NCBI GenBank assembly: GCA_021806235.1
Contig: JAJZXU010000016.1
Coordinates: forward strand, 1-64,000
DNA: 64,000 bases
Origin: Thermoplasmata archaeon
GTDB lineage: Archaea > Thermoplasmatota > Thermoplasmata > Thermoplasmatales > Thermoplasmataceae
Direction: 5' to 3'
In this document: positions 1 through 64,000 of the stretch, one piece after another
How positions within the stretch are numbered: the stretch's first letter is position 1
Layout of the letters: every line of letters begins with the position of its first letter
Translations under genes and position numbers: made by a program
The notes under the pieces: model-generated
Told to the model about the DNA's origin: nothing
Database searches by the model: none
Seen by the model: only the letters and a program-made list of their open reading frames with translations

Positions 1-112
1 AAATTGATCGCGTACACCTATATAAATATTTTTATCATGGGAATACGTGAAATGTGGCATGTTAAAGGATTATTTGCAGAAATTATTATTTTTTATTATA
101 CTGTGGAGGTTA

Positions 113-277
113 TTAGAAAAACTCTATCATTATTGATTTTATTCCTGCATTTTTTAATGTATTTATGGGAAAATAAATCATTGGCTTATCATATACAGGC
201 AATAAATGCTTGTTTGTAACCTTTGTCAATTCCTTTAGCCTTGTTCCAGTACCACCTGCTAATATCACACCCTTCAT
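113..277 (-). pseudogene. rmlA: 5' fragment of rmlA (glucose-1-phosphate thymidylyltransferase)
   Basis: Read on the minus strand from the ATG at 277, 54 codons match the nucleotidyltransferase N-terminus. The nucleotide-binding signature [12 protein letters not shown] comes first, then [15 protein letters not shown], then a stop. A full RmlA is near 290 residues or more, so only the first fifth is left. Beyond the stop no frame continues the family, and the DNA from 1 to 112 is stop-rich. It stands head to head with rmlB, the next enzyme of the dTDP-sugar pathway, so it is the remnant of a divergent rmlA-rmlB pair. Whether a frameshift or an insertion broke it cannot be told from this end of the window. 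Confidence 0.8.
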
Positions 278-346
278 AGAAATGTATATTTTTTTTATAT
301 TTTAATTCTTGCTATATTTTTATATTTTAATAAGATATACACAATT

Positions 347-1318
347 ATGAAAAATATTCTTGTAACAGGCGGCTATGGCTTTATAGGAACAAATTTTGTT
401 AAATACTTATTAAAAAATGATGATTATAATATAACAGTATTTGATAAATTAACATATGCATCCAATATTAATAATTTAAAAAATGATAATATAAAATTCA
501 TTAAGGGTGATCTATACAATAAAAATGATATTTATAATGCATTGAAAGACATAGACACAATAGTCAACTTTGCAGCAGAATCCCATGTAGATAGGTCTAT
601 AATAAATGCTAATGATTTTATGAATTCAAATATTTATGGTGTATACAATATTTTAAATTATATAAAAGAAAACAAAAATATAGAAAAATTTGTGCATATT
701 TCAACAGATGAGGTTTATGGGAATGCAATAAATAAAAAATTTGATGAGAATTCATGCTTAAATCCAAATAATCCCTACAGTGCTACTAAAGCATCTGCAG
801 ATTTATTGATACTATCATATTATAAAACCTATGATTTAAATGTAAATATTACAAGAAGCTCCAATAATTATGGTCCTTACCAGTTTCCTGAGAAATTAAT
901 ACCCAAAACAATTATATATTCACTATTGAATAGGAAGATACCTGTATATGGTAATGGAAAAAACAAAAGGGACTGGATTTATGTGGAAGATAATGTAAAA
1001 GGTATATTAAATGTAATAAATAAGGGCAAAAAAGGAGAAATATACAATATTGGATCTGAAATAGAACTGGAAAATATAGAAATTATTAAGAAAATATTGG
1101 ATTTAATGGATAAAAACCATGATTTAATAGAATATGTAAATGACAGGCCCGGAAATGACTTAAGGTATTCTCTGGACTCCTCTAAAATAAATAAATTAGG
1201 ATTTAAGCCCGAAATGAATATAGATGAGGGATTAATGAAAACCATAAATTGGTATAAAAATAACAAGGAATGGTGGGATAATTCATTAAATGATGTAGAC
1301 CTATACAATAATTTCTAA
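347..1318 (+). CDS. rmlB: dTDP-glucose 4,6-dehydratase
   Basis: A 323-residue short-chain dehydrogenase of the extended (NDP-sugar epimerase/dehydratase) type. It converts dTDP-glucose to the 4-keto-6-deoxy sugar, second step of dTDP-rhamnose and related sugar synthesis, in the cytoplasm. The NAD-binding GGYGFIG lies at residues 8-14, AAESHVDRS at about 76-84 and TDEVYG at 120-125. The catalytic YSATK is at 144-148. Length is normal. An AT-rich TATA-like stretch ends about 15 bases before the ATG, fitting a nearly leaderless transcript. The divergent rmlA is broken, so the substrate must come from another nucleotidyltransferase if this enzyme is still used. Confidence 0.93.
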   Translation: MKNILVTGGYGFIGTNFVKYLLKNDDYNITVFDKLTYASNINNLKNDNIKFIKGDLYNKNDIYNALKDIDTIVNFAAESHVDRSIINANDFMNSNIYGVYNILNYIKENKNIEKFVHISTDEVYGNAINKKFDENSCLNPNNPYSATKASADLLILSYYKTYDLNVNITRSSNNYGPYQFPEKLIPKTIIYSLLNRKIPVYGNGKNKRDWIYVEDNVKGILNVINKGKKGEIYNIGSEIELENIEIIKKILDLMDKNHDLIEYVNDRPGNDLRYSLDSSKINKLGFKPEMNIDEGLMKTINWYKNNKEWWDNSLNDVDLYNNF

Positions 1319-1822
1319 TTAAATGGTTTTACTTTTTTGAAATCCAGTATAGCAATAAAATTCTCTTTTGCCTCTATTAAATAAAATTACAGCCCTATGG
1401 ATTCCGTCTATTATTCTTACTTTACCATTATATTCAATTCCTATTAATGTATTATATACTATTTCCTTTCCCCAATCACTAAATTCATCCTTTAAATTCT
1501 CATTATATTTCATTAATTGAGATAAGCAATTAAGCTTAAATTCCGCTTTTTCCAAGCATTCATTAACCTTGCTATTTACACAAGAAAGTTTTACTTCATT
1601 CGAATCCAATTCGCATTTTTTCCATACATATTTTTTACAGTATATACGTGTATAAACTTCATTTTTTCTCCCGCACGAAAGTTCACGTACGCAATCTTTT
1701 GTTTTTTCTTTTCCGTATGTATCTATATAATTTAAGGAGTTATCATTCGAGTTCCTTGAAATTTCCGATTTGATATAATATTTTCCAACTTCTGTGGCAT
1801 CTATTTCGTTTAAGCATTTCAT
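1319..1822 (-). CDS. Cys-rich protein with ParB/Srx-like C-terminal motif
   Basis: A 167-residue protein I cannot name. It is rich in cysteine (about nine, including a CVREL-SCGR pair and CKKYVWKKC). Near the C-terminus it has RIIDGIHRAVILFNRG, which resembles the DG-x-HR-A signature of ParB/sulfiredoxin-like folds, where this loop binds a nucleotide. No membrane segment or signal peptide. Its stop directly abuts the stop of the convergent rmlB, so the two transcripts collide here. Function is unknown; the ParB-like reading is an inference from a single motif. Confidence 0.6.
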   Translation of the reverse strand: MKCLNEIDATEVGKYYIKSEISRNSNDNSLNYIDTYGKEKTKDCVRELSCGRKNEVYTRIYCKKYVWKKCELDSNEVKLSCVNSKVNECLEKAEFKLNCLSQLMKYNENLKDEFSDWGKEIVYNTLIGIEYNGKVRIIDGIHRAVILFNRGKREFYCYTGFQKSKTI

Positions 1823-1867
1823 TAACTATTATAGATACCCACTAATTAAATATTTCAATCAAAATTG

Positions 1868-2686
1868 TTAAAACAGTTTTCTCTGAATTTTATTCATCTC
1901 ATACTCCTTTTCATTATTCTCATCTGTGCATTCAACACCATATTCACCGCATAACCTTATAATATTCCTCTCAACATTATCCCACCATTTATTATCACTT
2001 AATAGATAATTTACATTTTTCATATATCTGGATGCACCGCTATAATTATTGTACTTATCGTATATTATCCTGATATCATATTCCGATGCAAATTTTATTA
2101 TATTTTCTATATTATCGATGCCATCATTTATATTTCTTATTACCGGTCCTAAAAATAACCATGTTTTAATATTATTCTTTTTTAATTTAATCAGTGTATT
2201 CATCCTTGATTCAGGAGATGGTGCATACGGTTCAATTAAATCACTTATCTTTTTATTCAGTGTGGTTATGGTTATTCCTGCATCTATATTATCATGATGC
2301 AGTATATCCATATCCCTTAAAATCAATGGTGATTTTGTCTGTACTGTTACATAAAAGCCATTCTTATATAATATTTCTATGGCATTCCTGGTTAATTTAT
2401 ATCTTGCCTCTACAGCTATATATGGGTCTGTTATGCTTGATATTCCTACTATACCCCTTATATTTTTATTTATTTCCCTTTTCAGTAAATCTATAATATT
2501 TATCTTAACATATATGATATTTCCCCAGTTATCCGATATAGCATTATTCGAATAATCTATTGCATAGCAGTATAAACATCCATGTAAGCACCCGCTATAT
2601 GGATTGAACACATAGTTTAATTCCTTCATTCCCGATTTGCCAAGTGCGGATCTGGCATTTACCTCCCTTATAATTAAATCTCTCAT
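1868..2686 (-). CDS. SplB-like radical SAM protein
   Basis: A 272-residue radical SAM enzyme of the spore photoproduct lyase-like (COG1533 type) family. The cluster-binding CLHGCLYC places cysteines at residues 33, 37 and 40, after the family's FNPYSGC lead-in. The rest looks like a half TIM barrel (VGISSITDPY, VTVQTKSP). Its start codon overlaps the stop of the nre gene by four bases (ATGA), so the two are co-translated. The partner is a DNA repair protein, which hints at a DNA or nucleotide repair role. The true substrate of the archaeal members is not known to me. Confidence 0.85.
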   Translation of the reverse strand: MRDLIIREVNARSALGKSGMKELNYVFNPYSGCLHGCLYCYAIDYSNNAISDNWGNIIYVKINIIDLLKREINKNIRGIVGISSITDPYIAVEARYKLTRNAIEILYKNGFYVTVQTKSPLILRDMDILHHDNIDAGITITTLNKKISDLIEPYAPSPESRMNTLIKLKKNNIKTWLFLGPVIRNINDGIDNIENIIKFASEYDIRIIYDKYNNYSGASRYMKNVNYLLSDNKWWDNVERNIIRLCGEYGVECTDENNEKEYEMNKIQRKLF

Positions 2687-3915
2687 AGAAAAACATCCAG
2701 GTTGCTTTTTATATTTTTAATATTATACGATTTCCTCACCCACTCATTTATATCTGCCCTGGTAAATTTTGATACATATTTGATTACATCATCGATATTA
2801 TCAAACTTCTCTGGTTTAGCCTTAAATAATTCCCTTATGTTGTCCCTGACATACCATACACCTAGGGGTATATTGAAACCATTATAAATCTCACGCCACA
2901 GTATTGCCCTTCCCGATCTTTTCATCTCATCAAATTTCTCGGCAACACCGAGCCTTGATGAGTAGTAACACCCACCTATATCAGGATATGTTTTTCTTCC
3001 ATAATACCCCTCATAATCCAGCTCTATATGGTAATCATTGCTGAAATAATTCCATGTTGTTCCGGGAAACCATGATTCACCCCACTCAAACATCCAGTTT
3101 CCAGGTGTTAATATTCCTATAAATAAATTCTTGTTTACACTTCTTATATACACATAATATTCATCTATTGAATTATAATCCTTGATCTTATCCACAATAT
3201 TATCCGAGATGTTTTTATCTGCTGCAGTTATAGACCATCTTGTTGGAACGATTTTCCTGTTATTTTTTACACCCATTGAACCTATGCTAAGTGCCTTTGA
3301 TATGTTATTTATGCTCATTCCCTTTCTATACAGATTTATCATGGCATCATCCGCCTTTAAATCACCATCATAATATACCTTTTCTATTCTACTATCTATT
3401 TTATAATTATCATATTTTATATTTTTTATACCGGATGATGGCCCCATCGGTGTGATATTCTCATCCAGAACGATATTCTTATTGAACGATTTTTCCGTAA
3501 CCATTTCTATGTCAACGGGTTTTCCGGATAATGATGTTAACTGGATCTCCTGCAGTTTATAATCAGGATTTTTGGCATCATCAATATTTACATTGATTTT
3601 TCCCCTTAATAATGATAACCTTGCCTCTATGAAGTCATTTATGTTCATTGATAACCATTTATTCTCATCCTCCATATACGATGTATCGCCCTTAAAGGGT
3701 GGCAGTGCCGGATATACACCTATTTTAGGATAACCGTATTTACCGACAAATAATGATGGCGGTGATGATCCACTTATATTATTTCCCGGGAATGAATACA
3801 CCCTTTTAATATTGTTTGTAATATTTACAGGGCAGTAGGTTAAACCGCAGAGCATCTTTGACCCCCTGCATTTTATGCATAATTCCGGCGGTATCTTTAT
3901 TAATTTTCTGGTCAT
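2683..3915 (-). CDS. nreA: Nre-family DNA repair protein
   Basis: A 410-residue archaeal Nre protein (DUF650/DUF651). These bind PCNA and help cells survive DNA damage. Four cysteines at residues 13, 16, 23 and 28 form the N-terminal zinc site. The family block SSPPSLFVGKYGYPKIGVYP follows from about residue 50. The extreme C-terminus, NLDVFL, resembles the end of the PCNA-interacting motif that closes NreA proteins. It is the first gene of a two-gene operon with the radical SAM gene downstream (4-base overlap). NreA against NreB cannot be settled by eye. Confidence 0.85.
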   Translation of the reverse strand: MTRKLIKIPPELCIKCRGSKMLCGLTYCPVNITNNIKRVYSFPGNNISGSSPPSLFVGKYGYPKIGVYPALPPFKGDTSYMEDENKWLSMNINDFIEARLSLLRGKINVNIDDAKNPDYKLQEIQLTSLSGKPVDIEMVTEKSFNKNIVLDENITPMGPSSGIKNIKYDNYKIDSRIEKVYYDGDLKADDAMINLYRKGMSINNISKALSIGSMGVKNNRKIVPTRWSITAADKNISDNIVDKIKDYNSIDEYYVYIRSVNKNLFIGILTPGNWMFEWGESWFPGTTWNYFSNDYHIELDYEGYYGRKTYPDIGGCYYSSRLGVAEKFDEMKRSGRAILWREIYNGFNIPLGVWYVRDNIRELFKAKPEKFDNIDDVIKYVSKFTRADINEWVRKSYNIKNIKSNLDVFL

Positions 3916-4054
3916 TATATTAATAATGTATCTGGATATATAAAGTCATTGCAGTCGCCATAGTCTTGAAGGATCCGGGTTTATGGATTTATCGTCAAAG
4001 TGGTGGAGTTGAATATTAGCGTAAAACTATAGATCCTGAAAATTCGTTCTTAAT

Positions 4055-4561
4055 TCATTTTAGTCGTTGAAGTAAGAGGTTTACCAGCTTATCCTGATCA
4101 AATCCAAAATCGGATTTTTCAGGTATGTTTTCCAACTTAAACCATCTGAACTCAATTGCTTCACCCTGTGGGACAACTTCACCACTCAACTCTACTGCAT
4201 ATGTGAGACCAACGGCGTGTTGCCGTGGATCCCTAAGAAAGGGCGATTTTCCTGTTGGAAAATATTGTGCAACAAAAAGTGGTTGTTGATCTTTAATTTT
4301 AGAAACTATCTTTACTTTGTCACCGAGCGTTTCTCTTATCTGCCTACGTATTCCTTTCGGGAAATCATCCCCGTAAATGAGTCTACCTCCAACAATACAC
4401 CACTTAACACCCTGATCTGCAGTCTCCCGCTTTATCAGTCCTATAGCATCAAGAGTGTTTGTTCTCTCTTTGTCACGTTTTATTGGTAATATGTCAATCG
4501 CTGTGATGGGCATTGATTGCTGAATTTGCCTATATTCATTTTCTTCTAACCATTTTTTCAT
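4055..4561 (-). CDS. Nudix-like hydrolase, accessory
   Basis: I start this at the ATG at 4561, where ATGA overlaps the stop of the upstream gene. That gives 168 residues; a longer frame would run into the upstream gene. A Nudix-type box lies mid-protein: GGRLIYGDDFPKG-IRRQIRETLG, with GG, a basic-acidic helix and R-E-T-L-G. The usual REUxEE is eroded, so activity is uncertain. The C-terminal half (GLTYAVELSG, EFRWFKLENIP) is typical Nudix strand content. It forms a pair with a membrane protein. Base composition is less AT-rich than the flanking genes, which fits transfer. Confidence 0.7.
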   Translation of the reverse strand: MKKWLEENEYRQIQQSMPITAIDILPIKRDKERTNTLDAIGLIKRETADQGVKWCIVGGRLIYGDDFPKGIRRQIRETLGDKVKIVSKIKDQQPLFVAQYFPTGKSPFLRDPRQHAVGLTYAVELSGEVVPQGEAIEFRWFKLENIPEKSDFGFDQDKLVNLLLQRLK

Positions 4562-5097
4562 TTCAGTAACCCCGGAAAACACCATGTGATAAGTATAATA
4601 ATACCACTTACTGATATCATTCCCCTGAGTAGCCATATCCACCAAATTCGAGAAGAAAACCTCGAAAGGAAAGGTCTTTTGTAGTTCTTAAACAAGTTGG
4701 ATTTCATAATATTATCATTATTATCATACTTTTGATGAGGGTAAAAGATGCCTATTTGATCAAGATTTATTGAAATGCCATTCTTTCGTTCAAAGTTTTC
4801 TAAGAAAATAGAAGTCGCAGTCTCAAAAAAACTATGTCTTTCTAGCAACTGAATGGACGCAAATGATATAAAAATTGCCAGTAAAGATGCTATTGTTCTT
4901 CCAGCTTGACTTGTTGAAGGAGCAAGAGATATAGTAAAAAGAAAGGCCTGAGCTGTAAGAGAAAGTGCCGGAACTTGCCACGACAAGTTGTCATATGCTA
5001 AGCGTCTGTTTGCTATAATTCTATACATCTCTGAGAATAAGACTGGATCCGTAATAATTTGCTTGTCATGATCATCCCTAACTCCAGTGCTCACCAT
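4558..5097 (-). CDS. Two-segment membrane protein, SLATT-like layout
   Basis: A 179-residue protein. A soluble N-terminal helix (RIIANRRLAYDNLSWQ) is followed by a hydrophobic hairpin at about residues 40-85. A cytoplasmic stretch follows, and a final hydrophobic segment lies near 155-176. Small two-helix membrane proteins like this are common as effectors in bacterial conflict systems (SLATT and similar). That comparison is on layout only and I have not recognised the family. It is translationally coupled to the Nudix-like gene by ATGA. In the opposite direction, after about 300 bases, stands another short gene plus a membrane protein. Confidence 0.6.
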   Translation of the reverse strand: MVSTGVRDDHDKQIITDPVLFSEMYRIIANRRLAYDNLSWQVPALSLTAQAFLFTISLAPSTSQAGRTIASLLAIFISFASIQLLERHSFFETATSIFLENFERKNGISINLDQIGIFYPHQKYDNNDNIMKSNLFKNYKRPFLSRFSSRIWWIWLLRGMISVSGIIILITWCFPGLLK

Positions 5098-5407
5098 ATT
5101 TTCACCTTTACCCTATCATAAACCCTTATTGCTTTCCATTCTTTTAACATCTTCTTTCAATGTTACAATGTGAACTTATTTATATCATTTGCCATCCTTT
5201 ATATAATGATTATCTAACGTTAGAAATATAGTGTCTTTCTGCAACATGTGACTCATAATTTTTCCTGCACTATAATGTGGTATCTTCAAAAATTTCTTTT
5301 TGGCATTCAATTTTATTTATAAAATCCAACCTTGACTCAAAAAATAAGGTTAACAATCGCCAATAGAACGAGGCAAAGTTTAAATAAGCCTAATTGGATT
5401 GCTTTCC
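5098..5407. promoter_or_regulatory. Divergent intergenic region between two accessory gene pairs
   Basis: No gene seen. It must hold the promoters of the Nudix/membrane pair (leftward) and of the 5408-6795 pair (rightward). A TATA-like tttaaata lies about 25 bases before the ATG at 5408, which suits a leaderless start there. Leftward, AT-rich TATA-like stretches lie in 5170-5220. A short palindrome, ctaacgttag, sits at about 5214-5223 and could be an operator; this is only a guess. Confidence 0.4.
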
Positions 5408-5632
5408 ATGGATAACGACCGAAAATTTACGGTTTTAGTAATAGATCCCCAGAAGGGGTGGTTAAATAATCATACCGAAAAACCCTTCGAAAGGATATGG
5501 TCTTTTATTTCTGATTACGGACTTAATAACAGTACAGTAACAGGTATAACGCCCTCTTTCTGGAGGGATATCAAGTTGAGAAAGGTTGATCAACTACCCC
5601 CAGCGAACGGGGTCTACCTGGAAGTGATCTAA
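5408..5632 (+). CDS. Short protein resembling an isochorismatase N-terminus
   Basis: I choose the ATG at 5408 over a TTG nine bases upstream because of the TATA box spacing; this gives 74 residues. The opening FTVLVIDPQKGWLNN resembles the first strand and catalytic Asp loop of isochorismatase/nicotinamidase hydrolases. FISDYGLNNSTVTGI and FWRDI fit the next strand and helix. A complete enzyme needs about 180 residues and a later Cys, which are absent. So it is either a truncated relic or a small protein of its own. Its stop overlaps the next start by one base, and that tight coupling argues for a working gene. Confidence 0.5.
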   Translation: MDNDRKFTVLVIDPQKGWLNNHTEKPFERIWSFISDYGLNNSTVTGITPSFWRDIKLRKVDQLPPANGVYLEVI

Positions 5633-6795
5633 TGAATTCATGCGGGGAGTGCCACTTCATACCTGAAACATACCGGACAGTAAGTCTAATACCATTTCAG
5701 GCACCTTGCCTAGGAAATCTTAGCATTAACGATTTTACCGTGGAGGGAATTCACTCCTTAACCACAACAAGGGGTCACCACGAATCACGGCTTGTCGGGA
5801 AGACAAAATCTTCATTCCGGTTTGAAATATCGGGTGCTGTGGTTGACCTGGACACATTTGATAACAATGTTGGTATCATCACTATAACAAGAGAACATAT
5901 AATTGACGGCAACATTTCTACGGAAGAACAGATATACAGCATACTCGCTGAAAGAAAGGAAATGCACAGAAAATTTCGTGACGGATCAGACCCTGTTGTG
6001 TCTACTATAGAATCTGCAATCAAATGCAATATACCAAAACCCTACACTTTTACGCTCTATGTATTTCCAGATAAGGAATGGGTAAAACCGGAACTGCTCA
6101 TGGCAATATTTCAACCTTCCATGGTTGGGATGGATGATTCCACTGATTTTGATGAAAAAATTGAAAAGATTACCCCTATCAATGCTGAATGGCCTAAAAA
6201 TAACAATTCGGATATCAGGAACGGGGTTACAGGATTGATAAGCTGGTCCAGTGTCATTGTGATTGCAGGTAAATGGGATTATGTGAAGGATTATGTTTAT
6301 CTGGAAAAAAGGCTTCAGCATGTCTGGTTAAACCTTTACATAAACATGGATCACCTTTCTAAGATTATTCAACTGAAATCAACCATCACCTCGCAGGAAA
6401 TAAACAGAATACGTGTAGATGCGACATTTGAAGTACTGAGGGTAGATGAAATACTGGATCCATCCTTTCCGGATCGGCACCTGACTATACTTGAAAAAAT
6501 GATTGAAACCAGTAATTTTGATAAGTTGAAACAAAAAATTGACGATCAGTTAAAATTTTTTGAGATAAAGGCTATGACGCAACGGGATAAAAATAATGAG
6601 AATTTCTCCAGGACGCTTATTGGACTAACTTCATTTCTATTTATTATTGCCATAGTTACCGCATACCGCAGCCTTTTTTCGCTTATGGTTCTTGTTGTGG
6701 AACACATATATTCAAATCTCCTTGAGTTTATTGTTCTGGTGGCCATTTTTGCTGTGTTTATGGTAATAATATTTAAGAGATTTGAGAAGGAATAA
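5632..6795 (+). CDS. Membrane protein with CorA-like C-terminal half
   Basis: A 387-residue protein of unknown function. Residues 1 to about 220 are soluble and unrecognised, with an opening CGECHFIP. From about 230 to 325 runs a long, charged helical region, followed by two hydrophobic helices (about 330-355 and 358-383) and a short basic tail. This long helix plus helix pair is the layout of CorA-type ion channels, but the GMN signature after the first helix is missing. It is coupled to the small gene upstream by a TAATG overlap. It may be a membrane effector; that is inference from context and layout. Confidence 0.6.
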   Translation: MNSCGECHFIPETYRTVSLIPFQAPCLGNLSINDFTVEGIHSLTTTRGHHESRLVGKTKSSFRFEISGAVVDLDTFDNNVGIITITREHIIDGNISTEEQIYSILAERKEMHRKFRDGSDPVVSTIESAIKCNIPKPYTFTLYVFPDKEWVKPELLMAIFQPSMVGMDDSTDFDEKIEKITPINAEWPKNNNSDIRNGVTGLISWSSVIVIAGKWDYVKDYVYLEKRLQHVWLNLYINMDHLSKIIQLKSTITSQEINRIRVDATFEVLRVDEILDPSFPDRHLTILEKMIETSNFDKLKQKIDDQLKFFEIKAMTQRDKNNENFSRTLIGLTSFLFIIAIVTAYRSLFSLMVLVVEHIYSNLLEFIVLVAIFAVFMVIIFKRFEKE

Positions 6796-7274
6796 GGTAA
6801 AACCTTTTACATAGGATATATCAATCAATAACATTTCTATTTTATTTAGATCGTAATGGAATGTTACTGTATGGAATATAAATATAGAACGGCAAATAAT
6901 TATAATTATTAATGAGTATAGATATCATTAAAATACATATTAATTCTTAAAGTTTAAAAGTTTTTGAATCATATATTCACTATTATTTACTCTTCAACAA
7001 TGATAAATCATTTATAGACCCTGGAATCAGGATCAGTCAGCAATGCCATTCAATTACTACTTATTTACCATCTAATAAAGCCATTTTAATATATTATACA
7101 TATTCCTTAATAATGTTACAGTTATTATAGGGATTAACTTAAAATTTGTATAAATTACTTATAACAGGTTGTAATTCAGAAGTTAAGGATTAAATGCAAA
7201 TTTTTTGCTATGAAATAATTTTTATAAGTTTTAACCATAAATGCGGTAATAGTGTAAGAATTTAATTTTCTATA
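6796..7274. other. 479-base region without a recognisable gene
   Basis: Very AT-rich and stop-dense in all frames. I see no RNA gene, clear repeat or transposase relic. It separates the rightward membrane-protein gene from the 3' end of the leftward antitoxin-toxin operon, so it should contain both transcription ends. Confidence 0.5.
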
Positions 7275-7751
7275 TTAGAAAATTTTCTCCATTGATAGGA
7301 ATTTTTTAGGGGAACATGCACTGGTTTCTGATAATGAATAGGTATCATTAAATGCATCGATAAATGGTCTATCATTTGTTATTACGTATTTTGCCTTTGT
7401 TAGAGAAGCCATAACTGCCAGATATACGTCATTTTCATTAATACTGTATTTATTCCGGGGATCCCATGAAAAGTTCATTCTTTCTTTATTTACACTATCC
7501 ATAGGCATATTACACGTATGATTCATAATCTCATTAAGGCGATAATCCACATATGGTGCTTTTGCTCTGCTTAATTTGGGATCGGTGTGAATAATTCTTG
7601 ATGTTTCTCCATAAAAAATATCACAGGAATATGCTTTTAACCGATCACCAGCAACCACATCAAATAACTTTCTGGCAGCGCTTTTATCTATAGATCTGGG
7701 ACTGTAAACCATTTGCAGGATTACATTTGTGTCTATAATTATCTTAAGCAT
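7275..7751 (-). CDS. PIN-domain toxin (module 1)
   Basis: A 158-residue PIN ribonuclease, started at the ATG at 7751, just before the strand IIIDTNVIL; a longer frame would only read into the upstream gene. The acidic metal-binding residues are visible: D7, E49, D108 (in INENDVYLAV) and D127 (in VITNDRPF). PIN toxins cleave tRNA, rRNA or mRNA when freed from their antitoxin. The start lies eight bases inside the end of the upstream SocA/Panacea-like gene, as in a type II toxin-antitoxin operon with antitoxin first. All acidic residues are present, so it is probably active. Confidence 0.82.
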   Translation of the reverse strand: MLKIIIDTNVILQMVYSPRSIDKSAARKLFDVVAGDRLKAYSCDIFYGETSRIIHTDPKLSRAKAPYVDYRLNEIMNHTCNMPMDSVNKERMNFSWDPRNKYSINENDVYLAVMASLTKAKYVITNDRPFIDAFNDTYSLSETSACSPKKFLSMEKIF

Positions 7752-8271
7752 TTTGTTCACGGTATTTTCTGACAGCCATAACAAAATATTCATCTGATAA
7801 ATTATTTTCATTCCAGAATTTATCAAAGTAATCATCTACGGGTCCCCTTAGCATAGCTGATTTTTTTGTGAATTTGGGGTAATGATCATAAACATAATTA
7901 AGTATATCATCTGTTTTTACTCTATTAAATTGCTCCTTTACCTGTATTATTACAGTTCTTGCATTTTGATCCATGCTGTTCCACATATTCTGTGAAAATT
8001 TGAAACCTGCCGGTGTCAGGGTTATGCCATCTGTATCTGATATAAGTCCTTTATCTACGCCTTCTTCTAAATCTCTGGAAAGCTCCACTGAAAATGGCCC
8101 ATAATAAAGTGGCACAAAACTATATAAATTATTATATGCATTAAATGGGAATCTCCTCTGCAAAATAAAGACTTCCTTCTGCATGTGTATTTTTGTTGGT
8201 ATACCTTCGTTGTCCTTCATAGTTTTCCCACGTGCATAAAGCAATGCATATAATATTGGGTTCTCAGACAT
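7744..8271 (-). CDS. SocA/Panacea-like antitoxin (module 1)
   Basis: Started at the ATG at 8271 (175 residues); six upstream codons in frame overlap the likely promoter. Near residues 55-80 is FVPLYYGPFSVELSRDLEEG, close to the YGP-[YF]-S-x-EL signature of the SocA/DUF4065 (Panacea) fold, followed by a wing-like segment and a helical C-terminal part. Panacea proteins act as antitoxins for many unrelated toxins. Here the partner is a PIN nuclease, overlapped by eight bases. The protein should also repress the operon, as most type II antitoxins do. Confidence 0.7.
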   Translation of the reverse strand: MSENPILYALLYARGKTMKDNEGIPTKIHMQKEVFILQRRFPFNAYNNLYSFVPLYYGPFSVELSRDLEEGVDKGLISDTDGITLTPAGFKFSQNMWNSMDQNARTVIIQVKEQFNRVKTDDILNYVYDHYPKFTKKSAMLRGPVDDYFDKFWNENNLSDEYFVMAVRKYREQNA

Positions 8272-9033
8272 AATTGTGGAATATATCAAAACTATTTTAA
8301 TTTTGGTATTTTTATTATTGCGGATAATGTCCTGGAATTATTTCCTATATAGTTTATCTAAATTTATTATTGCCAATGTTCTAAATTTGATGCTAAAATG
8401 AAATAATCTTTCCAGTTAAACGTTTGTATCTTGACTTCTCCACTTTAGTAGTAAATATATTGATTGAAATCCCTGAAGAAATGCTTTGAAATGGGATTAC
8501 TATGATGCTGGAATGGAAATTTTATAAAGAGAATTTTCCTCACGGATTTCATGATAAATTTGACACAGTTTTTCAGGTCAGGTGATCATAAGGAGAAGCC
8601 ACAGAAATTAGAGGAAAAAGAGGGTAAAAAAAATATATTCCCCGGAAAAATGATGATAAATTTGGCATCCATTTTGAGGAAAACAGGAAAAAGAGCATAG
8701 TAAATATAAAACTAATCAAAAAGGATCTGATTCCGTGTGCAAAAACCGTTGTATACCAGGGATCTGGCTTCAGATTCCGCATGATAAGTAACATTACACC
8801 TTAGATAATAGACCTATCTGGTGATTTCATCATTAAGTCTGAGGATAAAACACTGGAATTGAGGTGGTAATAATGTAAAAGGTCATCTGGCAAATAGCAG
8901 TATGGTAGGTTCGTTTGGCGAAGTCAAGTTAAAAATAATAACTTGGCATAACTTTGATAAAAAAAATAAGTAAGCATAGCAATGAATTCTAAAATAAATA
9001 AACTTAAAATAATTTTTATCATAGATTTGATAC
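8272..9033. other. 760-base region without a convincing gene, possible transposase debris
   Basis: No intact gene. On the plus strand short open stretches at about 8500-8580 and 8690-8790 read like worn coding sequence but I cannot name a family. A 73-codon leftward frame at 8573-8794 is hydrophobic and has no start signal; I take it as chance. Two similar short motifs with the core gataaatttg occur at about 8552 and 8653. The left end holds the promoter of antitoxin module 1. Confidence 0.4.
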
Positions 9034-9519
9034 CTATTCCATTTCCTTTATTCTCTTAGCTGGGTCTAACCTTTTTATATATTTATTTACCTTTTCACTT
9101 TTAATTATACCTTTATCAAAAGTATAAAAAATTTTTGCATCTACATCCGCACAGAATAGTGCGATATTAAATTTATCAGCATATTGTATTATTTTGTCTA
9201 ATTTATTAATTTCTTTAAAATGATTAACCCAGTCAGGGCTAATATCATCAATCCTAATCAGTTCAAAATGGTTATTCATTACTAATTTTTTTATATTATT
9301 AATTTTGCTTGGTAAATCATTATTAGTTCTTTTAACGGGATTTATTAATTGTTTTGCAATTTCACCAATAGCATATACATTTATTTTATATATATTGTTC
9401 CCCCAGTTTTTCCTGAATACTATCTGTTGTTTTACTATTCCGCATAAATCTAGGTCATCATCATTTAAATAATTTAAAATAACATTTGCATCTATATGGG
9501 ATACAACTTTATCCGGCAA
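9034..9519 (-). CDS. PIN-like toxin (module 2)
   Basis: A 161-residue protein that opens with HIDANVILNYL, a PIN-type first strand with D10. E53 sits in YAIGEIAK. A final acidic cluster, CADVDAKIFYTFD (D125, D127, D135), completes a plausible four-acid site. It lies 11 bases after the SocA/Panacea-like gene 9531-10016 and is oriented the same way, giving antitoxin-then-toxin order. A second copy at 34867-35229 is cut off just before the final acidic cluster, so this one is the intact version. Confidence 0.75.
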   Translation of the reverse strand: MPDKVVSHIDANVILNYLNDDDLDLCGIVKQQIVFRKNWGNNIYKINVYAIGEIAKQLINPVKRTNNDLPSKINNIKKLVMNNHFELIRIDDISPDWVNHFKEINKLDKIIQYADKFNIALFCADVDAKIFYTFDKGIIKSEKVNKYIKRLDPAKRIKEME

Positions 9520-9530
9520 ATATAAAACCT

Positions 9531-10016
9531 CTAAAATAATTTCATTTCTTTAAGCTCATTGTAAACATTATTTACATATGATTTATCTTTGCCATTTGAG
9601 TTTAATATATCGCTTTTAAAATCAATGGTCCTTTCAATTGCAGTTTCCGGATTTTCTATATACATCATTTTAACAGTGGCTGCAATTTCAAGCCATATAG
9701 AGGCTTTAGAATTAAGTTTTTTGCTTAATTCAATTATTTCTGGAGGTATATTGCTTTTTACAGGCATATTCTCATCAATAGTGAAATAGTCTTTTGACAG
9801 GTCTTTGGAATATGGTCCTCTAAGATATAAAGAAAAATTATATTCGAATGTTTTATATTTTGTATCAAGTAAATATACAATTTTTTGTAATCTAACCCTT
9901 GTATCGAAATTTTCTTCAAAGTTTTTTTCATTATCCACAAATGAATTTTGTAATTTATTAATATTGATATTCAGGGATTTTATTAAACAAATTAACTTTT
10001 CCTTATTATTTGTCAT
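9531..10016 (-). CDS. SocA/Panacea-like antitoxin (module 2)
   Basis: A 161-residue protein with RLQKIVYLLDTKY at about residues 41-53 and LRGPYSKDLSKDYF at about 63-76. The latter is the GP-[YF]-S-x-[ED]-L signature of SocA/DUF4065 (Panacea) proteins. The C-terminal half is helical. It leads a two-gene operon with the PIN-like toxin. The first 30 bases upstream, AT-rich with a TATA-like core, are also shared with the decayed copy at 34396, so the promoter moved with the module. Confidence 0.72.
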   Translation of the reverse strand: MTNNKEKLICLIKSLNININKLQNSFVDNEKNFEENFDTRVRLQKIVYLLDTKYKTFEYNFSLYLRGPYSKDLSKDYFTIDENMPVKSNIPPEIIELSKKLNSKASIWLEIAATVKMMYIENPETAIERTIDFKSDILNSNGKDKSYVNNVYNELKEMKLF

Positions 10017-10492
10017 AAAATTATATTGAAATAGAATATATAAAATTATTCATTATAACCTGAATCTTTGTGTATTTATAAAAGTTACTTTCATGAAACA
10101 TTTCCATCTATCTCATAGCTGTATGTAGTTCTGAATTATTGGCTGTATGGACTTTGAGTATATGGGCAAGGAGAAATTCCAGAATATGATTAATATGGCT
10201 ATTATTAATTGTTGTTTCTTTTTCAGTGAAATTTGTATAAACTTCAGATTACCAGTATTTTACATAATTATTTGCAGAAACAGAACGTATATAATATGCA
10301 AATTTAGTTTGGAAATGCTTTAAATTAAAGTATCTTGAGTAAAAATGCTACATAATTTCTAACCAACAATAATTAATATGGATAGATAATAAATATTTAA
10401 AAACTAACTAAATATCTAACATTATGAGAAATTAAAAAACTTTGCAGATCTCGCCAGAGACATTTTTTATTATGATTAAATATACGTATACC
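10017..10492. other. 476-base gap with a worn IS256-like end
   Basis: Contains the promoter of toxin-antitoxin module 2 at its left edge and a worn copy of the IS end described at 10063. The rest is AT-rich, stop-dense and shows nothing I can name. The right part should hold the 3' end of the leftward gene 10493-11041. Confidence 0.45.
10063..10130. repeat. Worn IS256-like terminal sequence (copy 1)
   Basis: The stretch with core ttgtgtatttataaa, followed by a loosely matching tail ending in atctatctcat, resembles the longer ends at 20699 and 21688. It lacks the outer gtgtacata part. It is probably the remains of the same insertion sequence family. Similarity was judged by eye and falls off after about 50 bases. 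Confidence 0.4.
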
Positions 10493-11041
10493 CTAAGTTA
10501 TTAAACAAAAAACCGCATCTTTATAATAGCATCTCAATAAGCATATAAATATGCTAAGCCTTTCATTAGAAACCGTTTTTATTGGTATAGTTTCAATTTT
10601 ACTACCATCTCTGGACTTCATTCCCCATCTAAAGCCACAAAATACGTTATATTTCCATTTTTTTGGATCACTTTGACCTTGCTTATTAACGCAGGCTAAA
10701 AAGGTATAAAAAACAATAGCACCTGCTGTGCATAGATCGTAAACTGGTCCATCACTCCACTTGTTGCATGGCCAGGAACTGTAGAATGGTACTTCTATTT
10801 TATTTGGTTCTATTTTACGTGGTTGCTGGTCTAAAATCCATTTCTTTTCTAAACAACGTTTAAATTCACCATAGAATTGAAAAAATACAAATTTAGGCTG
10901 TAGTGAAGTTTTAAATTCACCATTAATTAAAGTTCTATTAGGGAAAATGCTATTGGAGTTTGGGCTTGAATTAGGATACCGGACTTTTAAATCACCGTAA
11001 CGTGTTGAAATTTCAATATTACCAGAATTGTTTTGTGGCAT
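10493..11041 (-). CDS. Hypothetical protein, orphan
   Basis: A 182-residue protein I do not recognise. No signal peptide or membrane helix. It has five cysteines (CLEKKW, SSWPCNKW, DLCTAG, CVNK, FCGFRWG) and many aromatic residues. The N-terminus is polar and Asn/Ser-rich. It stands alone between two stretches of decayed mobile DNA. An AT-rich leader of about 100 bases precedes it. Possibly recently acquired; function unknown. Confidence 0.5.
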   Translation of the reverse strand: MPQNNSGNIEISTRYGDLKVRYPNSSPNSNSIFPNRTLINGEFKTSLQPKFVFFQFYGEFKRCLEKKWILDQQPRKIEPNKIEVPFYSSWPCNKWSDGPVYDLCTAGAIVFYTFLACVNKQGQSDPKKWKYNVFCGFRWGMKSRDGSKIETIPIKTVSNERLSIFICLLRCYYKDAVFCLIT

Positions 11042-11168
11042 TAAATTTTCACTTTCATATTATAGCCTACCTCTATCGTTTTTACTTGATTTAACATCTT
11101 CTATTATATATACATAACGTAATTAATGTTGCCGCATGTGTTTAAATATCCAAAATCATTATATAATT

Positions 11169-11372
11169 ATGAAACGACTTGAAATAAGCAATGCAAAGGA
11201 GTTGTCCGTGGCTATACAGAATGAAATATCATGATCTGGGGGACTCAAAGTATGACCACAGATTGCACGGTATTCTGCCTGTCAGTAAGGGAACGAGCTA
11301 CTACACGGAAATATATTAGGGAAAGATCCAAGAACTGTGGAGAGATGGGTTAAGAAATTCAACAAAAAAGTT
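11169..11372 (+). pseudogene. Helix-turn-helix part of an IS630-type transposase, broken
   Basis: Three frames must be joined to read it. MKRLEISNAKELSVAIQNEI comes first, then DSKYDHRLHGILPVSKGTS, then GKDPRTVERWVKKFN. Together these match the N-terminal homeodomain-like helix-turn-helix of IS630/ISXO-type transposases (YDHRLHGILLV, PRTVE-WVRRF). The catalytic DDE part is absent. At least two frame breaks, so it is long dead. Confidence 0.65.
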
Positions 11373-11439
11373 TCTATGCCATATCCGATGAAGCTATACA
11401 AATACAAAATATTTATACATTTATTACATATTGCAAATT

Positions 11440-11628
11440 ATGGAAAGTAAACACAAACCTGTGGTATACTCAACAGCCGATCTATTTATGCCAACCAGGG
11501 CTGCAGCCAAGGATCTGATAACCAACGGTACTATAACTCCATTGAACATAGACGATTTAAAGGGGAAGATACCAGACCGTCTTTGGAATGAAGCAAACAG
11601 AGTCCTTAACAAACAGAAAAAGAAGTAA
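11440..11628 (+). CDS. Small hypothetical protein, first gene of a pair
   Basis: I take the ATG at 11440 (62 residues) over a TTG nine bases before, because an atttatacat TATA-like box lies about 25 bases upstream. The protein is soluble, with a YSTADLFMPTRAAAKDLIT segment that could be a short helix-turn-helix and a Lys-rich tail (NKQKKK). No family recognised. The gene for a small membrane protein follows after two bases, so the two probably work together. They may be a small two-component cargo of the surrounding mobile debris. Confidence 0.5.
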   Translation: MESKHKPVVYSTADLFMPTRAAAKDLITNGTITPLNIDDLKGKIPDRLWNEANRVLNKQKKK

Positions 11629-11630
11629 TA

Positions 11631-11984
11631 ATGTTTTTAATTAACTATTCAGCAATTGTTGAAGTGCCTGCTATTATATCGTCTGTGCTTATTACTGGTT
11701 TATTCTACTTATTAGTGGAGGTTTATAAGAGGTCGTCCCCTTACTTAATGGATTATCTTCAGATTCTGATATTGCCTCTCGCTCTCTATTTTGTCGCTAT
11801 ATTCATAGCAATTGTTTACTACTGGGTGTCCTTCGTATTATTTGTAGTGGCACTTTCTCTAACCATTTTGTTTGTATTTACAATCACGTTAAGGATAAAA
11901 TATGATATAATTGCTGAAAGTGTGGAATATGATATAATTCAACGGGCGTCCAAACAACTAAAAGGTGAAGATAAAAGAAAATGA
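11631..11984 (+). CDS. Small membrane protein, second gene of a pair
   Basis: 117 residues with three hydrophobic segments (about 8-28, 40-65 and 66-87) and a charged cytoplasmic C-terminus ending GEDKRK. It starts two bases after the preceding small gene. Family and role unknown. The region after it up to 12204 holds nothing I can identify. Confidence 0.5.
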   Translation: MFLINYSAIVEVPAIISSVLITGLFYLLVEVYKRSSPYLMDYLQILILPLALYFVAIFIAIVYYWVSFVLFVVALSLTILFVFTITLRIKYDIIAESVEYDIIQRASKQLKGEDKRK

Positions 11985-12204
11985 AAATTAACCCCAAGAA
12001 ATTAATCGCCCCTATAAAGAATCAACTTTACTGCTCTTTGTGTTGATTGTTGCCCATTACGATTTGTGAAATGATCTGCTTTTTCTGGCTTCCGTCGTCA
12101 TCAACAATGGGAAATTAATAAGGTAAAGAAGAGTAACTTAAATTTTTTAGCAACATCATCATGAAGATCAAAAATTATCTTGGATGTTATTTTTTCATTT
12201 AAAA

Positions 12205-12414
12205 TTAAAGCTTTGATAACCTTTCAAAAATGGCTTTGGTTATTGGATCTTTATTTAATACGTAGTCTACATATTCCGCTATTTCTCTGTTAATTAGATC
12301 CTCGTTTATTTTTTCACTTACCATAAGTGTTTTATTGCTAAGATACACATAAACTTTATGGATAAAATTATGTCGATCATTAACTGTTATTTTCAGTATT
12401 TTTATATAAATCAT
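12205..12414 (-). CDS. Possible small hypothetical protein
   Basis: A 69-codon frame with a charged, helical C-terminal half (KINEDLINREIAEYVDYVL, ITKAIFERLSKL). It begins inside the dead transposase at 12380-12691, in another frame. It may be a small gene or the remainder of one after an insertion. No family recognised and weak support. Confidence 0.3.
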   Translation of the reverse strand: MIYIKILKITVNDRHNFIHKVYVYLSNKTLMVSEKINEDLINREIAEYVDYVLNKDPITKAIFERLSKL

Positions 12415-12691
12415 TATGTTTTTTTATATTTCTATCCTTCATCTGCAATAGTTTCTGGTAACATGCTGTATTCATACTGTTAACGTGTGCTTTACTATCA
12501 TCTGTTTTTACTGCTTTAATGTCCTCATCCTTTTCTATGTCCATGAATTCCTTACCGCTTTTTAGCATTGCATATATTGCCTCTATTAACATTCCTGCCA
12601 CTGCTACTATTGACCTCTTTTTTTCAGGCCTTCTTACAATTTTATTATACTTTGTTCTGAACTTCCCTGTAAACCTGGGATAAATATATTT
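12380..12691 (-). pseudogene. C-terminal fragment of an IS110-type transposase
   Basis: Reading leftward from 12691 without a start codon: KYIYPRFTGKFRTKYNKIVR, then PEKKRSIVAVAGMLIEAIYAMLKSGKEF. The block K-[KR]-x-x-[IA]-VAVA-x-x-[ML]-x-x-x-IY-ML-K-x-G-x-x-F is typical of the end of IS110/IS1111 transposases (helix-hairpin-helix, Transposase_20 part). An in-frame stop lies just upstream and the rest of the gene is gone. A dead copy. Confidence 0.6.
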
Positions 12692-12757
12692 TTATCCACT
12701 AAAGCAAATGAAAGGATGCATATTTCCAATGCATACGTAAAGTTAGATGGCTTAAGA

Positions 12758-14005
12758 TTACAGGTAATTAAGTTCCCTGAAATCAACCTCACTGTTAATT
12801 TTATATTTATCCTTTAATATCCTGCCGTTTACTATTGTGTATTCAACATTTTCAGGGTTTGCAGAAAATACTATGTTGTTTACAGTATTATCATTATTAT
12901 ACGGGATCATATTGAATTTATTTCCATCAAGAATTATAAGGTCTGCATAGTATCCTTCCTTAATTATTCCAATTTTCTCATTCAGTGCAATTCCCGCATC
13001 CCTTGTGGCCATATCAAGTATTTTCTGGGATCTTACGGTATCAGGAGACCACCTGTCATTGTTTATGGATAGCAGTGAAAATTTCATCTCCTCAAACATA
13101 TTTAACGAGTTATTGCTACCAGAACTGTCCGTACCGAGGGAAATATTCACATTGTTGTTTATCATTTCAGGTACCGGCGCTATGCCACCTGAAGCCAGTT
13201 TGGCATTGCTTACTGCATTCCATGATACTTTTACATTACTTTTTGATAACATTTTTATCTCGTTGAGTGTCACCCACACACAGTGAGCCGCTATTACCCT
13301 GTTAGAGAGAAAGTTTATTGAGTTTAAGTGTTCAACAGGCCTCTCATCATGCTTTTTAACAAAATCATAAACCTCTCTCCTGGTTTCAGATAGATGTGTA
13401 TGCACCATTACATTATACTTTTCAGATACATCCTTTACCCTGTAATAATTCTCATCGGATGAAGCGTATACGCCCTGAACCCCGATTAATGGCTTAACTG
13501 TATCTATATGTTCCTTTCTAATAAAATTTTCAGCATTTTTTACGGGATTTCCCTTCTGTGTTGTATATTCCTCATCCAGTGTCGCCCATGCAAGAAATGC
13601 ACGTATTCCAGTTTTCCTAACAGCCTTTTCTATGATATCCTCTGAATAATACAGGTCTAAGAATGAGGTTGTGCCTGAATTTATCATCTCGTACATGCCA
13701 AGCAATGATGAATTATAGATGCCATTATCCGTTCTCCTTGAATCAAGGTCAGATGTTTTTCTTAAAAAATCGTCCAGAACCATATCATCTAAAATACCCT
13801 TAAATCCACTCATTGCAACATGTGTATGTGTATTTATAAAACCTGGCATGACAATTTTATTCTCTGCATTTATTTCAGCATCGTGTTCTGGCATCTCCCT
13901 GCCAATATATTTTATTATATTGCCGTCGATTAGAATATTCCCATTAATTATATCCCTGTTGTCGTTTTCGGTTATTATAATACCATTTTTTATTAGTAAT
14001 CTCAT
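12758..14005 (-). CDS. mtaD: 5-methylthioadenosine/S-adenosylhomocysteine deaminase
   Basis: A 415-residue amidohydrolase of the MTA/SAH deaminase (TrzN/AtzA-like) family. It deaminates adenosine-type nucleosides such as MTA and SAH to the inosyl forms, feeding SAM salvage. The metal site is complete: HTHVAMSG at residues 60-67, HTHLSE at about 212, AAHCVW at about 241 and GTDSSGSNN at about 296. The C-terminal strand (GYYADLIILDG) is standard. Length matches the family. MetE genes at 48.7-50.6 kb belong to the same methionine/SAM economy. Substrate among MTA, SAH and adenosine is not fixed by sequence. Confidence 0.87.
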   Translation of the reverse strand: MRLLIKNGIIITENDNRDIINGNILIDGNIIKYIGREMPEHDAEINAENKIVMPGFINTHTHVAMSGFKGILDDMVLDDFLRKTSDLDSRRTDNGIYNSSLLGMYEMINSGTTSFLDLYYSEDIIEKAVRKTGIRAFLAWATLDEEYTTQKGNPVKNAENFIRKEHIDTVKPLIGVQGVYASSDENYYRVKDVSEKYNVMVHTHLSETRREVYDFVKKHDERPVEHLNSINFLSNRVIAAHCVWVTLNEIKMLSKSNVKVSWNAVSNAKLASGGIAPVPEMINNNVNISLGTDSSGSNNSLNMFEEMKFSLLSINNDRWSPDTVRSQKILDMATRDAGIALNEKIGIIKEGYYADLIILDGNKFNMIPYNNDNTVNNIVFSANPENVEYTIVNGRILKDKYKINSEVDFRELNYL

Positions 14006-14035
14006 AAAACATCATTGATATATAATTAATAATTT

Positions 14036-15598
14036 TTAGCTTCTGACCTTTACGGCTATGCCCTTATTCAAATCTATCATGGCTCTGTATGGCATCATGG
14101 CTGTACCTACACCGCGTATCTCATTGCTGTATGTTAGAATTACCTCATCGAATGGCTTTATATCATCCGTTGCATCCCTGACACCGACGGAGTAGACATT
14201 TGATGTGGGCTTAAAATCATCAATTGCAACATTAAATTTATTGTTTTCAAGGAAAAATTTTGCAGATTCTTTTGTTATTGTGAATTTACCAAGTTTATCA
14301 TTGTAAACAAATAATATTTTTTTATCCTTCAGCACCATATCCTGATGAAAATTATTTACTATCCTTATATCATTTAGATATTTCTCTACCCATTTCCCGA
14401 ACTGGAATGATAGTACTGCCCTATAGTCATATAATCTATTTCCATAAGATGAATTGCCATTTATTACACTCTTTAATGTGCTTTTTAATAAATTTAAATT
14501 ATCATTATCCGTGACCCTCCCCATAATAAATACAGTATCTTCCGGAAGCACATCTTTTATAAATTCAAGGTCATCAGGTATGTATGCAATTATTTTATCA
14601 TAATGGTTATTTTTTAGATAATCCCTTAACAGTTCATTCATCATGTTTTTCTCATCATCATACCATATGCCTATAACCGGTATATCATAGACTCCTGCAG
14701 GATAGCTATTCTCCAGTTCCCTCGGTACAAGCCCCACCGGTGACGTTACAATCAGTTCATGTAGATACCTTCTATAATTTGATATTTCATTAATTATTTT
14801 CATATGTGTTTTTGATAATGAGTATGGTTTTTTTGCAGAGCATGGCAGTATTAATGCAATATCCCTCTTTTCAGGTTTTCTATAATCTATAATGGTATTT
14901 CTATATCTTATTAAATCCGGCCTGTTTAATGATTCCATTGAATTTGCCAGTATATACGGCGTCCTTGATGGAAATAACCCGGCAAAATCCTTATAATAAC
15001 CCGTATCCGCTATCCTTAACAGTTCAAGTGCCCTTGATGATACTGCAATCTTTTCAACCACATCCCTCAGTGTATTATCCCTTATCGCATCGAACAGTGA
15101 CCCAATAATACCATCTGCAAATTCCATATTCTCCCTTAACGGGTTATAATCAACATGGGATTTGCCAGCAACATTGTATTTTATTTTTTCCTGGCTTTCC
15201 CTCTGTATATATAGATCATCAAATATGTTTATGCCGAGATAAACCAGTACCGGAATTATATACGGATCGGATACACCCTGAAGATAAAACAGTTTTTTGA
15301 ACCCATACTTATTTCTCAGCCTAACAAGAAAGTCAACAAGTTTTTTCGGTCTCTGGATTAATTCTATTCCATTGAATATAATTAACATATCATCGTTTTC
15401 TATAACCTTTTCACCATCAAGGAATGATGGATAATAGATATTTTTACCGAATTTATTTCCTATAATATCGATGGTTTTATCATCATTTTTATAATAATTT
15501 GAGAATGTATCAATGATAAACGGAAATTTTATATTTTTATAATATCCGCATGTTGAAAAACCCATTGTATAATAAATATCATCTATAGTTTTGGACAT
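14036..15598 (-). CDS. arcS: Archaeosine synthase ArcS (TgtA2)
   Basis: A 520-residue protein of the ArcS/TgtA2 family, which acts on preQ0 at position 15 of archaeal tRNA on the way to archaeosine. It has an N-terminal Tgt-like region (LQGVSDPYIIPVLVYLG at about 106-122) and the ArcS-specific PCSAKKPYS at 252-260. From about 440 it ends in a PUA RNA-binding domain (GRV, KDKKILFVYNDKLGKFTIT, GVRDATDDIKPFDEVIL). Length and domain order fit the long archaeal form. It lies downstream of the LSm/Csl4 group, spaced by 41 bases. Confidence 0.88.
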   Translation of the reverse strand: MSKTIDDIYYTMGFSTCGYYKNIKFPFIIDTFSNYYKNDDKTIDIIGNKFGKNIYYPSFLDGEKVIENDDMLIIFNGIELIQRPKKLVDFLVRLRNKYGFKKLFYLQGVSDPYIIPVLVYLGINIFDDLYIQRESQEKIKYNVAGKSHVDYNPLRENMEFADGIIGSLFDAIRDNTLRDVVEKIAVSSRALELLRIADTGYYKDFAGLFPSRTPYILANSMESLNRPDLIRYRNTIIDYRKPEKRDIALILPCSAKKPYSLSKTHMKIINEISNYRRYLHELIVTSPVGLVPRELENSYPAGVYDIPVIGIWYDDEKNMMNELLRDYLKNNHYDKIIAYIPDDLEFIKDVLPEDTVFIMGRVTDNDNLNLLKSTLKSVINGNSSYGNRLYDYRAVLSFQFGKWVEKYLNDIRIVNNFHQDMVLKDKKILFVYNDKLGKFTITKESAKFFLENNKFNVAIDDFKPTSNVYSVGVRDATDDIKPFDEVILTYSNEIRGVGTAMMPYRAMIDLNKGIAVKVRS

Positions 15599-15639
15599 AC
15601 TGCGTTATTAATATAAATTATAAATACTTTTTAAAAAAA

Positions 15640-15855
15640 TTATTTTGTTGTTATTCTCACAACATTGCTTCCACGGATAACAACCTTTCCAAGTTTTCTC
15701 TGAACCTCGCCATTCTCCTCTGCATTATCTAAAGTCATGTTCATATATTCATCATAACCGGATAATGTTCCTTCCAGCATTCTATTATCTTTCAAAAGTA
15801 ACGATACTTTCTTATTTAAATTCTCTTCAAGCATTTTCATTGGTAATGTTGCCAT
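15640..15855 (-). CDS. LSm/Sm-like archaeal protein
   Basis: A 71-residue Sm-fold protein, started at the ATG at 15855 because a ggtga ribosome-binding site stands five bases before it; a GTG nine bases upstream is also possible. The Sm1 motif (KKVSLLLKDNRMLEGTLSGYDEYMNMTLDNA) and Sm2 motif (GKVVIRGSNVVRI) are complete. It forms ring oligomers that bind U-rich RNA. Its neighbours upstream are a 51-residue coiled-coil gene and Csl4, so this is an RNA-metabolism operon. Confidence 0.93.
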   Translation of the reverse strand: MATLPMKMLEENLNKKVSLLLKDNRMLEGTLSGYDEYMNMTLDNAEENGEVQRKLGKVVIRGSNVVRITTK

Positions 15856-15864
15856 ATTTTTCAC

Positions 15865-16020
15865 CTAATTATATTCCTCATCGTCATTGAATTGATCATT
15901 ATGTTCCATCATGACCTGTATCAATCCGCTTAAAACCTCCTTTAAGCCATCTATCTCTTTCCTCATGTCCGTAACCTCTCTGGATAGCTTCTGGACATCT
16001 TTTACTTCCTCATCTTTCAT
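15865..16020 (-). CDS. 51-residue coiled-coil protein between csl4 and lsm
   Basis: An unlisted small gene. From the ATG at 16020 it reads MKDEEVKDVQKLSREVTDMR, then a heptad-like helix (KEIDGLKEVLSGLIQVMMEH) and an acidic tail, stopping TAG at 15865. Its start overlaps the end of csl4 by 11 bases and its stop lies nine bases before the LSm start. This tight packing in a translated operon supports it being real. The predicted single coiled coil suggests a partner of the exosome or the LSm ring; that is inference. Confidence 0.7.
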   Translation of the reverse strand: MKDEEVKDVQKLSREVTDMRKEIDGLKEVLSGLIQVMMEHNDQFNDDEEYN

Positions 16021-16582
16021 TTCTACCACCATATATTTCTATATCCCCATAGTCGCTGGCTATTTTTCTTGTTTCATTCCTCTGGCAGTTAGTGCAGTAA
16101 AGTTTACTGTCTTTCATTATAAGTTCATTGCGGCATATAAGGCATTTTGTTTTAATCACTCCAAGTTCCGGGCTGAATATTGTTACATATAAAGGTCTGG
16201 TATTAATAATTTTTGCTCTTACAAGGTCTCCGATTGTAAGTATGTGTGAGTACACATTTTTATTTGCTACGGGTAGTTTTATTCTTCCCTCCACATTAAT
16301 GGGTGTAATTTTATTATTCATGTATATTCCATAAATAGAAACTATGGCATCCTTGCTGATAACCTTTATAACTTTACCATAAACTATTTCCCCATTTTTT
16401 GGTTTTATCACATTACCCGGAGTCTTTATTGAGATTGTAAGGTTTTTTTCGTCCTTTTCCACCTTTCCGAAAGCAGTAGCTATTATATAACCATTTATAT
16501 CCTCTGTATTTCTTCCGGACAGGTATTCTTCTTCCTTTGCTATTACATCCCCCGGAAAAACTATCTCCTCTGCATCAGTCAA
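16010..16582 (-). CDS. csl4: Exosome RNA-binding subunit Csl4
   Basis: A 190-residue Csl4, one of the cap subunits of the archaeal RNA exosome. Residues 1-60 form the N-terminal strand domain (FPGDVIAKEEEYLSG). About 65-145 is the S1 RNA-binding domain (PKNGEIVYGKVIKVISKDAIVSI). The C-terminal zinc ribbon has CLICRNEL and CTNCQR. Length is normal. It heads a run of csl4, a coiled-coil gene and lsm, all overlapping or nearly touching. Confidence 0.93.
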   Translation of the reverse strand: MTDAEEIVFPGDVIAKEEEYLSGRNTEDINGYIIATAFGKVEKDEKNLTISIKTPGNVIKPKNGEIVYGKVIKVISKDAIVSIYGIYMNNKITPINVEGRIKLPVANKNVYSHILTIGDLVRAKIINTRPLYVTIFSPELGVIKTKCLICRNELIMKDSKLYCTNCQRNETRKIASDYGDIEIYGGRNER

Positions 16583-16638
16583 TTTATATTACCTCTCCAT
16601 TCTTTATAACAATTTTCATTATTAAGTTTGTTCTTATG

Positions 16639-17517
16639 TCAGAAAAACAATTTTAAAAAATTTATTACAGTTGCAATCAGAAAGATTAATGTTAAATATG
16701 GTGCAGTATACACAAATAACCTGAATGACGAATTCTCATCAGGTTTATTAATAAACCTTATTGAAAATATTACAATAGGTACTGATAATATTATTACCAT
16801 TATTAGATAAATTATGTTAAATATTCCAAATAAATATGGCATAACGGAAACAACAATTAAAAGTAATGATGCTATGGATATTGCTACTGCAGTTTTTTTA
16901 TCCGAATAAACTACCGGCAGCATCGGTACATTAGCATTTTTATAATCATCCCTATATCTATATGCTAAACTCCATACATGGACGGGTATCCAGAACATCA
17001 CCAGTAAAAATAAAATCCATGGAAGCCATGAAAACCTTAAGGTTAATGTATACCAGCCTATTAAAACAGGGAATGCACCGGAAAATCCACCATATATGAT
17101 ACTGTATGGTGACCTTTTCTTCAATAAATAGCTATAAATAAAAACATTGTCAAAAATACCTGCTGCCATGAAAAATGATGCAATATATTTACCGAATGCT
17201 AAAAGAATTATAACAGAGAAAAATGATAGTGAATAACCAAAAATTAATGCATTTTTTTTAGTTATTAACCCTCTTGGCAGCGGCCTTTTCTTTGTTCTGG
17301 ACATTATGGAATCCATATTTAAATCAATATAATTCGTAAGACCTTCAGCACCCATTGAACCTAATGTTACCGATATAACTGCAATGAGAATAAGAATGAT
17401 GTTAAATTCCGTGAATTCTGTAGTGGCAATAATTGCCCCTGTAAAACCAGTGAATACAAGAAGCCACCACACCTTAGGCTTGGAATATTCTATGTAAATT
17501 TTTAACCTCTCAAGCAT
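16639..17517 (-). CDS. ctaB: Protohaem IX farnesyltransferase (haem O synthase)
   Basis: A 292-residue UbiA-type membrane prenyltransferase with about nine helices. It adds a farnesyl group to haem B to give haem O for terminal oxidases. The first Asp-rich motif NYIDLNMDSIMSRTKKRP lies at residues 62-79, exactly the haem O synthase form. The second region, YRYRDDYKNANVPMLPVV, lies at about 187-205. This implies an aerobic chain with haem O- or A-type oxidase. No oxidase gene lies in the window. Confidence 0.9.
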   Translation of the reverse strand: MLERLKIYIEYSKPKVWWLLVFTGFTGAIIATTEFTEFNIILILIAVISVTLGSMGAEGLTNYIDLNMDSIMSRTKKRPLPRGLITKKNALIFGYSLSFFSVIILLAFGKYIASFFMAAGIFDNVFIYSYLLKKRSPYSIIYGGFSGAFPVLIGWYTLTLRFSWLPWILFLLVMFWIPVHVWSLAYRYRDDYKNANVPMLPVVYSDKKTAVAISIASLLLIVVSVMPYLFGIFNIIYLIMVIILSVPIVIFSIRFINKPDENSSFRLFVYTAPYLTLIFLIATVINFLKLFF

Positions 17518-17724
17518 TTTGACACATTATTTAGTTCATAAATATATATATTGATATTTTAGATGAAAGCACATAAAAATTCTGCATAAATCTCTGGGGT
17601 CAAAGAGAGATCATGCAGTAAATTACTTGGTAGGCAAGAGAAAATTATGTAACATTTATAACCGTTTATGCCCCCTATGAGAATTAGGAAAACTTTATAT
17701 CACTGATTAATTTAATCTACACAT

Positions 17725-18024
17725 ATGACAGTACCTTACAGAATAACGATAAGAGTTTCGGAAGACCTTGTTAAAAAACTTCAGGAGATAGTCGATAAAT
17801 ATAACTATAATAGTGTTTCAGAGGCAATAAGATTTGCATTGAATGAATTTATAGCCAAAAATGATCTCAATAATACAAGCAGTGTTGATTTGAAATTGCC
17901 AAGAAAGATCTATAATGAACTTGAAAGTGAAGTAAATACGGGAAATGCAATATCCGTAGATGATCTGATTAGATTTATATTGAAGGAGTATGCAAGAAAC
18001 AAAACAGGGAATAATAAAACCTAA
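17725..18024 (+). CDS. Tandem ribbon-helix-helix regulator
   Basis: A 99-residue protein with two ribbon-helix-helix units. The first is ITIRVSEDLVKKLQEIV...SVSEAIRFALNEFI; the second is VDLKLPRKIYNELESEV...SVDDLIRFILKEYA. CopG/NikR-like RHH pairs bind DNA as dimers, and two in one chain may make a self-contained dimer. A TATA-like ctttatatc lies 25-30 bases upstream. pheT starts 30 bases after its stop, so it may be co-transcribed with, or regulate, the synthetase gene. Confidence 0.75.
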   Translation: MTVPYRITIRVSEDLVKKLQEIVDKYNYNSVSEAIRFALNEFIAKNDLNNTSSVDLKLPRKIYNELESEVNTGNAISVDDLIRFILKEYARNKTGNNKT

Positions 18025-18054
18025 ATTTAAATAAATTGTTGGTATCCTTATCTA

Positions 18055-19668
18055 ATGGTTGTAATAAAAGATAGTAAAAACAATGTAGCGGATAATATAG
18101 GTAATACTTATTATAATAAATTATATGATTACTCAAAAATTATAGGATATTCAGTAGAGGAGGATAATGAATTAAAAATTGAGTTCAATCCAGACAGACC
18201 TGATCTTTTTTCATTCTTTGCATTGAAGGAAAGCATGAAAATCTTTTATGATAATAATTATAGAATAAAGGGTATACTGAACAGCTCCAATATAAAAATA
18301 ATCCCTGACCGGTCTATTTTAAGGGAGAGACCATATTTATTATCATTTACTGCTGAGGGCAAACCTATAGGAAATAACCTTCAGCATATTATAGATTATC
18401 AGGAAAGATTACATGATATAATTGGTAAAAACAGGAAAAAGGTATCGATAGGTATACATGATTTAGATAATATAAAGCCACCGTTTAGATATACCATGGC
18501 TGAGGCAAAAGCTTTAAAATTTACAACATATGACAGTTATACAGGAAATGCATATGATATACTGAATAAACATGAGAAGGGCAGAGAATATAAAGATCTT
18601 ATAAAGTCAGGTAATAAGGTTCCTGTAATATTTGATTCTGAAAACGATGTTATGTCAATGCCACCTGTAATAAATGGAATAAAATCTAAGGTAACTGATA
18701 GTACCTCAAAGTTTTTCTTTGATATAACCGGCACAGATTTTAACGCTGTACGATCAGCATTTTACCTGTTTGCATACGAGATGAGCTATACTGGCTATAA
18801 AATTTCAGTATGTGATTCCGGCAGTAATGAGGATTATAATGTGAGGAACTACGATTTCCGTGAAATATATATAAATGAAAAGGAAATAAAAAGCTTAATG
18901 GGTACAGTTCCTGATGATGTTGTAACACTGCTGAGAAAAATGGGATACCGGTGTGAGATATCGGATTATGGCTACAGGATTAATGTTCCCGGCAATAGGA
19001 TAGATGTAATGGGTCCGGTTGATATAATAGAGGATGTGGCCAAGGCATATGGATATGATAATATTAATGAAAAAAAATTAAAAATATATAACGCAGGAAA
19101 ACCGGATAAAAAAAATGATAATATAAGTGTTATAAGGGATATATTAACATCAGTAAATTATCAGGAAATAAGAACATTTGTACTTACATCAAATGAATTC
19201 TATAACAGATTAAATTATTCAGGAGAGGTATCGCTTGAAAATCCAAAAAGTATGGACTATTCTATGATAAGGGATAGATTATATCCGGGAATGTTAAATT
19301 TTATTAGAATAAATAAAAGGAATGGTCTGCCGGTAAAGATATTTGAAATTGGCGATGTAATAAAATCAGGAAAACAGCATACTGACCTGTGTATAATATA
19401 TAACAATACAAAGGCAGTTTATTCCGATATATACCAGGTTTTAAATTACCTGAATACCAGAAGCATCAATAAAAAAATTACCGTTATGGAGAAAAAACAC
19501 GATGAAATTATAGAGGGCAGGGGTGGAAATATAAATATAGGTGATGATACAGTGGGATTCATAGGTGAAATGAGTCCAGATATATTATCAAACTTTGAAA
19601 TAATGGCTCCCATATCATTCCTTGAAATCAATCTTGATAAATTCCTGTCCTATCTAAATAAAAATTAA
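18055..19668 (+). CDS. pheT: Phenylalanyl-tRNA synthetase beta subunit
   Basis: A 537-residue archaeal/eukaryote-type PheT, without the N-terminal tRNA-binding domain of bacterial forms. EFNPDRPDLFS at about residue 44, the B3/B4 region, and the B5 domain (NVPGNRIDVMGPVDIIEDVAKAYGYDNI at about 319-346) are clear. FEIGDVI near 425 belongs to the core. It charges tRNA-Phe together with PheS, whose gene is not in this window. Its last four bases overlap the convergent regulator gene that follows. Confidence 0.92.
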   Translation: MVVIKDSKNNVADNIGNTYYNKLYDYSKIIGYSVEEDNELKIEFNPDRPDLFSFFALKESMKIFYDNNYRIKGILNSSNIKIIPDRSILRERPYLLSFTAEGKPIGNNLQHIIDYQERLHDIIGKNRKKVSIGIHDLDNIKPPFRYTMAEAKALKFTTYDSYTGNAYDILNKHEKGREYKDLIKSGNKVPVIFDSENDVMSMPPVINGIKSKVTDSTSKFFFDITGTDFNAVRSAFYLFAYEMSYTGYKISVCDSGSNEDYNVRNYDFREIYINEKEIKSLMGTVPDDVVTLLRKMGYRCEISDYGYRINVPGNRIDVMGPVDIIEDVAKAYGYDNINEKKLKIYNAGKPDKKNDNISVIRDILTSVNYQEIRTFVLTSNEFYNRLNYSGEVSLENPKSMDYSMIRDRLYPGMLNFIRINKRNGLPVKIFEIGDVIKSGKQHTDLCIIYNNTKAVYSDIYQVLNYLNTRSINKKITVMEKKHDEIIEGRGGNINIGDDTVGFIGEMSPDILSNFEIMAPISFLEINLDKFLSYLNKN

Positions 19669-20654
19669 TTTTTATAATCAATGTACATATCCTTTAATTT
19701 CTCATCAGATATTATAATACCTAATTTTTTAATATATATTTTCATATCATTTAAATCAAATTTTAATTTAAAATTATAGTTGTGCAGTGATTTTTCAATT
19801 ATACTCTTTTTTATTTTTGTAATTTTGGAGATATATGCCAGAATAGAATTATCAAACTTATTATAGTTTTTATATTTACTTATTAAATCATCTACAAATT
19901 TCTTATTGTCTGCATAATAATATTTATTTGTGGATATAAAGCAGCACGGGTCATCGTCCATCAGGCTTTTATAATCATTTATAATTTTATACCCTTTATC
20001 CTGTATAGAACTCGCATAGGGTTCCCATATGGCTATATATTTTCCGTTATTTTCAAACTCTTTTGATCCATTTAACGGGTTACTGTATGTCCTTATAGTT
20101 ATATCACTGTTTCTCTTAAAAAATTCCCCTGTAAAAAGCATCATTGATGAAACCTCTGAGGTATAGAATATATTATTATCCATATTGTTCTCCATAATAA
20201 AGGATCCTCCAGATGAAACTGGTCCAAGCATCAGTATATTGCTGTTTGTTAATGAGAAAATTATCTGTGAGAATACAGGTGATAATGCAAATTCTAACGC
20301 ATTGTTAACGATTGCATTCATCAAATCTACTGTATTATTATATGGAATAATTTTTATTTTCTTATCATTTATTTCATTTACCAGTGATAAAAATAATGAA
20401 TACTCGCTTGATTTCAGTATGCCAATCCTGATATAATTATCTATTACATCCGGATAATATTCAATTAACCACATTCTCTTTGTTAATTTACCGTTATTTT
20501 TTCTTATTATTGTATTATTCTTTTCCAGAGATGTTAATGTTTCAGAAATATATGACCTTGAAAAGGCATATAATGCCTCTATTTCATACTGTGCCATTCC
20601 GGAGTACTTCCTTTTATTCAATTCCCTTAAAAGAAGCTTCTTTAAATCATTCAT
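19665..20654 (-). CDS. One-component regulator: winged helix plus SsuA/NMT1-like domain
   Basis: A 329-residue fusion. Residues 1-65 look like a MarR-type winged helix (GMAQYEIEALYAFSRSYISETLTSLEKNNTI). From about 75 the chain follows a type 2 periplasmic binding fold without signal peptide: IGILKSSEYSLFLSLVNEI, then ALSPVFSQIIFSL, then IAIWEPYASSIQDKGYKI, as in SsuA/NMT1-type sulfonate or thiamine-precursor binders. It is probably a cytoplasmic ligand sensor. The ligand is unknown, but a sulfonate, nitrate or thiamine precursor would suit. It overlaps pheT tail to tail by four bases. Confidence 0.7.
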   Translation of the reverse strand: MNDLKKLLLRELNKRKYSGMAQYEIEALYAFSRSYISETLTSLEKNNTIIRKNNGKLTKRMWLIEYYPDVIDNYIRIGILKSSEYSLFLSLVNEINDKKIKIIPYNNTVDLMNAIVNNALEFALSPVFSQIIFSLTNSNILMLGPVSSGGSFIMENNMDNNIFYTSEVSSMMLFTGEFFKRNSDITIRTYSNPLNGSKEFENNGKYIAIWEPYASSIQDKGYKIINDYKSLMDDDPCCFISTNKYYYADNKKFVDDLISKYKNYNKFDNSILAYISKITKIKKSIIEKSLHNYNFKLKFDLNDMKIYIKKLGIIISDEKLKDMYIDYKN

Positions 20655-20957
20655 TAAACATAATATGGAACATTATTTTATCTTTTTTTGTTTTTGTTGA
20701 TCGTGTACATAATTTTGTGTATTTATAAAGGGTACCCCCCAGTAAACATTCCACATATCCCATCCTGCATTTAAAGTAACCATTCATCTTCCTGAATATA
20801 TGCTTTGTTTTGAATTCACTGAGGGATGATTTCTCAATTCCGGTCTCTATGGTCTCTCAGAGAAGAGACAACAGCAGTTCTCTGAACGGTTCTGGGGATC
20901 TGATAGGGAGGAGAATTTTTCTATAACCTTGGTTTTGAATATTTCATCATTGTTCGT
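20655..20957. other. Promoter and IS debris, 303 bases
   Basis: The left 45 bases hold the promoter of the leftward regulator gene. From 20699 an IS256-like end begins. Leftward reading through about 20790-20870 gives short stretches of possible transposase tail (SLSEFKTKHIFRKMNGYFKC) running into the IS end without an intact frame. I take the whole as the wreck of an insertion sequence. Confidence 0.45.
20699..20790. repeat. IS256-like terminal sequence (copy 2)
   Basis: Starts gatcgtgtacataattttg and continues tgtatttata. It recurs in the same orientation at 21688, with shared blocks further in (agtaaac and ctgcatttaaagtaa). The shape (gtgtacataattttgtgta) is that of Mutator/IS256 ends. 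Together with the second copy it brackets the protease cassette 20958-21649. Confidence 0.65.
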
Positions 20958-21405
20958 CTATATACTAAGATCTACTATGCCTGAAAACCCACTATATACC
21001 ATCAATACATTTCTTAAAAAATCCCCTCCAATAAGTGCTATCAAGCCTTGTTTAGAAATATCAACACCCATTATTCTAGTGGATTCAAAATTCCATTTCT
21101 GCTGTGGGCTTACCACAATTGCTATTTGTGCTGAGTAAAAGTTTCTTACTGAGGTTCCACTCATACCATGCCCATTAACTGTTCCAGTAGGTTTTATCCC
21201 CAACGTCACTGCAACTTATCGCCGCCCCGGTATCTACCAGCGCCTTTCCTTTAACAGAAGCTGGAATTTGCTGATTATGCTGTTGCAAAAACGCACGTAA
21301 AGTTTTTGATATGGAAATCTCAACATCTATAATTGGCCTATCCTTTGCTAAGATGTCTGGGCCGATCTTTCCAGATGCAGGATAAACCTTACTTAATATT
21401 GGCAT
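20958..21405 (-). pseudogene. Retropepsin-like aspartic protease, frame-broken
   Basis: Two leftward frames make one protein. The N-terminal part (from 21405) has KALVDTGAAISCSD, with the catalytic Asp in the DTGA motif near residue 58. It then runs out of frame. The other frame continues directly with VTLGIKPTGTVNGHGMSGTS and ends with ALIGGDFLRNVLMVYSGFSG, the typical tail of retroviral-type aspartic proteases. The shift lies at about 21195-21210. Joined, the protein would be near 145 residues, a normal single-domain length. It overlaps the small upstream gene by 17 bases. Composition is richer in G+C than the neighbours, which supports transfer. A sequencing error or programmed shift is possible. 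Confidence 0.75.
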
Positions 21406-21649
21406 CTAACAACCCTAATTCTAGTGTCGGTATCCAATACTCTTCGTCTTCTTGAGAAATTCTTACTATGAGAAGCGCTTCATTACCAAACTGCATTACA
21501 CCGACTTGGTAGGCATCAGTATCAGTATCAAAAACACCGATCAATTTACTGCCTTTAATAAGGGCATATCTCCCCTCCTGTTCCTTCAAAAGCTCCGCCT
21601 TAATCTCTGCGAAATAAGCATACTCTTTTGCTAAGACCTGTTCGCTCAT
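21389..21649 (-). CDS. Small partner protein of the retropepsin-like protease (DUF5678-like)
   Basis: 86 residues. The signature EGRYALIKGSKLIGVFDTDTD, followed by a YQVGVMQFGNEALLI block and YWIPTLELGLL, matches small bacterial proteins (DUF5678-like). To my knowledge these are often encoded next to retropepsin-like proteases. Here too the protease follows, with a 17-base overlap. Role unknown; it could be a substrate, inhibitor or adaptor. The pair looks like a mobile two-gene cassette. Confidence 0.65.
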   Translation of the reverse strand: MSEQVLAKEYAYFAEIKAELLKEQEGRYALIKGSKLIGVFDTDTDAYQVGVMQFGNEALLIVRISQEDEEYWIPTLELGLLDANIK

Positions 21650-21687
21650 AATCTCTTATTATAATACTACCTATTAACGTTTGCACG

Positions 21688-21817
21688 ATCGTGTACATAA
21701 TTTTGTGTATTTATAGGGGTGCTCTCAGTAAACAGTTCTCCCGTCCCTGCATTTAAAGTAATAGATTATCCTATTTATAATATGGGGGTTTATATTTACA
21801 CAAAATTATACACACAC
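21688..21817. mobile_element. IS256-like MITE or paired IS ends (about 130 bp)
   Basis: The left edge reads gtgtacataattttgtgta and the right edge, in reverse, gtgtataattttgtgtaaat. They match at about 21 of 25 aligned bases by eye, so they are terminal inverted repeats. The 75 or so bases between them show no gene. This is the layout of a small non-autonomous element. Its left arm is a direct copy of the end at 20699. Confidence 0.6.
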
Positions 21818-21867
21818 ACAACCTTTTGTTACCAAATAGCTTTTATTCTCTATTTTAATATGGTTAC

Positions 21868-23172
21868 ATGAAATATCTAAATTTAAAGGAGGCAGTGATG
21901 CAGTCATTCACCTCTATAGGCCCGATGCTTGATTTTATAGCCCTATTTTCGGTAATTGCGTTATATTCAGGTTCCTTGCTGCCATTTGTTGTCATATTCT
22001 CATTTTTGTTATCGTATTTTACATTATATACAATATATGCACTATCAAAAAAATATATAACAAACGGTGGTTATTACTCCTATGTGGGCAATATTTTAGG
22101 CAAGGATTTTGGCATTTTTGTACTCCTGTTATATGTTATGTATTCAGTACTGACAGTACCAAATATATCAATGTTTATATCAGGATTTTTATACTCAATA
22201 TTCAATTTATTTGGAATTTACAATGCCTATCTGGAATATATTTTTATTATCATCTTTATAGGCATGGTATACCTTGTTGTTTCATCGGGATTAAAGGTTT
22301 CAATCAAATACACTTTAATAGCGGGTTTTCTTGAAATAATGTTCATTCTTATAATGAGTGCAGTTTTTATAATTCACAGGTCACCGGATTTTTCATTTTC
22401 CGGAATAAAATTCGGTTTAAATCCGTTCTTCTTTGGTGTAATATTCGGCATTTTGGCCTTTTCTGGAGGCGGTTCAAGCATATTCTTATCGGAAACTACC
22501 CGGAGTTCACACAACAACACACCGAAATCATTGCTTATATCATTTACAATTTCAGGTATAATAATGAGCATATCTGCATTTGCTTTACTGATTTTTTCAG
22601 GCTACTCCGGTTTATCTAACTATATATCAAATCCATTTTATATAACGGAACTTGCATTCCACAGATTGGGTCTTCCATTCTTAATATTTTTTGCATTCTT
22701 CGGCATAATGAGCGGTTTTAACCTCAGTGTATCATATTTAAATGCATTTATAAATTTAATACCGAGGTTTTACAGTGATTTCAACATAAAAAACATGCCA
22801 GAAAGGAAAAATCTCATAATAATACTATTACTGGCATCAATATTTATATCGGTAATATTAACCTATTTTATAGGGGTTTTTATAGCGTTTGTAATAATAG
22901 CAGGAATAATAAGCTTCCTTTATATAATGATACATATAATTTCCAATATATCATTAATAAAATTATACACTAAAAATAAATTTTTCATCCCTGTTATATC
23001 ATCAATTTTCCTTATTATTGCCTTTACCCTATCATTTACAAGCAATGCAGGTTACTATATTTCCATAAATTATTTTATAATAATATATGTTATAATAGTT
23101 ATTTCCTATGTTCTATATGTAAAAAGAAATAAACTCGGATTTTACGGAAATATAAAATTTGAATATAAATGA
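21868..23172 (+). CDS. Amino acid permease, APC superfamily
   Basis: A 434-residue transporter with about 12 membrane helices. The first helices carry the APC hallmark in worn form: EAVMQSFTSIGPMLDF, then YFTLYTIYALSKKYITNGGYYSYV, where the GGYYSYV turn is typical. AFSGGGSSIFLSETTRSSHNNTPKSLL at about 195-221 is the helix 6 region. Likely proton-coupled uptake of amino acids, useful to a peptide-eating acidophile that also secretes a sedolisin. Substrate unknown. The AglB gene follows after about 70 bases with its own TATA-like box. Confidence 0.85.
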   Translation: MKYLNLKEAVMQSFTSIGPMLDFIALFSVIALYSGSLLPFVVIFSFLLSYFTLYTIYALSKKYITNGGYYSYVGNILGKDFGIFVLLLYVMYSVLTVPNISMFISGFLYSIFNLFGIYNAYLEYIFIIIFIGMVYLVVSSGLKVSIKYTLIAGFLEIMFILIMSAVFIIHRSPDFSFSGIKFGLNPFFFGVIFGILAFSGGGSSIFLSETTRSSHNNTPKSLLISFTISGIIMSISAFALLIFSGYSGLSNYISNPFYITELAFHRLGLPFLIFFAFFGIMSGFNLSVSYLNAFINLIPRFYSDFNIKNMPERKNLIIILLLASIFISVILTYFIGVFIAFVIIAGIISFLYIMIHIISNISLIKLYTKNKFFIPVISSIFLIIAFTLSFTSNAGYYISINYFIIIYVIIVISYVLYVKRNKLGFYGNIKFEYK

Positions 23173-23241
23173 ATTTAAAAATATGCTCTGCTAAACATAG
23201 CGTAAATTTTTATATAAAGATTTCATTATCTATCTCTAATT

Positions 23242-26200
23242 ATGAGTATTACAGATAGCATTAAAGAAAAAATAAACAGATACCCTGAATTCCCAGTAAT
23301 TCTAATACTATTGGCACTATACATGTTTCTTGCCAACTTTTTTGTATGGTCGGAAGCATTTAAAGGCTCATATCTAAACGTTTCAGGAGGTAGTGACCCG
23401 TATTTTAATTATTATATCGTTCAGTATATACTGAGTCACCACAGCCAGTTAATATATACCAATGGTCTGGCATATCCTATAGGTACATCTAATCTAAGGC
23501 CACCATTTTATCAGTGGAGCATAGTATTTGTTTCATATTTACTCTCACCGATATTAGGTTTACATCAGGCATCATACTATGCATTTATGGAATCAGATGC
23601 ATTTTACGGTGCATTATTAATAATGCCTGTATACCTGATAACAAAGGAAATATTCGGCAAAAAGGCAGGAATGTTAGCTGCATTGTTTTATGCAATAATG
23701 CCCGGTAATCTAACATCCGGTATATTATCGGATGGGAGGGCACATACACCTGAGTTAATATTCGCTTTTCTTGCCATATATTTCTTTGAAAAGGCTATAA
23801 TAACATCAAATAAAAGTATTATAATAAAGAAGTTAACGGATTATAGATCATATTATAGCTCAATAATTAACTTCTACAGGGAAAATAAAATATCAACAAT
23901 TTATGCCCTAATGGCAGCAGTATCCTTGGGTGGTCTGATTGTTATATGGCAGGGATTCCCGTATATAGAGGTTATAATATTAATATATGTTGCCGTACAG
24001 TTATTATACAACCTGTTTACCAGAAAACCAACAGGCCATTTAACCTATCTGATAACAATATTTGTAGCATTTTCGTTCCCGTTCGGTTACTATTATTATT
24101 ATGTAACAAAAATGCTTATGCCCTGGTATTATCCACCGCTGGCTATGGGCTTATTAATAATAGGCTTCGGCATATTAATAAATATCATTGCAAGAAAACC
24201 ATGGATAATGACGATACCGGCATTAATTATTGTAAGTACCGTTTCCCTATTCGTATTAAGCAAAACAAGTCCATCAATACTGAGGGAATTAATTACAGGA
24301 GATGGGTACTTTGTTAAATCAAGGTTATATTCAACAATAGCGGAAGCAGCGGCTCCAGTACTTGGATCATATATATCTGGGTTCGGTCCGGGTTTATTCC
24401 TTCTTGGTGTTGCAGGTGTACCGTATATAGTATATAAATTTCTGAAGGTTAAAGGCGAGGCATTATTACTTGTACTGATATTTTCTATATTTTCCGTATT
24501 CATGAGTTTCGAGGCTGCAAGATTTAATGTAACTGCAGCACCCGCATATGCAATACTTGGCGGTGGATTAATAGTTTACTTCGCAGATTTATTGAAAACA
24601 AAAGATGTGAAGAAAAGAGTAAGCCATTCCACAATTAAAAGGTCAATAAAGGGCAATATAAACTGGATCCAGGCGGTATTCGCCATAATAGTCATACTTG
24701 CATTGATTGTACCCTCTGGCATGGGATCTGTATCTGCAGGGGTACCGGAAAACAATGCAGCATATTATAATAATCAGATAAATTCTACATTAGCTCCACT
24801 GCACCTTAACAGTACATCAACATCATCATATTTAGGCAACTACGGTCTATTGCTCGACAATCAAACACAGCCATTATCCCAGTCATTCCAGTGGCTTGCA
24901 ACACAGAATACCAATGAATCCCTATCCCACAGGCCTGCGTATGTAGCGTGGTGGGATTATGGATTCCAGGAACTTCAACAGGGTAAGCACCCAGCAGTGG
25001 CAGATGATTTCCAGCAGGGTTATGCAACCGCAGGTCAGATTCTGTTAGCCCAGAATGAAAGCCAGATAGTAACATTATTTATATCCAGGATATTGCAGAC
25101 TCCCGGTGCCTATTCAAATGGTCATTTCAATACCAGCGTTACACAGGTTATGGATAAATATTTTGGATCAAATGAAACAAATATAATAGAAACCATTTAC
25201 AAAAACCCCTTACATAATAGTTACGACCATCTATTAAACACAAGCGCATACGGAAGCCATCAGGTAAACATAACATCATCAGGAAATGCATACCATGCAC
25301 TGGTAATGGGACAGTTATCATCAAAATATTCCATGGGCACAATAACAAATGCATATTCAGCCCTTGAAAAGGCAACAGGTTCAAAAATCTCATATATACA
25401 GACGGACCACGGATTATTCCCATTTTCCGGTACAAACCCGGGAGTATTTTATGCCCCTGCATATTTAACCGATACAAAATCGTACACCCATGCAGGTGAA
25501 ACAGTTCCAACAAACTACTATGATATATTTGCACAGACAAGTACCGGTATATATCCATTAAATAAAACACCTGCAAGTGCAACCATAACGGGTTACAGAA
25601 TATTATATTCATCGGCATTTTACAATACCACTATATATAGATCAGTAGTTGGTTATACACCCCAGAGTGTTGGGCAAACAACAGGCATACCCGGTATATC
25701 ATATGGTACAACCACTATGACCCCGATGCCGGCATTTAATATGAGCCACTTTGAACTATCATATTACAGTTCATTATATAATCCATACAATCAAACCCAG
25801 ATAAAAAAGAACCCGAGCCTTGAAAAGTATTTCAAATTTGTACCCATACAGACTGCATATAAATATCAGCAGGAGAATAAGGGAACAGAAATATTATTGC
25901 CCTTAAGCTCCCAGGTATTGCAGAGTGAAGACCCCATAATACAGTATTACCCCGGTGCCAATATATCAGGAAGGTTAACATCATCCGATGGAAACCCTAT
26001 ACCAGGCGCACACGTAACACTTACAGACCAGTATGGCATTCCACATCAGGTTGCAACAACAAATTCAACGGGTTATTATCATATTACAGGGTTACCCGGA
26101 AATGATACATTAACGTTCAGCACGGGTAGTGTAGGGGCAATCAACAAGACAGGCCACGTTATAGCCACAAAAAATGTCACAATATCCAATGGTCAGGCAA

Positions 26201-29200
26201 AGAGAGCATCAAACTATAACGTAACGGTAAATGAAATGGTTCAGAAAAATAAGGTATTAGGTCATGTTAAATTATTAAATTTAACATCAAGCAGGACTAT
26301 AGAAAACGGTATTGTTACGTTATATAACAAGACACATAATGCAGTGTATACAATAAAAATAATTAACGGCAATTATTCCATGAAAGATATAGCTCCATAT
26401 ACATATCAGGTAAACGTAACATCAAATAATTTAAATTATACAAATGTGGGTACAGTTACACCGTCTCTTGGTAAAAACACAACAAAAAATATTAATATAA
26501 CCATGGATAATCTCACCGTAAATGTAAACATCAATGGAAAACCGCTGTCAGGTTATTATGTTATTGCGAATAGCACCAATTATAGTGTACACGGAATAAC
26601 AAATTCAAAAGGTGTTGTAAGTTTCGGTGTTATACCGGGCAACTATACCATAAAGGTAAAATCAAACAATACAGAAAATAAGGGTTATGAAGTAGTAACT
26701 GGCTGGGGTTCACCGGTTTCAGCAAATATTCAGCCGGAACTCTCCGCCAGACTTTATGGTAAGGCAACTAACAATGTAACACTGTATTTCAACGGTATCA
26801 GTTCCGACTCATTAAACCTTACGCCAGTTAATGGAATGTATAATACAAGCCTTCCGTATGGAATGTATACGGTATATTCTACCAATGCAAGTGGGAAAGG
26901 CGTATTTATAAGGACAATCAATGTTACAGGCAATACTTCACTGAATATTTCCTATTCAAAGGCCATACCTGTTCACATCAACTCATATATAACAGGTCAT
27001 AAAAATTACACAGGCTTCTATGAAGTATTATCAAACAATATCAGGTTACAGTACAACTTTAGTAATGCAGATAAAAGCCACACAGTATATTTACCTGAAG
27101 GGCAGTATACAATTGCAGGTCTGGGTAAATATATCGGTGCAAGGCTTGCCTCATTTGATTACCTTAATGTAAGTTCTGTAAGATATCTCAACCTGAATTT
27201 AAGTATACCATATAATACAACCGTACTTGCATCATCCAATAACACTATAAATCATAAGGTAATGGAGGGAATAGCTACTGTATACTATCACGGTTTCCCA
27301 TTCTTCTTTGCCCAGTTAAGCAATAGCCAGGCAATAGTAAGTTACCCTGCTGTAAATAAAAGTTATGTTGGTATTCAATCAGTGTTTTACCATGGTAAAA
27401 TGGTAAGGATAACAAATTCAACATCATTATCATATCTGACAGAGAATACATACAGTACTACATTTAACATTTACAACAATTCAAAATTACTGAGTAACTT
27501 TACTGGAACGCTACATCTTACAAGCTTTGATAATACATATAATCTTACTCTTATCAATGGCACTGCAACAGGCAGTATAGCTCCTGGTATATATTACACG
27601 TCATTCAGCAGTAAAGACGCATATATTACACCTGAAATCACAGGCACAACAGTAATAATGAAAAATCGGATAATGGACAAAAACACATACCTTAATTTCT
27701 CATTAACAAACAGTAAGAATTATACAACATACGTATTCAAAAATGGTATAAGATATAATCCGAATCATTTACCTGCCGGCAATTATACAGTGTATTCATA
27801 CAACGGAACAACAGCAAATATTACAACAATGTATATAAATAAAAATACAACATACACACCGGTTTATAAACCAGGTTATTATTTAAACGTAACAAATTCA
27901 CTTAACACATCAACAAACTATATTATACATTACAATGGTTTATCATTGAATTTCACGGGTAAAAATATAAGCATGGTATTACCTGCAGATAAGAGTAATA
28001 TAACCATAACAACCTCAGGTAAATATTCAAACCTAACCGGTGCCTATACATATTACGGGTCAAACACAACAAACCTTACCGGTAATAGAACGGTAAACGT
28101 AACATTGAACACACACATGGTAGAGGATTATATACGTGGTTATGTAACACAGAACGGTTCTCCGGCCAGCTATGCATATGTACATATAATTAGCAATGGA
28201 AAGATAATAAGAACGGTAAGGACAAACAGTAATGGTTATTATAACGTATCATTAAACGCCAGCACATATGGCATATATATAACAAGTGCAGATGATAAAT
28301 ATGCATATATGAATAATATAACATTACAACCATTCACAAACGTTACGGATAATATAACGCTTATAAACGCACATTATGCACATCTTTACGTATACTATAA
28401 CAATAAATCAATAAACAATAATGTTATAATTACAGGTCCGTCTGAATTAATCGTGAACTCATCAATGCAGAAAATATTACTGCCTGAAAACACGTTTAAA
28501 TTTGAATCAAGCAGGGTTAAATACAACAGTACATACAGTATGAACATAACATATAATGATACAGTAACAAAATACATGAACAGTAATAAATACATTAATT
28601 TACACCTCAAAAAGGTTAATGTGTTTAACTATACAGTAACCTCAACACCCATTGATCCTATAGTTGGCCAAACAGTTGAAAAGAAGTTTGTGTTAACAAA
28701 TAATGGTGATATAAATCGCACATTAAATCTTTATTCAGGCAATTCTACATGGAAAATGATATTTAATAAGAACAACTTCCATCTGGCACCCGGTAAAAAC
28801 ACCACCGTATACGTTAATATAACGGTACCCAATGCTCCTGCAGGCAATAACAGTGTACCCATAAAATTAAATAATACCTTAGGAAATAAAACTATAGGCA
28901 ATATAACAGTTAATGTCAGTAAATTATACAATTATACGGTAAATTTCGGTAATACCAGCATGAAGGAATATGCAATAGCCAACGGTACATTAAATATGCT
29001 TCCGGTAACAATTGAAAATACCGGTAATACAAACATAACAGTCAATTTCAATATAACAAATAGCGCATCATTAAGTAAGGTATTCCGTATAGGTACATAT
29101 ACGGTTTACAATGGCAAAAAGGTTAATAATATTACATTAACATACGGCCAGAATGCAACGGTATATGTTTATGCATATGATCTATCATCAGCTAAATTAA

Positions 29201-29436
29201 GTAGCAGTGATTTAATAGATTTCCATTCATATTATAATAATACAATGCAACATAATGTAACAATAACACCAGAAATACAGAGCGCATCGGTAGGCACAGG
29301 GTCATCCGGCACTAGTATAATTAATGATTACACAGCAAATCCATTAATGACAATATACATAGGAATAGGTATAATAGGTGGCGCTATATTAATAGGATTA
29401 ATAGGGTCTTCAGCAAGGTCAAGGAGAAAGAGGTAA
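23242..29436 (+). CDS. aglB: Oligosaccharyltransferase AglB (STT3) with giant extracellular extension
   Basis: A 2064-residue protein that transfers the lipid-linked glycan to Asn in secreted proteins. Residues 1 to about 490 hold some 13 membrane helices with the first acidic site near SGGSDPYFNYY (about 49-59). The catalytic signature WWDYG is at about 570-574. A usual AglB ends near 850-950. Here a carboxypeptidase-regulatory-like domain begins near 905 (ISGRLTSSDGNPIPGAHVTL) and several similar Ig-like units follow. A NEW3/CARDB-like domain starts near 1800 (DPIVGQTVEKKFVLTNNGD). The chain closes with one more helix and SSARSRRKR. The extension is full of N-x-S/T sites. An Asn-rich membrane protein gene follows after four bases. 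Confidence 0.92.
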   Translation: MSITDSIKEKINRYPEFPVILILLALYMFLANFFVWSEAFKGSYLNVSGGSDPYFNYYIVQYILSHHSQLIYTNGLAYPIGTSNLRPPFYQWSIVFVSYLLSPILGLHQASYYAFMESDAFYGALLIMPVYLITKEIFGKKAGMLAALFYAIMPGNLTSGILSDGRAHTPELIFAFLAIYFFEKAIITSNKSIIIKKLTDYRSYYSSIINFYRENKISTIYALMAAVSLGGLIVIWQGFPYIEVIILIYVAVQLLYNLFTRKPTGHLTYLITIFVAFSFPFGYYYYYVTKMLMPWYYPPLAMGLLIIGFGILINIIARKPWIMTIPALIIVSTVSLFVLSKTSPSILRELITGDGYFVKSRLYSTIAEAAAPVLGSYISGFGPGLFLLGVAGVPYIVYKFLKVKGEALLLVLIFSIFSVFMSFEAARFNVTAAPAYAILGGGLIVYFADLLKTKDVKKRVSHSTIKRSIKGNINWIQAVFAIIVILALIVPSGMGSVSAGVPENNAAYYNNQINSTLAPLHLNSTSTSSYLGNYGLLLDNQTQPLSQSFQWLATQNTNESLSHRPAYVAWWDYGFQELQQGKHPAVADDFQQGYATAGQILLAQNESQIVTLFISRILQTPGAYSNGHFNTSVTQVMDKYFGSNETNIIETIYKNPLHNSYDHLLNTSAYGSHQVNITSSGNAYHALVMGQLSSKYSMGTITNAYSALEKATGSKISYIQTDHGLFPFSGTNPGVFYAPAYLTDTKSYTHAGETVPTNYYDIFAQTSTGIYPLNKTPASATITGYRILYSSAFYNTTIYRSVVGYTPQSVGQTTGIPGISYGTTTMTPMPAFNMSHFELSYYSSLYNPYNQTQIKKNPSLEKYFKFVPIQTAYKYQQENKGTEILLPLSSQVLQSEDPIIQYYPGANISGRLTSSDGNPIPGAHVTLTDQYGIPHQVATTNSTGYYHITGLPGNDTLTFSTGSVGAINKTGHVIATKNVTISNGQAKRASNYNVTVNEMVQKNKVLGHVKLLNLTSSRTIENGIVTLYNKTHNAVYTIKIINGNYSMKDIAPYTYQVNVTSNNLNYTNVGTVTPSLGKNTTKNINITMDNLTVNVNINGKPLSGYYVIANSTNYSVHGITNSKGVVSFGVIPGNYTIKVKSNNTENKGYEVVTGWGSPVSANIQPELSARLYGKATNNVTLYFNGISSDSLNLTPVNGMYNTSLPYGMYTVYSTNASGKGVFIRTINVTGNTSLNISYSKAIPVHINSYITGHKNYTGFYEVLSNNIRLQYNFSNADKSHTVYLPEGQYTIAGLGKYIGARLASFDYLNVSSVRYLNLNLSIPYNTTVLASSNNTINHKVMEGIATVYYHGFPFFFAQLSNSQAIVSYPAVNKSYVGIQSVFYHGKMVRITNSTSLSYLTENTYSTTFNIYNNSKLLSNFTGTLHLTSFDNTYNLTLINGTATGSIAPGIYYTSFSSKDAYITPEITGTTVIMKNRIMDKNTYLNFSLTNSKNYTTYVFKNGIRYNPNHLPAGNYTVYSYNGTTANITTMYINKNTTYTPVYKPGYYLNVTNSLNTSTNYIIHYNGLSLNFTGKNISMVLPADKSNITITTSGKYSNLTGAYTYYGSNTTNLTGNRTVNVTLNTHMVEDYIRGYVTQNGSPASYAYVHIISNGKIIRTVRTNSNGYYNVSLNASTYGIYITSADDKYAYMNNITLQPFTNVTDNITLINAHYAHLYVYYNNKSINNNVIITGPSELIVNSSMQKILLPENTFKFESSRVKYNSTYSMNITYNDTVTKYMNSNKYINLHLKKVNVFNYTVTSTPIDPIVGQTVEKKFVLTNNGDINRTLNLYSGNSTWKMIFNKNNFHLAPGKNTTVYVNITVPNAPAGNNSVPIKLNNTLGNKTIGNITVNVSKLYNYTVNFGNTSMKEYAIANGTLNMLPVTIENTGNTNITVNFNITNSASLSKVFRIGTYTVYNGKKVNNITLTYGQNATVYVYAYDLSSAKLSSSDLIDFHSYYNNTMQHNVTITPEIQSASVGTGSSGTSIINDYTANPLMTIYIGIGIIGGAILIGLIGSSARSRRKR

Positions 29437-29440
29437 AATA

Positions 29441-30271
29441 ATGAAAACTAAATTAATAATAATTATATCTGTTGTGTTCATAATGGTCTCATTATCCGGT
29501 TTATCCATGGTTCAGAACAGTTACAGTGTAAATAATGCAAACAACAGTACTCCAAGTACAGCAGCATCATTTTCTCCGACAATTAGCTACCCATCATTTG
29601 TATATAAGGGTGAAAAGTTTAATATATATGTAAACGAAACATCAGGTTATCACAGTTACTCGGTAAATGCATACTTCGGTGGTACAAATCTAACAAATTT
29701 TTCCCCGTCAGCATACCATAAAACATCCACCAACAATTCAAACTTTGTTATAGGAGTAAGGGCTCCAGAAAATTGCCAGAACGTCTATGTAAATATCAGG
29801 AGTACGGCATTAAATCAAACAAACTCAACAGTTGTAAGCTCAAACGTTATAAATTTCAATGTAAGCAATCCGGTAAAATTAAATGCTACGATCAAAAATT
29901 CTATCTCCAGTCCAATATATAATATTACGGTAGGCTATTCCATCAATGGTGTTTCCGTAGGATCAACACATATTGATATAATAGGTCCAAACTCCACATC
30001 TAAAGTTAATATCACTGTACCGGCAGCTCTAATACCTAAAGGCAAGGATACATTGTCAATATCAACAAATAATCCTGATATAACGGTATCGGGTAAATCA
30101 TCTACTACTTTCTACTATGGAACACCACCAAATTATAACTGGATCTATTATATAGCTGCAGTCGCTGTGGCATTTGCAATATTCCTTCTACTGGCTTCGG
30201 GAAGAAGAAACACGGTAAGAGTACCAAAATGGAAGAGAAGGAAGAAGAAGTTGCCGAAAACAAAATCATGA
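29441..30271 (+). CDS. Secreted membrane-anchored CARDB-like protein, AglB partner
   Basis: 276 residues: signal peptide or anchor at 1-25 (IIIISVVFIMVSLSGLSM), then an Asn/Ser/Thr-rich ectodomain with many N-x-S/T sites. The stretch KLNATIKNSISSPIYNITVGYSINGVS looks like a CARDB/NEW3 beta-sandwich. A membrane helix at about 235-255 and a strongly basic tail (KWKRRKKKLPK) complete it. It starts four bases after the aglB stop, so it is co-transcribed. It probably acts at the outer membrane face with AglB or as an S-layer-associated protein; inference from context. Confidence 0.7.
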   Translation: MKTKLIIIISVVFIMVSLSGLSMVQNSYSVNNANNSTPSTAASFSPTISYPSFVYKGEKFNIYVNETSGYHSYSVNAYFGGTNLTNFSPSAYHKTSTNNSNFVIGVRAPENCQNVYVNIRSTALNQTNSTVVSSNVINFNVSNPVKLNATIKNSISSPIYNITVGYSINGVSVGSTHIDIIGPNSTSKVNITVPAALIPKGKDTLSISTNNPDITVSGKSSTTFYYGTPPNYNWIYYIAAVAVAFAIFLLLASGRRNTVRVPKWKRRKKKLPKTKS

Positions 30272-30910
30272 GATCAGGGAATGTAACGTTGTAAATTCCT
30301 TATCATAAATATTTTTTCTACTAAATTTTTCAGGTACCCTTGTATAATCATATTTATCAATAATCATTGTAATTCTGGCTGCTGATAGTGCATTATCATG
30401 TATTTTATGCGGCGTACTCGTATTTTCCTCGTTGACTATTGCCATCGGTGCGATATTTTTTAATTCCATTATTATTGAATCCCTGTTCGGTCTGTCACCA
30501 TTGCCTATTTTTATCATTATATATGCATATGAGTAGCTGTGGATTATGTTCGAAATTTCTTTACGAATATTTTTTATTGCGGGGCATTCATAGGCTTCCA
30601 TTAAAACGTTATCTGCCATAACAGCTATGCCAGGTTTAGGGCCGGGATCTATCCCGATAATAATATTATTAAATCTATCCCTGTCCAGGAGCATTGAGAG
30701 GCACATCCTTATTCCACACACCGAATTATCTGCTTTAATCTGGTTCGGTAATTTTATACCGTCCTTATTGGAGCTTAAAATCACGGAAATATCCTTAGGT
30801 ATGGAATAGAGGTCAGTTATGCTGTAAAATGGTAGATTCCACCTTTTCAAATCCCTGATCACATCATGGTAAAATTTAAAATCATGAGTATATATACCTA
30901 CCCGAGTCAT
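30266..30910 (-). CDS. RNase H-fold (RuvC-like) predicted nuclease
   Basis: A 214-residue archaeal protein of unknown role. The strand IIIGIDPGPKPGIAVM (D88) is the first acidic strand of a RuvC/RNase H fold. EENTSTPHKIHDNALSAARI near 161-180 supplies later acidic residues (E161/E162, D172), much like the DA-x-A-AA end of RuvC resolvases. The first 80 residues (GIYTHDFKFYHDVIRDLKRW) look like a separate small domain. It overlaps the CARDB-like gene tail to tail by six bases. A structure-specific nuclease is plausible, not shown. Confidence 0.6.
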   Translation of the reverse strand: MTRVGIYTHDFKFYHDVIRDLKRWNLPFYSITDLYSIPKDISVILSSNKDGIKLPNQIKADNSVCGIRMCLSMLLDRDRFNNIIIGIDPGPKPGIAVMADNVLMEAYECPAIKNIRKEISNIIHSYSYAYIMIKIGNGDRPNRDSIIMELKNIAPMAIVNEENTSTPHKIHDNALSAARITMIIDKYDYTRVPEKFSRKNIYDKEFTTLHSLIS

Positions 30911-31007
30911 CTAATATAATAATTAATTCATTGTTTATAAATATTTATTATTTAGACGTGGCAAGAGCGAATCAATAATATTATATACGGGTAATATATC
31001 TATAATT

Positions 31008-31406
31008 ATGCCAAAGGGCTACAGCAGTTCAAGCACATCTGTCCATTTCATGAACTATCATTTTGTCTGGTGCCCAAAATATAGAAGAAAGCTAATTACA
31101 GGGAATATTGAAATTAGATTAAAGGAGATAATCATGGGTGTTGCACAGGAAAATAACCGGGAGGTCATAGCACTGGAAACCATGCCAGACCATGTGCACC
31201 TCTTCACCAAAGCAGACCCAACAATAGCACCAAACAGGGTGATTGCGAAAATAAAAGGCAGAACATCAAGATTACTCAGGGCTGAGTTCCCTGAACTGAA
31301 GAGTAGATTACCTTCGTTATGGACAGGGAGCTATTTCGTATCTACTGATGGCCATGTTTCATCGGAAACTATCAAGAAATACGTGGAGGGTCAGAAGGGG
31401 ATATGA
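31008..31406 (+). CDS. tnpA: IS200/IS605 TnpA, Y1 single-strand transposase
   Basis: A 132-residue HUH/Y1 transposase. The metal site HVH is at residues 62-64 (TMPDHVHLFT) and the nucleophile is Y125 in TIKKYVEGQ. It cuts and joins single-stranded DNA at hairpin ends (peel-and-paste). Length normal. The tnpB start overlaps its stop by four bases (ATGATAA). A TATA-like tatatacg lies about 30 bases upstream. Confidence 0.93.
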   Translation: MPKGYSSSSTSVHFMNYHFVWCPKYRRKLITGNIEIRLKEIIMGVAQENNREVIALETMPDHVHLFTKADPTIAPNRVIAKIKGRTSRLLRAEFPELKSRLPSLWTGSYFVSTDGHVSSETIKKYVEGQKGI

Positions 31407-32668
31407 TAATGGCATATAAGTTCAGGATCTATCCGGATAAAGAACAGATCGCTATTCTTGTAAACGCCCTTAACGCCTGCCGTGAACTGTATAACACCAT
31501 GCTTCAGCAGAGAATATACGCATACAGAATGGGAAAAAAGGTAACCCGTTATTCCCAGGTAAATGAAATACCTGAGGTAAAGAAAGCATTTCCAGAATTC
31601 AATAATATCCATTCACAGGTAATACAGGAAGTCCCGGTGAGGCTTGATAAGGCATACGATAACTTTTATAGAAGAGTAGATAAGAAGTATAATGGCAAGA
31701 ACATAAAAGCAGGTTTCCCAAGATTCAAATCAAGAAAGAGGTATAATTCAATCACCTATCCACAGTCCGGATTTAAAATACTTGAGAATGGCCATATATT
31801 GGCATCAAAGATTGGTGAGGTAAGAATGTTCATGCACCGCCCTGTAGATGGAAAGATCAGGACACTTACCTTTAAGAGAAACGGTGCAGGTGAATGGTAT
31901 GCAATTATTACAGCTGGCGATCCTGATAAGGAACAGACTATTGAGGATCACTTTTCAATACTCAACGAAAATATGAATCCTGTGGGTTATGATGTAGGAT
32001 TAAAGTCACTTATAACGGACAGCAATGGGGAACATACAGAGGCACCAAAGTACCTCAGGAAATCAGAGAAAATATTGGCAAAGGCAAATAGAAACCTGTC
32101 AAGGAAAAAGAAGTACTCCAAAAACTGGTTCAAAGCCAATCGGAGGCTATCAAGGGTCTACAGGAAGACCGTAAGGCAGAGGGATGATTACTCAAATAAA
32201 TTATCCAGGAATATAGTAGATAATGGAAATCTAATAGTTTTTGAGGCACTAAATATACAGGGAATGGTAAGGAACCACCATTTAGCAAAGAGCATAGCAG
32301 ATGCTTCCTGGTACGATATCATAAGGAAAACAACCTACAAGGCTGAAAGTGCCGGTAAGGTTGTTTTGCTTGTTGATCCAGGGAATACATCTAAAATGTG
32401 CTCTAAATGTGGAAATATAAAGAAAGATCTAAAGCTTTCAGATCGGATATACAAATGCGATGCATGTGGCCTTGTTATGGACAGGGATGAGAATGCAGCT
32501 ATAAATATAAAAAACAGAGGACTATTGCTATTCCTGTATGCATACGTATATTTACAGAAACACTTTAAGAAAGTAGGGAGGGGCACTCCCGAATTTACGC
32601 CTGAGGAGATTGGAGCTCTACCCGCAAGGGCAACTCCCGTCGTTGAAACAGGAAGCCCACGGCTTTAG
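31403..32668 (+). CDS. tnpB: TnpB RNA-guided nuclease of IS605 element
   Basis: 421 residues, or 419 if the second ATG is used. RuvC-I D197 (GYDVGLKS), RuvC-II E281 (VFEALNI) and RuvC-III D362 (MDRDENAAINI) are all present. The zinc finger has C333, C336, C352 and C355. TnpB uses an RNA from the right end of the element to cut the empty site and so keep the element in the population. The reading frame runs on past the core domain into the right-end RNA region (GALPARATPVVETGSPRL), as is common. Confidence 0.93.
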   Translation: MIMAYKFRIYPDKEQIAILVNALNACRELYNTMLQQRIYAYRMGKKVTRYSQVNEIPEVKKAFPEFNNIHSQVIQEVPVRLDKAYDNFYRRVDKKYNGKNIKAGFPRFKSRKRYNSITYPQSGFKILENGHILASKIGEVRMFMHRPVDGKIRTLTFKRNGAGEWYAIITAGDPDKEQTIEDHFSILNENMNPVGYDVGLKSLITDSNGEHTEAPKYLRKSEKILAKANRNLSRKKKYSKNWFKANRRLSRVYRKTVRQRDDYSNKLSRNIVDNGNLIVFEALNIQGMVRNHHLAKSIADASWYDIIRKTTYKAESAGKVVLLVDPGNTSKMCSKCGNIKKDLKLSDRIYKCDACGLVMDRDENAAINIKNRGLLLFLYAYVYLQKHFKKVGRGTPEFTPEEIGALPARATPVVETGSPRL

Positions 32669-32690
32669 TCGTGAGAGGATGTCACCAATA
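32575..32690 (+). ncRNA. Presumed TnpB guide RNA (reRNA/omega-RNA) and right end
   Basis: The last part of tnpB reads ggagctctacccgcaagggc, then aactcccgtcgttgaaaca and the hairpin cccacggctttagtcgtg. These elements are characteristic of the structured RNA at the IS605 right end. The guide would be read from the flanking DNA just outside (32690 onward). Boundaries are approximate. Confidence 0.6.
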
Positions 32691-33007
32691 TGGTATTCAA
32701 TGTATAGATCAGATGAATCATCATCATAATCATTAAATATTTTTATATCGCATTTATTTAAATCATTATTTTTGGTGTATGTGTAAGATATAAACTTATA
32801 AATTTCATTCTCTTCCTCTGAATTCAATAGATTACCTGCTTCGGTAAACAATGTTATAGTCAATCCATTAAATATGTGTTCTGTTTGTGGTTGCCATAAT
32901 GGAGAATAATCAGAAAAATCTCTACTTAATGCATTGGCTATATAGATAATTCCGGAATTGTTAACACCATATGGGTATATACCGGTTGAATACATTTCAC
33001 TTATCAC
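32618..33007 (-). pseudogene. Hypothetical protein truncated by the IS605 insertion
   Basis: A 129-codon frame whose first 108 or so codons are host sequence (EENEIYKFISYTYTKNNDL, IFNDYDDDSSDLYIEYHIG). The final codons (LSRLKPWASCFNDGSCPCG) come from the right end of the IS605 element on its other strand. The original C-terminus is not visible on the other side of the element, so the tail has been lost. Start overlaps the upstream gene by 11 bases. No family recognised. Confidence 0.6.
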
Positions 33008-33728
33008 CTATGAGATTATTTATAATATATTTTAAATCACCAGTTATTATTGAAAAAAATTCTTTATCAATGACATTTGGAGACCGGTAAACCATATCTA
33101 TGTAAGTTTTAGATGCATCACTTACATAAGGTTCAACAGCGATCATTTTAACCGGCCCGTTTATAACGTTTCCGTCCATATCTCCATCAAAAATCTTAAA
33201 GCCAAAACTTCTGGGGTTGTTTATACTTTTAATATCTATATTGAATTTTTTAAACCGTGTGTATTTTTGTGAAATGAGTCCTGATAAATGAATCTCATAA
33301 TATAATACATTCTTTAATTTATTAAAAATATCTATATATGTCAGGAACTCAAGCATATTACTTTGCAATGAATTTTCATTTTTAGAATTTTGGAATATAA
33401 CCTGAACTGTCCCGGAAGAAACATTATTGCGATTTGTGTTTGATACGTTTATTATACCATTATTTATTTTTGCAATTTTTAATACCGGAGAAGTTATCGT
33501 CAATGTAAAGGGTTGACCGGAATTTTCAGGTATATCAATATCGAAATTAATATTATTGTTTAAAAACAATTTCTTTATGTCATTATAATTCAATTTTGAA
33601 TCGTATAAAATTGAGCATGTCTGATTTATGCTGAAATCCATTAATGTTAAAAACGCAATCATTAATAAAAATTTTTCCTTTTTGACTATGGTGATCATTT
33701 GGCGTTGGAATTTGACGCCTATATGCAC
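32997..33728 (-). CDS. Hypothetical protein, first gene of an interrupted pair
   Basis: Up to 243 residues; the ATG 10 codons in (MITIVKKEKFLLMIAF) gives 233 and may be the true start. Residues about 15-35 are mildly hydrophobic but there is no clear signal peptide. The rest is soluble, beta-rich and Asn-rich (KINNGIINVSNTNRNNVSSG). The stretch LEFLTYIDIFNKLKNVLYYEIHLSG and the ending DKEFFSIITGDLKYIINNLIG are distinctive but unknown to me. It overlaps the IS-truncated gene by 11 bases, so the pair was an operon that is now probably dead. Confidence 0.5.
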   Translation of the reverse strand: MHIGVKFQRQMITIVKKEKFLLMIAFLTLMDFSINQTCSILYDSKLNYNDIKKLFLNNNINFDIDIPENSGQPFTLTITSPVLKIAKINNGIINVSNTNRNNVSSGTVQVIFQNSKNENSLQSNMLEFLTYIDIFNKLKNVLYYEIHLSGLISQKYTRFKKFNIDIKSINNPRSFGFKIFDGDMDGNVINGPVKMIAVEPYVSDASKTYIDMVYRSPNVIDKEFFSIITGDLKYIINNLIGDK

Positions 33729-34066
33729 TGCGGGTCAGCAAATTCACGGGGTTTCTAATTCAAATTTGTGTGTTATGTAAGTCTCATTATACGAATTCTT
33801 CCAAAAGAAGCAGGAGAATTTGGAGTTTCTGTTAATTTTCTCGCAAAAGAAATAACGGTCAACGATCGCTATAGTTTTTTGATGTAACAGGTCGATGTTG
33901 TATGCATGGAAAACATTAAATTCTTCCCACAGTATCGTGTTTACCAGTTTTATGTGATATCTGTCCCTGAATTCCTAATGATCTAACATTGTGTATGCCT
34001 GAATATTCCAGTGATCGGTTACATAAATCATAAAAAGATAAATATAAATTTGTAATATCAAACAAC
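33729..34066. other. 338-base gap upstream of tRNA-Cys
   Basis: Left part: promoter of the leftward gene 33728. In the middle, leftward reading gives a long stop-poor stretch (KEFRDRYHIKLVNTILWEEF, then IDLLHQKTIAIVDRYFFCE) at about 33790-33985, without a start codon. It may be the remains of a gene or transposase I cannot name. Right end: TATA-like aaatataaat at 34040-34049 for the tRNA. Confidence 0.4.
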
Positions 34067-34138
34067 GGATAGGTGGCAGAGAAGTGATGCGTGAGACTGC
34101 AGATCTCATTTACTTGGGTCCAAATCCCAACCTATCCT
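34067..34138 (+). tRNA. tRNA-Cys (GCA)
   Basis: A 72-base cloverleaf. The acceptor stem ggatagg pairs with cctatcc without mismatch and the discriminator is T, as in tRNA-Cys. Anticodon stem tgaga/tctca closes the loop ctgcaga, giving anticodon GCA with U33. T stem ttggg/cccaa closes the loop tccaaat. The D arm pairs gca/tgc with a short loop that lacks the usual GG pair, and the T loop has C where U55 is usual. No encoded CCA. A TATA-like box lies about 20 bases upstream. The odd D and T loops may mean weakened function or an unusual variant. Confidence 0.82.
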
Positions 34139-34395
34139 TTATCAGCGATGGTAAGAGAATTATTATTACATCACATTCCCCCATTATGATATATAAACCT
34201 ATTGGCTATTTTGGATCGTGTTCTGGAATATATAAATGTTTGAATAAAAATAATCACGATTTTATTTATTTTATAGCCACAATTTTCAAAAAGAACGTTT
34301 ATATATATTGCACATATTATATGCCTAATAGAGTTCACACCCACAGTTCTAAAGCATAATCTACAACCTTATATATTTTATTTCGATATAATTTT

Positions 34396-34856
34396 ATGAC
34401 AAATAATATGGGCAAGTTAATTTATTTAATAAAGTAAAAAATTCCTTTGTGAATAATAAAACAGATTTTGAAGCAAATTTTGACACAAGGCTTAGATTAC
34501 AAAAAATTGTATATTTACTTAATACAAAATATAAAATATTCACGTATAATTTTTCATTATATCTTAGGGGACCTTATTCACCAAGTCTGTCAAAGGATTA
34601 TTTCAGTATTAATGAAAAAGTGTCGATAAAAGGCAAAATATCTCTAGGAATAATTAAATTAAGCAAAAAACTTAATTCTAAAGCCTCTATATGGCTTGAA
34701 ATCGCAGCAACTATTAAAATGATGTACATAGAAAATCCGAAAAATGCGATCGACAGGACAGTTGATTTTAAAGGTGATATATTAAATTCAAATGATAAAG
34801 ATCAGTCATATGTAAATGAAGTTTATAATGAACTTAATGATATGGAATTGCTTTAG
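34396..34856 (+). pseudogene. Second, broken copy of the module 2 SocA/Panacea-like antitoxin
   Basis: Clearly a paralogue of 9531-10016, in the opposite orientation. The start MTNNMGKLIYLIK (from 34396) is followed by a stop. The frame then resumes with NSFVNNKTDFEANFDTRLRLQKIVYLL, having lost about 11 codons plus a frame change. A GTG at 34449 opens a 135-codon remainder with the LRGPYSPSLSKDYF signature intact. The promoter region is shared too. Probably a decaying duplicate, though the remainder could still be translated. Confidence 0.75.
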
Positions 34857-34866
34857 GGGGCTATAT

Positions 34867-35229
34867 TTGTCTGATAAAGTTATATTTCATATAGATGCGA
34901 ATATCATTTTAAATTATTTAAATGAGGATGACCCGGATTTGTGTGACATAGTAAAACAAAAGGTAATATTCAAGAAAATTTGGGGAAATGAGATATATAA
35001 AATAAATGTATACGCTATTGGTGAAATTGCAAAGCGCTTAATTACAGTTAAAACGGTCAACGGTGATTTGCCGCAAAAAATCAATAAAATAAAAAAATTA
35101 GTTAGAGATAAAAATTTTAAATTGATTAGAAGTGATGATATTAGCTATGATTGGGTTAAGCATTTTAAAGAAATTAACAGATTGGATACAAGAATAGAAT
35201 ATGCTGATAAATTTAATATATCATTATAG
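34867..35229 (+). pseudogene. Second, C-terminally truncated copy of the module 2 PIN-like toxin
   Basis: From the TTG at 34867: LSDKVIFHIDANIILNYLNE, continuing in close parallel to 9034-9519 up to RIEYADKFNIS-L, then a stop. The last 40 residues of the intact copy, with D125, D127 and D135, are missing. The nuclease site is therefore incomplete and the toxin should be dead. It follows the broken antitoxin copy after 10 bases. Confidence 0.78.
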
Positions 35230-35243
35230 TATTTTATTAACAA

Positions 35244-35969
35244 ATGCAATCTAAAAACATCGTTCTTGTTCCTGGCGCATGGTTGGGTGCGTGGGTGTGG
35301 AAAAAAATAATACCATTGCTTGAAAAACATGGTTATAATGTGTACCCTGTAACATTAACAGGCATGGGAGAGAGGAGACATCTTGCGTCAAAAGATATAA
35401 ACATGGAAACCGCCATACAGGATGTCCTTAACATTATAGAATACAATGATCTGAATGATATTATTCTGGCAGGGCATAGTTTTGCGGGGAAAGTCGTATC
35501 AGTAGTTGCTGATAGAATACCAGAAAAGATAAAACTCATTATGTATATTGATGCAGTTGTTCCTGAAAACGTTAGAACTCCTCAGGGATCCATGGACCCT
35601 GAATCTGAATTTGGGTCTATTCCTCCCGGATTTTTTGGAATTCCCCTGACAGATGAAATAATTGAAGAAATAGGAAGTGACGTTAAAGGCAAGGACAGAG
35701 ATTGGATGCTTAAGAAAGGGGCACCATGGCCAATAAGACTCGGAACAGACCCAATAGTGATTTCAGATAAATTTGATGCTGTTAAAAAGGCATATATCTT
35801 CTGCATAATGGGCCATGGAGGTAAAACATCTGAGGAAATTTATCAGGAAATTAAAAATTATACTGACAAGCTTACAGGCCCTTATAAAATAATTGAGACA
35901 GGCCACTGGCCCATGGTTACAAAACCCGAGGAACTGGTAAAATATATGATTGAACTATCGGAAAAATAG
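35244..35969 (+). CDS. Alpha/beta hydrolase, esterase type
   Basis: A 241-residue hydrolase close to the plant methylesterase/EstC-like group. The oxyanion loop LVPGAWLGAWVWKKI is at about residues 8-22. The nucleophile elbow GHSFAG has its Ser near residue 76. The catalytic His is in ETGHWPM near 222. Complete length, no signal peptide, so a cytoplasmic carboxylesterase. A cytoplasmic DUF5680-like protein gene follows after 20 bases. Natural substrate unknown. Confidence 0.85.
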   Translation: MQSKNIVLVPGAWLGAWVWKKIIPLLEKHGYNVYPVTLTGMGERRHLASKDINMETAIQDVLNIIEYNDLNDIILAGHSFAGKVVSVVADRIPEKIKLIMYIDAVVPENVRTPQGSMDPESEFGSIPPGFFGIPLTDEIIEEIGSDVKGKDRDWMLKKGAPWPIRLGTDPIVISDKFDAVKKAYIFCIMGHGGKTSEEIYQEIKNYTDKLTGPYKIIETGHWPMVTKPEELVKYMIELSEK

Positions 35970-35989
35970 CATAGAAACTGGCGAAGTGT

Positions 35990-36481
35990 ATGGAAATAAA
36001 TGTAGATCGGGATATATTATTAAAATTCATCTGGAAGGCTCATCAGAATACGTACTATGCACCCAGGGAAATCTCAATAACCCATAGATCAGGCAATTCC
36101 ATACTTCCAGGATTTGTTGATTATGTCTTCGTTGAAGGAGACTGGCAGTACCATGACTCATATGCTGGGAGAAAATGGCCACCCGGAAAGGAAGTTATTT
36201 TCTTCAGAAATGTACCTGTATGGTGTATGTCATATCAGGGAAAGGTCTCAGACCACCTGGACGAGAAAAAGGTAGACTCGGTATATTTATTTCTAAAAAA
36301 AGCCCTTAGAAACGCACAGGAAACAGTTCCATTTAGGGGTCCCGGGAAATTCCTGGAAGGGGATTATGAGTATTCGTTTGAGTTCAATGGTGATTATTCC
36401 TACTTTGTGGGAAGGGAAAGCGTGAAGCAAAAGGGGGTTGAAGTATTCTTTCAAGATGTGATGGGTTCCCTAATCAAGTAA
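35990..36481 (+). CDS. DUF5680-like protein
   Basis: A 163-residue protein with the pattern FIWKAHQNTYY...GNSILPGFVDYVFVEGDWQYHDSYAGR, EVIFFRNVPVWCMSYQGKV and a helical then beta C-terminal part. This matches what I recall of DUF5680, a small domain found alone or behind helix-turn-helix units in bacteria and archaea. Possibly a ligand-binding regulator. Possibly transferred, since it follows a bacterial-type hydrolase gene in the same direction. Confidence 0.6.
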   Translation: MEINVDRDILLKFIWKAHQNTYYAPREISITHRSGNSILPGFVDYVFVEGDWQYHDSYAGRKWPPGKEVIFFRNVPVWCMSYQGKVSDHLDEKKVDSVYLFLKKALRNAQETVPFRGPGKFLEGDYEYSFEFNGDYSYFVGRESVKQKGVEVFFQDVMGSLIK

Positions 36482-36551
36482 TTTAGCTTTTCACTGAAAG
36501 AATGCCTTGATATAGCAGGAGGATGAAAACGGACAGGACATTACGGCAAAC

Positions 36552-37208
36552 ATGGATCTTAACAGCTGTCAGCAGGTAGACCTGGCGGGAGTTTATGTTA
36601 TGCTTAAATATAAGTCCCGGATATATAGGAATAGGTCTCTAACCTATTCGGATGTTATAATTTCACGATTCGGTGAGAATGAATTTACAGCAAAGGAACT
36701 TGTAATTCTAACGGAAAATTCAAGATCTGCAAAGCTGTTATCAGAGCTGAAAATGAGAGGAATTGTTGAGAGGGTAGATCGTGGAAAATACAGGGTACTG
36801 CCACTGTCTGAGAGGCCAGATACACGCATAATAGAATGGAGGAGGGCTAGAAATATAATTATAAACGCCCCCTGGAAAAAGGCATGGACAGGCAGCACGA
36901 CTGTAGAGGTGTGGACAAATGGAAGATATAAGATTTCACCAAATCCCTATCTGCGCGTATTTCATCTTTCTGTACTCAAGCCGGAATTAGATAAATGGAG
37001 GAAGTACCTCAGGAGATTTGGTATTTCATATTCTGGTAAAAAGAGGGTCGGTTGCTTCGTTGATCTGAAACGCTCTTTGAAAGTCAATTCAACTATAGTA
37101 GCGGGCGAACCTGCTATTACTAAAGGTGAGGTACTTAAGCTAATCAGAAATCACCCTGGCATATATGCAGGAACGTGTGAGCTCATTGAATCTGGAATAA
37201 GTATATAA
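36552..37208 (+). CDS. Winged-helix protein, AbiEi-like
   Basis: Up to 218 residues; an ATG at 36600 (202 residues) is an equally good start. The N-terminal part, TAKELVILTENSRSAKLLSELKMRGIVERVDRGKYRVLPLSE, is a winged helix with the layout of AbiEi-type antitoxin or regulator N-termini. The remainder (RIIEWRRARNIIINAPWKKAWTG and on) is unrecognised. No AbiEii-like nucleotidyltransferase follows. It ends 37 bases before a membrane protein gene. Confidence 0.55.
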   Translation: MDLNSCQQVDLAGVYVMLKYKSRIYRNRSLTYSDVIISRFGENEFTAKELVILTENSRSAKLLSELKMRGIVERVDRGKYRVLPLSERPDTRIIEWRRARNIIINAPWKKAWTGSTTVEVWTNGRYKISPNPYLRVFHLSVLKPELDKWRKYLRRFGISYSGKKRVGCFVDLKRSLKVNSTIVAGEPAITKGEVLKLIRNHPGIYAGTCELIESGISI

Positions 37209-37245
37209 ATAGTTTAGCTATACTATCATTGTGGAGTGAACCCAG

Positions 37246-38286
37246 GTGAGTGCCGGTGTTAATATTTATGGATTGAAGTTTTTCATTTTAGCACTTATAA
37301 TTTTTTCATTTCTGAGCATTGAAGAATATTTTTTTAAGGTTTCTCTCCTCAATTTGAATGGTTTTATTTACATACTTTTATTTGATGTTGCCATATCCAT
37401 TATTTCATTATTTTTTATTGAGGACATTGACCCTGTAATGTATTACCTGTTATGGTACTGGGTATCCATATCATCCCTTTTGCTTCCTGACATTCCATAC
37501 TTTTCTGGCATGATTAGATTCTCTCTACTTTACCTAATATTAATACCTCTAATATTTTCCGCTGTTTTTGGAACGATTTTTCTGGTTAGCAGGCACACAG
37601 CCGGAACAGTTTTTCTTAAAAATAGTATAATGGAAACAGAAAATTCTAATAATAGGCGTAAATCTGGAACGCAAAGTATTCGAATGTCGTTTTTATATGC
37701 AGTGCTTATTATTATGGATGTTTTTACATACAGGTCCAGTGAGTATTACTTCCTGAAACCATATATGTTCATTACCATTCTGGCACTGTGTTACATTGTC
37801 TCATTTGTATATGTTTTTGATTTGAATCCAGATTCCTATAACGGCATCAATTTAGGAGTTTTTGGAATATTCTTTATCTCTATTTTGCCCTTTGTGGAAT
37901 ACAACTGGCATGTAGCCTCTATTAATTTCATTATTCTTCTAATAATAATGGTACTTGCCTCAATCGTTGGTTATCTAATAATATTCAGGGAAATGCCTGG
38001 TGGTGTGGGGAGTTCCTATGAAGGAGACCTGATAGTTATAAGTATATTATTAATAGTCTGGTCGATATTAAATTTATATATGCACTCACTGGGAATTAAC
38101 CTTCAAACGTTCCTCTTCATTCTTCTGCCAATTTCAATTGGTTCCGTGATAAGTGATAGCCTACATGGCCACCACCAGAGAACCTTTGGTGTTGTGGGTG
38201 GTCTCAGTATAGGTGATGGATTATGGTATCCCATAATAATCTGCATAATACTTTATCTTGCTTTTAATATATATTTCCTGCGGTAA
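37246..38286 (+). CDS. Polytopic membrane protein, unknown
   Basis: 346 residues with about 10 hydrophobic segments and a GTG start. A short hydrophilic loop (TENSNNRRKSGTQSIRMS) at about 128-145 splits it into two halves. The last helices contain SDSLHGHHQRTFGVVGGLSIGDG, which faintly recalls the GGAGTFDG motif of DUF1614 proteins. Not otherwise recognised. A TATA-like tataaata at about 37203-37210 could serve it. Confidence 0.55.
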   Translation: MSAGVNIYGLKFFILALIIFSFLSIEEYFFKVSLLNLNGFIYILLFDVAISIISLFFIEDIDPVMYYLLWYWVSISSLLLPDIPYFSGMIRFSLLYLILIPLIFSAVFGTIFLVSRHTAGTVFLKNSIMETENSNNRRKSGTQSIRMSFLYAVLIIMDVFTYRSSEYYFLKPYMFITILALCYIVSFVYVFDLNPDSYNGINLGVFGIFFISILPFVEYNWHVASINFIILLIIMVLASIVGYLIIFREMPGGVGSSYEGDLIVISILLIVWSILNLYMHSLGINLQTFLFILLPISIGSVISDSLHGHHQRTFGVVGGLSIGDGLWYPIIICIILYLAFNIYFLR

Positions 38287-38434
38287 CTGTTTACCTATAT
38301 TTTTACCATTACTCCCATATGATGATACTTGTTATGGAATTATTTTCTCGCAGTTATTTTTATGCGGTATCAAACACACACAACCCGGACAGGATTGGTA
38401 TCATACAATAACTTAAATAAACGTTTTAATTTAT

Positions 38435-39439
38435 ATGTATATGGAAGCTCCCGGTGATAATGGAAATAACACGGAAAAGGAAACCCTGAAAACCTCTGCC
38501 ATAATATCGCACACATCATTATTTTTAATTTTAATTGCATATATCTTGCTGTCTGGGGTAAAGTTCTCACTCTATGTTGCCCTGGTAATGCTTGGAATAA
38601 TTATAATTATTGCAGTGCTGTTTATATATTTCAAACGGCGGCTTAAAGGTGATAACACCTCAGAAAATGATGTGTTCAACTATATGACAAACGATTTAAG
38701 CTGGAGGTATGTTATCTATATATCAATATTTTTCTTTATAGCACTGGTGCTGGAAGGTACCGTAAAAATATTTCATGAGTATTCATACCTTGTTGTCCTG
38801 AATGCCTTTATAATTTTTATATGGGTAATATCCCTAAACAATCCTATAATACACTTTCTTATACGGAAATCTGTTAAATTAAGTGATATTTTCATAAATA
38901 ATGAGGTATCACAGCTATCCACAGAAATGAATATAAAAGACCCTACCGTTTATATATTAAATACAAACAATAGAATTGCAAATGCATTTGAGGTAAACAG
39001 TAAGGAGGCATATGTTTTCATCACGAGTTTTTTAATGAATGTACTTGATTACAATGAAATTATAGCAGTCCTTGCCCATGAATTATCGCACATAAAATTA
39101 AAGCATAATAGTAAAACGTCATTTATAAATTTCATAGTATATATAATACTTATAAATCTGGTATCAGTAGGTTCAGTTACAAGCAGTATATTCTTATTTC
39201 CGGCGTTCTTTCTTTTACTATTAGTATTCGTATTTTTAGGTGTACCGGCAATAAAAAGAAGAAACGAGGTAAAGGCAGATTTAAACGCAGTGAAATATGT
39301 AAACAGGCAGTATTTAATAGATGCACTGGAAAAAATATCAAATATAGATAAGATACCGGATAATGTAATGCGGTCGTTAAGTTTAGACCATCCCTCAACC
39401 GCTAAAAGGGTAAAATTAATAGAAAACAGTAAATCATAG
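38435..39439 (+). CDS. htpX: HtpX-like M48 membrane metalloprotease
   Basis: A 334-residue zinc protease. Several N-terminal membrane helices are followed by the HELSH zinc site (AVLAHELSHIKLKH) at about 212-222. Another helix pair follows, then the third ligand region RRNEVKADLNAVKYV. HtpX-type proteases degrade misfolded membrane proteins. An SLDHPSTAKRVKLIE end is typical. A TATA-like ttaaataaac lies about 25 bases before the ATG. Nep1 follows after 16 bases. Confidence 0.87.
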   Translation: MYMEAPGDNGNNTEKETLKTSAIISHTSLFLILIAYILLSGVKFSLYVALVMLGIIIIIAVLFIYFKRRLKGDNTSENDVFNYMTNDLSWRYVIYISIFFFIALVLEGTVKIFHEYSYLVVLNAFIIFIWVISLNNPIIHFLIRKSVKLSDIFINNEVSQLSTEMNIKDPTVYILNTNNRIANAFEVNSKEAYVFITSFLMNVLDYNEIIAVLAHELSHIKLKHNSKTSFINFIVYIILINLVSVGSVTSSIFLFPAFFLLLLVFVFLGVPAIKRRNEVKADLNAVKYVNRQYLIDALEKISNIDKIPDNVMRSLSLDHPSTAKRVKLIENSKS

Positions 39440-39455
39440 GTTATGATATACAATA

Positions 39456-40124
39456 ATGTTAAGATTAATTATTGCCGATGCAGAGTTGGAATTAATACCT
39501 GAACGAATGCTGCATGATCCTGCAATAAGAAAGATTGCGTCAAAAAACGGTAAGTACGCAGGTGAAATGCTACTGGATTCAAATTATATGCATGCATCAA
39601 TAGACAAATATTTTCCGGGGAAATCAAACAGATTTGGAAGGCCTGATATTATCTATATATTTTTGGAGATGGCAATGGAATCTATACTGAATAAAAATAA
39701 ATTACTGAATATTTACATTCATACAAAAAATAATTTTATAATAAACATAGGGCCAGAGGTCAATTTACCAAAATCATATAATAGATTTACAGGGTTAATA
39801 GAGGATCTATTCAGGAAGAAAACCATAGAAAACAATGGCAATATATTACTATCCCTGATCAATGAAAAACTGATACCATTTCTTGAGAAACTTGATGGTA
39901 AAACCATAGTGCTGTCTCCGGGAGGTACCGGATCAAAGGTTTCTGAAATTATAAATGATGAAGACCTCAACGTTATAATAGGGGGCTTCTCCGAGGGTGA
40001 TTTTATAACAGACCTGTATGATAAATACAGTTCATATTCCATATTTAATGGTGAATTAACAATATGGTCTGCAGGCATGGAAGTAATAACGGAATATGAA
40101 AGGTTCAGGTCAGTAGTGGATTAG
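39456..40124 (+). CDS. nep1: Nep1 rRNA pseudouridine N1-methyltransferase
   Basis: A 222-residue SPOUT-class methyltransferase (Emg1/Nep1) that methylates a pseudouridine in 16S rRNA and aids small-subunit assembly. The N-terminus IIADAELELIPERMLHDPAIRKIA and LLDSNYMHASI...NRFGRPDIIYIFLEMA are family signatures. The knot region has LSPGGTGSKVSEII and VIIGGFSEGDF. Gene for ribosomal protein S15 follows after 100 bases, a sensible neighbour. Confidence 0.92.
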   Translation: MLRLIIADAELELIPERMLHDPAIRKIASKNGKYAGEMLLDSNYMHASIDKYFPGKSNRFGRPDIIYIFLEMAMESILNKNKLLNIYIHTKNNFIINIGPEVNLPKSYNRFTGLIEDLFRKKTIENNGNILLSLINEKLIPFLEKLDGKTIVLSPGGTGSKVSEIINDEDLNVIIGGFSEGDFITDLYDKYSSYSIFNGELTIWSAGMEVITEYERFRSVVD

Positions 40125-40224
40125 GGGAATGCCATTTTTTATTTTCCTGCACACAGGTTAAATATGAAAAGAGCAAAAAAAACAAAAAAGATAAATTTAT
40201 AATAATAATACACTATGGATTTCT

Positions 40225-40677
40225 ATGGCACGAATGCATACACGTAAGAGAGGAAAATCCGGATCAAGAAGAATTTCAATGGCTGAGAGGCCTTCATGGA
40301 TCCAGCTTTCAGATGATGAGATAAAGGAAGAGGTAGTAAAGTTAAAGAAAGAAGGAATGTCAACCTCAGTGATAGGTGTTAAACTGAGGGACCAGTATAC
40401 AGTTCCCGGAGTTAGGCCTGTATTACATGAAAAAATGACAAAGGTACTGGAAGAAAACGGCGTAAAGGATGAGGTACCTGAGGATTTGCAGTTCCTCATA
40501 AAGAGGTATAAAAACGTATCAAAGCATCTCCTTTTAAATAAAAAGGATATCAGCAATAAAAGGGGAAAAGAGTTAATAATGGCAAAGATCCTGAGACTGG
40601 TGAGATATTATAAGCGCACAGGTCGTTTATCAAAGGACTGGTCATTAAATAGAGTTCTGTCAACTACCCACGACTAA
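40225..40677 (+). CDS. rpsO: 30S ribosomal protein S15, C-terminus altered by an inserted element
   Basis: A 150-residue archaeal S15 ([14 protein letters not shown]...[19 protein letters not shown]), with the conserved [21 protein letters not shown] near the end. The final codons STTHD read into the left end of an IscB-type element (TCAAC then taccc). If the element is taken out right up to the next start codon, S15 would end ...RVLST with its TGA inside the ATGA that starts the recJ-like gene. So the natural C-terminus was probably two or more residues different. Confidence 0.92.
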
Positions 40678-40911
40678 ATCCGTGGGCTTGTCCCGTGAGG
40701 GCAACGAAAGAGGTGCTCAGGGGGCTTTGAAAATATGAAAGAAAAGCAGAAGTTAGATCGGAGAAATACATGCACACCTACGGGTACTCCACAAGCCCGT
40801 GGCAACTGTGGCCATGCATTAAACAGAGAGGGGAGTCCAGGCGTACAGGGTTTAAAAACCTCTTCTAACAACCCCGATGTGGACATACAGTCAGGCATGA
40901 CCGGACGGGAC
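40665..40911 (+). ncRNA. Presumed IscB omega-RNA (copy A)
   Basis: The 247 bases before the IscB start codon carry the left hairpin and several short stems, among them a caagcccgtgg segment. A distal block, ctaacaaccccgatgtggac with tcaggcatgacc, is strongly shared with copies B and C. IscB omega-RNAs lie just upstream of the protein gene, with the guide at the 5' end. The guide would then be the last bases of rpsO. The ORF through this region (40735-40911) is taken as chance. Confidence 0.65.
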
Positions 40912-41695
40912 ATGAGAGTTCCCGTTTTAAACATGCGAAACCAACCATTAATGCCAACAACACCAGCTAAGGCGAGAAAACTTCTGAAGAAAGGCAGAGC
41001 AAAGGTTGCCCAGAGATCACCATTCGCCATACAGCTTCTATACGCAACAGGTGAAACAAAACAGAATATTACATTAGGAATAGACCCTGGGTATAAGCAC
41101 ATAGGCTTCTCGACAGTAACAGAAAAGGCAGAATTGCTCTCTGGAGAGACTGTCATAAGAACGGCATTCTAAATATGATGAAGGAGAAGTCCATGTACAG
41201 AAAATGCAGAAGGAACAGGAATACGTGGTACAGAAAACCGAGATTCATGAACAGGAAGCGTAAAGAAGAATGGCTTGCCCCGGGCATTGAACACAAGCTT
41301 GAAACCCATATACAACTGATTAATAAAATCAAGACCCATGCCAATGATGCATTCATCATAGCCGGTGGATCAACACAGAAGAGAACACCATTGTTTATGG
41401 TTTCCCAGAGAAGAAGAAATAACCGCTGCCTGCAACTGAACAGAAAGAGCTTTAAACCTTCTATACGGAGGAGGAGGTATTCATTGCAACTGGGGGCTCC
41501 TGTTATCTTCCAGAAAGATGAGTGGAACGTAGTGGGAATTCATAGTGTTGGCAAACAAGTGATTATTAAAAAAGGGGGGAAAAAGATGGATGTAAATGTA
41601 AAAAAGGTAAAGCTAAGAAGCTCCGGTAAAGGATTGAAATTTAATATCCAATTCATCCCACTCCCGAAGGGATGGGGAACCCTGGAGGTATCCTG
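40665..41695 (+). mobile_element. IscB-type (ISC, IS605 superfamily) element, copy A, decayed
   Basis: Preceded by TCAAC (40660-40664), as are copies B and C. Left hairpin cccacgactaaatccgtggg at about 40667-40686. Then the upstream omega-RNA region, a frameshifted IscB gene, and a right end that abuts the ATG of the recJ-like gene (right junction uncertain by about five bases because all three copies share GATGA there). No tnpA inside, so it depended on a transposase in trans, perhaps that of the IS605 element at 31008. Confidence 0.8.
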
Positions 41696-41696
41696 A
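40912..41696 (+). pseudogene. iscB: IscB, frameshifted and lacking RuvC-II and HNH
   Basis: From the ATG at 40912: MRVPVLNMRNQPLMPTTPAK is the PLMP domain and NITLGIDPGYKHIGFS is RuvC-I. The frame breaks at about 41160-41170 and resumes with MMKEKSMYRKCRRNRNTWYR (bridge and Arg-rich helix). HIQLINKIK is then joined straight to THANDAFIIAGG, which is RuvC-III. A normal IscB has RuvC-II and an HNH domain here, about 150 or more residues. The C-terminal RRNNRCLQLNRKSFKPSIRR and end domain are present. It cannot cut DNA as it stands. Confidence 0.85.
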
Positions 41697-43027
41697 TGAT
41701 AAAAGACATTTTAAATGAAAATTTATTTAATATTTTAACAGAGGCTTCTGACCTTCTAGGGGAAAATAAATACGTAAGGGTTCTGGCACATTACGATGGT
41801 GATGGTGTAAGCTCATCAATTATTTTACTAAAAGCACTGGAGCGGTTAAATATCAAATATCACTCCGGTTATGTAAAAAACCTTGACAATGAGGGATTCA
41901 GGGAGTTATACGATGAAGATCCGGACATTTTAAACATTATAGTTGATGCTGGCTCATCACAGGCACAATCAATTTCAGATTATGAAAAATTCATAATTCT
42001 GGATCATCATTTTTATAATAAAACTGATGTTAAGGGCATAAATATAAATGCTAGAGATTACGGGATTAATGGCACAAGGGAGGCGTGTGGTGCAACAATG
42101 GCATTTATTTTCTCATTAGTTCTTGATGAAAGTAATAAGGATCTATTTCCATTTTTTATGGCAGGTGTAATGGCAGATAAACAGGACATAGGCGGTTTAT
42201 CAGGTTTAAATAAATTATTGTATGATAATTATAATGTCTATTCAACAAAGCACGTATTAAACTTTGAGGGCAATATAAAGGATGGAATTACATATTCCAT
42301 AGACCCGTTTTTTATTAATCTAACAGGTTATCCTGATGATGTTGCAGCCTTTCTCAATAAAAATAATATCAGTGCTGATAAAAGCGTTATGGAACTTACA
42401 ACGGATGAGAATAAATTACTTGGCAATATCCTGTCATTAAAACTGCTTGAAAATAATGTTGGAATAGATGCAATCAAATATCTGGAAAGTGATATTTTAT
42501 ATTTCAATGATCTGGGCTTCTCATCAAAGGAATTAAATTCAATAATAGATGGAAACAGCAGAACCGCAAACCAGTCCGTGCCCGTTCAGTATTTTCTGGG
42601 TGATGAAAGTGTTGAAAATGATATGCTAAACAATGTAAAAATATACAAAACAAAATTAATTGATTACATATACAGGGCAAATTCAGAAATAAAGGAGGAA
42701 AAGTATTTAAGATATTTTTATTCCCCGGAATCAGAAATGGCAGGTCCAATATCCGGTGCAATAGGATTATATGCAATGAAACCCGATAAACCCGTAATTG
42801 GTTTTAATTCGGGAGACGAGGATATTAAAATTTCCTCAAGGGGCACAAAATCACTTGTATCACGTGGTTTAAACCTGTCAGTTGTTATGAAAGAAGCCTG
42901 TGAAAAGGCGGGTGGATCCGGTGGTGGCCATGATATAGCCGCAGGCGGTGTAATACCTGCTGGTAAAGAGAAAACATTTATTGAAGTGGCGAATAATATT
43001 ATAAAATCACAGTTAAAGCCAATATAA
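41696..43027 (+). CDS. RecJ-like DHH nuclease (GAN type)
   Basis: A 443-residue DHH-family phosphoesterase, like the archaeal GINS-associated RecJ-like nucleases of the replication complex. Motifs: HYDGDG (D34, D36), IIVDAGSS (D84), LDHH (103-105), and the DHHA1 end GGSGGGHDIAAGG at about 410-422. The ATG at 41696 is chosen; the longer frame from 41672 runs into the IscB element. The element separates it from rpsO, with which it likely formed an operon with an ATGA overlap. Confidence 0.88.
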   Translation: MIKDILNENLFNILTEASDLLGENKYVRVLAHYDGDGVSSSIILLKALERLNIKYHSGYVKNLDNEGFRELYDEDPDILNIIVDAGSSQAQSISDYEKFIILDHHFYNKTDVKGININARDYGINGTREACGATMAFIFSLVLDESNKDLFPFFMAGVMADKQDIGGLSGLNKLLYDNYNVYSTKHVLNFEGNIKDGITYSIDPFFINLTGYPDDVAAFLNKNNISADKSVMELTTDENKLLGNILSLKLLENNVGIDAIKYLESDILYFNDLGFSSKELNSIIDGNSRTANQSVPVQYFLGDESVENDMLNNVKIYKTKLIDYIYRANSEIKEEKYLRYFYSPESEMAGPISGAIGLYAMKPDKPVIGFNSGDEDIKISSRGTKSLVSRGLNLSVVMKEACEKAGGSGGGHDIAAGGVIPAGKEKTFIEVANNIIKSQLKPI

Positions 43028-43066
43028 TTTTAGATAAAGATATTAATAAATTACCAATAATGATTT

Positions 43067-44230
43067 ATGGATATAGATTCCTTATTAAATGAAAACAAAT
43101 CCTCAATTATAGAACTGTCAAAGGAGATATACAACCTTGCAGAGCCTGGTAGCAGAGAATACAAATCATCAGGACTAATAATGGATAAACTAAGGGAAAA
43201 TGGTTTTACCATAACAAACCCGTATATGAATATGAAGACAGCTTTCAGGGCAGAATATGGGGTGGGCACACCCGTGGTGGGTTTATTAACAGAATATGAT
43301 GCATTGCCTAACGGGCATTCATGTGGACATAATTTAATAGCTGCATGGTCATACGGTACGGCAGTAATATTAAAAAGTTTAATAAAAAACGGTAAAATTG
43401 TTGTATTCGGCACACCATCAGAGGAGGGCATCGGTGATTATGCCGGCAGCAAGGCAGTAATGGCGGCTAATAATGCATTTAACAATGTAGATTTTGTAAT
43501 AGGAATGCACCCGGATGATCGCTGGGCAGTCGGATCAAAAGCACTGGCTGATGCAGAAATAGAATTTACATTTAAGGGAATAGCATCACATATGGCGGCA
43601 TCACCTGATTATGGAATAAATGCCCTGGATGCCCTTGTAACATCATACGTTGCAATAAATAATATGAGGGATTCAGTAAAAAATGATAAGCATGCTGTAA
43701 TCGGAATGATAATAAAAGAGGGTGGAAAAGCATCCAACATTATTCCGGACAGGACGGTTTTAGAGGTTGATATAAGGTCTACCTCATCAGAATTCCTGCT
43801 TCCCTTTGTTGATAAAATAAAAAATCTGGTTAAATCAGTATCGGATGGTTTTGGAACCACACTGAATATAAGAGATCTGATGCCAGTATATACGGAATAT
43901 AAATTTAATAAAACAATAGATAGCATACTATACAGTGAATTAGAAAAACTTAATATAAAACCCTTAAACATAGATGAAAATGATGAAATTGCATCAAGCA
44001 GTACAGATGAGGCAAATGTAAGCATAAAAGTACCGGTAGGTCATATAGATATGAAAATAGGAACAAATTTACCGGGGCATTCTGATGAATTCAGGGATGC
44101 TGCAGATCCTGAAAATAATGTAAGCAGATTATTAATAACAGTAAAGGCTGCTGTTAATACCATACTGTATATAATGGAAAATGGGAATATCCTGAAAAAA
44201 ATAAAAAGTGAGTTTGATAATTATGAATGA
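43067..44230 (+). CDS. M20D amidohydrolase/peptidase
   Basis: A 387-residue metal-dependent amidohydrolase of the M20D group (AbgB/IAA-amino acid hydrolase-like). GHSCGHNL at about 83-90 gives the metal-binding Cys/His, PSEEGIGDYAG the Glu pair and MHPDDRWAVGSKALAD the dimer region start. It cleaves N-acyl or aminoacyl amides; exact substrate unknown. It overlaps the S66 gene by eight bases, so the two peptidases are made together. Confidence 0.87.
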   Translation: MDIDSLLNENKSSIIELSKEIYNLAEPGSREYKSSGLIMDKLRENGFTITNPYMNMKTAFRAEYGVGTPVVGLLTEYDALPNGHSCGHNLIAAWSYGTAVILKSLIKNGKIVVFGTPSEEGIGDYAGSKAVMAANNAFNNVDFVIGMHPDDRWAVGSKALADAEIEFTFKGIASHMAASPDYGINALDALVTSYVAINNMRDSVKNDKHAVIGMIIKEGGKASNIIPDRTVLEVDIRSTSSEFLLPFVDKIKNLVKSVSDGFGTTLNIRDLMPVYTEYKFNKTIDSILYSELEKLNIKPLNIDENDEIASSSTDEANVSIKVPVGHIDMKIGTNLPGHSDEFRDAADPENNVSRLLITVKAAVNTILYIMENGNILKKIKSEFDNYE

Positions 44231-45155
44231 AAGAATAAAACCATGCAAATTAAATGTTGGTGATGAAATAAGAATTATAGCACCTGCAAGTGCACCGGAT
44301 ATGATAAAATTATCAAGGGGCATATCGAAACTGAAAAAACTGGGCTATAAGGTAACAACGGGCAAAAACATTAAAAAATTAAATCAGAGAAATGATCTGG
44401 CAGCACCGGCAAAAGATAGGGCTGATGAGTTAATGTCGGCATTTAAGGATGACAACGTTAAGGCTGTATTCTGTGCACGTGGTGGCTATGGCAGTATACA
44501 TATATTATCCCTGCTTGATTACGACATAATAAAGAACCATCCAAAGATATTCATGGGATACAGTGATATCACTGCACTGCATCTGGCAATAAACAGGAAT
44601 TCAGATCTGATAACATTTCACGGTCCAATGGTGTCATCGGAAGAGGAATTAATATCAAAGTCCGTATTCAAAAATTTTATGGAAATACTATCAGGAAAAT
44701 CACTGAAAATAAACACATACGATGACAGGTTAATGAAATATATCATACCTGGCAGGGCTGAGGGTTTATCGTTAGGTACCAATATATCTCTGGTGGCATC
44801 GCTGCTGGGCACAAATTATATACCGGAAACGAGGGGAAAGATATTTTTTATAGAGGACACGGATGTTACATCAGGTGATATTGACAGATACTTTTTCAGC
44901 ATGAAACTTGCAGATATAGTTGAACAGTTCAGTGGATTTGTTTTTGGTGATTTCAAGGCAATATTTGATAAGGAGGAGCCGATGCCATCGATAGAGGATG
45001 TTGTTCAGAAATTTATGAATGAGATAAATAAACCATCACTGTACGGTGCACCATTCGGCCATGGTGAGGAGCAGATGGTAATACCACTGAACGCAAAGGT
45101 CAGAATATCTGATGAGGAGCCGTATATGGAACTGATGGAAAATGTTGTTGACTGA
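44223..45155 (+). CDS. S66 family peptidase (LD-carboxypeptidase/MccF-like)
   Basis: 310 residues from the ATG at 44223 (a GTG 15 bases earlier is possible). S66 signatures: IIAPASAPD, CARGGYGSIHIL, MGYSDITALHLA with the nucleophile Ser, FHGPM and the catalytic His in GAPFGHGEEQ. Thermoplasmatales have no peptidoglycan, so the substrate is more likely a peptide-nucleotide or other acyl-aminoacyl compound, as in MccF. Its last 84 bases plus seven more recur at 46680-46770. Confidence 0.87.
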   Translation: MNERIKPCKLNVGDEIRIIAPASAPDMIKLSRGISKLKKLGYKVTTGKNIKKLNQRNDLAAPAKDRADELMSAFKDDNVKAVFCARGGYGSIHILSLLDYDIIKNHPKIFMGYSDITALHLAINRNSDLITFHGPMVSSEEELISKSVFKNFMEILSGKSLKINTYDDRLMKYIIPGRAEGLSLGTNISLVASLLGTNYIPETRGKIFFIEDTDVTSGDIDRYFFSMKLADIVEQFSGFVFGDFKAIFDKEEPMPSIEDVVQKFMNEINKPSLYGAPFGHGEEQMVIPLNAKVRISDEEPYMELMENVVD

Positions 45156-45162
45156 ACCTATT
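45072..45162 (+). repeat. 91-bp direct repeat, copy 1 (3' end of the S66 gene)
   Basis: Starts cagatggtaataccactga and ends actgaacctatt. The second copy at 46680-46770 differs at a single position (acg against atg). This copy is the natural end of the S66 gene. The repeat encloses 45163-46679 with three unknown genes. Confidence 0.95.
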
Positions 45163-45402
45163 CTTAACCCTATGCCCCCTCTTGCAGGGATGAAAGTGTG
45201 AGAGAAAAGCATATAATAGTTATAAAGCCAGCATAATAAGTATGGTCTGTGAGTTCAGAATTTACTTCCGTGAAAATATAAATTTCCGTCGATTTCCACA
45301 TGATTTTCAACCGAAACGGATAGAATCATTGATCTTTCTCCACGTTAGTAGGGCATTTCATGCCATTAACCTTCACCGTAAAAGTTAACAACATTACCTT
45401 AT

Positions 45403-45783
45403 TTAACAGGGAACACAGTAGTAACTTATATCCTTTTTAGGTTTTCTGTTTGGAAAAGCAGTTACGATTTTAAGGCAATTCCCTATCTTTGAAAATACAA
45501 CCTGGAAGTAAAGACTCTTTCCGTTGACCTGAAATCTAACATTTGCAAGTTTTCTCCATTCTTCCCCATAAACTTCACTTGGAGGTCTGGGAGTACATGA
45601 CTTCTGAAAGGATTCATCCAGCAAAGTTTTTAGCAACCACGGTAGTTCTAAAGCTTTGACCGCTGAAGTAATTTGTGCTGCTTTGTCTCCATCATTGATT
45701 TTATTTGATATATATCTATGGATGTCGGAAAAATGGTCCCGATTGACCATGTGGTCATCTACAAAATCAATCCTTTTGCACAA
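45403..45783 (-). CDS. Hypothetical protein, third gene of island operon
   Basis: 126 residues. The C-terminal half is beta-rich: RKLANVRFQVNGKSLYFQVVFSKIGNCLKIVTAFPNRKPKKD. The strand pattern ending in VTAFP recalls small RelE/BrnT/DUF4258-like toxin folds, but I cannot make a firm match. N-terminal part is helical. It overlaps the gene before it by 17 bases. Part of a three-gene overlapping leftward operon enclosed by the 91-bp repeats. Possibly the toxin of an undescribed module; inference. Confidence 0.5.
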   Translation of the reverse strand: MCKRIDFVDDHMVNRDHFSDIHRYISNKINDGDKAAQITSAVKALELPWLLKTLLDESFQKSCTPRPPSEVYGEEWRKLANVRFQVNGKSLYFQVVFSKIGNCLKIVTAFPNRKPKKDISYYCVPC

Positions 45784-46177
45784 TTATTGCACCCGACATA
45801 GTAGTTATATTAAAATATGGGAATCCTAGGGCAGTGATATATTTATCCGAAAATCTCACAAGTGAAGGTTCAGCATAAACATCTATTGTTACATTTGATT
45901 CTGTTTCGAACCTTGTCATAGCTGGGGCATCAAACTCAAAATTTGATACCTTATCAAGCTGTTCCTCTGACAATTTATTTAAGGGTATTCTACTGAATGG
46001 TTTCTTATTATAAATTTTCTGGTTAACGATCTTCAGTGTTGTATTCAGGACATTTACACCATCCCCAACCATAGCTATCCGGGCATCAATAATCTCAAAA
46101 GAGACTTGCATGCCAAGTTCTGGTATTTTTACAACGCATGGTTTTTTAGTCTTCAGAACTACTGTTAGCTCCTTCAT
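45767..46177 (-). CDS. Hypothetical protein, second gene of island operon
   Basis: 136 residues, no membrane helix, beta-rich with LTVVLKTKKPCVVKIPELGMQVSFEIIDARIAMVGDG and a C-terminal NITTMSGAIIVQKD. No family recognised. It overlaps both neighbours (32 bases with the first gene, 17 with the third), an unusually compact layout that implies coupled translation. Confidence 0.5.
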   Translation of the reverse strand: MKELTVVLKTKKPCVVKIPELGMQVSFEIIDARIAMVGDGVNVLNTTLKIVNQKIYNKKPFSRIPLNKLSEEQLDKVSNFEFDAPAMTRFETESNVTIDVYAEPSLVRFSDKYITALGFPYFNITTMSGAIIVQKD

Positions 46178-46466
46178 TTTTAACCGCTTCTTTCAGGAAT
46201 TCCACGTCTTCTTTTGCTATCTTTGACTTGAGCTCTATTGAAATGTAAGAGATCTTACGATCCATTGATAAACCAATTTCCACGTCAGACTCAATATAGA
46301 GCCAATCTATCGCTCCTCTTCCATAATCCAGATATAATCTGTTCCCTCTTTTATTAATACTTACTTTCGGTTTAGATTGGTCTGGCAGCACCGAAATATA
46401 GTTTGAAACGCTTGAAGTAGTGCTACTTGATGAGGACGATACTGTTGACTCATTCATTGTTAACAT
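46146..46466 (-). CDS. Hypothetical protein, first gene of island operon
   Basis: 106 residues with a Ser/Thr-rich N-terminus (SSSSSTTSSVSNY). A beta core follows, GNRLYLDYGRGAIDWLYIE...DRKISYISIELKSKIAKEDV, faintly like DUF2283 proteins (short strands ending in a -V-GIEI- type turn). An ATG four codons in is an alternative start. The promoter would lie in 46467-46510, where tttaataactataggaataaat is AT-rich. Confidence 0.5.
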   Translation of the reverse strand: MLTMNESTVSSSSSSTTSSVSNYISVLPDQSKPKVSINKRGNRLYLDYGRGAIDWLYIESDVEIGLSMDRKISYISIELKSKIAKEDVEFLKEAVKNEGANSSSED

Positions 46467-46679
46467 GAATACTTTAATAACTATAGGAATAAATAGTTTT
46501 CCTCTAACCGGTCAGTGGAATATGAAATAACCCGTATGGTTTCTTTCTGGTCATTGCCATGGTATTTCTAATTGTACTCATTTTCCTTAACTTTCTGGTG
46601 TAGAATACTGGGTAAAACCCGGTGTATGCTTTCGAGTCCTTACTGGATCTGGAACCTTCTAGAGTTCTCCGGTGAACAA
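46467..46679. other. Left flank of repeat copy 2, no gene identified
   Basis: Holds the promoter of the three-gene operon near 46467-46510. The rest is less AT-rich than usual. A leftward frame at 46504-46704 (containing FYPVFYTRKLRKMSTIRNTM) may be a scrap of an older gene; I cannot name it. Confidence 0.4.
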
Positions 46680-46770
46680 CAGATGGTAATACCACTGAAT
46701 GCAAAGGTCAGAATATCTGATGAGGAGCCGTATATGGAACTGATGGAAAATGTTGTTGACTGAACCTATT
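46680..46770 (+). repeat. 91-bp direct repeat, copy 2
   Basis: A near-perfect second copy of the S66 gene's 3' end, here without the rest of the gene. It gives rise to a meaningless 63-codon rightward frame. Sequence similarity stops sharply at 46770, where the G+C-rich menA segment begins. Either an integration that duplicated its target or an unequal recombination made it, recently, since only one base differs. Confidence 0.95.
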
Positions 46771-46836
46771 GCGATTTCCCTCCGGCATGCCTCTTATGTG
46801 GAAATTGATGGAAAACTCCCCTTACAGAGTATTTAT

Positions 46837-47703
46837 TCACCATAATAACCCAACTGTCAGCAAAATGCCAATGATCACATGAATACTACCGGCTATAGGC
46901 ACCGCTTTCGGTAGCATTTCCGTATGGCGCAGGGTAGCCAAGTTTTTGACGGCTACAGGAAGAACAAGCCAGATGATCAGCACAGTGATAGGTAGCATCC
47001 TGAAAAGTGTCATGGTGGTGATCCACATGAGTACGGTGCTAACCAGAATATTCATGGTGATATAACCACCCTTTCTTCCGAGTACTATGGGCAGTGTGCG
47101 CCGGCCATGCTTCATGTCCTTAACGTAATCCCGCAGGTTGTTGGCCAGCAAAATAGTGGCGACGGAAAGACCTACAGGAATGGACAGCAGGAGTCCGTTT
47201 AACGTCATCACGCCGCCGGCGGCAAACTGGGTGGAAAGCAATTCAATGGGTCCCATGATCAGGGCTACCAGGAGTTCCCCGAACGGCGTGGACGATACAG
47301 GATGGGAGGTCCCGGCGTAAATAAATCCGGCTATCAGGCCTAAAATCCCCATAGCTAACAGTATCCAGCCCCGGAATGCCACGAGAATCATGCCCAGTAC
47401 AAATGCCAGAGCGTAGGTCATAAGAGCCCATAACAAAACGGTACGGGCAGGGACTTCACCGGAGACGATAATACCGCCGATACCCAGTGATTCTTCATTA
47501 TCCAGACCGCGTGTGTAGTCAAAATATTCGTTGAGCATATTGGCGCCAATTTGCATTAAAAAGGCAATCAGTAAGATATCGATCCATGCCCACCACCAAA
47601 AATGTCCGGATCTGATAGCCAGAGCTCCTCCTACCAGCAACGGGACCACGGTTGCCATAAGGGTGGGAGGTCTGCTGACTTTAAGAAGACTTATCCATGT
47701 CAT
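46837..47703 (-). CDS. menA: MenA-like UbiA prenyltransferase, bacterial-looking
   Basis: A 288-residue membrane prenyltransferase, most like 1,4-dihydroxy-2-naphthoate polyprenyltransferase of menaquinone synthesis. First motif NEYFDYTRGLDNEESLG at about 58-74; second NNLRDYVKDMKHGRRTLPIV at about 184-203. About eight helices. The DNA is about half or more G+C by eye, against about one third around it, and uses GC-rich codons freely. Together with the sharp edge at 46771 this marks recent transfer, perhaps from an acidophilic Firmicute sharing the habitat. No other men or mqn gene is in the window. Confidence 0.88.
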   Translation of the reverse strand: MTWISLLKVSRPPTLMATVVPLLVGGALAIRSGHFWWWAWIDILLIAFLMQIGANMLNEYFDYTRGLDNEESLGIGGIIVSGEVPARTVLLWALMTYALAFVLGMILVAFRGWILLAMGILGLIAGFIYAGTSHPVSSTPFGELLVALIMGPIELLSTQFAAGGVMTLNGLLLSIPVGLSVATILLANNLRDYVKDMKHGRRTLPIVLGRKGGYITMNILVSTVLMWITTMTLFRMLPITVLIIWLVLPVAVKNLATLRHTEMLPKAVPIAGSIHVIIGILLTVGLLW

Positions 47704-47709
47704 GAATCA

Positions 47710-47862
47710 TTACCCCGCCTGCTTAATTGGATGAGCCTCATCATCGCATCCCAGCAGGATGAGGGCATTGATAACCTGCTGTGCAGAATTCTTGCCTTTA
47801 GAGGCATGCCTGTCGGGAGATTCGCGTTCTTCCATGGTCAAAGTCAAGATATATTTATTCAT
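47710..47862 (-). CDS. 50-residue protein upstream of menA
   Basis: An unlisted short gene: MNKYILTLTMEERESPDRHA, then SKGKNSAQQVINALILLGCD and a polar tail, TAA at 47712-47710, six bases before the menA ATG. It shares menA's higher G+C. A small, mixed-charge protein with one cysteine; family unknown to me. Tight coupling to menA suggests it came with it as one unit. Confidence 0.6.
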   Translation of the reverse strand: MNKYILTLTMEERESPDRHASKGKNSAQQVINALILLGCDDEAHPIKQAG

Positions 47863-47956
47863 GCATTATCACTCTACAACTGACTATGAATAAAGTGAAT
47901 AAAAAGATTACGACATTGACAGGTTTGTAAAATTAAAAAATATTGTTAAAATGATT

Positions 47957-48274
47957 TCACTCGTTCTTATAAAATTCTGTGTCTGTAACCGGCTGGGTGC
48001 TAATATTCCACTTATTATAAAGTACACCAAGCAGATATCCGAATACAATCAGGGGTATTATTCCCAGTGCAACGCTTACCATATAATAGGTCAGGCCGAA
48101 AATCATGGCATTATATAAGCCTACCACTACAGAGAATATTAGCCATAGTATGGCACCAAAAATCTCACCTTTAATTATTGCATTTTTATCAGGTATTTTA
48201 TTATATACATATGCAAATATTATGCCAAGTATAAGACCTAGGTTATGGTTTCTATTAACAATGTTAACATCCAC
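47957..48274 (-). CDS. Small membrane protein
   Basis: 105 residues with three hydrophobic segments (about 12-25, 37-60, 68-88) and a short polar tail. The first line, NLGLILGIIFAYVYNKIPDKNAIIKGEIFGAILWLIF, looks like the family of small archaeal membrane proteins with a paired-helix fold, but I cannot name it. Base composition is that of the host. The start lies just beyond the tnpB relic, so the N-terminus could have been cut. Confidence 0.5.
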   Translation of the reverse strand: MDVNIVNRNHNLGLILGIIFAYVYNKIPDKNAIIKGEIFGAILWLIFSVVVGLYNAMIFGLTYYMVSVALGIIPLIVFGYLLGVLYNKWNISTQPVTDTEFYKNE

Positions 48275-48276
48275 CT

Positions 48277-48655
48277 TTGGAAGTTATCATCTCTGCGATG
48301 CTTAAACTTCGTGGGTACAACCCAATACCCTCTATTCCGTTCACAAAAGCTTCAGGGACTGCCTTTTTTGTTATATTGTATGATGCCTGCAGGTCTGCGT
48401 GTATTAGAGTGCCACTGCCTGATCTGAAACTGCCACGTTTTATTCTTTTGCCGGTATAGCTATCACAAAGTTCTGGTTATTTTTCCTTCCCATACCTGTA
48501 GATTGCTTCCGTCCATCGTTATGGCCTATTACAATTGTATCAATATTTATTGACACTACATATTCCACAATTGTCCTGCTGATCTTATGCATTATATCCT
48601 TTATTCTCAGGTTCCTTTCTGTTATAAGGCGTTTTAAGGGATTGCCGACAATCAT
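48277..48655 (-). pseudogene. tnpB: tnpB (IS605 OrfB) relic
   Basis: Leftward reading gives SRTIVEYVVSINIDTIVIGH, then NDGRKQSTGMGRKNNQNFV, which is RuvC-II territory. A break follows and then SATLIHADLQASYNITKKAV and PEAFVNGIEGIGLYPRSLS, the family's C-terminus. The N-terminal third, the zinc finger and several frames are lost. It is a different tnpB lineage from the intact one at 31403. Confidence 0.75.
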
Positions 48656-48724
48656 AATTCACACTATTACTATTAATCATATAATAATCAAAAACCTTTT
48701 TTTAATGAAAAAACATTAGGTTAT

Positions 48725-49606
48725 ATGAATGTGGAAAAATTGGTTTATGGTTTATATCCAAAGTCAAATGAGCTCAGATTGCACATTAACAGGTGGGAAA
48801 AGGGTACTATACCGGATTCCTCATTAAATGATACGATAATCGATGAAAAGAATAGCCTATATAAGGTTTATAATGATTATAATATTGTCCATACAGACCC
48901 CCTATTTAACTGGTATGATATTTTTAGGCCACTTGCTCTTATTATAGATAATATGGAATTGGGATCATTAACAAGGTTTAAGGAAACAAATACGTTTTAT
49001 AGAATGCCTATTGTAAATGAAATAAATGATATTATAATAAACCCCGCAGGCTTTTCACCACTAAACGAAGAACCACCACTGCCATTATATTTAAAGGACG
49101 ATAATTTTAATGCATTTTTACCCTCACCCTTATCATTTTACAGAATGTCTCAGGTAGCACTGGAATACAAAGACTTTGAAAAAAAACTTTTAAACATTTA
49201 CTCTAAAATTTTGAATATATTTAAGGTAAATGAGGTTGTATTATATGACCCGTTAAGTTATGATAGTAATGATATTATTGATATAACACCACTGACAGAT
49301 AAGTTCATTGTAAAGCTTGTAACAACAGGAAAATTATATAAAGATAATATAAAGGGAAAACCATATTCAATAATTTCGGATTATAGTAATAGCAACCTTG
49401 AAATTTCAGGAGAATTATCAAGGGTTCCAGGCTTAAAATTAATAGACGGTTATAATACAAAAATGGAAGACATAAATGAAATAAATAATATTATTAATAA
49501 TTTAGGTGTGGATAACTTAATAGTAAGCCACAGGGAATATTTTGATTTCTTACCGAGAATTATTGCCGATAAAAAGTTAAGTTTAATGTCTAAAATAGGT
49601 GATTAA
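48725..49606 (+). CDS. MetE N-terminal-like protein
   Basis: A 293-residue protein matching the N-terminal half of cobalamin-independent methionine synthase in archaeal split form. It opens with VYGLYPKSNELRLHINRWEKG. DPLFNWYDIFRPLALIIDNMELGSLTRFKETNTFYRMP at about 58-95 is the characteristic stretch, and SPLSFYRMSQVAL a later one. It has no zinc site of its own. The catalytic half follows after one base. Together they methylate homocysteine or act on a folate-free donor, as proposed for archaeal core-MetE enzymes. Confidence 0.78.
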   Translation: MNVEKLVYGLYPKSNELRLHINRWEKGTIPDSSLNDTIIDEKNSLYKVYNDYNIVHTDPLFNWYDIFRPLALIIDNMELGSLTRFKETNTFYRMPIVNEINDIIINPAGFSPLNEEPPLPLYLKDDNFNAFLPSPLSFYRMSQVALEYKDFEKKLLNIYSKILNIFKVNEVVLYDPLSYDSNDIIDITPLTDKFIVKLVTTGKLYKDNIKGKPYSIISDYSNSNLEISGELSRVPGLKLIDGYNTKMEDINEINNIINNLGVDNLIVSHREYFDFLPRIIADKKLSLMSKIGD

Positions 49607-49607
49607 A

Positions 49608-50636
49608 ATGAATAATTATTTAATATCTCAGGAAATAGGAAGTTACAGAAAGCCAGAGAAATTAAGCTCAGTTTTCCATAAAATTTATGGTACAGATGAA
49701 TTTTATAAACTTGCGGAGAAAGCCACAGTAGAAACAGTAAAGGAATTTGAAAGGGTAGGGCTGAATAATATCGGTGTTGGTGGTGAAATGTTTCGCTGGG
49801 AAATGTATGAGCACCAGGCAAACAGAATAAACGGCATAAAATTCTATGGACCGGTTAGATCCTTCGATAACAGGTATTACAAAAAGGGTAGTATTGTAGA
49901 GGACATGGATATAAAAGAATCCTATCATTCAGATGAGTTGAAGTTTTTACTATCACAGAATTACGAAAATATAAAGGTACCTGTTACAGGGCCATATACA
50001 ATGATGGACTGGTCGTTCAATGAGCATTATCATGACAGGTATGAAACAGCAATGGCCTTTGCAGAATTATTAAATAAGGAAATGAAGGATTTAAAAAAAT
50101 TATGGGATGCAAAATTTCCGGGTAAAAAACTGCAGATCCAGCTGGATGAGCCGGCTACAACAACACATCCGGATGAAATGAACATTGTTGTTGATTCATT
50201 AAACAGATCTGTAAAAAATATAGACAACTGTGAATTCTCAATACATGTGTGCTATAGCAGTGATTATAGATTATTCTATGACGTTATGAATGATATAAAT
50301 ATTGATGGTTTAAATCTTGAATTTGCAAACAGGGATACACTGGAAACCGGCATTGAGGATTCAAAAAGACCCGGTTATCAGGATTTAAAATACTTCAGTG
50401 AATTTAATGATAAAAAGAAATTTATCGGCCTGGGAGTAACGGATGTACATATAGACTATGTTGAACCGGTACAGCTAATAAAAGATAGGATCAATTATAC
50501 CCTGAATATATTACCACCGGAACTTATAAGGTTAAATCCTGACTGTGGATTAAGAACAAGGTCAAGGGAAATATCCTATCAAAAATTAAAAAACATGGAC
50601 ATAGCAAAAAATGAGATATTAAAAGAAATACAGTAA
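49608..50636 (+). CDS. metE: Cobalamin-independent methionine synthase, catalytic part
   Basis: 342 residues from the ATG at 49608, one base after the upstream stop (a GTG nine bases earlier is possible). Zinc ligands are in EFSIHVCYS (His-x-Cys), and in LNPDCGLRTRS near the end. VTGPYTMMDWSFNEHY and QLDEPATTTHP are core motifs. This is the archaeal core-MetE type, some of which use a non-folate methyl donor. Its donor here is unknown. Confidence 0.88.
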   Translation: MNNYLISQEIGSYRKPEKLSSVFHKIYGTDEFYKLAEKATVETVKEFERVGLNNIGVGGEMFRWEMYEHQANRINGIKFYGPVRSFDNRYYKKGSIVEDMDIKESYHSDELKFLLSQNYENIKVPVTGPYTMMDWSFNEHYHDRYETAMAFAELLNKEMKDLKKLWDAKFPGKKLQIQLDEPATTTHPDEMNIVVDSLNRSVKNIDNCEFSIHVCYSSDYRLFYDVMNDINIDGLNLEFANRDTLETGIEDSKRPGYQDLKYFSEFNDKKKFIGLGVTDVHIDYVEPVQLIKDRINYTLNILPPELIRLNPDCGLRTRSREISYQKLKNMDIAKNEILKEIQ

Positions 50637-50690
50637 AATTTCAAACCCTTATGGGAGGGCTTTTACTGTATTAATATATATTTTTTTTAA
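50637..50690. terminator. Possible shared terminator between metE and the sedolisin
   Basis: Convergent gene ends. A short stem (ccct...aggg) at about 50647-50660 is followed rightward by a run of T (tatatattttttttaaaaa), which archaeal polymerase uses to stop. Weak but well placed. Confidence 0.4.
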
Positions 50691-53600
50691 AAATTAAACT
50701 CATCATGCTTTTTTCTCCTTTTCACAAGGAACCTTATCATGATCCCCATATAGGCTATAATACCGCCAATCAGTATTCCATTCAGTACAAAATATACTGG
50801 ACTATAATATACAGCTACCTCCTGCGTTGATATAAACGAACCATTGGTTGAGTATGCAGTAACAGTTACATAGTATGTTTTTCCAGGCGTCAGCCCCGTG
50901 AGTATAGCATATGTTGTTCCCTGGTTATATACTGTTGCACTTCTGGCATTTGTCATAAACTGGCTTGTTGAGTAATAGACCTTATATAAGCCAAAATTGC
51001 TCTGTGTATACTCATTCCATGAAACATAGACCAGGTAAAATCCAATAGGTATGTAATGTAATATGTTAAAGTTTATAATTGTAACCGTCACATTCCGGGG
51101 TAACATATACACACTTAAGGGGTTGTTTGCCCTTGATATGTTCTTCGAATAATTCTGGTATAAATATTCTGAAAATGTGGTATTATATGTTCCATTGCCG
51201 ATATATATGGAGAAATTGCCTGTACTATTGGTATAGCCCATTGTACCGTTTTTATCAAATATCTTAACATTTTTTAACGTATACCTGTATTGCTTATTAT
51301 ATACTGTTCCATTTATAATATTCATCCCGCTCAGTGGTTTTAACTGTACGGATGAGTTATAATCATTACCCGGCATTAATGAAATATTTTTGCTATAATT
51401 TAAATATCCCATTTTTGTAATATTTACTGTAATATTTCCAGGATTTACATATAAATAATTATAACCGCCATTTCTTAATGCTTTATTCTTATTTATCGTT
51501 GTGGTTATGTTCCCGGTAAAGACAAAAACATTCACAAGAACCTTTTCTGGCGTTAGGTTTACTGTCTGATTTCCGGTTATCTGGCCATTATACGGTTTAT
51601 AACCCTTTGAAGTTACATTTATTGAATTTTTACCTCCCAATTCATATATCTTTAATGTTTTACTGCTGGTACTGTAATGAAAATAGTTATCCACTGTTAC
51701 ATTTAAATCCGCTGTATAATTATGTGGTGCGTAGGTGAAATTAAGGGTATATTCCTTTATAGCCGGTATATAGATCTCCCTCGATATATTTTTGCTGCTT
51801 GTGTTTGCAGCTATACTGTAATATCCGCCATGAGAAAATGTATAGCTAACCGTACTTTCAGCAGCACTATTTACCCTTTTACCATTTACATAATATATTG
51901 CTTTACTATTGTTGCTTATGCTTAACTGTACACTAACTTGAGGCGTGAATCCTGTGATACTGTAAACTATTTTTCCCGTCTGACCAGTTTTATAAACGAA
52001 CCCATCTGTATAATTGGATGAATAGATGGCAGTTACCGTCTCCCTGGTTTTATTATAATTGAAGTTTAATTTGCTGTAATTGCTCTGGATACTGTTGTAA
52101 TGCACCTCATATATGGAATTATTGTTTATCTCTATTCTTGTTGAGTTATTGTATATATTTATGCTACTGTATGCTGTTTGGGGTATATTAACAAAGTTTA
52201 TCTGGCTATTATACTGCTGGGCACCTAAACCTGCACGGTAATTACCTGCAAATGCCACCGGCATGTTTACTGTTTTTACACTGTTGTTATTTACTTCAAA
52301 GTTTATTTCACTGTTTAAATTAATGGTAAGATATGCCTTATTAGTGCCCTTGGCATAGCCCGTAGTTTTCATCCCATTTTCTTCTATTATATATTTATAA
52401 TAATAACCGGTAGTATTATCAGCTATCCCAAACTTTATGAAATTGTTTTTATTGCCGAAAAATGATATATAGTAATATGTTGTGCCGTTAAACTGTTCAC
52501 TGTTACTGGGGGGAACATTTATTTCCGTGGAAATTTTATTTGCATAGTATGTTCCATTAAATAATAATATCGAACCATAGCCATCAAGAACACTTGATGT
52601 TGCATTTATTAAATTGCTGACTAAAGGTGTGCCCAGGCCTGTTATCGGATTCCAGTTAGAGTGTGCAGTGTAATAATCATTGCTGCCTGATGTTATCTGT
52701 GTAAATGCCGATGTATAATATTTTGTTCTGGATATCTGGTAGAACAGTGGATTAATAAACCCTAACGATTTGTGGAAATAATTATCCATTATAGCTATTA
52801 TACCTGCCCACATTGGTGTGGATATGCTTGTACCACCTAATTTATAGGTGCTTCCTGAAAGTATTACAAGAACGCCCGTATTTGGGTTGGCATCAAGTGC
52901 AACTGTAGGTACACCGTAATAACTACGGTTGTAATCATAGGGATTCTGGTAATATGGTCTTGAAAAGAAAGAAGAGAAACCACCGCCACTGCCCTCTTCC
53001 TTTCCATTTATTACGGATCCCCATGCAGTCTGTGTATATTTACCATTAGCATGATTCAGTGTGGTGCCACCTACGCCAAGAACATATGGATCACTTGCCG
53101 GAAAATTTGTTGTTAAACTCGATGTTCCGTCATATGCACCCTGATCACCGGAGGCTGCAGCAACCGTTATATTCTCTGTAGCTGCCTGTTTATATAACTG
53201 ATTCAGGGTTAATAATTCCTTATGCGATATTCCAGATTCTGGTGACCCCCAGCTCAGTGATATAACATTTCCAAGATTATGTGATATTGCATATGAAACG
53301 CCATCTAACAGTGAAGTGCCGGATCCAGGAGTAACCAGTAATTTTATTTTTGCTCCGGGTGCAATTGCATGCGTCCATTCAACATCAACGGCTGTTTCTG
53401 TGGCCCAGCCCGAATTTGTACTTGTGGGTGTACCTCCAGGATAATCTACTGTTAAATTTATCGGTGGTGTATTTGTTAAATTATCAAAAACACTTACATC
53501 ATATCCGATTGATGGGTCACCGTATGCATCAACTATTACTATAGTTGTATTATTGCCATAGTAGCCCCTACTATGAATATAATTCATATCATACGCATTA

Positions 53601-54010
53601 TAAATATTTGATGGCAGATATGCACCGTTGGTACTGGAAACCGGTCCGGAACTCAAACCATATGGAACAAAACTCGCTGAATTATTTAATGTAAAAAATG
53701 TAATGCCTAAGGTATTATTTAAACTCTGGAAAAAGGAATTTAAAAAGCTTTTATCATTGCTATTATAATTTACATTTAAAAGGTTGCCGGAATAATTGTA
53801 TTTTATATTATATGATTTCAGTTCATAATTTACATATTTCTGGGAATTCGCGGGTACATACGATATTAATGTACTTGTATTATTTTTATTTGGTGTACTG
53901 CTATCACCTATGATTTTTTCACTACTACTGGTGTTGTGGTTGGCTATAACAGCAATCGATGATAACACAAGCATGAACAGTATCGTTATTACCAATAATC
54001 TTCTAAACAT
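50687..54010 (-). CDS. Sedolisin (S53) acid protease with surface C-terminal domains
   Basis: A 1107-residue secreted acid protease. Signal peptide at about 1-24. A short prodomain precedes the S53 catalytic domain at about 130-470: GWATETAVDVEW (Glu and Asp), AASGDQGAYDG (oxyanion Asp) and GGTSISTPMWAG (nucleophile Ser). The calcium loop is NPITGLGTPLVSNL. The C-terminal 630 residues are Asn/Ser/Tyr-rich beta domains, among them carboxypeptidase-regulatory or PEGA-like repeats (GQITGNQTVNLTPEKVLVNV; INGTVYNKQYRYTLKNVKIFD) and one fibronectin III-like unit. A membrane helix and basic tail (RFLVKRRKKHDEFNF) anchor it. It feeds peptide uptake at low pH. Confidence 0.9.
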   Translation of the reverse strand: MFRRLLVITILFMLVLSSIAVIANHNTSSSEKIIGDSSTPNKNNTSTLISYVPANSQKYVNYELKSYNIKYNYSGNLLNVNYNSNDKSFLNSFFQSLNNTLGITFFTLNNSASFVPYGLSSGPVSSTNGAYLPSNIYNAYDMNYIHSRGYYGNNTTIVIVDAYGDPSIGYDVSVFDNLTNTPPINLTVDYPGGTPTSTNSGWATETAVDVEWTHAIAPGAKIKLLVTPGSGTSLLDGVSYAISHNLGNVISLSWGSPESGISHKELLTLNQLYKQAATENITVAAASGDQGAYDGTSSLTTNFPASDPYVLGVGGTTLNHANGKYTQTAWGSVINGKEEGSGGGFSSFFSRPYYQNPYDYNRSYYGVPTVALDANPNTGVLVILSGSTYKLGGTSISTPMWAGIIAIMDNYFHKSLGFINPLFYQISRTKYYTSAFTQITSGSNDYYTAHSNWNPITGLGTPLVSNLINATSSVLDGYGSILLFNGTYYANKISTEINVPPSNSEQFNGTTYYYISFFGNKNNFIKFGIADNTTGYYYKYIIEENGMKTTGYAKGTNKAYLTINLNSEINFEVNNNSVKTVNMPVAFAGNYRAGLGAQQYNSQINFVNIPQTAYSSINIYNNSTRIEINNNSIYEVHYNSIQSNYSKLNFNYNKTRETVTAIYSSNYTDGFVYKTGQTGKIVYSITGFTPQVSVQLSISNNSKAIYYVNGKRVNSAAESTVSYTFSHGGYYSIAANTSSKNISREIYIPAIKEYTLNFTYAPHNYTADLNVTVDNYFHYSTSSKTLKIYELGGKNSINVTSKGYKPYNGQITGNQTVNLTPEKVLVNVFVFTGNITTTINKNKALRNGGYNYLYVNPGNITVNITKMGYLNYSKNISLMPGNDYNSSVQLKPLSGMNIINGTVYNKQYRYTLKNVKIFDKNGTMGYTNSTGNFSIYIGNGTYNTTFSEYLYQNYSKNISRANNPLSVYMLPRNVTVTIINFNILHYIPIGFYLVYVSWNEYTQSNFGLYKVYYSTSQFMTNARSATVYNQGTTYAILTGLTPGKTYYVTVTAYSTNGSFISTQEVAVYYSPVYFVLNGILIGGIIAYMGIMIRFLVKRRKKHDEFNF

Positions 54011-54146
54011 ATATTAGTAAAATTAATCTTTATTTATATAGTTAATTGTATTTCGCATGTAACATTATTATTTACAATTTTTTATAAAATGTATCCTATC
54101 CCTAAATAAGAAAAAAGTTTTAAACCTTGTTTTATATACACCTTAA

Positions 54147-54713
54147 ATGAAAAAAATATTCATAGCGATAATATTATCATTAATTCTGATTATGGTGCCG
54201 GCCATATCAACAGCCTCACCTACATTAGCTTCCCCACCATCCACACTGCCAACAGAGAAGTATTACTATTACAACACAACCTCACATAACTGCACAGGAT
54301 ATAACGTTACAAGTGCGGACTGGCATGCATTCTTTTCTAAGGTAATAGACAATCATAAATATGTTAAATATAACTGGACAAATGTAACAACACAGTACTC
54401 GATAATATTTGACCAGAATTATAGCGGTTTAAACCCCTATGGTGCGGAATTTATAAGTGCATTGTCCTCAATAGGTTCACCAACAGTGAATAATATGACA
54501 GTGGCATTTAAGGATATAGAAAACAAATCATCACTGGTAAACCATGGTAAGTATACAAATATAAAGGCACTGGATGCGGGAGCCTATCCAGGATTTTCAT
54601 TTTCAAAGCCCGCTGTGAAACCACTGGTATCGGAATATGAGGATTTCGGAATAATAATTGCTATAATAGCAGGCATGGTAGTGTTATATTTTATCTTTAA
54701 CAGAAAAAAATGA
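54147..54713 (+). CDS. Secreted membrane-anchored protein, unknown
   Basis: 188 residues. Signal peptide at 1-24 (MKKIFIAIILSLILIMVPAIS), then a Tyr/Asn-rich ectodomain with several N-x-S/T sites, one cysteine and a C-terminal membrane helix (IIIAIIAGMVVLYFIF) with a short basic end. Same build as the AglB partner protein and a likely N-glycosylation target. Divergent from the sedolisin gene, with a 136-base region that must hold both promoters. Confidence 0.65.
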   Translation: MKKIFIAIILSLILIMVPAISTASPTLASPPSTLPTEKYYYYNTTSHNCTGYNVTSADWHAFFSKVIDNHKYVKYNWTNVTTQYSIIFDQNYSGLNPYGAEFISALSSIGSPTVNNMTVAFKDIENKSSLVNHGKYTNIKALDAGAYPGFSFSKPAVKPLVSEYEDFGIIIAIIAGMVVLYFIFNRKK

Positions 54714-54742
54714 ATTAAATATTAATTTATAATAACTGTAAT

Positions 54743-55297
54743 ATGAAAAGAATAGTTGTGGGTATAACCGGGGCATCCGGAACAGTGCTTGCTGTGAAAT
54801 TCCTGGAAAACCTTAAAAATTATGAAGTACATTTAATTATGTCTGAAAGTGCAAAGAAAGTCATGTCACTGGAAACAGATTATGATGTAAAATATATAAA
54901 GAGTTTATCGAATTATTTTTATGACGATAATGATATTGCAGCCAGAGTAAGTTCAGGAAGCTTTATTTTTGATTCATTTGTTATCATGCCATGCTCAACG
55001 TCCACAATGGCAAAAATTGCCTCGGGTATAGCAGATACCCTAATAACCCGGGTGGCACTGGTGTCATTAAAGGAAAGAAGAAAATTTATTGTAGTTCCAA
55101 GGGAAATGCCATTCAGTACAATAATGCTGGAAAATATGCTGAAGTTATCAAACAATAATGTTATAGTATCACCTGCAGTTCCAGGATATTATAATAAACC
55201 GGAAACAGTAGATGATATGGTAAATTTTGTTGTTGCAAGGGTTCTTGATCTATCTGGTATAGAAAATAATCTATCGGAGAGATGGAAACATGAATAG
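54743..55297 (+). CDS. ubiX: UbiX-like flavin prenyltransferase
   Basis: A 184-residue flavoprotein (UbiX/Pad1) that makes prenylated FMN for UbiD-type decarboxylases. Signatures: VGITGASGTVLAVKFLE at residues 6-22, MPCSTSTMAKIASGIADTLITR at about 83-104 and the PREMPFSTIMLENML block near 119-133. A UbiD gene is not in the window. The last eight bases overlap the Mut7-C gene. Confidence 0.9.
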   Translation: MKRIVVGITGASGTVLAVKFLENLKNYEVHLIMSESAKKVMSLETDYDVKYIKSLSNYFYDDNDIAARVSSGSFIFDSFVIMPCSTSTMAKIASGIADTLITRVALVSLKERRKFIVVPREMPFSTIMLENMLKLSNNNVIVSPAVPGYYNKPETVDDMVNFVVARVLDLSGIENNLSERWKHE

Positions 55298-55739
55298 ATT
55301 CATGGCAGACCATATGTTAAAAAGATCGTGCGAATGGTTAAGATTAATGGGTTATGATATATCGTATCCAGAATGCCATGATGATAATGATATACTGGAA
55401 TACTGTATAAAAAATGATTTAATACTGCTGACAAGGGATTATGAATTTTATAAAAGATATAATAAATCCATATTTATTGACAGTACAGATTACGAGGATC
55501 AGGTAAAGGAAATTATAAGCATGTTCCCGCCTGACAAAAGCAAATTCTTCACAAGATGCCCTGTATGTAATTCAGAACTGAAGAATGTGGATTCAAAAAC
55601 AATGGGCAGTGATTATAATACGGTAAAATCAAACTTTAAAATGGTAAAATACTGTAAAAAATGTGATAAGTACTTCTGGAAGGGGTCTCACTATAAAAAG
55701 ATAGAAAAGGAAATAAATACCCTTATGGATAATATATAA
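55290..55739 (+). CDS. Mut7-C RNase-domain protein with zinc ribbon
   Basis: 149 residues. Residues 1-80 are a Mut7-C domain, a PIN-related predicted RNase fold (RFMADHMLKRSCEWLRLMGYD, LLTRDYEFYKRY). From 89 a zinc ribbon with CPVC and CKKC follows, after which the chain ends. Widespread in archaea, function unproven. It overlaps ubiX by eight bases and is followed by pelota after 33 bases, so an RNA quality-control context is plausible. Confidence 0.8.
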   Translation: MNRFMADHMLKRSCEWLRLMGYDISYPECHDDNDILEYCIKNDLILLTRDYEFYKRYNKSIFIDSTDYEDQVKEIISMFPPDKSKFFTRCPVCNSELKNVDSKTMGSDYNTVKSNFKMVKYCKKCDKYFWKGSHYKKIEKEINTLMDNI

Positions 55740-55772
55740 ACTTTTTAATTCTATTTTTCAATACACCTGTTA

Positions 55773-56795
55773 TTGAAAATAATAAAAAGGATTAATGAGG
55801 AGTCAAAAATTATACTGAAAATGGATACAGTAGATGATCTGTGGTATTTAAAAAATGTGTTAAATCCCGGAGATGAAATATCTGTAATAGTTTATAGGAG
55901 AGTAGAACAGAATGATGATTTAAACAGACCAAAGTCAACGGAAAGAAAAAGGATAAGGGTTGAATTAAGGATCGAAAAAATTGATTTCCAGCCATATACG
56001 GATAAGTTAAAAATTTTAGGAGAGATAATAAGGGGGGAAAATATAGGTAGCTACCAGTCCGTTTTTATAGGTCAGGATGATGAAATAACGGTAATAAAAA
56101 ATATGAACAGTGAGGAAAATAAATTAATAGAGGAGGCAGTAAATAACTATTATAAAAATAGCATCGTTTTTATATCACTGGACGATGAAAGATGTTTAAT
56201 TTCACTGTTGAAGTCATACGGATTGCAGGATATAGGTGAAATAAACTCAAACAAATCAGGCAAGGATTACGAATCAAAACCCGGAGATAGCGCATATTTT
56301 AATGAGATAATAAAAACAATAAAAACTATTAAGAATGTATCATCATTTATAATTTTAGGTCCGGGATTTGAGCATACAAAACTGTATAATACAATTAATA
56401 AGGATCCGTATTTTAAGGATATAAAAATATATGATTTCCCTGAAACAGACAGTGGCAAAAGGGGAATATACCTATTCATGAACGATAAGAAATCTGAGAA
56501 TATCCTGAAAGAATCAAGGATAGCCGGGGATGAAAAACTCATAGAGAGATTTTTAACAAATCTAAATAAAAATAATTTAAGCGTTTATGGCTATGATGAA
56601 ATAAAAAAATATGCAGTGGAAAATATGATAGAGGATCTCATAATATCAGAGGCTGTTTTTAAGGACCCAAAAACAAGGGAATTATTAAATACAGTAACCG
56701 GCACAGGCATACACGTTATAAGTGATTATACGGATTCTGGCAGTATAATAAGAAATTTCGGCGGTTACTGTGCTATTCTGAGATATAATTATTAG
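55773..56795 (+). CDS. pelA: Pelota (Dom34), ribosome rescue factor
   Basis: A 340-residue archaeal Pelota with a TTG start (LKIIKRINEESKIILKMDTVDDLWYLKNVL). It binds stalled ribosomes with aEF1A or ABCE1 and splits them. The eRF1-like middle and C-terminal domains are present (SFIILGPGFEHTKLYNTI; DLIISEAVF; GTGIHVISDYTDSGSIIRNFGGYCAILRY). Its stop overlaps the convergent JAMM gene by four bases. Confidence 0.92.
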   Translation: MKIIKRINEESKIILKMDTVDDLWYLKNVLNPGDEISVIVYRRVEQNDDLNRPKSTERKRIRVELRIEKIDFQPYTDKLKILGEIIRGENIGSYQSVFIGQDDEITVIKNMNSEENKLIEEAVNNYYKNSIVFISLDDERCLISLLKSYGLQDIGEINSNKSGKDYESKPGDSAYFNEIIKTIKTIKNVSSFIILGPGFEHTKLYNTINKDPYFKDIKIYDFPETDSGKRGIYLFMNDKKSENILKESRIAGDEKLIERFLTNLNKNNLSVYGYDEIKKYAVENMIEDLIISEAVFKDPKTRELLNTVTGTGIHVISDYTDSGSIIRNFGGYCAILRYNY

Positions 56796-57154
56796 AGTAT
56801 TTCAAGTTTTATGGGATTTCCATTTCTATTATAAACAGAATAATCACTCATCCTGTAGGGATAACCGACAATCATATGTACCGGACCGGTGTTTGAAAAC
56901 ATATGTAAATCCTCATCTGATGGATGCGTATTACCTGATGGGTGTGAATGAACAGATCCAACATATGTGAAATCTATAGGCATGGAATATGTCTGGAATA
57001 TTACATGTGCATTGCCACTTATTGTTCCCGGCAATAGGGCTATTTCGTATATTATACTGTTTTCTGCCCTTAGAAATGCACCGAATTCTTTTGGATAGGA
57101 ATCCTTTGATGCCTCCATTATAAGTTTTAATGTCCTCTCCCTAATTGACCACAT
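56792..57154 (-). CDS. JAMM/MPN+ metalloprotease
   Basis: A 120-residue single-domain JAB1/MPN protein. The full zinc site is there: E23 (KEFGAFL) and HSHPSGNTHPSDED with H69, H71, S79 and D82. Archaeal JAMM proteases remove small ubiquitin-like SAMP modifiers from proteins. It overlaps the NAD kinase gene by 14 bases and is second in that operon. Confidence 0.9.
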   Translation of the reverse strand: MWSIRERTLKLIMEASKDSYPKEFGAFLRAENSIIYEIALLPGTISGNAHVIFQTYSMPIDFTYVGSVHSHPSGNTHPSDEDLHMFSNTGPVHMIVGYPYRMSDYSVYNRNGNPIKLEIL

Positions 57155-57956
57155 CTTTTATCAGTTTCCCCCTTAAGCGCTCATAAAATGAATCCTTTAA
57201 CTCTATAAACGTTAATTTTTCCTTGGATACCCTGATATCAATTTTATCATTGCTATTTACCATTAAATTTTTCTGTCCATCAACAATTACCAGTGAACTG
57301 TGTTTCCCTATTATTTTAATTGTTATTTTACTGTCTTCAGGGCATACAATGGGCCTCAGCCTTGATCCAAACGGTGCTATGTATGAGATTACCATGGCTT
57401 TCAGTGATGGTATAAGTATAGGCCCTCCGGCACTGTAGGAATATGATGTAGAACCTATGGGAGTTGCAATGATTACACCATCGGCACTGGTGTTTTCCAT
57501 AAAATTTTCATTTATATAAACACTGAATTTCCGTATTTTTGAAATTCTTGCAGTATGTACTACCACATCATTGATTCCTTTCCCAAATAAAATATCATTT
57601 ATATAAACCTCAAGTTTCATAACGTCATATGTTATGTAATTGCCATTTACCATATTATGTATGGATTCCTCTATATTTCCAATTTCGACCTCTGACAGGA
57701 ATCCAAGGCCACCTACATTTATACCCAGTATTTTTCCCCTCGATAGCTGTGCAGTTTTTAAAATAGTGCCGTCCCCGCCTATTACCACTATTATATCTGC
57801 ATCTATCTGACTAAAATTTACCCCTTTTTTATTCAGGATTTTTGCCAGTTTTGTTTCATATATGATTTCCCAGGAATCTGGTATTAACTCTAAAACCCTC
57901 TTTGCTATCTTGATACATGAGGGACAGTTTATCCTCGTAATTATTGCTAATTTCAT
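57141..57956 (-). CDS. nadK: NAD kinase
   Basis: A 271-residue NAD kinase (PpnK) that makes NADP. IVVIGGDGTILK at about 57-68 and the TSADGVIIATPIGSTSYSYSAGGPIL block near 155-180 are diagnostic. The N-terminus has CPSC, which is not usual. Its ATG directly abuts the right end of the IscB-derived element B. If that end includes the shared GATGA, the start codon is partly supplied by the element. Its promoter is now separated from the gene by about 440 bases. Confidence 0.92.
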   Translation of the reverse strand: MKLAIITRINCPSCIKIAKRVLELIPDSWEIIYETKLAKILNKKGVNFSQIDADIIVVIGGDGTILKTAQLSRGKILGINVGGLGFLSEVEIGNIEESIHNMVNGNYITYDVMKLEVYINDILFGKGINDVVVHTARISKIRKFSVYINENFMENTSADGVIIATPIGSTSYSYSAGGPILIPSLKAMVISYIAPFGSRLRPIVCPEDSKITIKIIGKHSSLVIVDGQKNLMVNSNDKIDIRVSKEKLTFIELKDSFYERLRGKLIKDVVN

Positions 57957-58396
57957 CTGGTCGCCCCCAGGACTTTCCCATTCTTCAGGAGTGGGAGGAA
58001 TTTGAAGTTAATTTTCAATCCTTTACCGTACTTTCTCAGATTTACCTTTCCTACATTTACATCCATCTTTTTCCCTCTTTTTTAACGATCGCCATTGCTG
58101 GCATTAAAGATTAGTTTAGCATATTTAAAACGGTAACCATCAGGTTCCATTCAGTCATGCCTGACTGTAGATCCACACCGGGGTTGTTAGAGGAGTTTTT
58201 TAAACCGGGCACACTGAGAATTCTCTCTCTGTTTAATGACCTTAATACCATATTCCTGGACGGGTCACGGGTCTGTGTGGCATCCGTGTACGTATATCTC
58301 CGGTCTAACCTCTGCTTTTCTTTCATATTTTCAAAGCCTCCTGATCAACTCTTTTGTCCCATTCACGGGGCAGGCTCACAGCTTTAGTCGTGGGTA
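57957..58396 (-). mobile_element. IscB-derived non-autonomous element, copy B
   Basis: About 440 bases, reading leftward. It follows TCAAC (58401-58397) with the same left end taccc-acgactaaag as copy A. Then comes a homologous omega-RNA region and the first codons of IscB (to about the PLMP motif). A deletion joins these directly to the last 35 or so IscB codons (ggaaaaagatggatgtaaa) and the right end. No protein remains. It stands between nadK and its upstream region. Confidence 0.8.
58141..58396 (-). ncRNA. Solo omega-RNA-like region (copy B)
   Basis: 256 bases matching the region upstream of iscB in copy A: the start hairpin, gaggctttgaaaatatgaaa, then gaaaagcagaggttagac, and ctaacaaccccggtgtggat with cagtcaggcatgac. 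The degree of match, with substitutions kept in stems or loops not checked, suggests the RNA was conserved longer than the protein. The guide would come from bases just right of 58401. Confidence 0.55.
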
Positions 58397-58401
58397 GTTG
58401 A

Positions 58402-58647
58402 CAACTTACACCGATAGTTATCGAATATTGTTATGTGTTTAATTAATTTTATGATATTGAATAGAATGCACCCCATATTAATATAATACATACGTACATG
58501 GAGCCGGTAAAATATTATAACGGTGACCTAAACCATTCAGTATTATTATGGCATGATAACAGATAACTCTAAACGTAAATCATAACTTTGCGTTTTATAT
58601 ATTATTTTCAATAGTAATGAATTTATATTATTAAATTATATCAAACC
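58402..58647. promoter_or_regulatory. Divergent promoter region nadK / 58648 gene
   Basis: AT-rich, with TATA-like boxes for the rightward gene at about 58595-58640 (tatattattttcaatag, tatattattaaatt). The leftward promoter that once stood next to nadK must also lie here, now beyond element B. No gene seen. Confidence 0.45.
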
Positions 58648-59214
58648 ATGACAAAAATATCTGATTCTGTAAAAGTTATCGTGGATAATAATTTGATATA
58701 CTCAATGACGATTTCAAGTGGCCTGTGTAATTACACAAAAATTGCAGAAAATATAAAGGACAAGGTCGAGGCAATGACGGGCAAGAATGTAAAATTCAAT
58801 ACGATAGTCAAGGTGTTAACAAACATGAAGGCAGTAAAACCCGAATATACCGATGACCTTGATATATTAAGGAAATCATCACTGACAATAGAATATGAGT
58901 ACAGTATTTTATACTTTGATGACCTGAAAAAGGTACCCGACAATGCGATACTCATAATGAAGGAATCAAATTTTTATGTGTGTATAGCAAATATAGGCAA
59001 CAGGGAAAGTAAAATAGCACTGATAAAAATAATTTTACCGAAGGAATCATCATTTACCCCGGGATTAACATTACTGATTACGGATTATTTAATGACATAT
59101 GGAATAAAATTTACAAATATATACCGCCTGGATACTGAAATATGGATAATAATAGATAATGCAAACGCAGGTAAAGCCCTATTCCACCTAAGCAATCTCC
59201 TACATTCAAATTAA
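58648..59214 (+). CDS. Predicted ACT-like regulatory protein
   Basis: A 188-residue archaeal protein. The N-terminal 65 residues (SSGLCNYTKIAENIKDKVEAMTGKNVKFNTIVKVLTNMKA) look like a winged-helix/FeoA-sized helical unit. The rest has two beta-alpha-beta repeats (IEYEYSILYFDDLKKVPDNAILI and DNAGKALFHLSNLL end) like ACT-fold amino acid sensors. A cytoplasmic sensor is likely; the ligand is unknown. Moderately sure of the gene, not of the role. Confidence 0.55.
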   Translation: MTKISDSVKVIVDNNLIYSMTISSGLCNYTKIAENIKDKVEAMTGKNVKFNTIVKVLTNMKAVKPEYTDDLDILRKSSLTIEYEYSILYFDDLKKVPDNAILIMKESNFYVCIANIGNRESKIALIKIILPKESSFTPGLTLLITDYLMTYGIKFTNIYRLDTEIWIIIDNANAGKALFHLSNLLHSN

Positions 59215-59324
59215 TAATTTTTCATATATATGTAATATCACCATCATAAATCCATAGATGTGAATATTCATATAAAAATATGAATAACGTATATATATGT
59301 ATTTGTAATACACAATAGATAAAA

Positions 59325-60179
59325 TTGATCGTTGATGTAACATTACTGGAATATGTTCTGGCTATAATAGCAGGTGTGGCTGTGGGATTTAGCCTGGGTT
59401 TAATAGGTGGCGGTGGATCTATTCTTGCTGTTCCATTATTTATTTATTTTGTGGGGATACATTACCCACATCTGGCAATAGGTACCACTGCTCTGGCTGT
59501 AGGTATAACAGCATTTATAAATTTTGCACAGCATTTAAAGAAAAAAAATGCAAGCATGAGACTTGGTGGGACCTTTGCACTGGTAGGTACCATGGGTGTA
59601 TTAATAGGGTCTACAATAGGGCTTATAATTAAGGGTGGTGAATTATTATTCCTCTTCTCAATGCTTATGATTATAATCGGAATGTATATGTATATAAGCA
59701 AATGCCGTGCAGTTCCGGATGAGGATTGCAGTAAGGTTGTAAAAAACACAAAGTACAGTAAGGTTTCCGGTTATTCTTTAATTGTTGGCCTTGCCTCCGG
59801 TTTCTTCGGTATTGGTGGTGGCTTTTTAATAGTTCCTGGTTTACTGGCATCTTCAAAAATAAAAATAAGTATGGCAATAGGGACATCACTTGTTGCAGTG
59901 GGGACATTCGGTGTTGTTACTGCAGTAAGGTACGCAGTTGTATCTCCGGGATTAACCTATGTGTCACAGGGCATGATAGGTGATGTATTATATCTTATTG
60001 CCATAGTTTATGTAATTGGCGGTATATTTGGAGGATACCTCGGTACAGAACTTTCAATACATCTTGGTGGCAAGAAAAATGAATTAAGGAAGGTGTTCTC
60101 AGTTATAATTATATTTGTTGGAATATATGTTGCCTATGAATCATATCCGGCACTGCTTACTGTTTTAGCGGCATTATAA
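59325..60179 (+). CDS. TauE/SafE family transporter
   Basis: A 284-residue membrane protein with eight helices in two repeats: VGFSLGLIGGGGSILAVPLF near residue 20 and LASGFFGIGGGFLIVPGL near 160. TauE/SafE proteins export sulfite, sulfoacetate or related anions. TTG start; no better ATG in frame. In an acidophile on sulfur-rich water, sulfite export is reasonable, and a sulfonate-sensing regulator (19665) is in the same window, though far off. Confidence 0.85.
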   Translation: MIVDVTLLEYVLAIIAGVAVGFSLGLIGGGGSILAVPLFIYFVGIHYPHLAIGTTALAVGITAFINFAQHLKKKNASMRLGGTFALVGTMGVLIGSTIGLIIKGGELLFLFSMLMIIIGMYMYISKCRAVPDEDCSKVVKNTKYSKVSGYSLIVGLASGFFGIGGGFLIVPGLLASSKIKISMAIGTSLVAVGTFGVVTAVRYAVVSPGLTYVSQGMIGDVLYLIAIVYVIGGIFGGYLGTELSIHLGGKKNELRKVFSVIIIFVGIYVAYESYPALLTVLAAL

Positions 60180-60220
60180 ATTTTATATTTTTAAAAATGA
60201 TTTTTATGGATGGTAAAAAA

Positions 60221-61033
60221 TTAATCAGATAAACTTTCCATTAATATGCCAAATCTGTTCTCTATTCTTTTCAGTGCATAACCCAAAACATCTATAGCCT
60301 TTAATGAACCATCGGTTTCAAATCTGAATATAAATTTTGTATCATTTTCCTCAATTTTTACTTTCTCCTCTTCAAATAACTGTGATAGGAAATTGCATGG
60401 TATGTCATCTGTAAATACTATTTCATCATCGTTTTCCTTAATAACGGATGTGGGGCATTTTTCCTTGAAATATCCCCAGTTTTCAACCTCATTTTTATTT
60501 AAAATGAAATTCCTGTGATATTTATACGATACACCTGAAGTTGCCTGCCATTTTGCATGCTCCTTGCCAAGGCCCATAATAGCCTCACATGTTACAAGCA
60601 TTGCCTGGCCCTTTTTTAATTCTACAATAGGTATCATAGGATCTGCCGGTGTTAATTCCGGGTTATTCACAGGGATTATATCTGATGAGTAAACATAACC
60701 GGGACCTAATTTATTTATTGCATACGTAACAGTGCATAAATCACAACCCTTCCCTTCACATGTGCAGTTATCCCTGAAATTCATATTTATATCAGTTTTT
60801 AATGGTATCAGTCCCAATCTTGAGGCCACAACTTCATCAAACAGTGGTAATGATGAATCATAAACATTTCCATCTGCATCCCTTATCTCACCATGGTGAA
60901 ATATTACATTCTCTATAGCTAATTTTGGAATGTCATTTATTAATGTTCTCCTTATAGAATTTGCAATTGCTGGAGTTATATTATCAACTGAAAATCTAAT
61001 AAAATTATTCTCCACTTCAATAATTTTAAGCAT
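60221..61033 (-). CDS. rpo3: RNA polymerase subunit Rpo3 (D)
   Basis: A 270-residue alpha-like subunit that nucleates polymerase assembly with Rpo11. [20 protein letters not shown] at about 13-32 and the C-terminal [20 protein letters not shown] are diagnostic. An inserted zinc-type motif has C90, C92, C97 and C100 ([11 protein letters not shown]). Only two further cysteines (about 190 and 210) stand where some archaea bind a [4Fe-4S] cluster, so that cluster is probably absent. Last gene of the rpsM-rpsD-rpsK-rpo3 operon, two bases after rpsK. Confidence 0.95.
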
Positions 61034-61035
61034 TT

Positions 61036-61419
61036 TTATACTCTCCTCCCTCTCTTTCCTCCTTTTTTCTTTGTTCCATCGTGAGGGATTGGTGTGACTT
61101 CTTCTATCCTTAATATTTTAAAGCCAGCCCTTGATAGTGCCCTTATGGCAGATTGTGCCCCGGGACCCGGTATTCTCGATCTGCTGCCTCCTGGTGCTCT
61201 GACCCTTATTATTAAATCAGTTATTTCTTTTTCCCTTAATTTTTCTGTTATTATATCAGAGGCTTTCATTGCTGCATATGGGCTCGATTCCTCCCTATCA
61301 TTTTTAACTACCATGCCGCCTGTCGATTTTGCAATTGTTTCTGATCCTGTCTGATCTGTAACCAGTATTATTGTATTATTCTGTGATGCATAAATATGTG
61401 CTATGCCTATTTTATTCAT
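61036..61419 (-). CDS. rpsK: 30S ribosomal protein S11
   Basis: 127 residues from the ATG at 61419, which overlaps the S4 stop by eight bases; a longer frame runs into rpsD. Sequence starts [22 protein letters not shown]. The S11 signature [27 protein letters not shown] is complete, with a basic [11 protein letters not shown] tail. Third gene of the alpha-type operon. Confidence 0.96.
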
Positions 61420-62005
61420 GGTTTTCGCCTTCCGGATTATTATCACTGTTTTCCTCTTCTTTGCCCTCCTTCGCAATACCGGCAATAACCTGCCTCATTG
61501 GATGGTCCTCATCAGAGAACGGTGAATTTTCATTATAATATATCTTCTCCTCATCCTCTTTTTCAACTGATAATCCAGGAACAGTAACTACACGGTCACC
61601 AACCTTTATGTGTCCATGTGTAATCATCTGTCTTGCCTGTTTCATTGTTGTTGCCATGTTTTTCTGATAAACAATAGTCTGTAATCTTCTATCAAGAATA
61701 TTTTCTATGTTCATGGATAATATATCATCCAGTGAAGCATTCTCTCCCATTAAATCCAGTCTATCTAATTTCCTTAACAGTAAGCCAAACTGTTTCTGTG
61801 CCACCGGATCATCATACCTTATTTTTGCCTGTAATGTTCTTGCCTGGGCTCTGAAGGATGTTAATATGGCTTCAGCCTTCCATAATTCCCTTTTATTTTT
61901 TAATCCGTATTTAATAACCATCTCTCTCTCATAATCTATTCTATCCTTTTCCCAAGGGTGTCTTGGTGTTGAATAACTTTTCCTTTGAAATTTTTGATCT
62001 CCCAT
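61412..62005 (-). CDS. rpsD: 30S ribosomal protein S4
   Basis: A 197-residue archaeal S4 ([32 protein letters not shown]). The S4 RNA-binding domain lies at about 105-160 ([38 protein letters not shown]). A Glu/Asn-rich tail ([17 protein letters not shown]) ends it. Nine bases after rpsM. Confidence 0.96.
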
Positions 62006-62014
62006 TAAATCACC

Positions 62015-62494
62015 TTATCTCTTTCCTTCCTCTCTTTTCCTTATAACGCCCATTGATAATCCGTGCCTGCCATTTGAACGTGTTTTCTGGCCCCTTACCT
62101 TATGGCCTGTTTCGTGCCTGACACCACGGTAAGACCTCATTTTCTTCATTAAATTAATATCATCATTTATCTGCAAATCCAGATCATTGGATAACACATT
62201 AAAATTTTTACCTGTTGCTATATCATTTCTGTGATTCAGTAACCATACAGGCAAATCCTTATATTCCTTATCTTCAACATATCCCCTTATTTCCAATATT
62301 TTATCTTCACTTAATTCCCCTATTTTCTGTTCCGGGTTTAAATCAAATTTTTTTACAAGTATAGAAGCTAACCTGTCACCTACGCCCCTTATATCTGCTA
62401 AAGCTAATCTAACAGGTCTTTCTCCTTTTATATCTTTACTTGCTATACGAACAATATATTGAAAATTTTCATCATTTTTCTTATCTTCTGTCAT
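62015..62494 (-). CDS. rpsM: 30S ribosomal protein S13
   Basis: A 159-residue S13. FQYIVRIASKDIKGERPVRLALADIRGVGDRLA at the N-terminus and YRGVRHETGHKVRGQKTRSNGRHG at the end are diagnostic. First gene of the rpsM-rpsD-rpsK-rpo3 operon. The IscB-derived element C ends a few bases upstream of its ATG, so the operon's own promoter must act through or be replaced by the element. Confidence 0.96.
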   Translation of the reverse strand: MTEDKKNDENFQYIVRIASKDIKGERPVRLALADIRGVGDRLASILVKKFDLNPEQKIGELSEDKILEIRGYVEDKEYKDLPVWLLNHRNDIATGKNFNVLSNDLDLQINDDINLMKKMRSYRGVRHETGHKVRGQKTRSNGRHGLSMGVIRKREEGKR

Positions 62495-62499
62495 TTTAT

Positions 62500-62880
62500 C
62501 ATCCGACCTTCTCTAAGGAGACCACGTTCGCAAGAGCAATTAGGAATTGGAAACTGAAATTCAATCCTTTACCATACCTTCCTAGCTTTATCTTTCTTAT
62601 AATTACATCCATATTTTTTCCCTCTTTTTTAATGTGCATGTTTAAAATGGGGACCCTCAAGTCCCGTCCCGGTCATGCCTGACCGTAGGTCCACATCGGG
62701 GCTGTTAGAAGGGTTTTTACGCTCTGTATTCCGGAAATCCTCTCCCCATTTAATGATTTTAACACTCCGTCCGGGGTAGGTCACGGTTGCCATGGACCTG
62801 TGGAGCACCCGCGGGTGTGTATGTATTTCTCCTTTCTAACTTCTGCTTCATATTAAAGCCCCCTACATTCTCTGGGGGTA
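62500..62880 (-). mobile_element. IscB-derived non-autonomous element, copy C
   Basis: About 380 bases, leftward. It follows TCAAC (62885-62881) and starts tacccccagag. The omega-RNA region is shorter at the 5' end than in A and B. Only to about NM of the IscB start is left (ttttaaacatgc), then a jump to the last 35 codons (gggaaaaaatatggatgtaa). The right end lies at about 62500, just before rpsM; exact base uncertain. The deletion point differs from that in B, so the two losses were independent or stepwise. Confidence 0.75.
62661..62880 (-). ncRNA. Solo omega-RNA-like region (copy C)
   Basis: 220 bases homologous to the region before iscB in copy A: gaagcagaagttagaaagg, a stem around cacccgcgggtgctccacag, then ctaacagccccgatgtggac and tcaggcatgaccg. 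The strong cccgcgggtg palindrome matches the cctacgggtact block of A. About 40 bases of the first hairpins are missing. Confidence 0.5.
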
Positions 62881-62885
62881 GTTGA

Positions 62886-63183
62886 CCCTATTTAGTGTAA
62901 GTTATTCCTTATTATTTTAGTATATATAGCCTTTACTATTAAAAAATAGATTAGTATTATACCTATATTTATCTCCATATTATTATGATATTGTTTAAAA
63001 TCAAAAAACTTATTCGAAAAAATAAAATTGTTAATAATGTTAATGTGTATTATTATTTCATATTAAAAATACTTAATTTTAATTTTTAAATTTGATATTA
63101 AACATTTTTATAAATCTTTAAACCATATTTTTAGTTCTCAATCCCTTAATTACAATTTAAAAATATAACTTTAGTGATGGAAA
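62886..63183. promoter_or_regulatory. Divergent promoter region rpsM operon / secreted protein
   Basis: 298 bases, extremely AT-rich. For the rightward gene a TATA-like tttttataaatcttt lies at about 63105-63119 and a gtgatgg stretch six bases before its ATG may act as ribosome-binding site. The rpsM promoter should lie in the left half, beyond element C. No gene seen. Confidence 0.5.
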
Positions 63184-63873
63184 ATGAATAAGAAGTTAGC
63201 AGTGTTACTGGTAGTTCCCTTACTTGTTTCACTGGGAGGAGCATTTGCTTTCTCAGCGTTTTCAGGTAACTCAAGTGTAACTATCAATAACACAGCAGGT
63301 CATCTGACCTGGGAAAACAGAGCGACATTAGAAAAAACAAATGCTACTAATACACCCTTAACGATCATGGGTCCAAATGGGCATATGTACAAAATAGGAG
63401 CAGGAGACCATTTTCATCCAAGTGAATGGTATGGCTATGGTCTGGGAAAACAGTACTACTCAACGGCAACCAGTGGAAGAGAGTATGTGATAAACGTAAC
63501 AAACTTTGCACCTGGTGAATACATACAACTCGGTGATGTTATAACAAATAATGGAACCGTAGGGTTTATTGTAACCACACCATCCACGCTATCAATAGCG
63601 GCAGTATCCTCATCTAACTCAACATACAATGCTAATGGATCTTCAATAGCAGCAACTAATATTGTACAGTGCACTAACTTTATGTCTGACCTGCAGACCT
63701 CAACAGGATGGATATATGATGTAACTGAATATTCCGGATTTGGCGTATCACTTAGCCCAGGGGGAACCGCAATAATGATGATACAGATAGGACTTGGAAA
63801 CAACAGCCCAAATTACTACCAGGGATCGGATATTAGCCTTGTAATAAATTTAAATGTTGTATCAGACCCATAA
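63184..63873 (+). CDS. Secreted TasA/camelysin-like surface protein
   Basis: 229 residues. A hydrophobic signal (KLAVLLVVPLLVSLGGAFAFS) is followed at once by a beta strand start (AFSGNSSVTINNTAGHLTW), the layout of TasA/camelysin-type fibre subunits of bacteria and archaeal threads. The body is Gly/Ser/Thr/Asn-rich beta sheet with several N-x-S/T sites (VINVTNFAPGEYIQLGDVITNNG is the family-like turn, with the VTNxxPGE motif). One cysteine. No C-terminal membrane helix, so it may polymerise outside the cell. A strong-looking promoter suggests abundance. Confidence 0.65.
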   Translation: MNKKLAVLLVVPLLVSLGGAFAFSAFSGNSSVTINNTAGHLTWENRATLEKTNATNTPLTIMGPNGHMYKIGAGDHFHPSEWYGYGLGKQYYSTATSGREYVINVTNFAPGEYIQLGDVITNNGTVGFIVTTPSTLSIAAVSSSNSTYNANGSSIAATNIVQCTNFMSDLQTSTGWIYDVTEYSGFGVSLSPGGTAIMMIQIGLGNNSPNYYQGSDISLVINLNVVSDP

Positions 63874-63951
63874 AAATAATTTTTACAATTTAAATTTTAT
63901 ATTTTTACCGGTATATATAGGAAATATTTACAGGACAGTACAGAAAATATA

Positions 63952-64000
63952 TTATACAATCTTTGCAAGCTGTGCATGCGGTACACCATTAATCCTTATA
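63952..64000 (-). CDS. C-terminal end of a leftward gene, cut by the window
   Basis: Read leftward from the window edge: IRINGVPHAQLAKIV then TAA at 63954-63952. Fifteen codons are too few to name a family. The codon pattern is plausible, and the AT-rich gap up to 63874 fits a convergent gene end. Confidence 0.35.
   Translation of the reverse strand, partial: IRINGVPHAQLAKIV

What the first reader, a model, noticed from the sequence alone, without database searches (positions are those of the whole stretch)
40912..41696. IscB internally trimmed: RuvC-II and HNH gone, RuvC-III joined in frame
Seen: HIQLINKIK runs straight into THANDAFIIAGG, in one frame, while an upstream frameshift at about 41160-41170 splits RuvC-I from the rest. 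The protein would be near 260 residues against 400 or more for a normal IscB. This is smaller than IsrB, which lacks only HNH. The clean in-frame joint may be chance, or the trimmed form may once have worked as an RNA-binding protein without cutting before the frameshift.
Basis: partly seen in the sequence, partly recalled or inferred. Interest (0 to 1): 0.65.

Follow-up and report, generated by a model that had tools for sequence, protein, structure and literature searches.

The report
Decaying, internally deleted IscB transposon copy
An archaeal jumping-gene copy that once encoded the RNA-guided DNA cutter IscB has lost the middle of its gene and gained a frameshift; it is one of several differently trimmed copies in the same genome and is most likely ordinary decay, not a new small RNA-guided protein.

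Summary
In detail: in ORF 41175-41696, HIQLINKIK runs in frame into THANDAFIIAGG, and a 1-nt shift with a stop at 41170 separates it from the RuvC-I part. Against a full-length copy in the same genome (L003, HNH present), the window copy lacks 453 nt (RuvC-II, HNH and the start of the RuvC-III segment). The "once a working non-cutting protein" reading is not supported. The joint occurs nowhere else among 389 phylum genomes or the archaeal relatives fetched. The same insertion point in sister genome G002 holds a much shorter element with another deletion. The window's HEARO/omega RNA scores below Rfam's threshold, and the missing RuvC-II is kept even in IsrB. The element is a 1037-nt IscB/HEARO transposon (40659-41695), inserted exactly in the 4-nt ATGA overlap of rpsO and a recJ-like gene. 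The genome holds a deletion series: four other trimmed copies with open frames (302, 219, 217, 209 codons) and many mini elements keeping mainly the HEARO end and the last ~120 nt. Two side points are worth keeping: all the longer trimmed copies are in frame (small numbers), and 29 of 33 element right ends abut a start codon that the element supplies with a Shine-Dalgarno.

The parts
40659..41695 (+). IscB/HEARO element, 1037 nt, inserted directly before ATGA (41696-41699)
   Evidence: Boundaries from empty sites in relatives and alignment of copies
40659..40888 (+). HEARO (omega) RNA at the left end, degraded: several stem pairs broken
   Evidence: RF02033 77.9 bits, model 1-211 complete; below the 83-bit cut-off
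40667..40686 (+). Left-end hairpin CCCACG...CGTGGG
   Evidence: DNA fold z-score -3.05
40225..40677 (+). rpsO (ribosomal protein S15); its last codons (STTHD) and stop TAA come from the element's left end
   Evidence: NF006331 E 1.6e-55; empty site in G005 ends ...RVL*
40897..41172 (+). N-terminal IscB piece: PLMP domain and RuvC-I (GIDPG at 41077-41091); ends at frameshift/TAA. The open frame extends back to ATG 40735 through the HEARO region
   Evidence: start inferred from L017/L019
41160..41175 (+). Frameshift (1 nt lost against L003), stop TAA 41170-41172, restart ATG 41175
41175..41696 (+). C-terminal IscB piece: bridge helix, then joint, RuvC-III (HANDA 41337-41351) and C-terminal domain; stop TGA 41694-41696 overlaps the recJ ATG
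41330..41334 (+). Deletion joint KIK|THAND; 453 nt (RuvC-II, HNH, start of RuvC-III segment) missing against L003
   Evidence: unique
41684..41688 (+). GGAGG, element-borne Shine-Dalgarno-like motif for the downstream gene
   Evidence: same arrangement in most copies
41696..43027 (+). Downstream recJ-like DHH/DHHA1 gene, start codon within the ATGA target
   Evidence: NF053576 E 6.3e-83; empty-site comparison

Best explanation
The feature is a degenerating, internally deleted copy of an IscB/HEARO transposon. An IscB element inserted into the ATGA overlap between rpsO and a recJ-like gene before the split of G000 and G002 (inferred from the shared insertion point). It was later trimmed in place, probably by illegitimate recombination at short imperfect homology, losing RuvC-II and HNH, and it took a frameshift. 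The genome carries a whole series of such deletion derivatives, which keep the two ends (HEARO RNA at left, last part of iscB at right) and lose varying amounts of the middle; they are plausibly mobilised by proteins made elsewhere. The in-frame joint needs no protein function. Shown: deletion, frameshift, deletion series, target site, RNA degradation. Inferred: the recombination mechanism, mobilisation in trans, order of events.
For: Full-length copy L003 with HNH in the same genome. Trimmed copies L002 (-525 nt), L004 and L005 (-777 nt), L006 (chimeric) with other joints, and mini elements keeping mainly HEARO plus the last ~40 codons. The window joint is unique: a 56-residue joint-spanning query hits other places only as one half, 1-29 or 25-56; the relatives in genome contigs whose locus covers the whole gene are full length. 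The same insertion point in G002 has a 452-nt element with another joint. HEARO score 77.9 against 89-119 for the other long copies in the genome. Frameshift with surrounding substitutions.
Against: All five longer trimmed copies have in-frame deletions, four with no other frameshift or stop. Copy-specific changes in the tails of L002, L004, L005 and L006 show 27 nonsynonymous to 20 synonymous (ratio ~0.39; p 0.0015 against neutral), though these may predate the deletions. L004 and L005 share one joint and have HEARO scores among the best in the genome. The frameshift is not confirmed by reads.
Confidence: 0.8

Rival explanations
1. Translational bridge: element ORFs are kept open because the iscB stop codon overlaps the downstream start codon, so ribosomes crossing an open remnant keep the operon expressed; only in-frame deletions survive.
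For: In 29 of 33 right ends an ATGA/GTGA next to the element opens a frame of at least 60 codons (15% for random ATGA/GTGA in the window), with GGAGG/GGGGG just upstream, and the iscB frame usually stops within 4 nt of that start. Five of five longer trimmed copies are in frame. In the window ORF1 stops 2 nt before the ORF2 start.
Against: Several mini elements upstream of clear genes have a broken frame (L011, L013 before a valS-like gene, L028 before recJ), so the element-borne Shine-Dalgarno seems enough. In-frame excess over all deleted elements is weak (9 of 16, p 0.05, copies not all independent).
Confidence: 0.25
2. The trimmed forms are or were functional non-cutting omega-RNA-binding proteins (dominant-negative or guided repressor).
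For: L004 and L005 have intact HEARO RNA, open frames and the same joint; tail changes look constrained.
Against: Joints differ between copies and do not follow domain borders; the only shared protein part is the C-terminal ~100 residues. The L004/L005 grouping has no tree support, so the joint may be recurrent or converted. The window copy is frameshifted with a degraded RNA. IsrB loses nicking when the PLMP domain, the HNH linker or beta-7 is deleted (PMC9581776), although that assay tests nicking and not RNA binding.
Confidence: 0.07
3. The frameshift is a sequencing or assembly error and the window encodes one intact trimmed protein of ~264 residues.
For: Draft genome (37 contigs); a single-nt difference separates the frames.
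Against: The shift lies in a stretch with several substitutions and no homopolymer, and the RNA is degraded too.
Confidence: 0.06

Closest known systems
IscB (RNA-guided nuclease of IS200/IS605-type elements; NF040563)
   Same: PLMP, RuvC-I, arginine-rich bridge helix, RuvC-III and C-terminal domain recognisable; HEARO/omega RNA directly upstream
   Different: RuvC-II and HNH missing, frame broken; ~264 residues against 475-481 codons in L003
IsrB (HNH-less nickase, PDB 8dmb)
   Same: No HNH; bridge-helix region (E 6e-4) and, weakly, the THANDA motif align
   Different: IsrB (~350 aa) keeps RuvC-II and a 19-residue HNH linker; here both are gone. The close relatives are HNH-bearing IscBs, so this is not an IsrB lineage
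HEARO RNA elements (RF02033), including copies with little or no ORF
   Same: Complete HEARO model match at the left end; insertion directly before ATGA/GTGA (the ATGA/GTGA preference of HEARO is recalled from the original description, not read here)
   Different: Score just below the curated threshold; retains half of iscB
Non-autonomous internal-deletion derivatives of transposons (MITE-like)
   Same: Ends kept, middle lost, several sizes in one genome, full-length copy present
   Different: Longer trimmed copies all have in-frame deletions

Membership tests
IscB | RuvC split in three with bridge helix | tested here: not met
   RuvC-I, bridge helix and RuvC-III present; RuvC-II absent. It is derived from IscB but is not an IscB nuclease
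IscB | HNH domain | tested here: not met
   No HNH sequence in 40659-41695; present in L003
IscB | Single intact reading frame | tested here: not met
   Stop at 41170, frame change
IsrB | RuvC-I, II, III without HNH, ~350 aa | tested here: not met
   RuvC-II and HNH-linker region missing; nearest relatives are IscB with HNH
HEARO RNA RF02033 | Score over the gathering threshold (83 bits) | tested here: not met
   77.9 bits, full-length match, E 1.2e-14; four other trimmed copies in the genome pass
HEARO RNA RF02033 | Full-length match to model at the element's left end | tested here: met
   Model 1-211, 40659-40888
Non-autonomous IscB/HEARO deletion derivative | Both ends kept, internal loss, full-length relative in the genome | tested here: met
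Non-autonomous IscB/HEARO deletion derivative | Mobility in trans | not testable with these tools
   tnpA (PF01797) genes are present in the genome, but which of them, if any, acts on these ends is unknown
RNA-guided nuclease-dead repressor (TldR-like) | Conserved dead protein with guide RNA matching host genes, under selection | tested here: inconclusive
   Constraint in trimmed tails cannot be dated relative to the deletions

The most novel reading that the evidence does not exclude
Trimmed IscB forms with intact omega RNA (L004 and L005 in the same genome; the window copy once) make non-cutting omega-RNA-binding proteins of about 150-220 residues, smaller than IsrB, acting as trans-dominant inhibitors or guided repressors of the full-length copies or of the host operons they sit in.
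Probability: 0.07. Interest if true: 0.75.

Novelty: new member of a known kind. Interest (0 to 1): 0.28.

Why it matters
It closes a tempting lead: a smaller-than-IsrB guide-RNA protein at this locus is best read as decay. The deletion series shows which parts of an IscB element persist (HEARO end, right ~120 nt). The comparison of filled and empty sites shows how such an element can sit in a stop-start overlap inside important operons (rpsO-recJ, nuoA-nuoB, mre11-rad50; the last two named from their sequences, not searched) by bringing an upstream stop codon and a downstream Shine-Dalgarno. That point is testable; I found no account of it in the papers searched, which exclude most subscription journals.

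Tried and rejected
Right-end hairpin as a transposase site: DNA folding gives z-scores of 0.0 to 0.65, no support. Dating the L004/L005 deletion by dN/dS (0.27): rejected as proof because the tree does not group the two, so the joint may be recurrent or converted. A first count of copy-specific changes had a frame slip caused by gap columns and was replaced. General in-frame bias over all deleted elements: 9 of 16, p 0.05, copies not all independent, weak.

Full report
WHAT IS THERE. The window carries a 1037-nt IscB/HEARO element at 40659-41695, between rpsO (S15; NF006331, E 1.6e-55) and a recJ-like DHH gene (NF053576, E 6.3e-83). The left 230 nt match the complete HEARO model (RF02033, 77.9 bits, E 1.2e-14, just under the 83-bit cut-off). 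The iscB gene is in two pieces. ORF1 has the PLMP domain and RuvC-I (GIDPG) and ends at TAA 41170-41172. ORF2 (41175-41696) runs from the bridge helix through the joint KIK|THAND to RuvC-III and the C-terminal domain. Pfam RRXRR and NCBIfam IscB match the two pieces in consecutive profile segments.

COMPARISON WITH A FULL-LENGTH COPY. The same genome holds a full-length copy, L003 (open frame of 481 codons, HNH present). Against it the window copy has one nucleotide fewer near 41164-41170, in a stretch with several substitutions and no homopolymer, and a net in-frame loss of 453 nt at ~41330-41334. The loss covers RuvC-II, HNH and the start of the RuvC-III segment. IsrB, the known HNH-less relative, keeps RuvC-II and a 19-residue HNH linker, and removal of that linker, of PLMP or of beta-7 abolished nicking (PMC9581776). 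ORF2 aligns with IsrB at the bridge-helix region and, weakly, at THANDA, with the part between missing.

IS THE JOINT SHARED? No. A joint-spanning 56-residue query over 389 genomes of the phylum found only the window as a continuous match; other matches are halves (1-29 or 25-56), as expected for full-length genes or other joints. In genome contigs, 19 loci encode a relative. Among the 13 best, those whose locus covers the whole gene are full length, with RuvC-I and RuvC-III about 235-245 residues apart; four others start at a contig edge or lack a clear RuvC-I motif in the open frame.

THE DELETION SERIES. Other copies in the same genome are trimmed differently: L002 loses 525 nt (302-codon frame); L004 and L005 lose 777 nt at one joint, MPTTP|GSITK (219 and 217 codons); L006 is a chimera with an N-terminal part like that of another lineage (209 codons). 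Mini elements of roughly 425-480 nt keep the HEARO end and about the last 40 codons. The trimmed proteins share only the C-terminal ~100 residues, so no common trimmed effector emerges. The joints fit short imperfect homology between the two sides, but the exact parents are unknown.

THE SAME SITE IN A SISTER GENOME. G002 has an element at exactly the same point, 452 nt long with another deletion. Inside the element it differs more from the window copy (18.5% in the left part) than the flanking genes do, so an independent second insertion is not excluded. In G005 and seven other genomes of the genus the site is empty, and rpsO and recJ overlap by the 4 nt ATGA.

STATE OF THE RNA. HEARO scores in the genome: L004 118.9, L005 107.8, L002 97, L003 93.4, L006 89.4, window 77.9, mini elements 64, 53 and 26. 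Some trimmed copies thus have a better RNA than the full-length copy, while the window's is on its way down.

IS ANY TRIMMED FRAME UNDER SELECTION? All five longer trimmed copies (window included) have in-frame deletions. Over all internally deleted elements the count is 9 of 16, p 0.05, with copies not all independent. Copy-specific changes in the tails of L002, L004, L005 and L006 are 27 nonsynonymous to 20 synonymous, ratio ~0.39, p 0.0015 against neutral; for the window 6 to 4, not informative. L004-L005 dN/dS is 0.27, but the two are not sisters in the tree, so the changes may have accumulated while the lineages were full length. Inconclusive.

TARGET SITE. In 29 of 33 right ends the element abuts an ATGA or GTGA that opens a frame of at least 60 codons (or one running off the stored stretch), against 15% of all such sites in the window. 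GGAGG or GGGGG lies just upstream inside the element, and the iscB frame normally stops on or next to the start codon. At rpsO, nuoA and mre11 (the last two named from their sequences) the rejoined flanks give an overlap in which the upstream gene's stop is the TGA of ATGA. The element thus supplies an upstream stop and a downstream Shine-Dalgarno-like motif. Mini elements with broken frames sit before valS-like and recJ genes, so an open iscB frame is not required for the downstream gene to persist.

VERDICT. The window feature is a decaying deletion derivative of an IscB/HEARO transposon. It stays open at low probability for L004 and L005.

Noticed in passing
57957-58402 (- strand) and about 62541-62864 (- strand): Two mini HEARO elements in the window, the first 446 nt and ending before an ATGA start codon of a 271-codon frame.
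   Followed up: partly
31008-32668: IS605-type pair: Y1 transposase tnpA (31008-31406) overlapping a tnpB-like gene (31403-32668).
   Followed up: no
L002, L004 and L005 (own genome): Trimmed iscB frames with HEARO RNA scores above that of the full-length copy; candidates for any test of trimmed-protein function.
   Followed up: partly
L002 left end: Left-end hairpin arms read ACCAACC/GGTTGG where other copies have ACCCACG/CGTGGG: both arms changed together.
   Followed up: no
L006 N-terminal part; compare L018 (G003): Chimera of two IscB lineages joined in frame (KADLLVFILNKDGKPLIPCKPAKAKHPLKEKKTKVIQRT).
   Followed up: partly
L015 (G000) and L039 (G002): Mini element upstream of the same ileS-like gene in two species, so some insertions persist across species.
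   Followed up: no
contig ends G000:C26, C27 (left halves) and C2, C10 (right halves): Element halves at contig ends suggest two more long copies with near-identical cores that broke the assembly.
   Followed up: no
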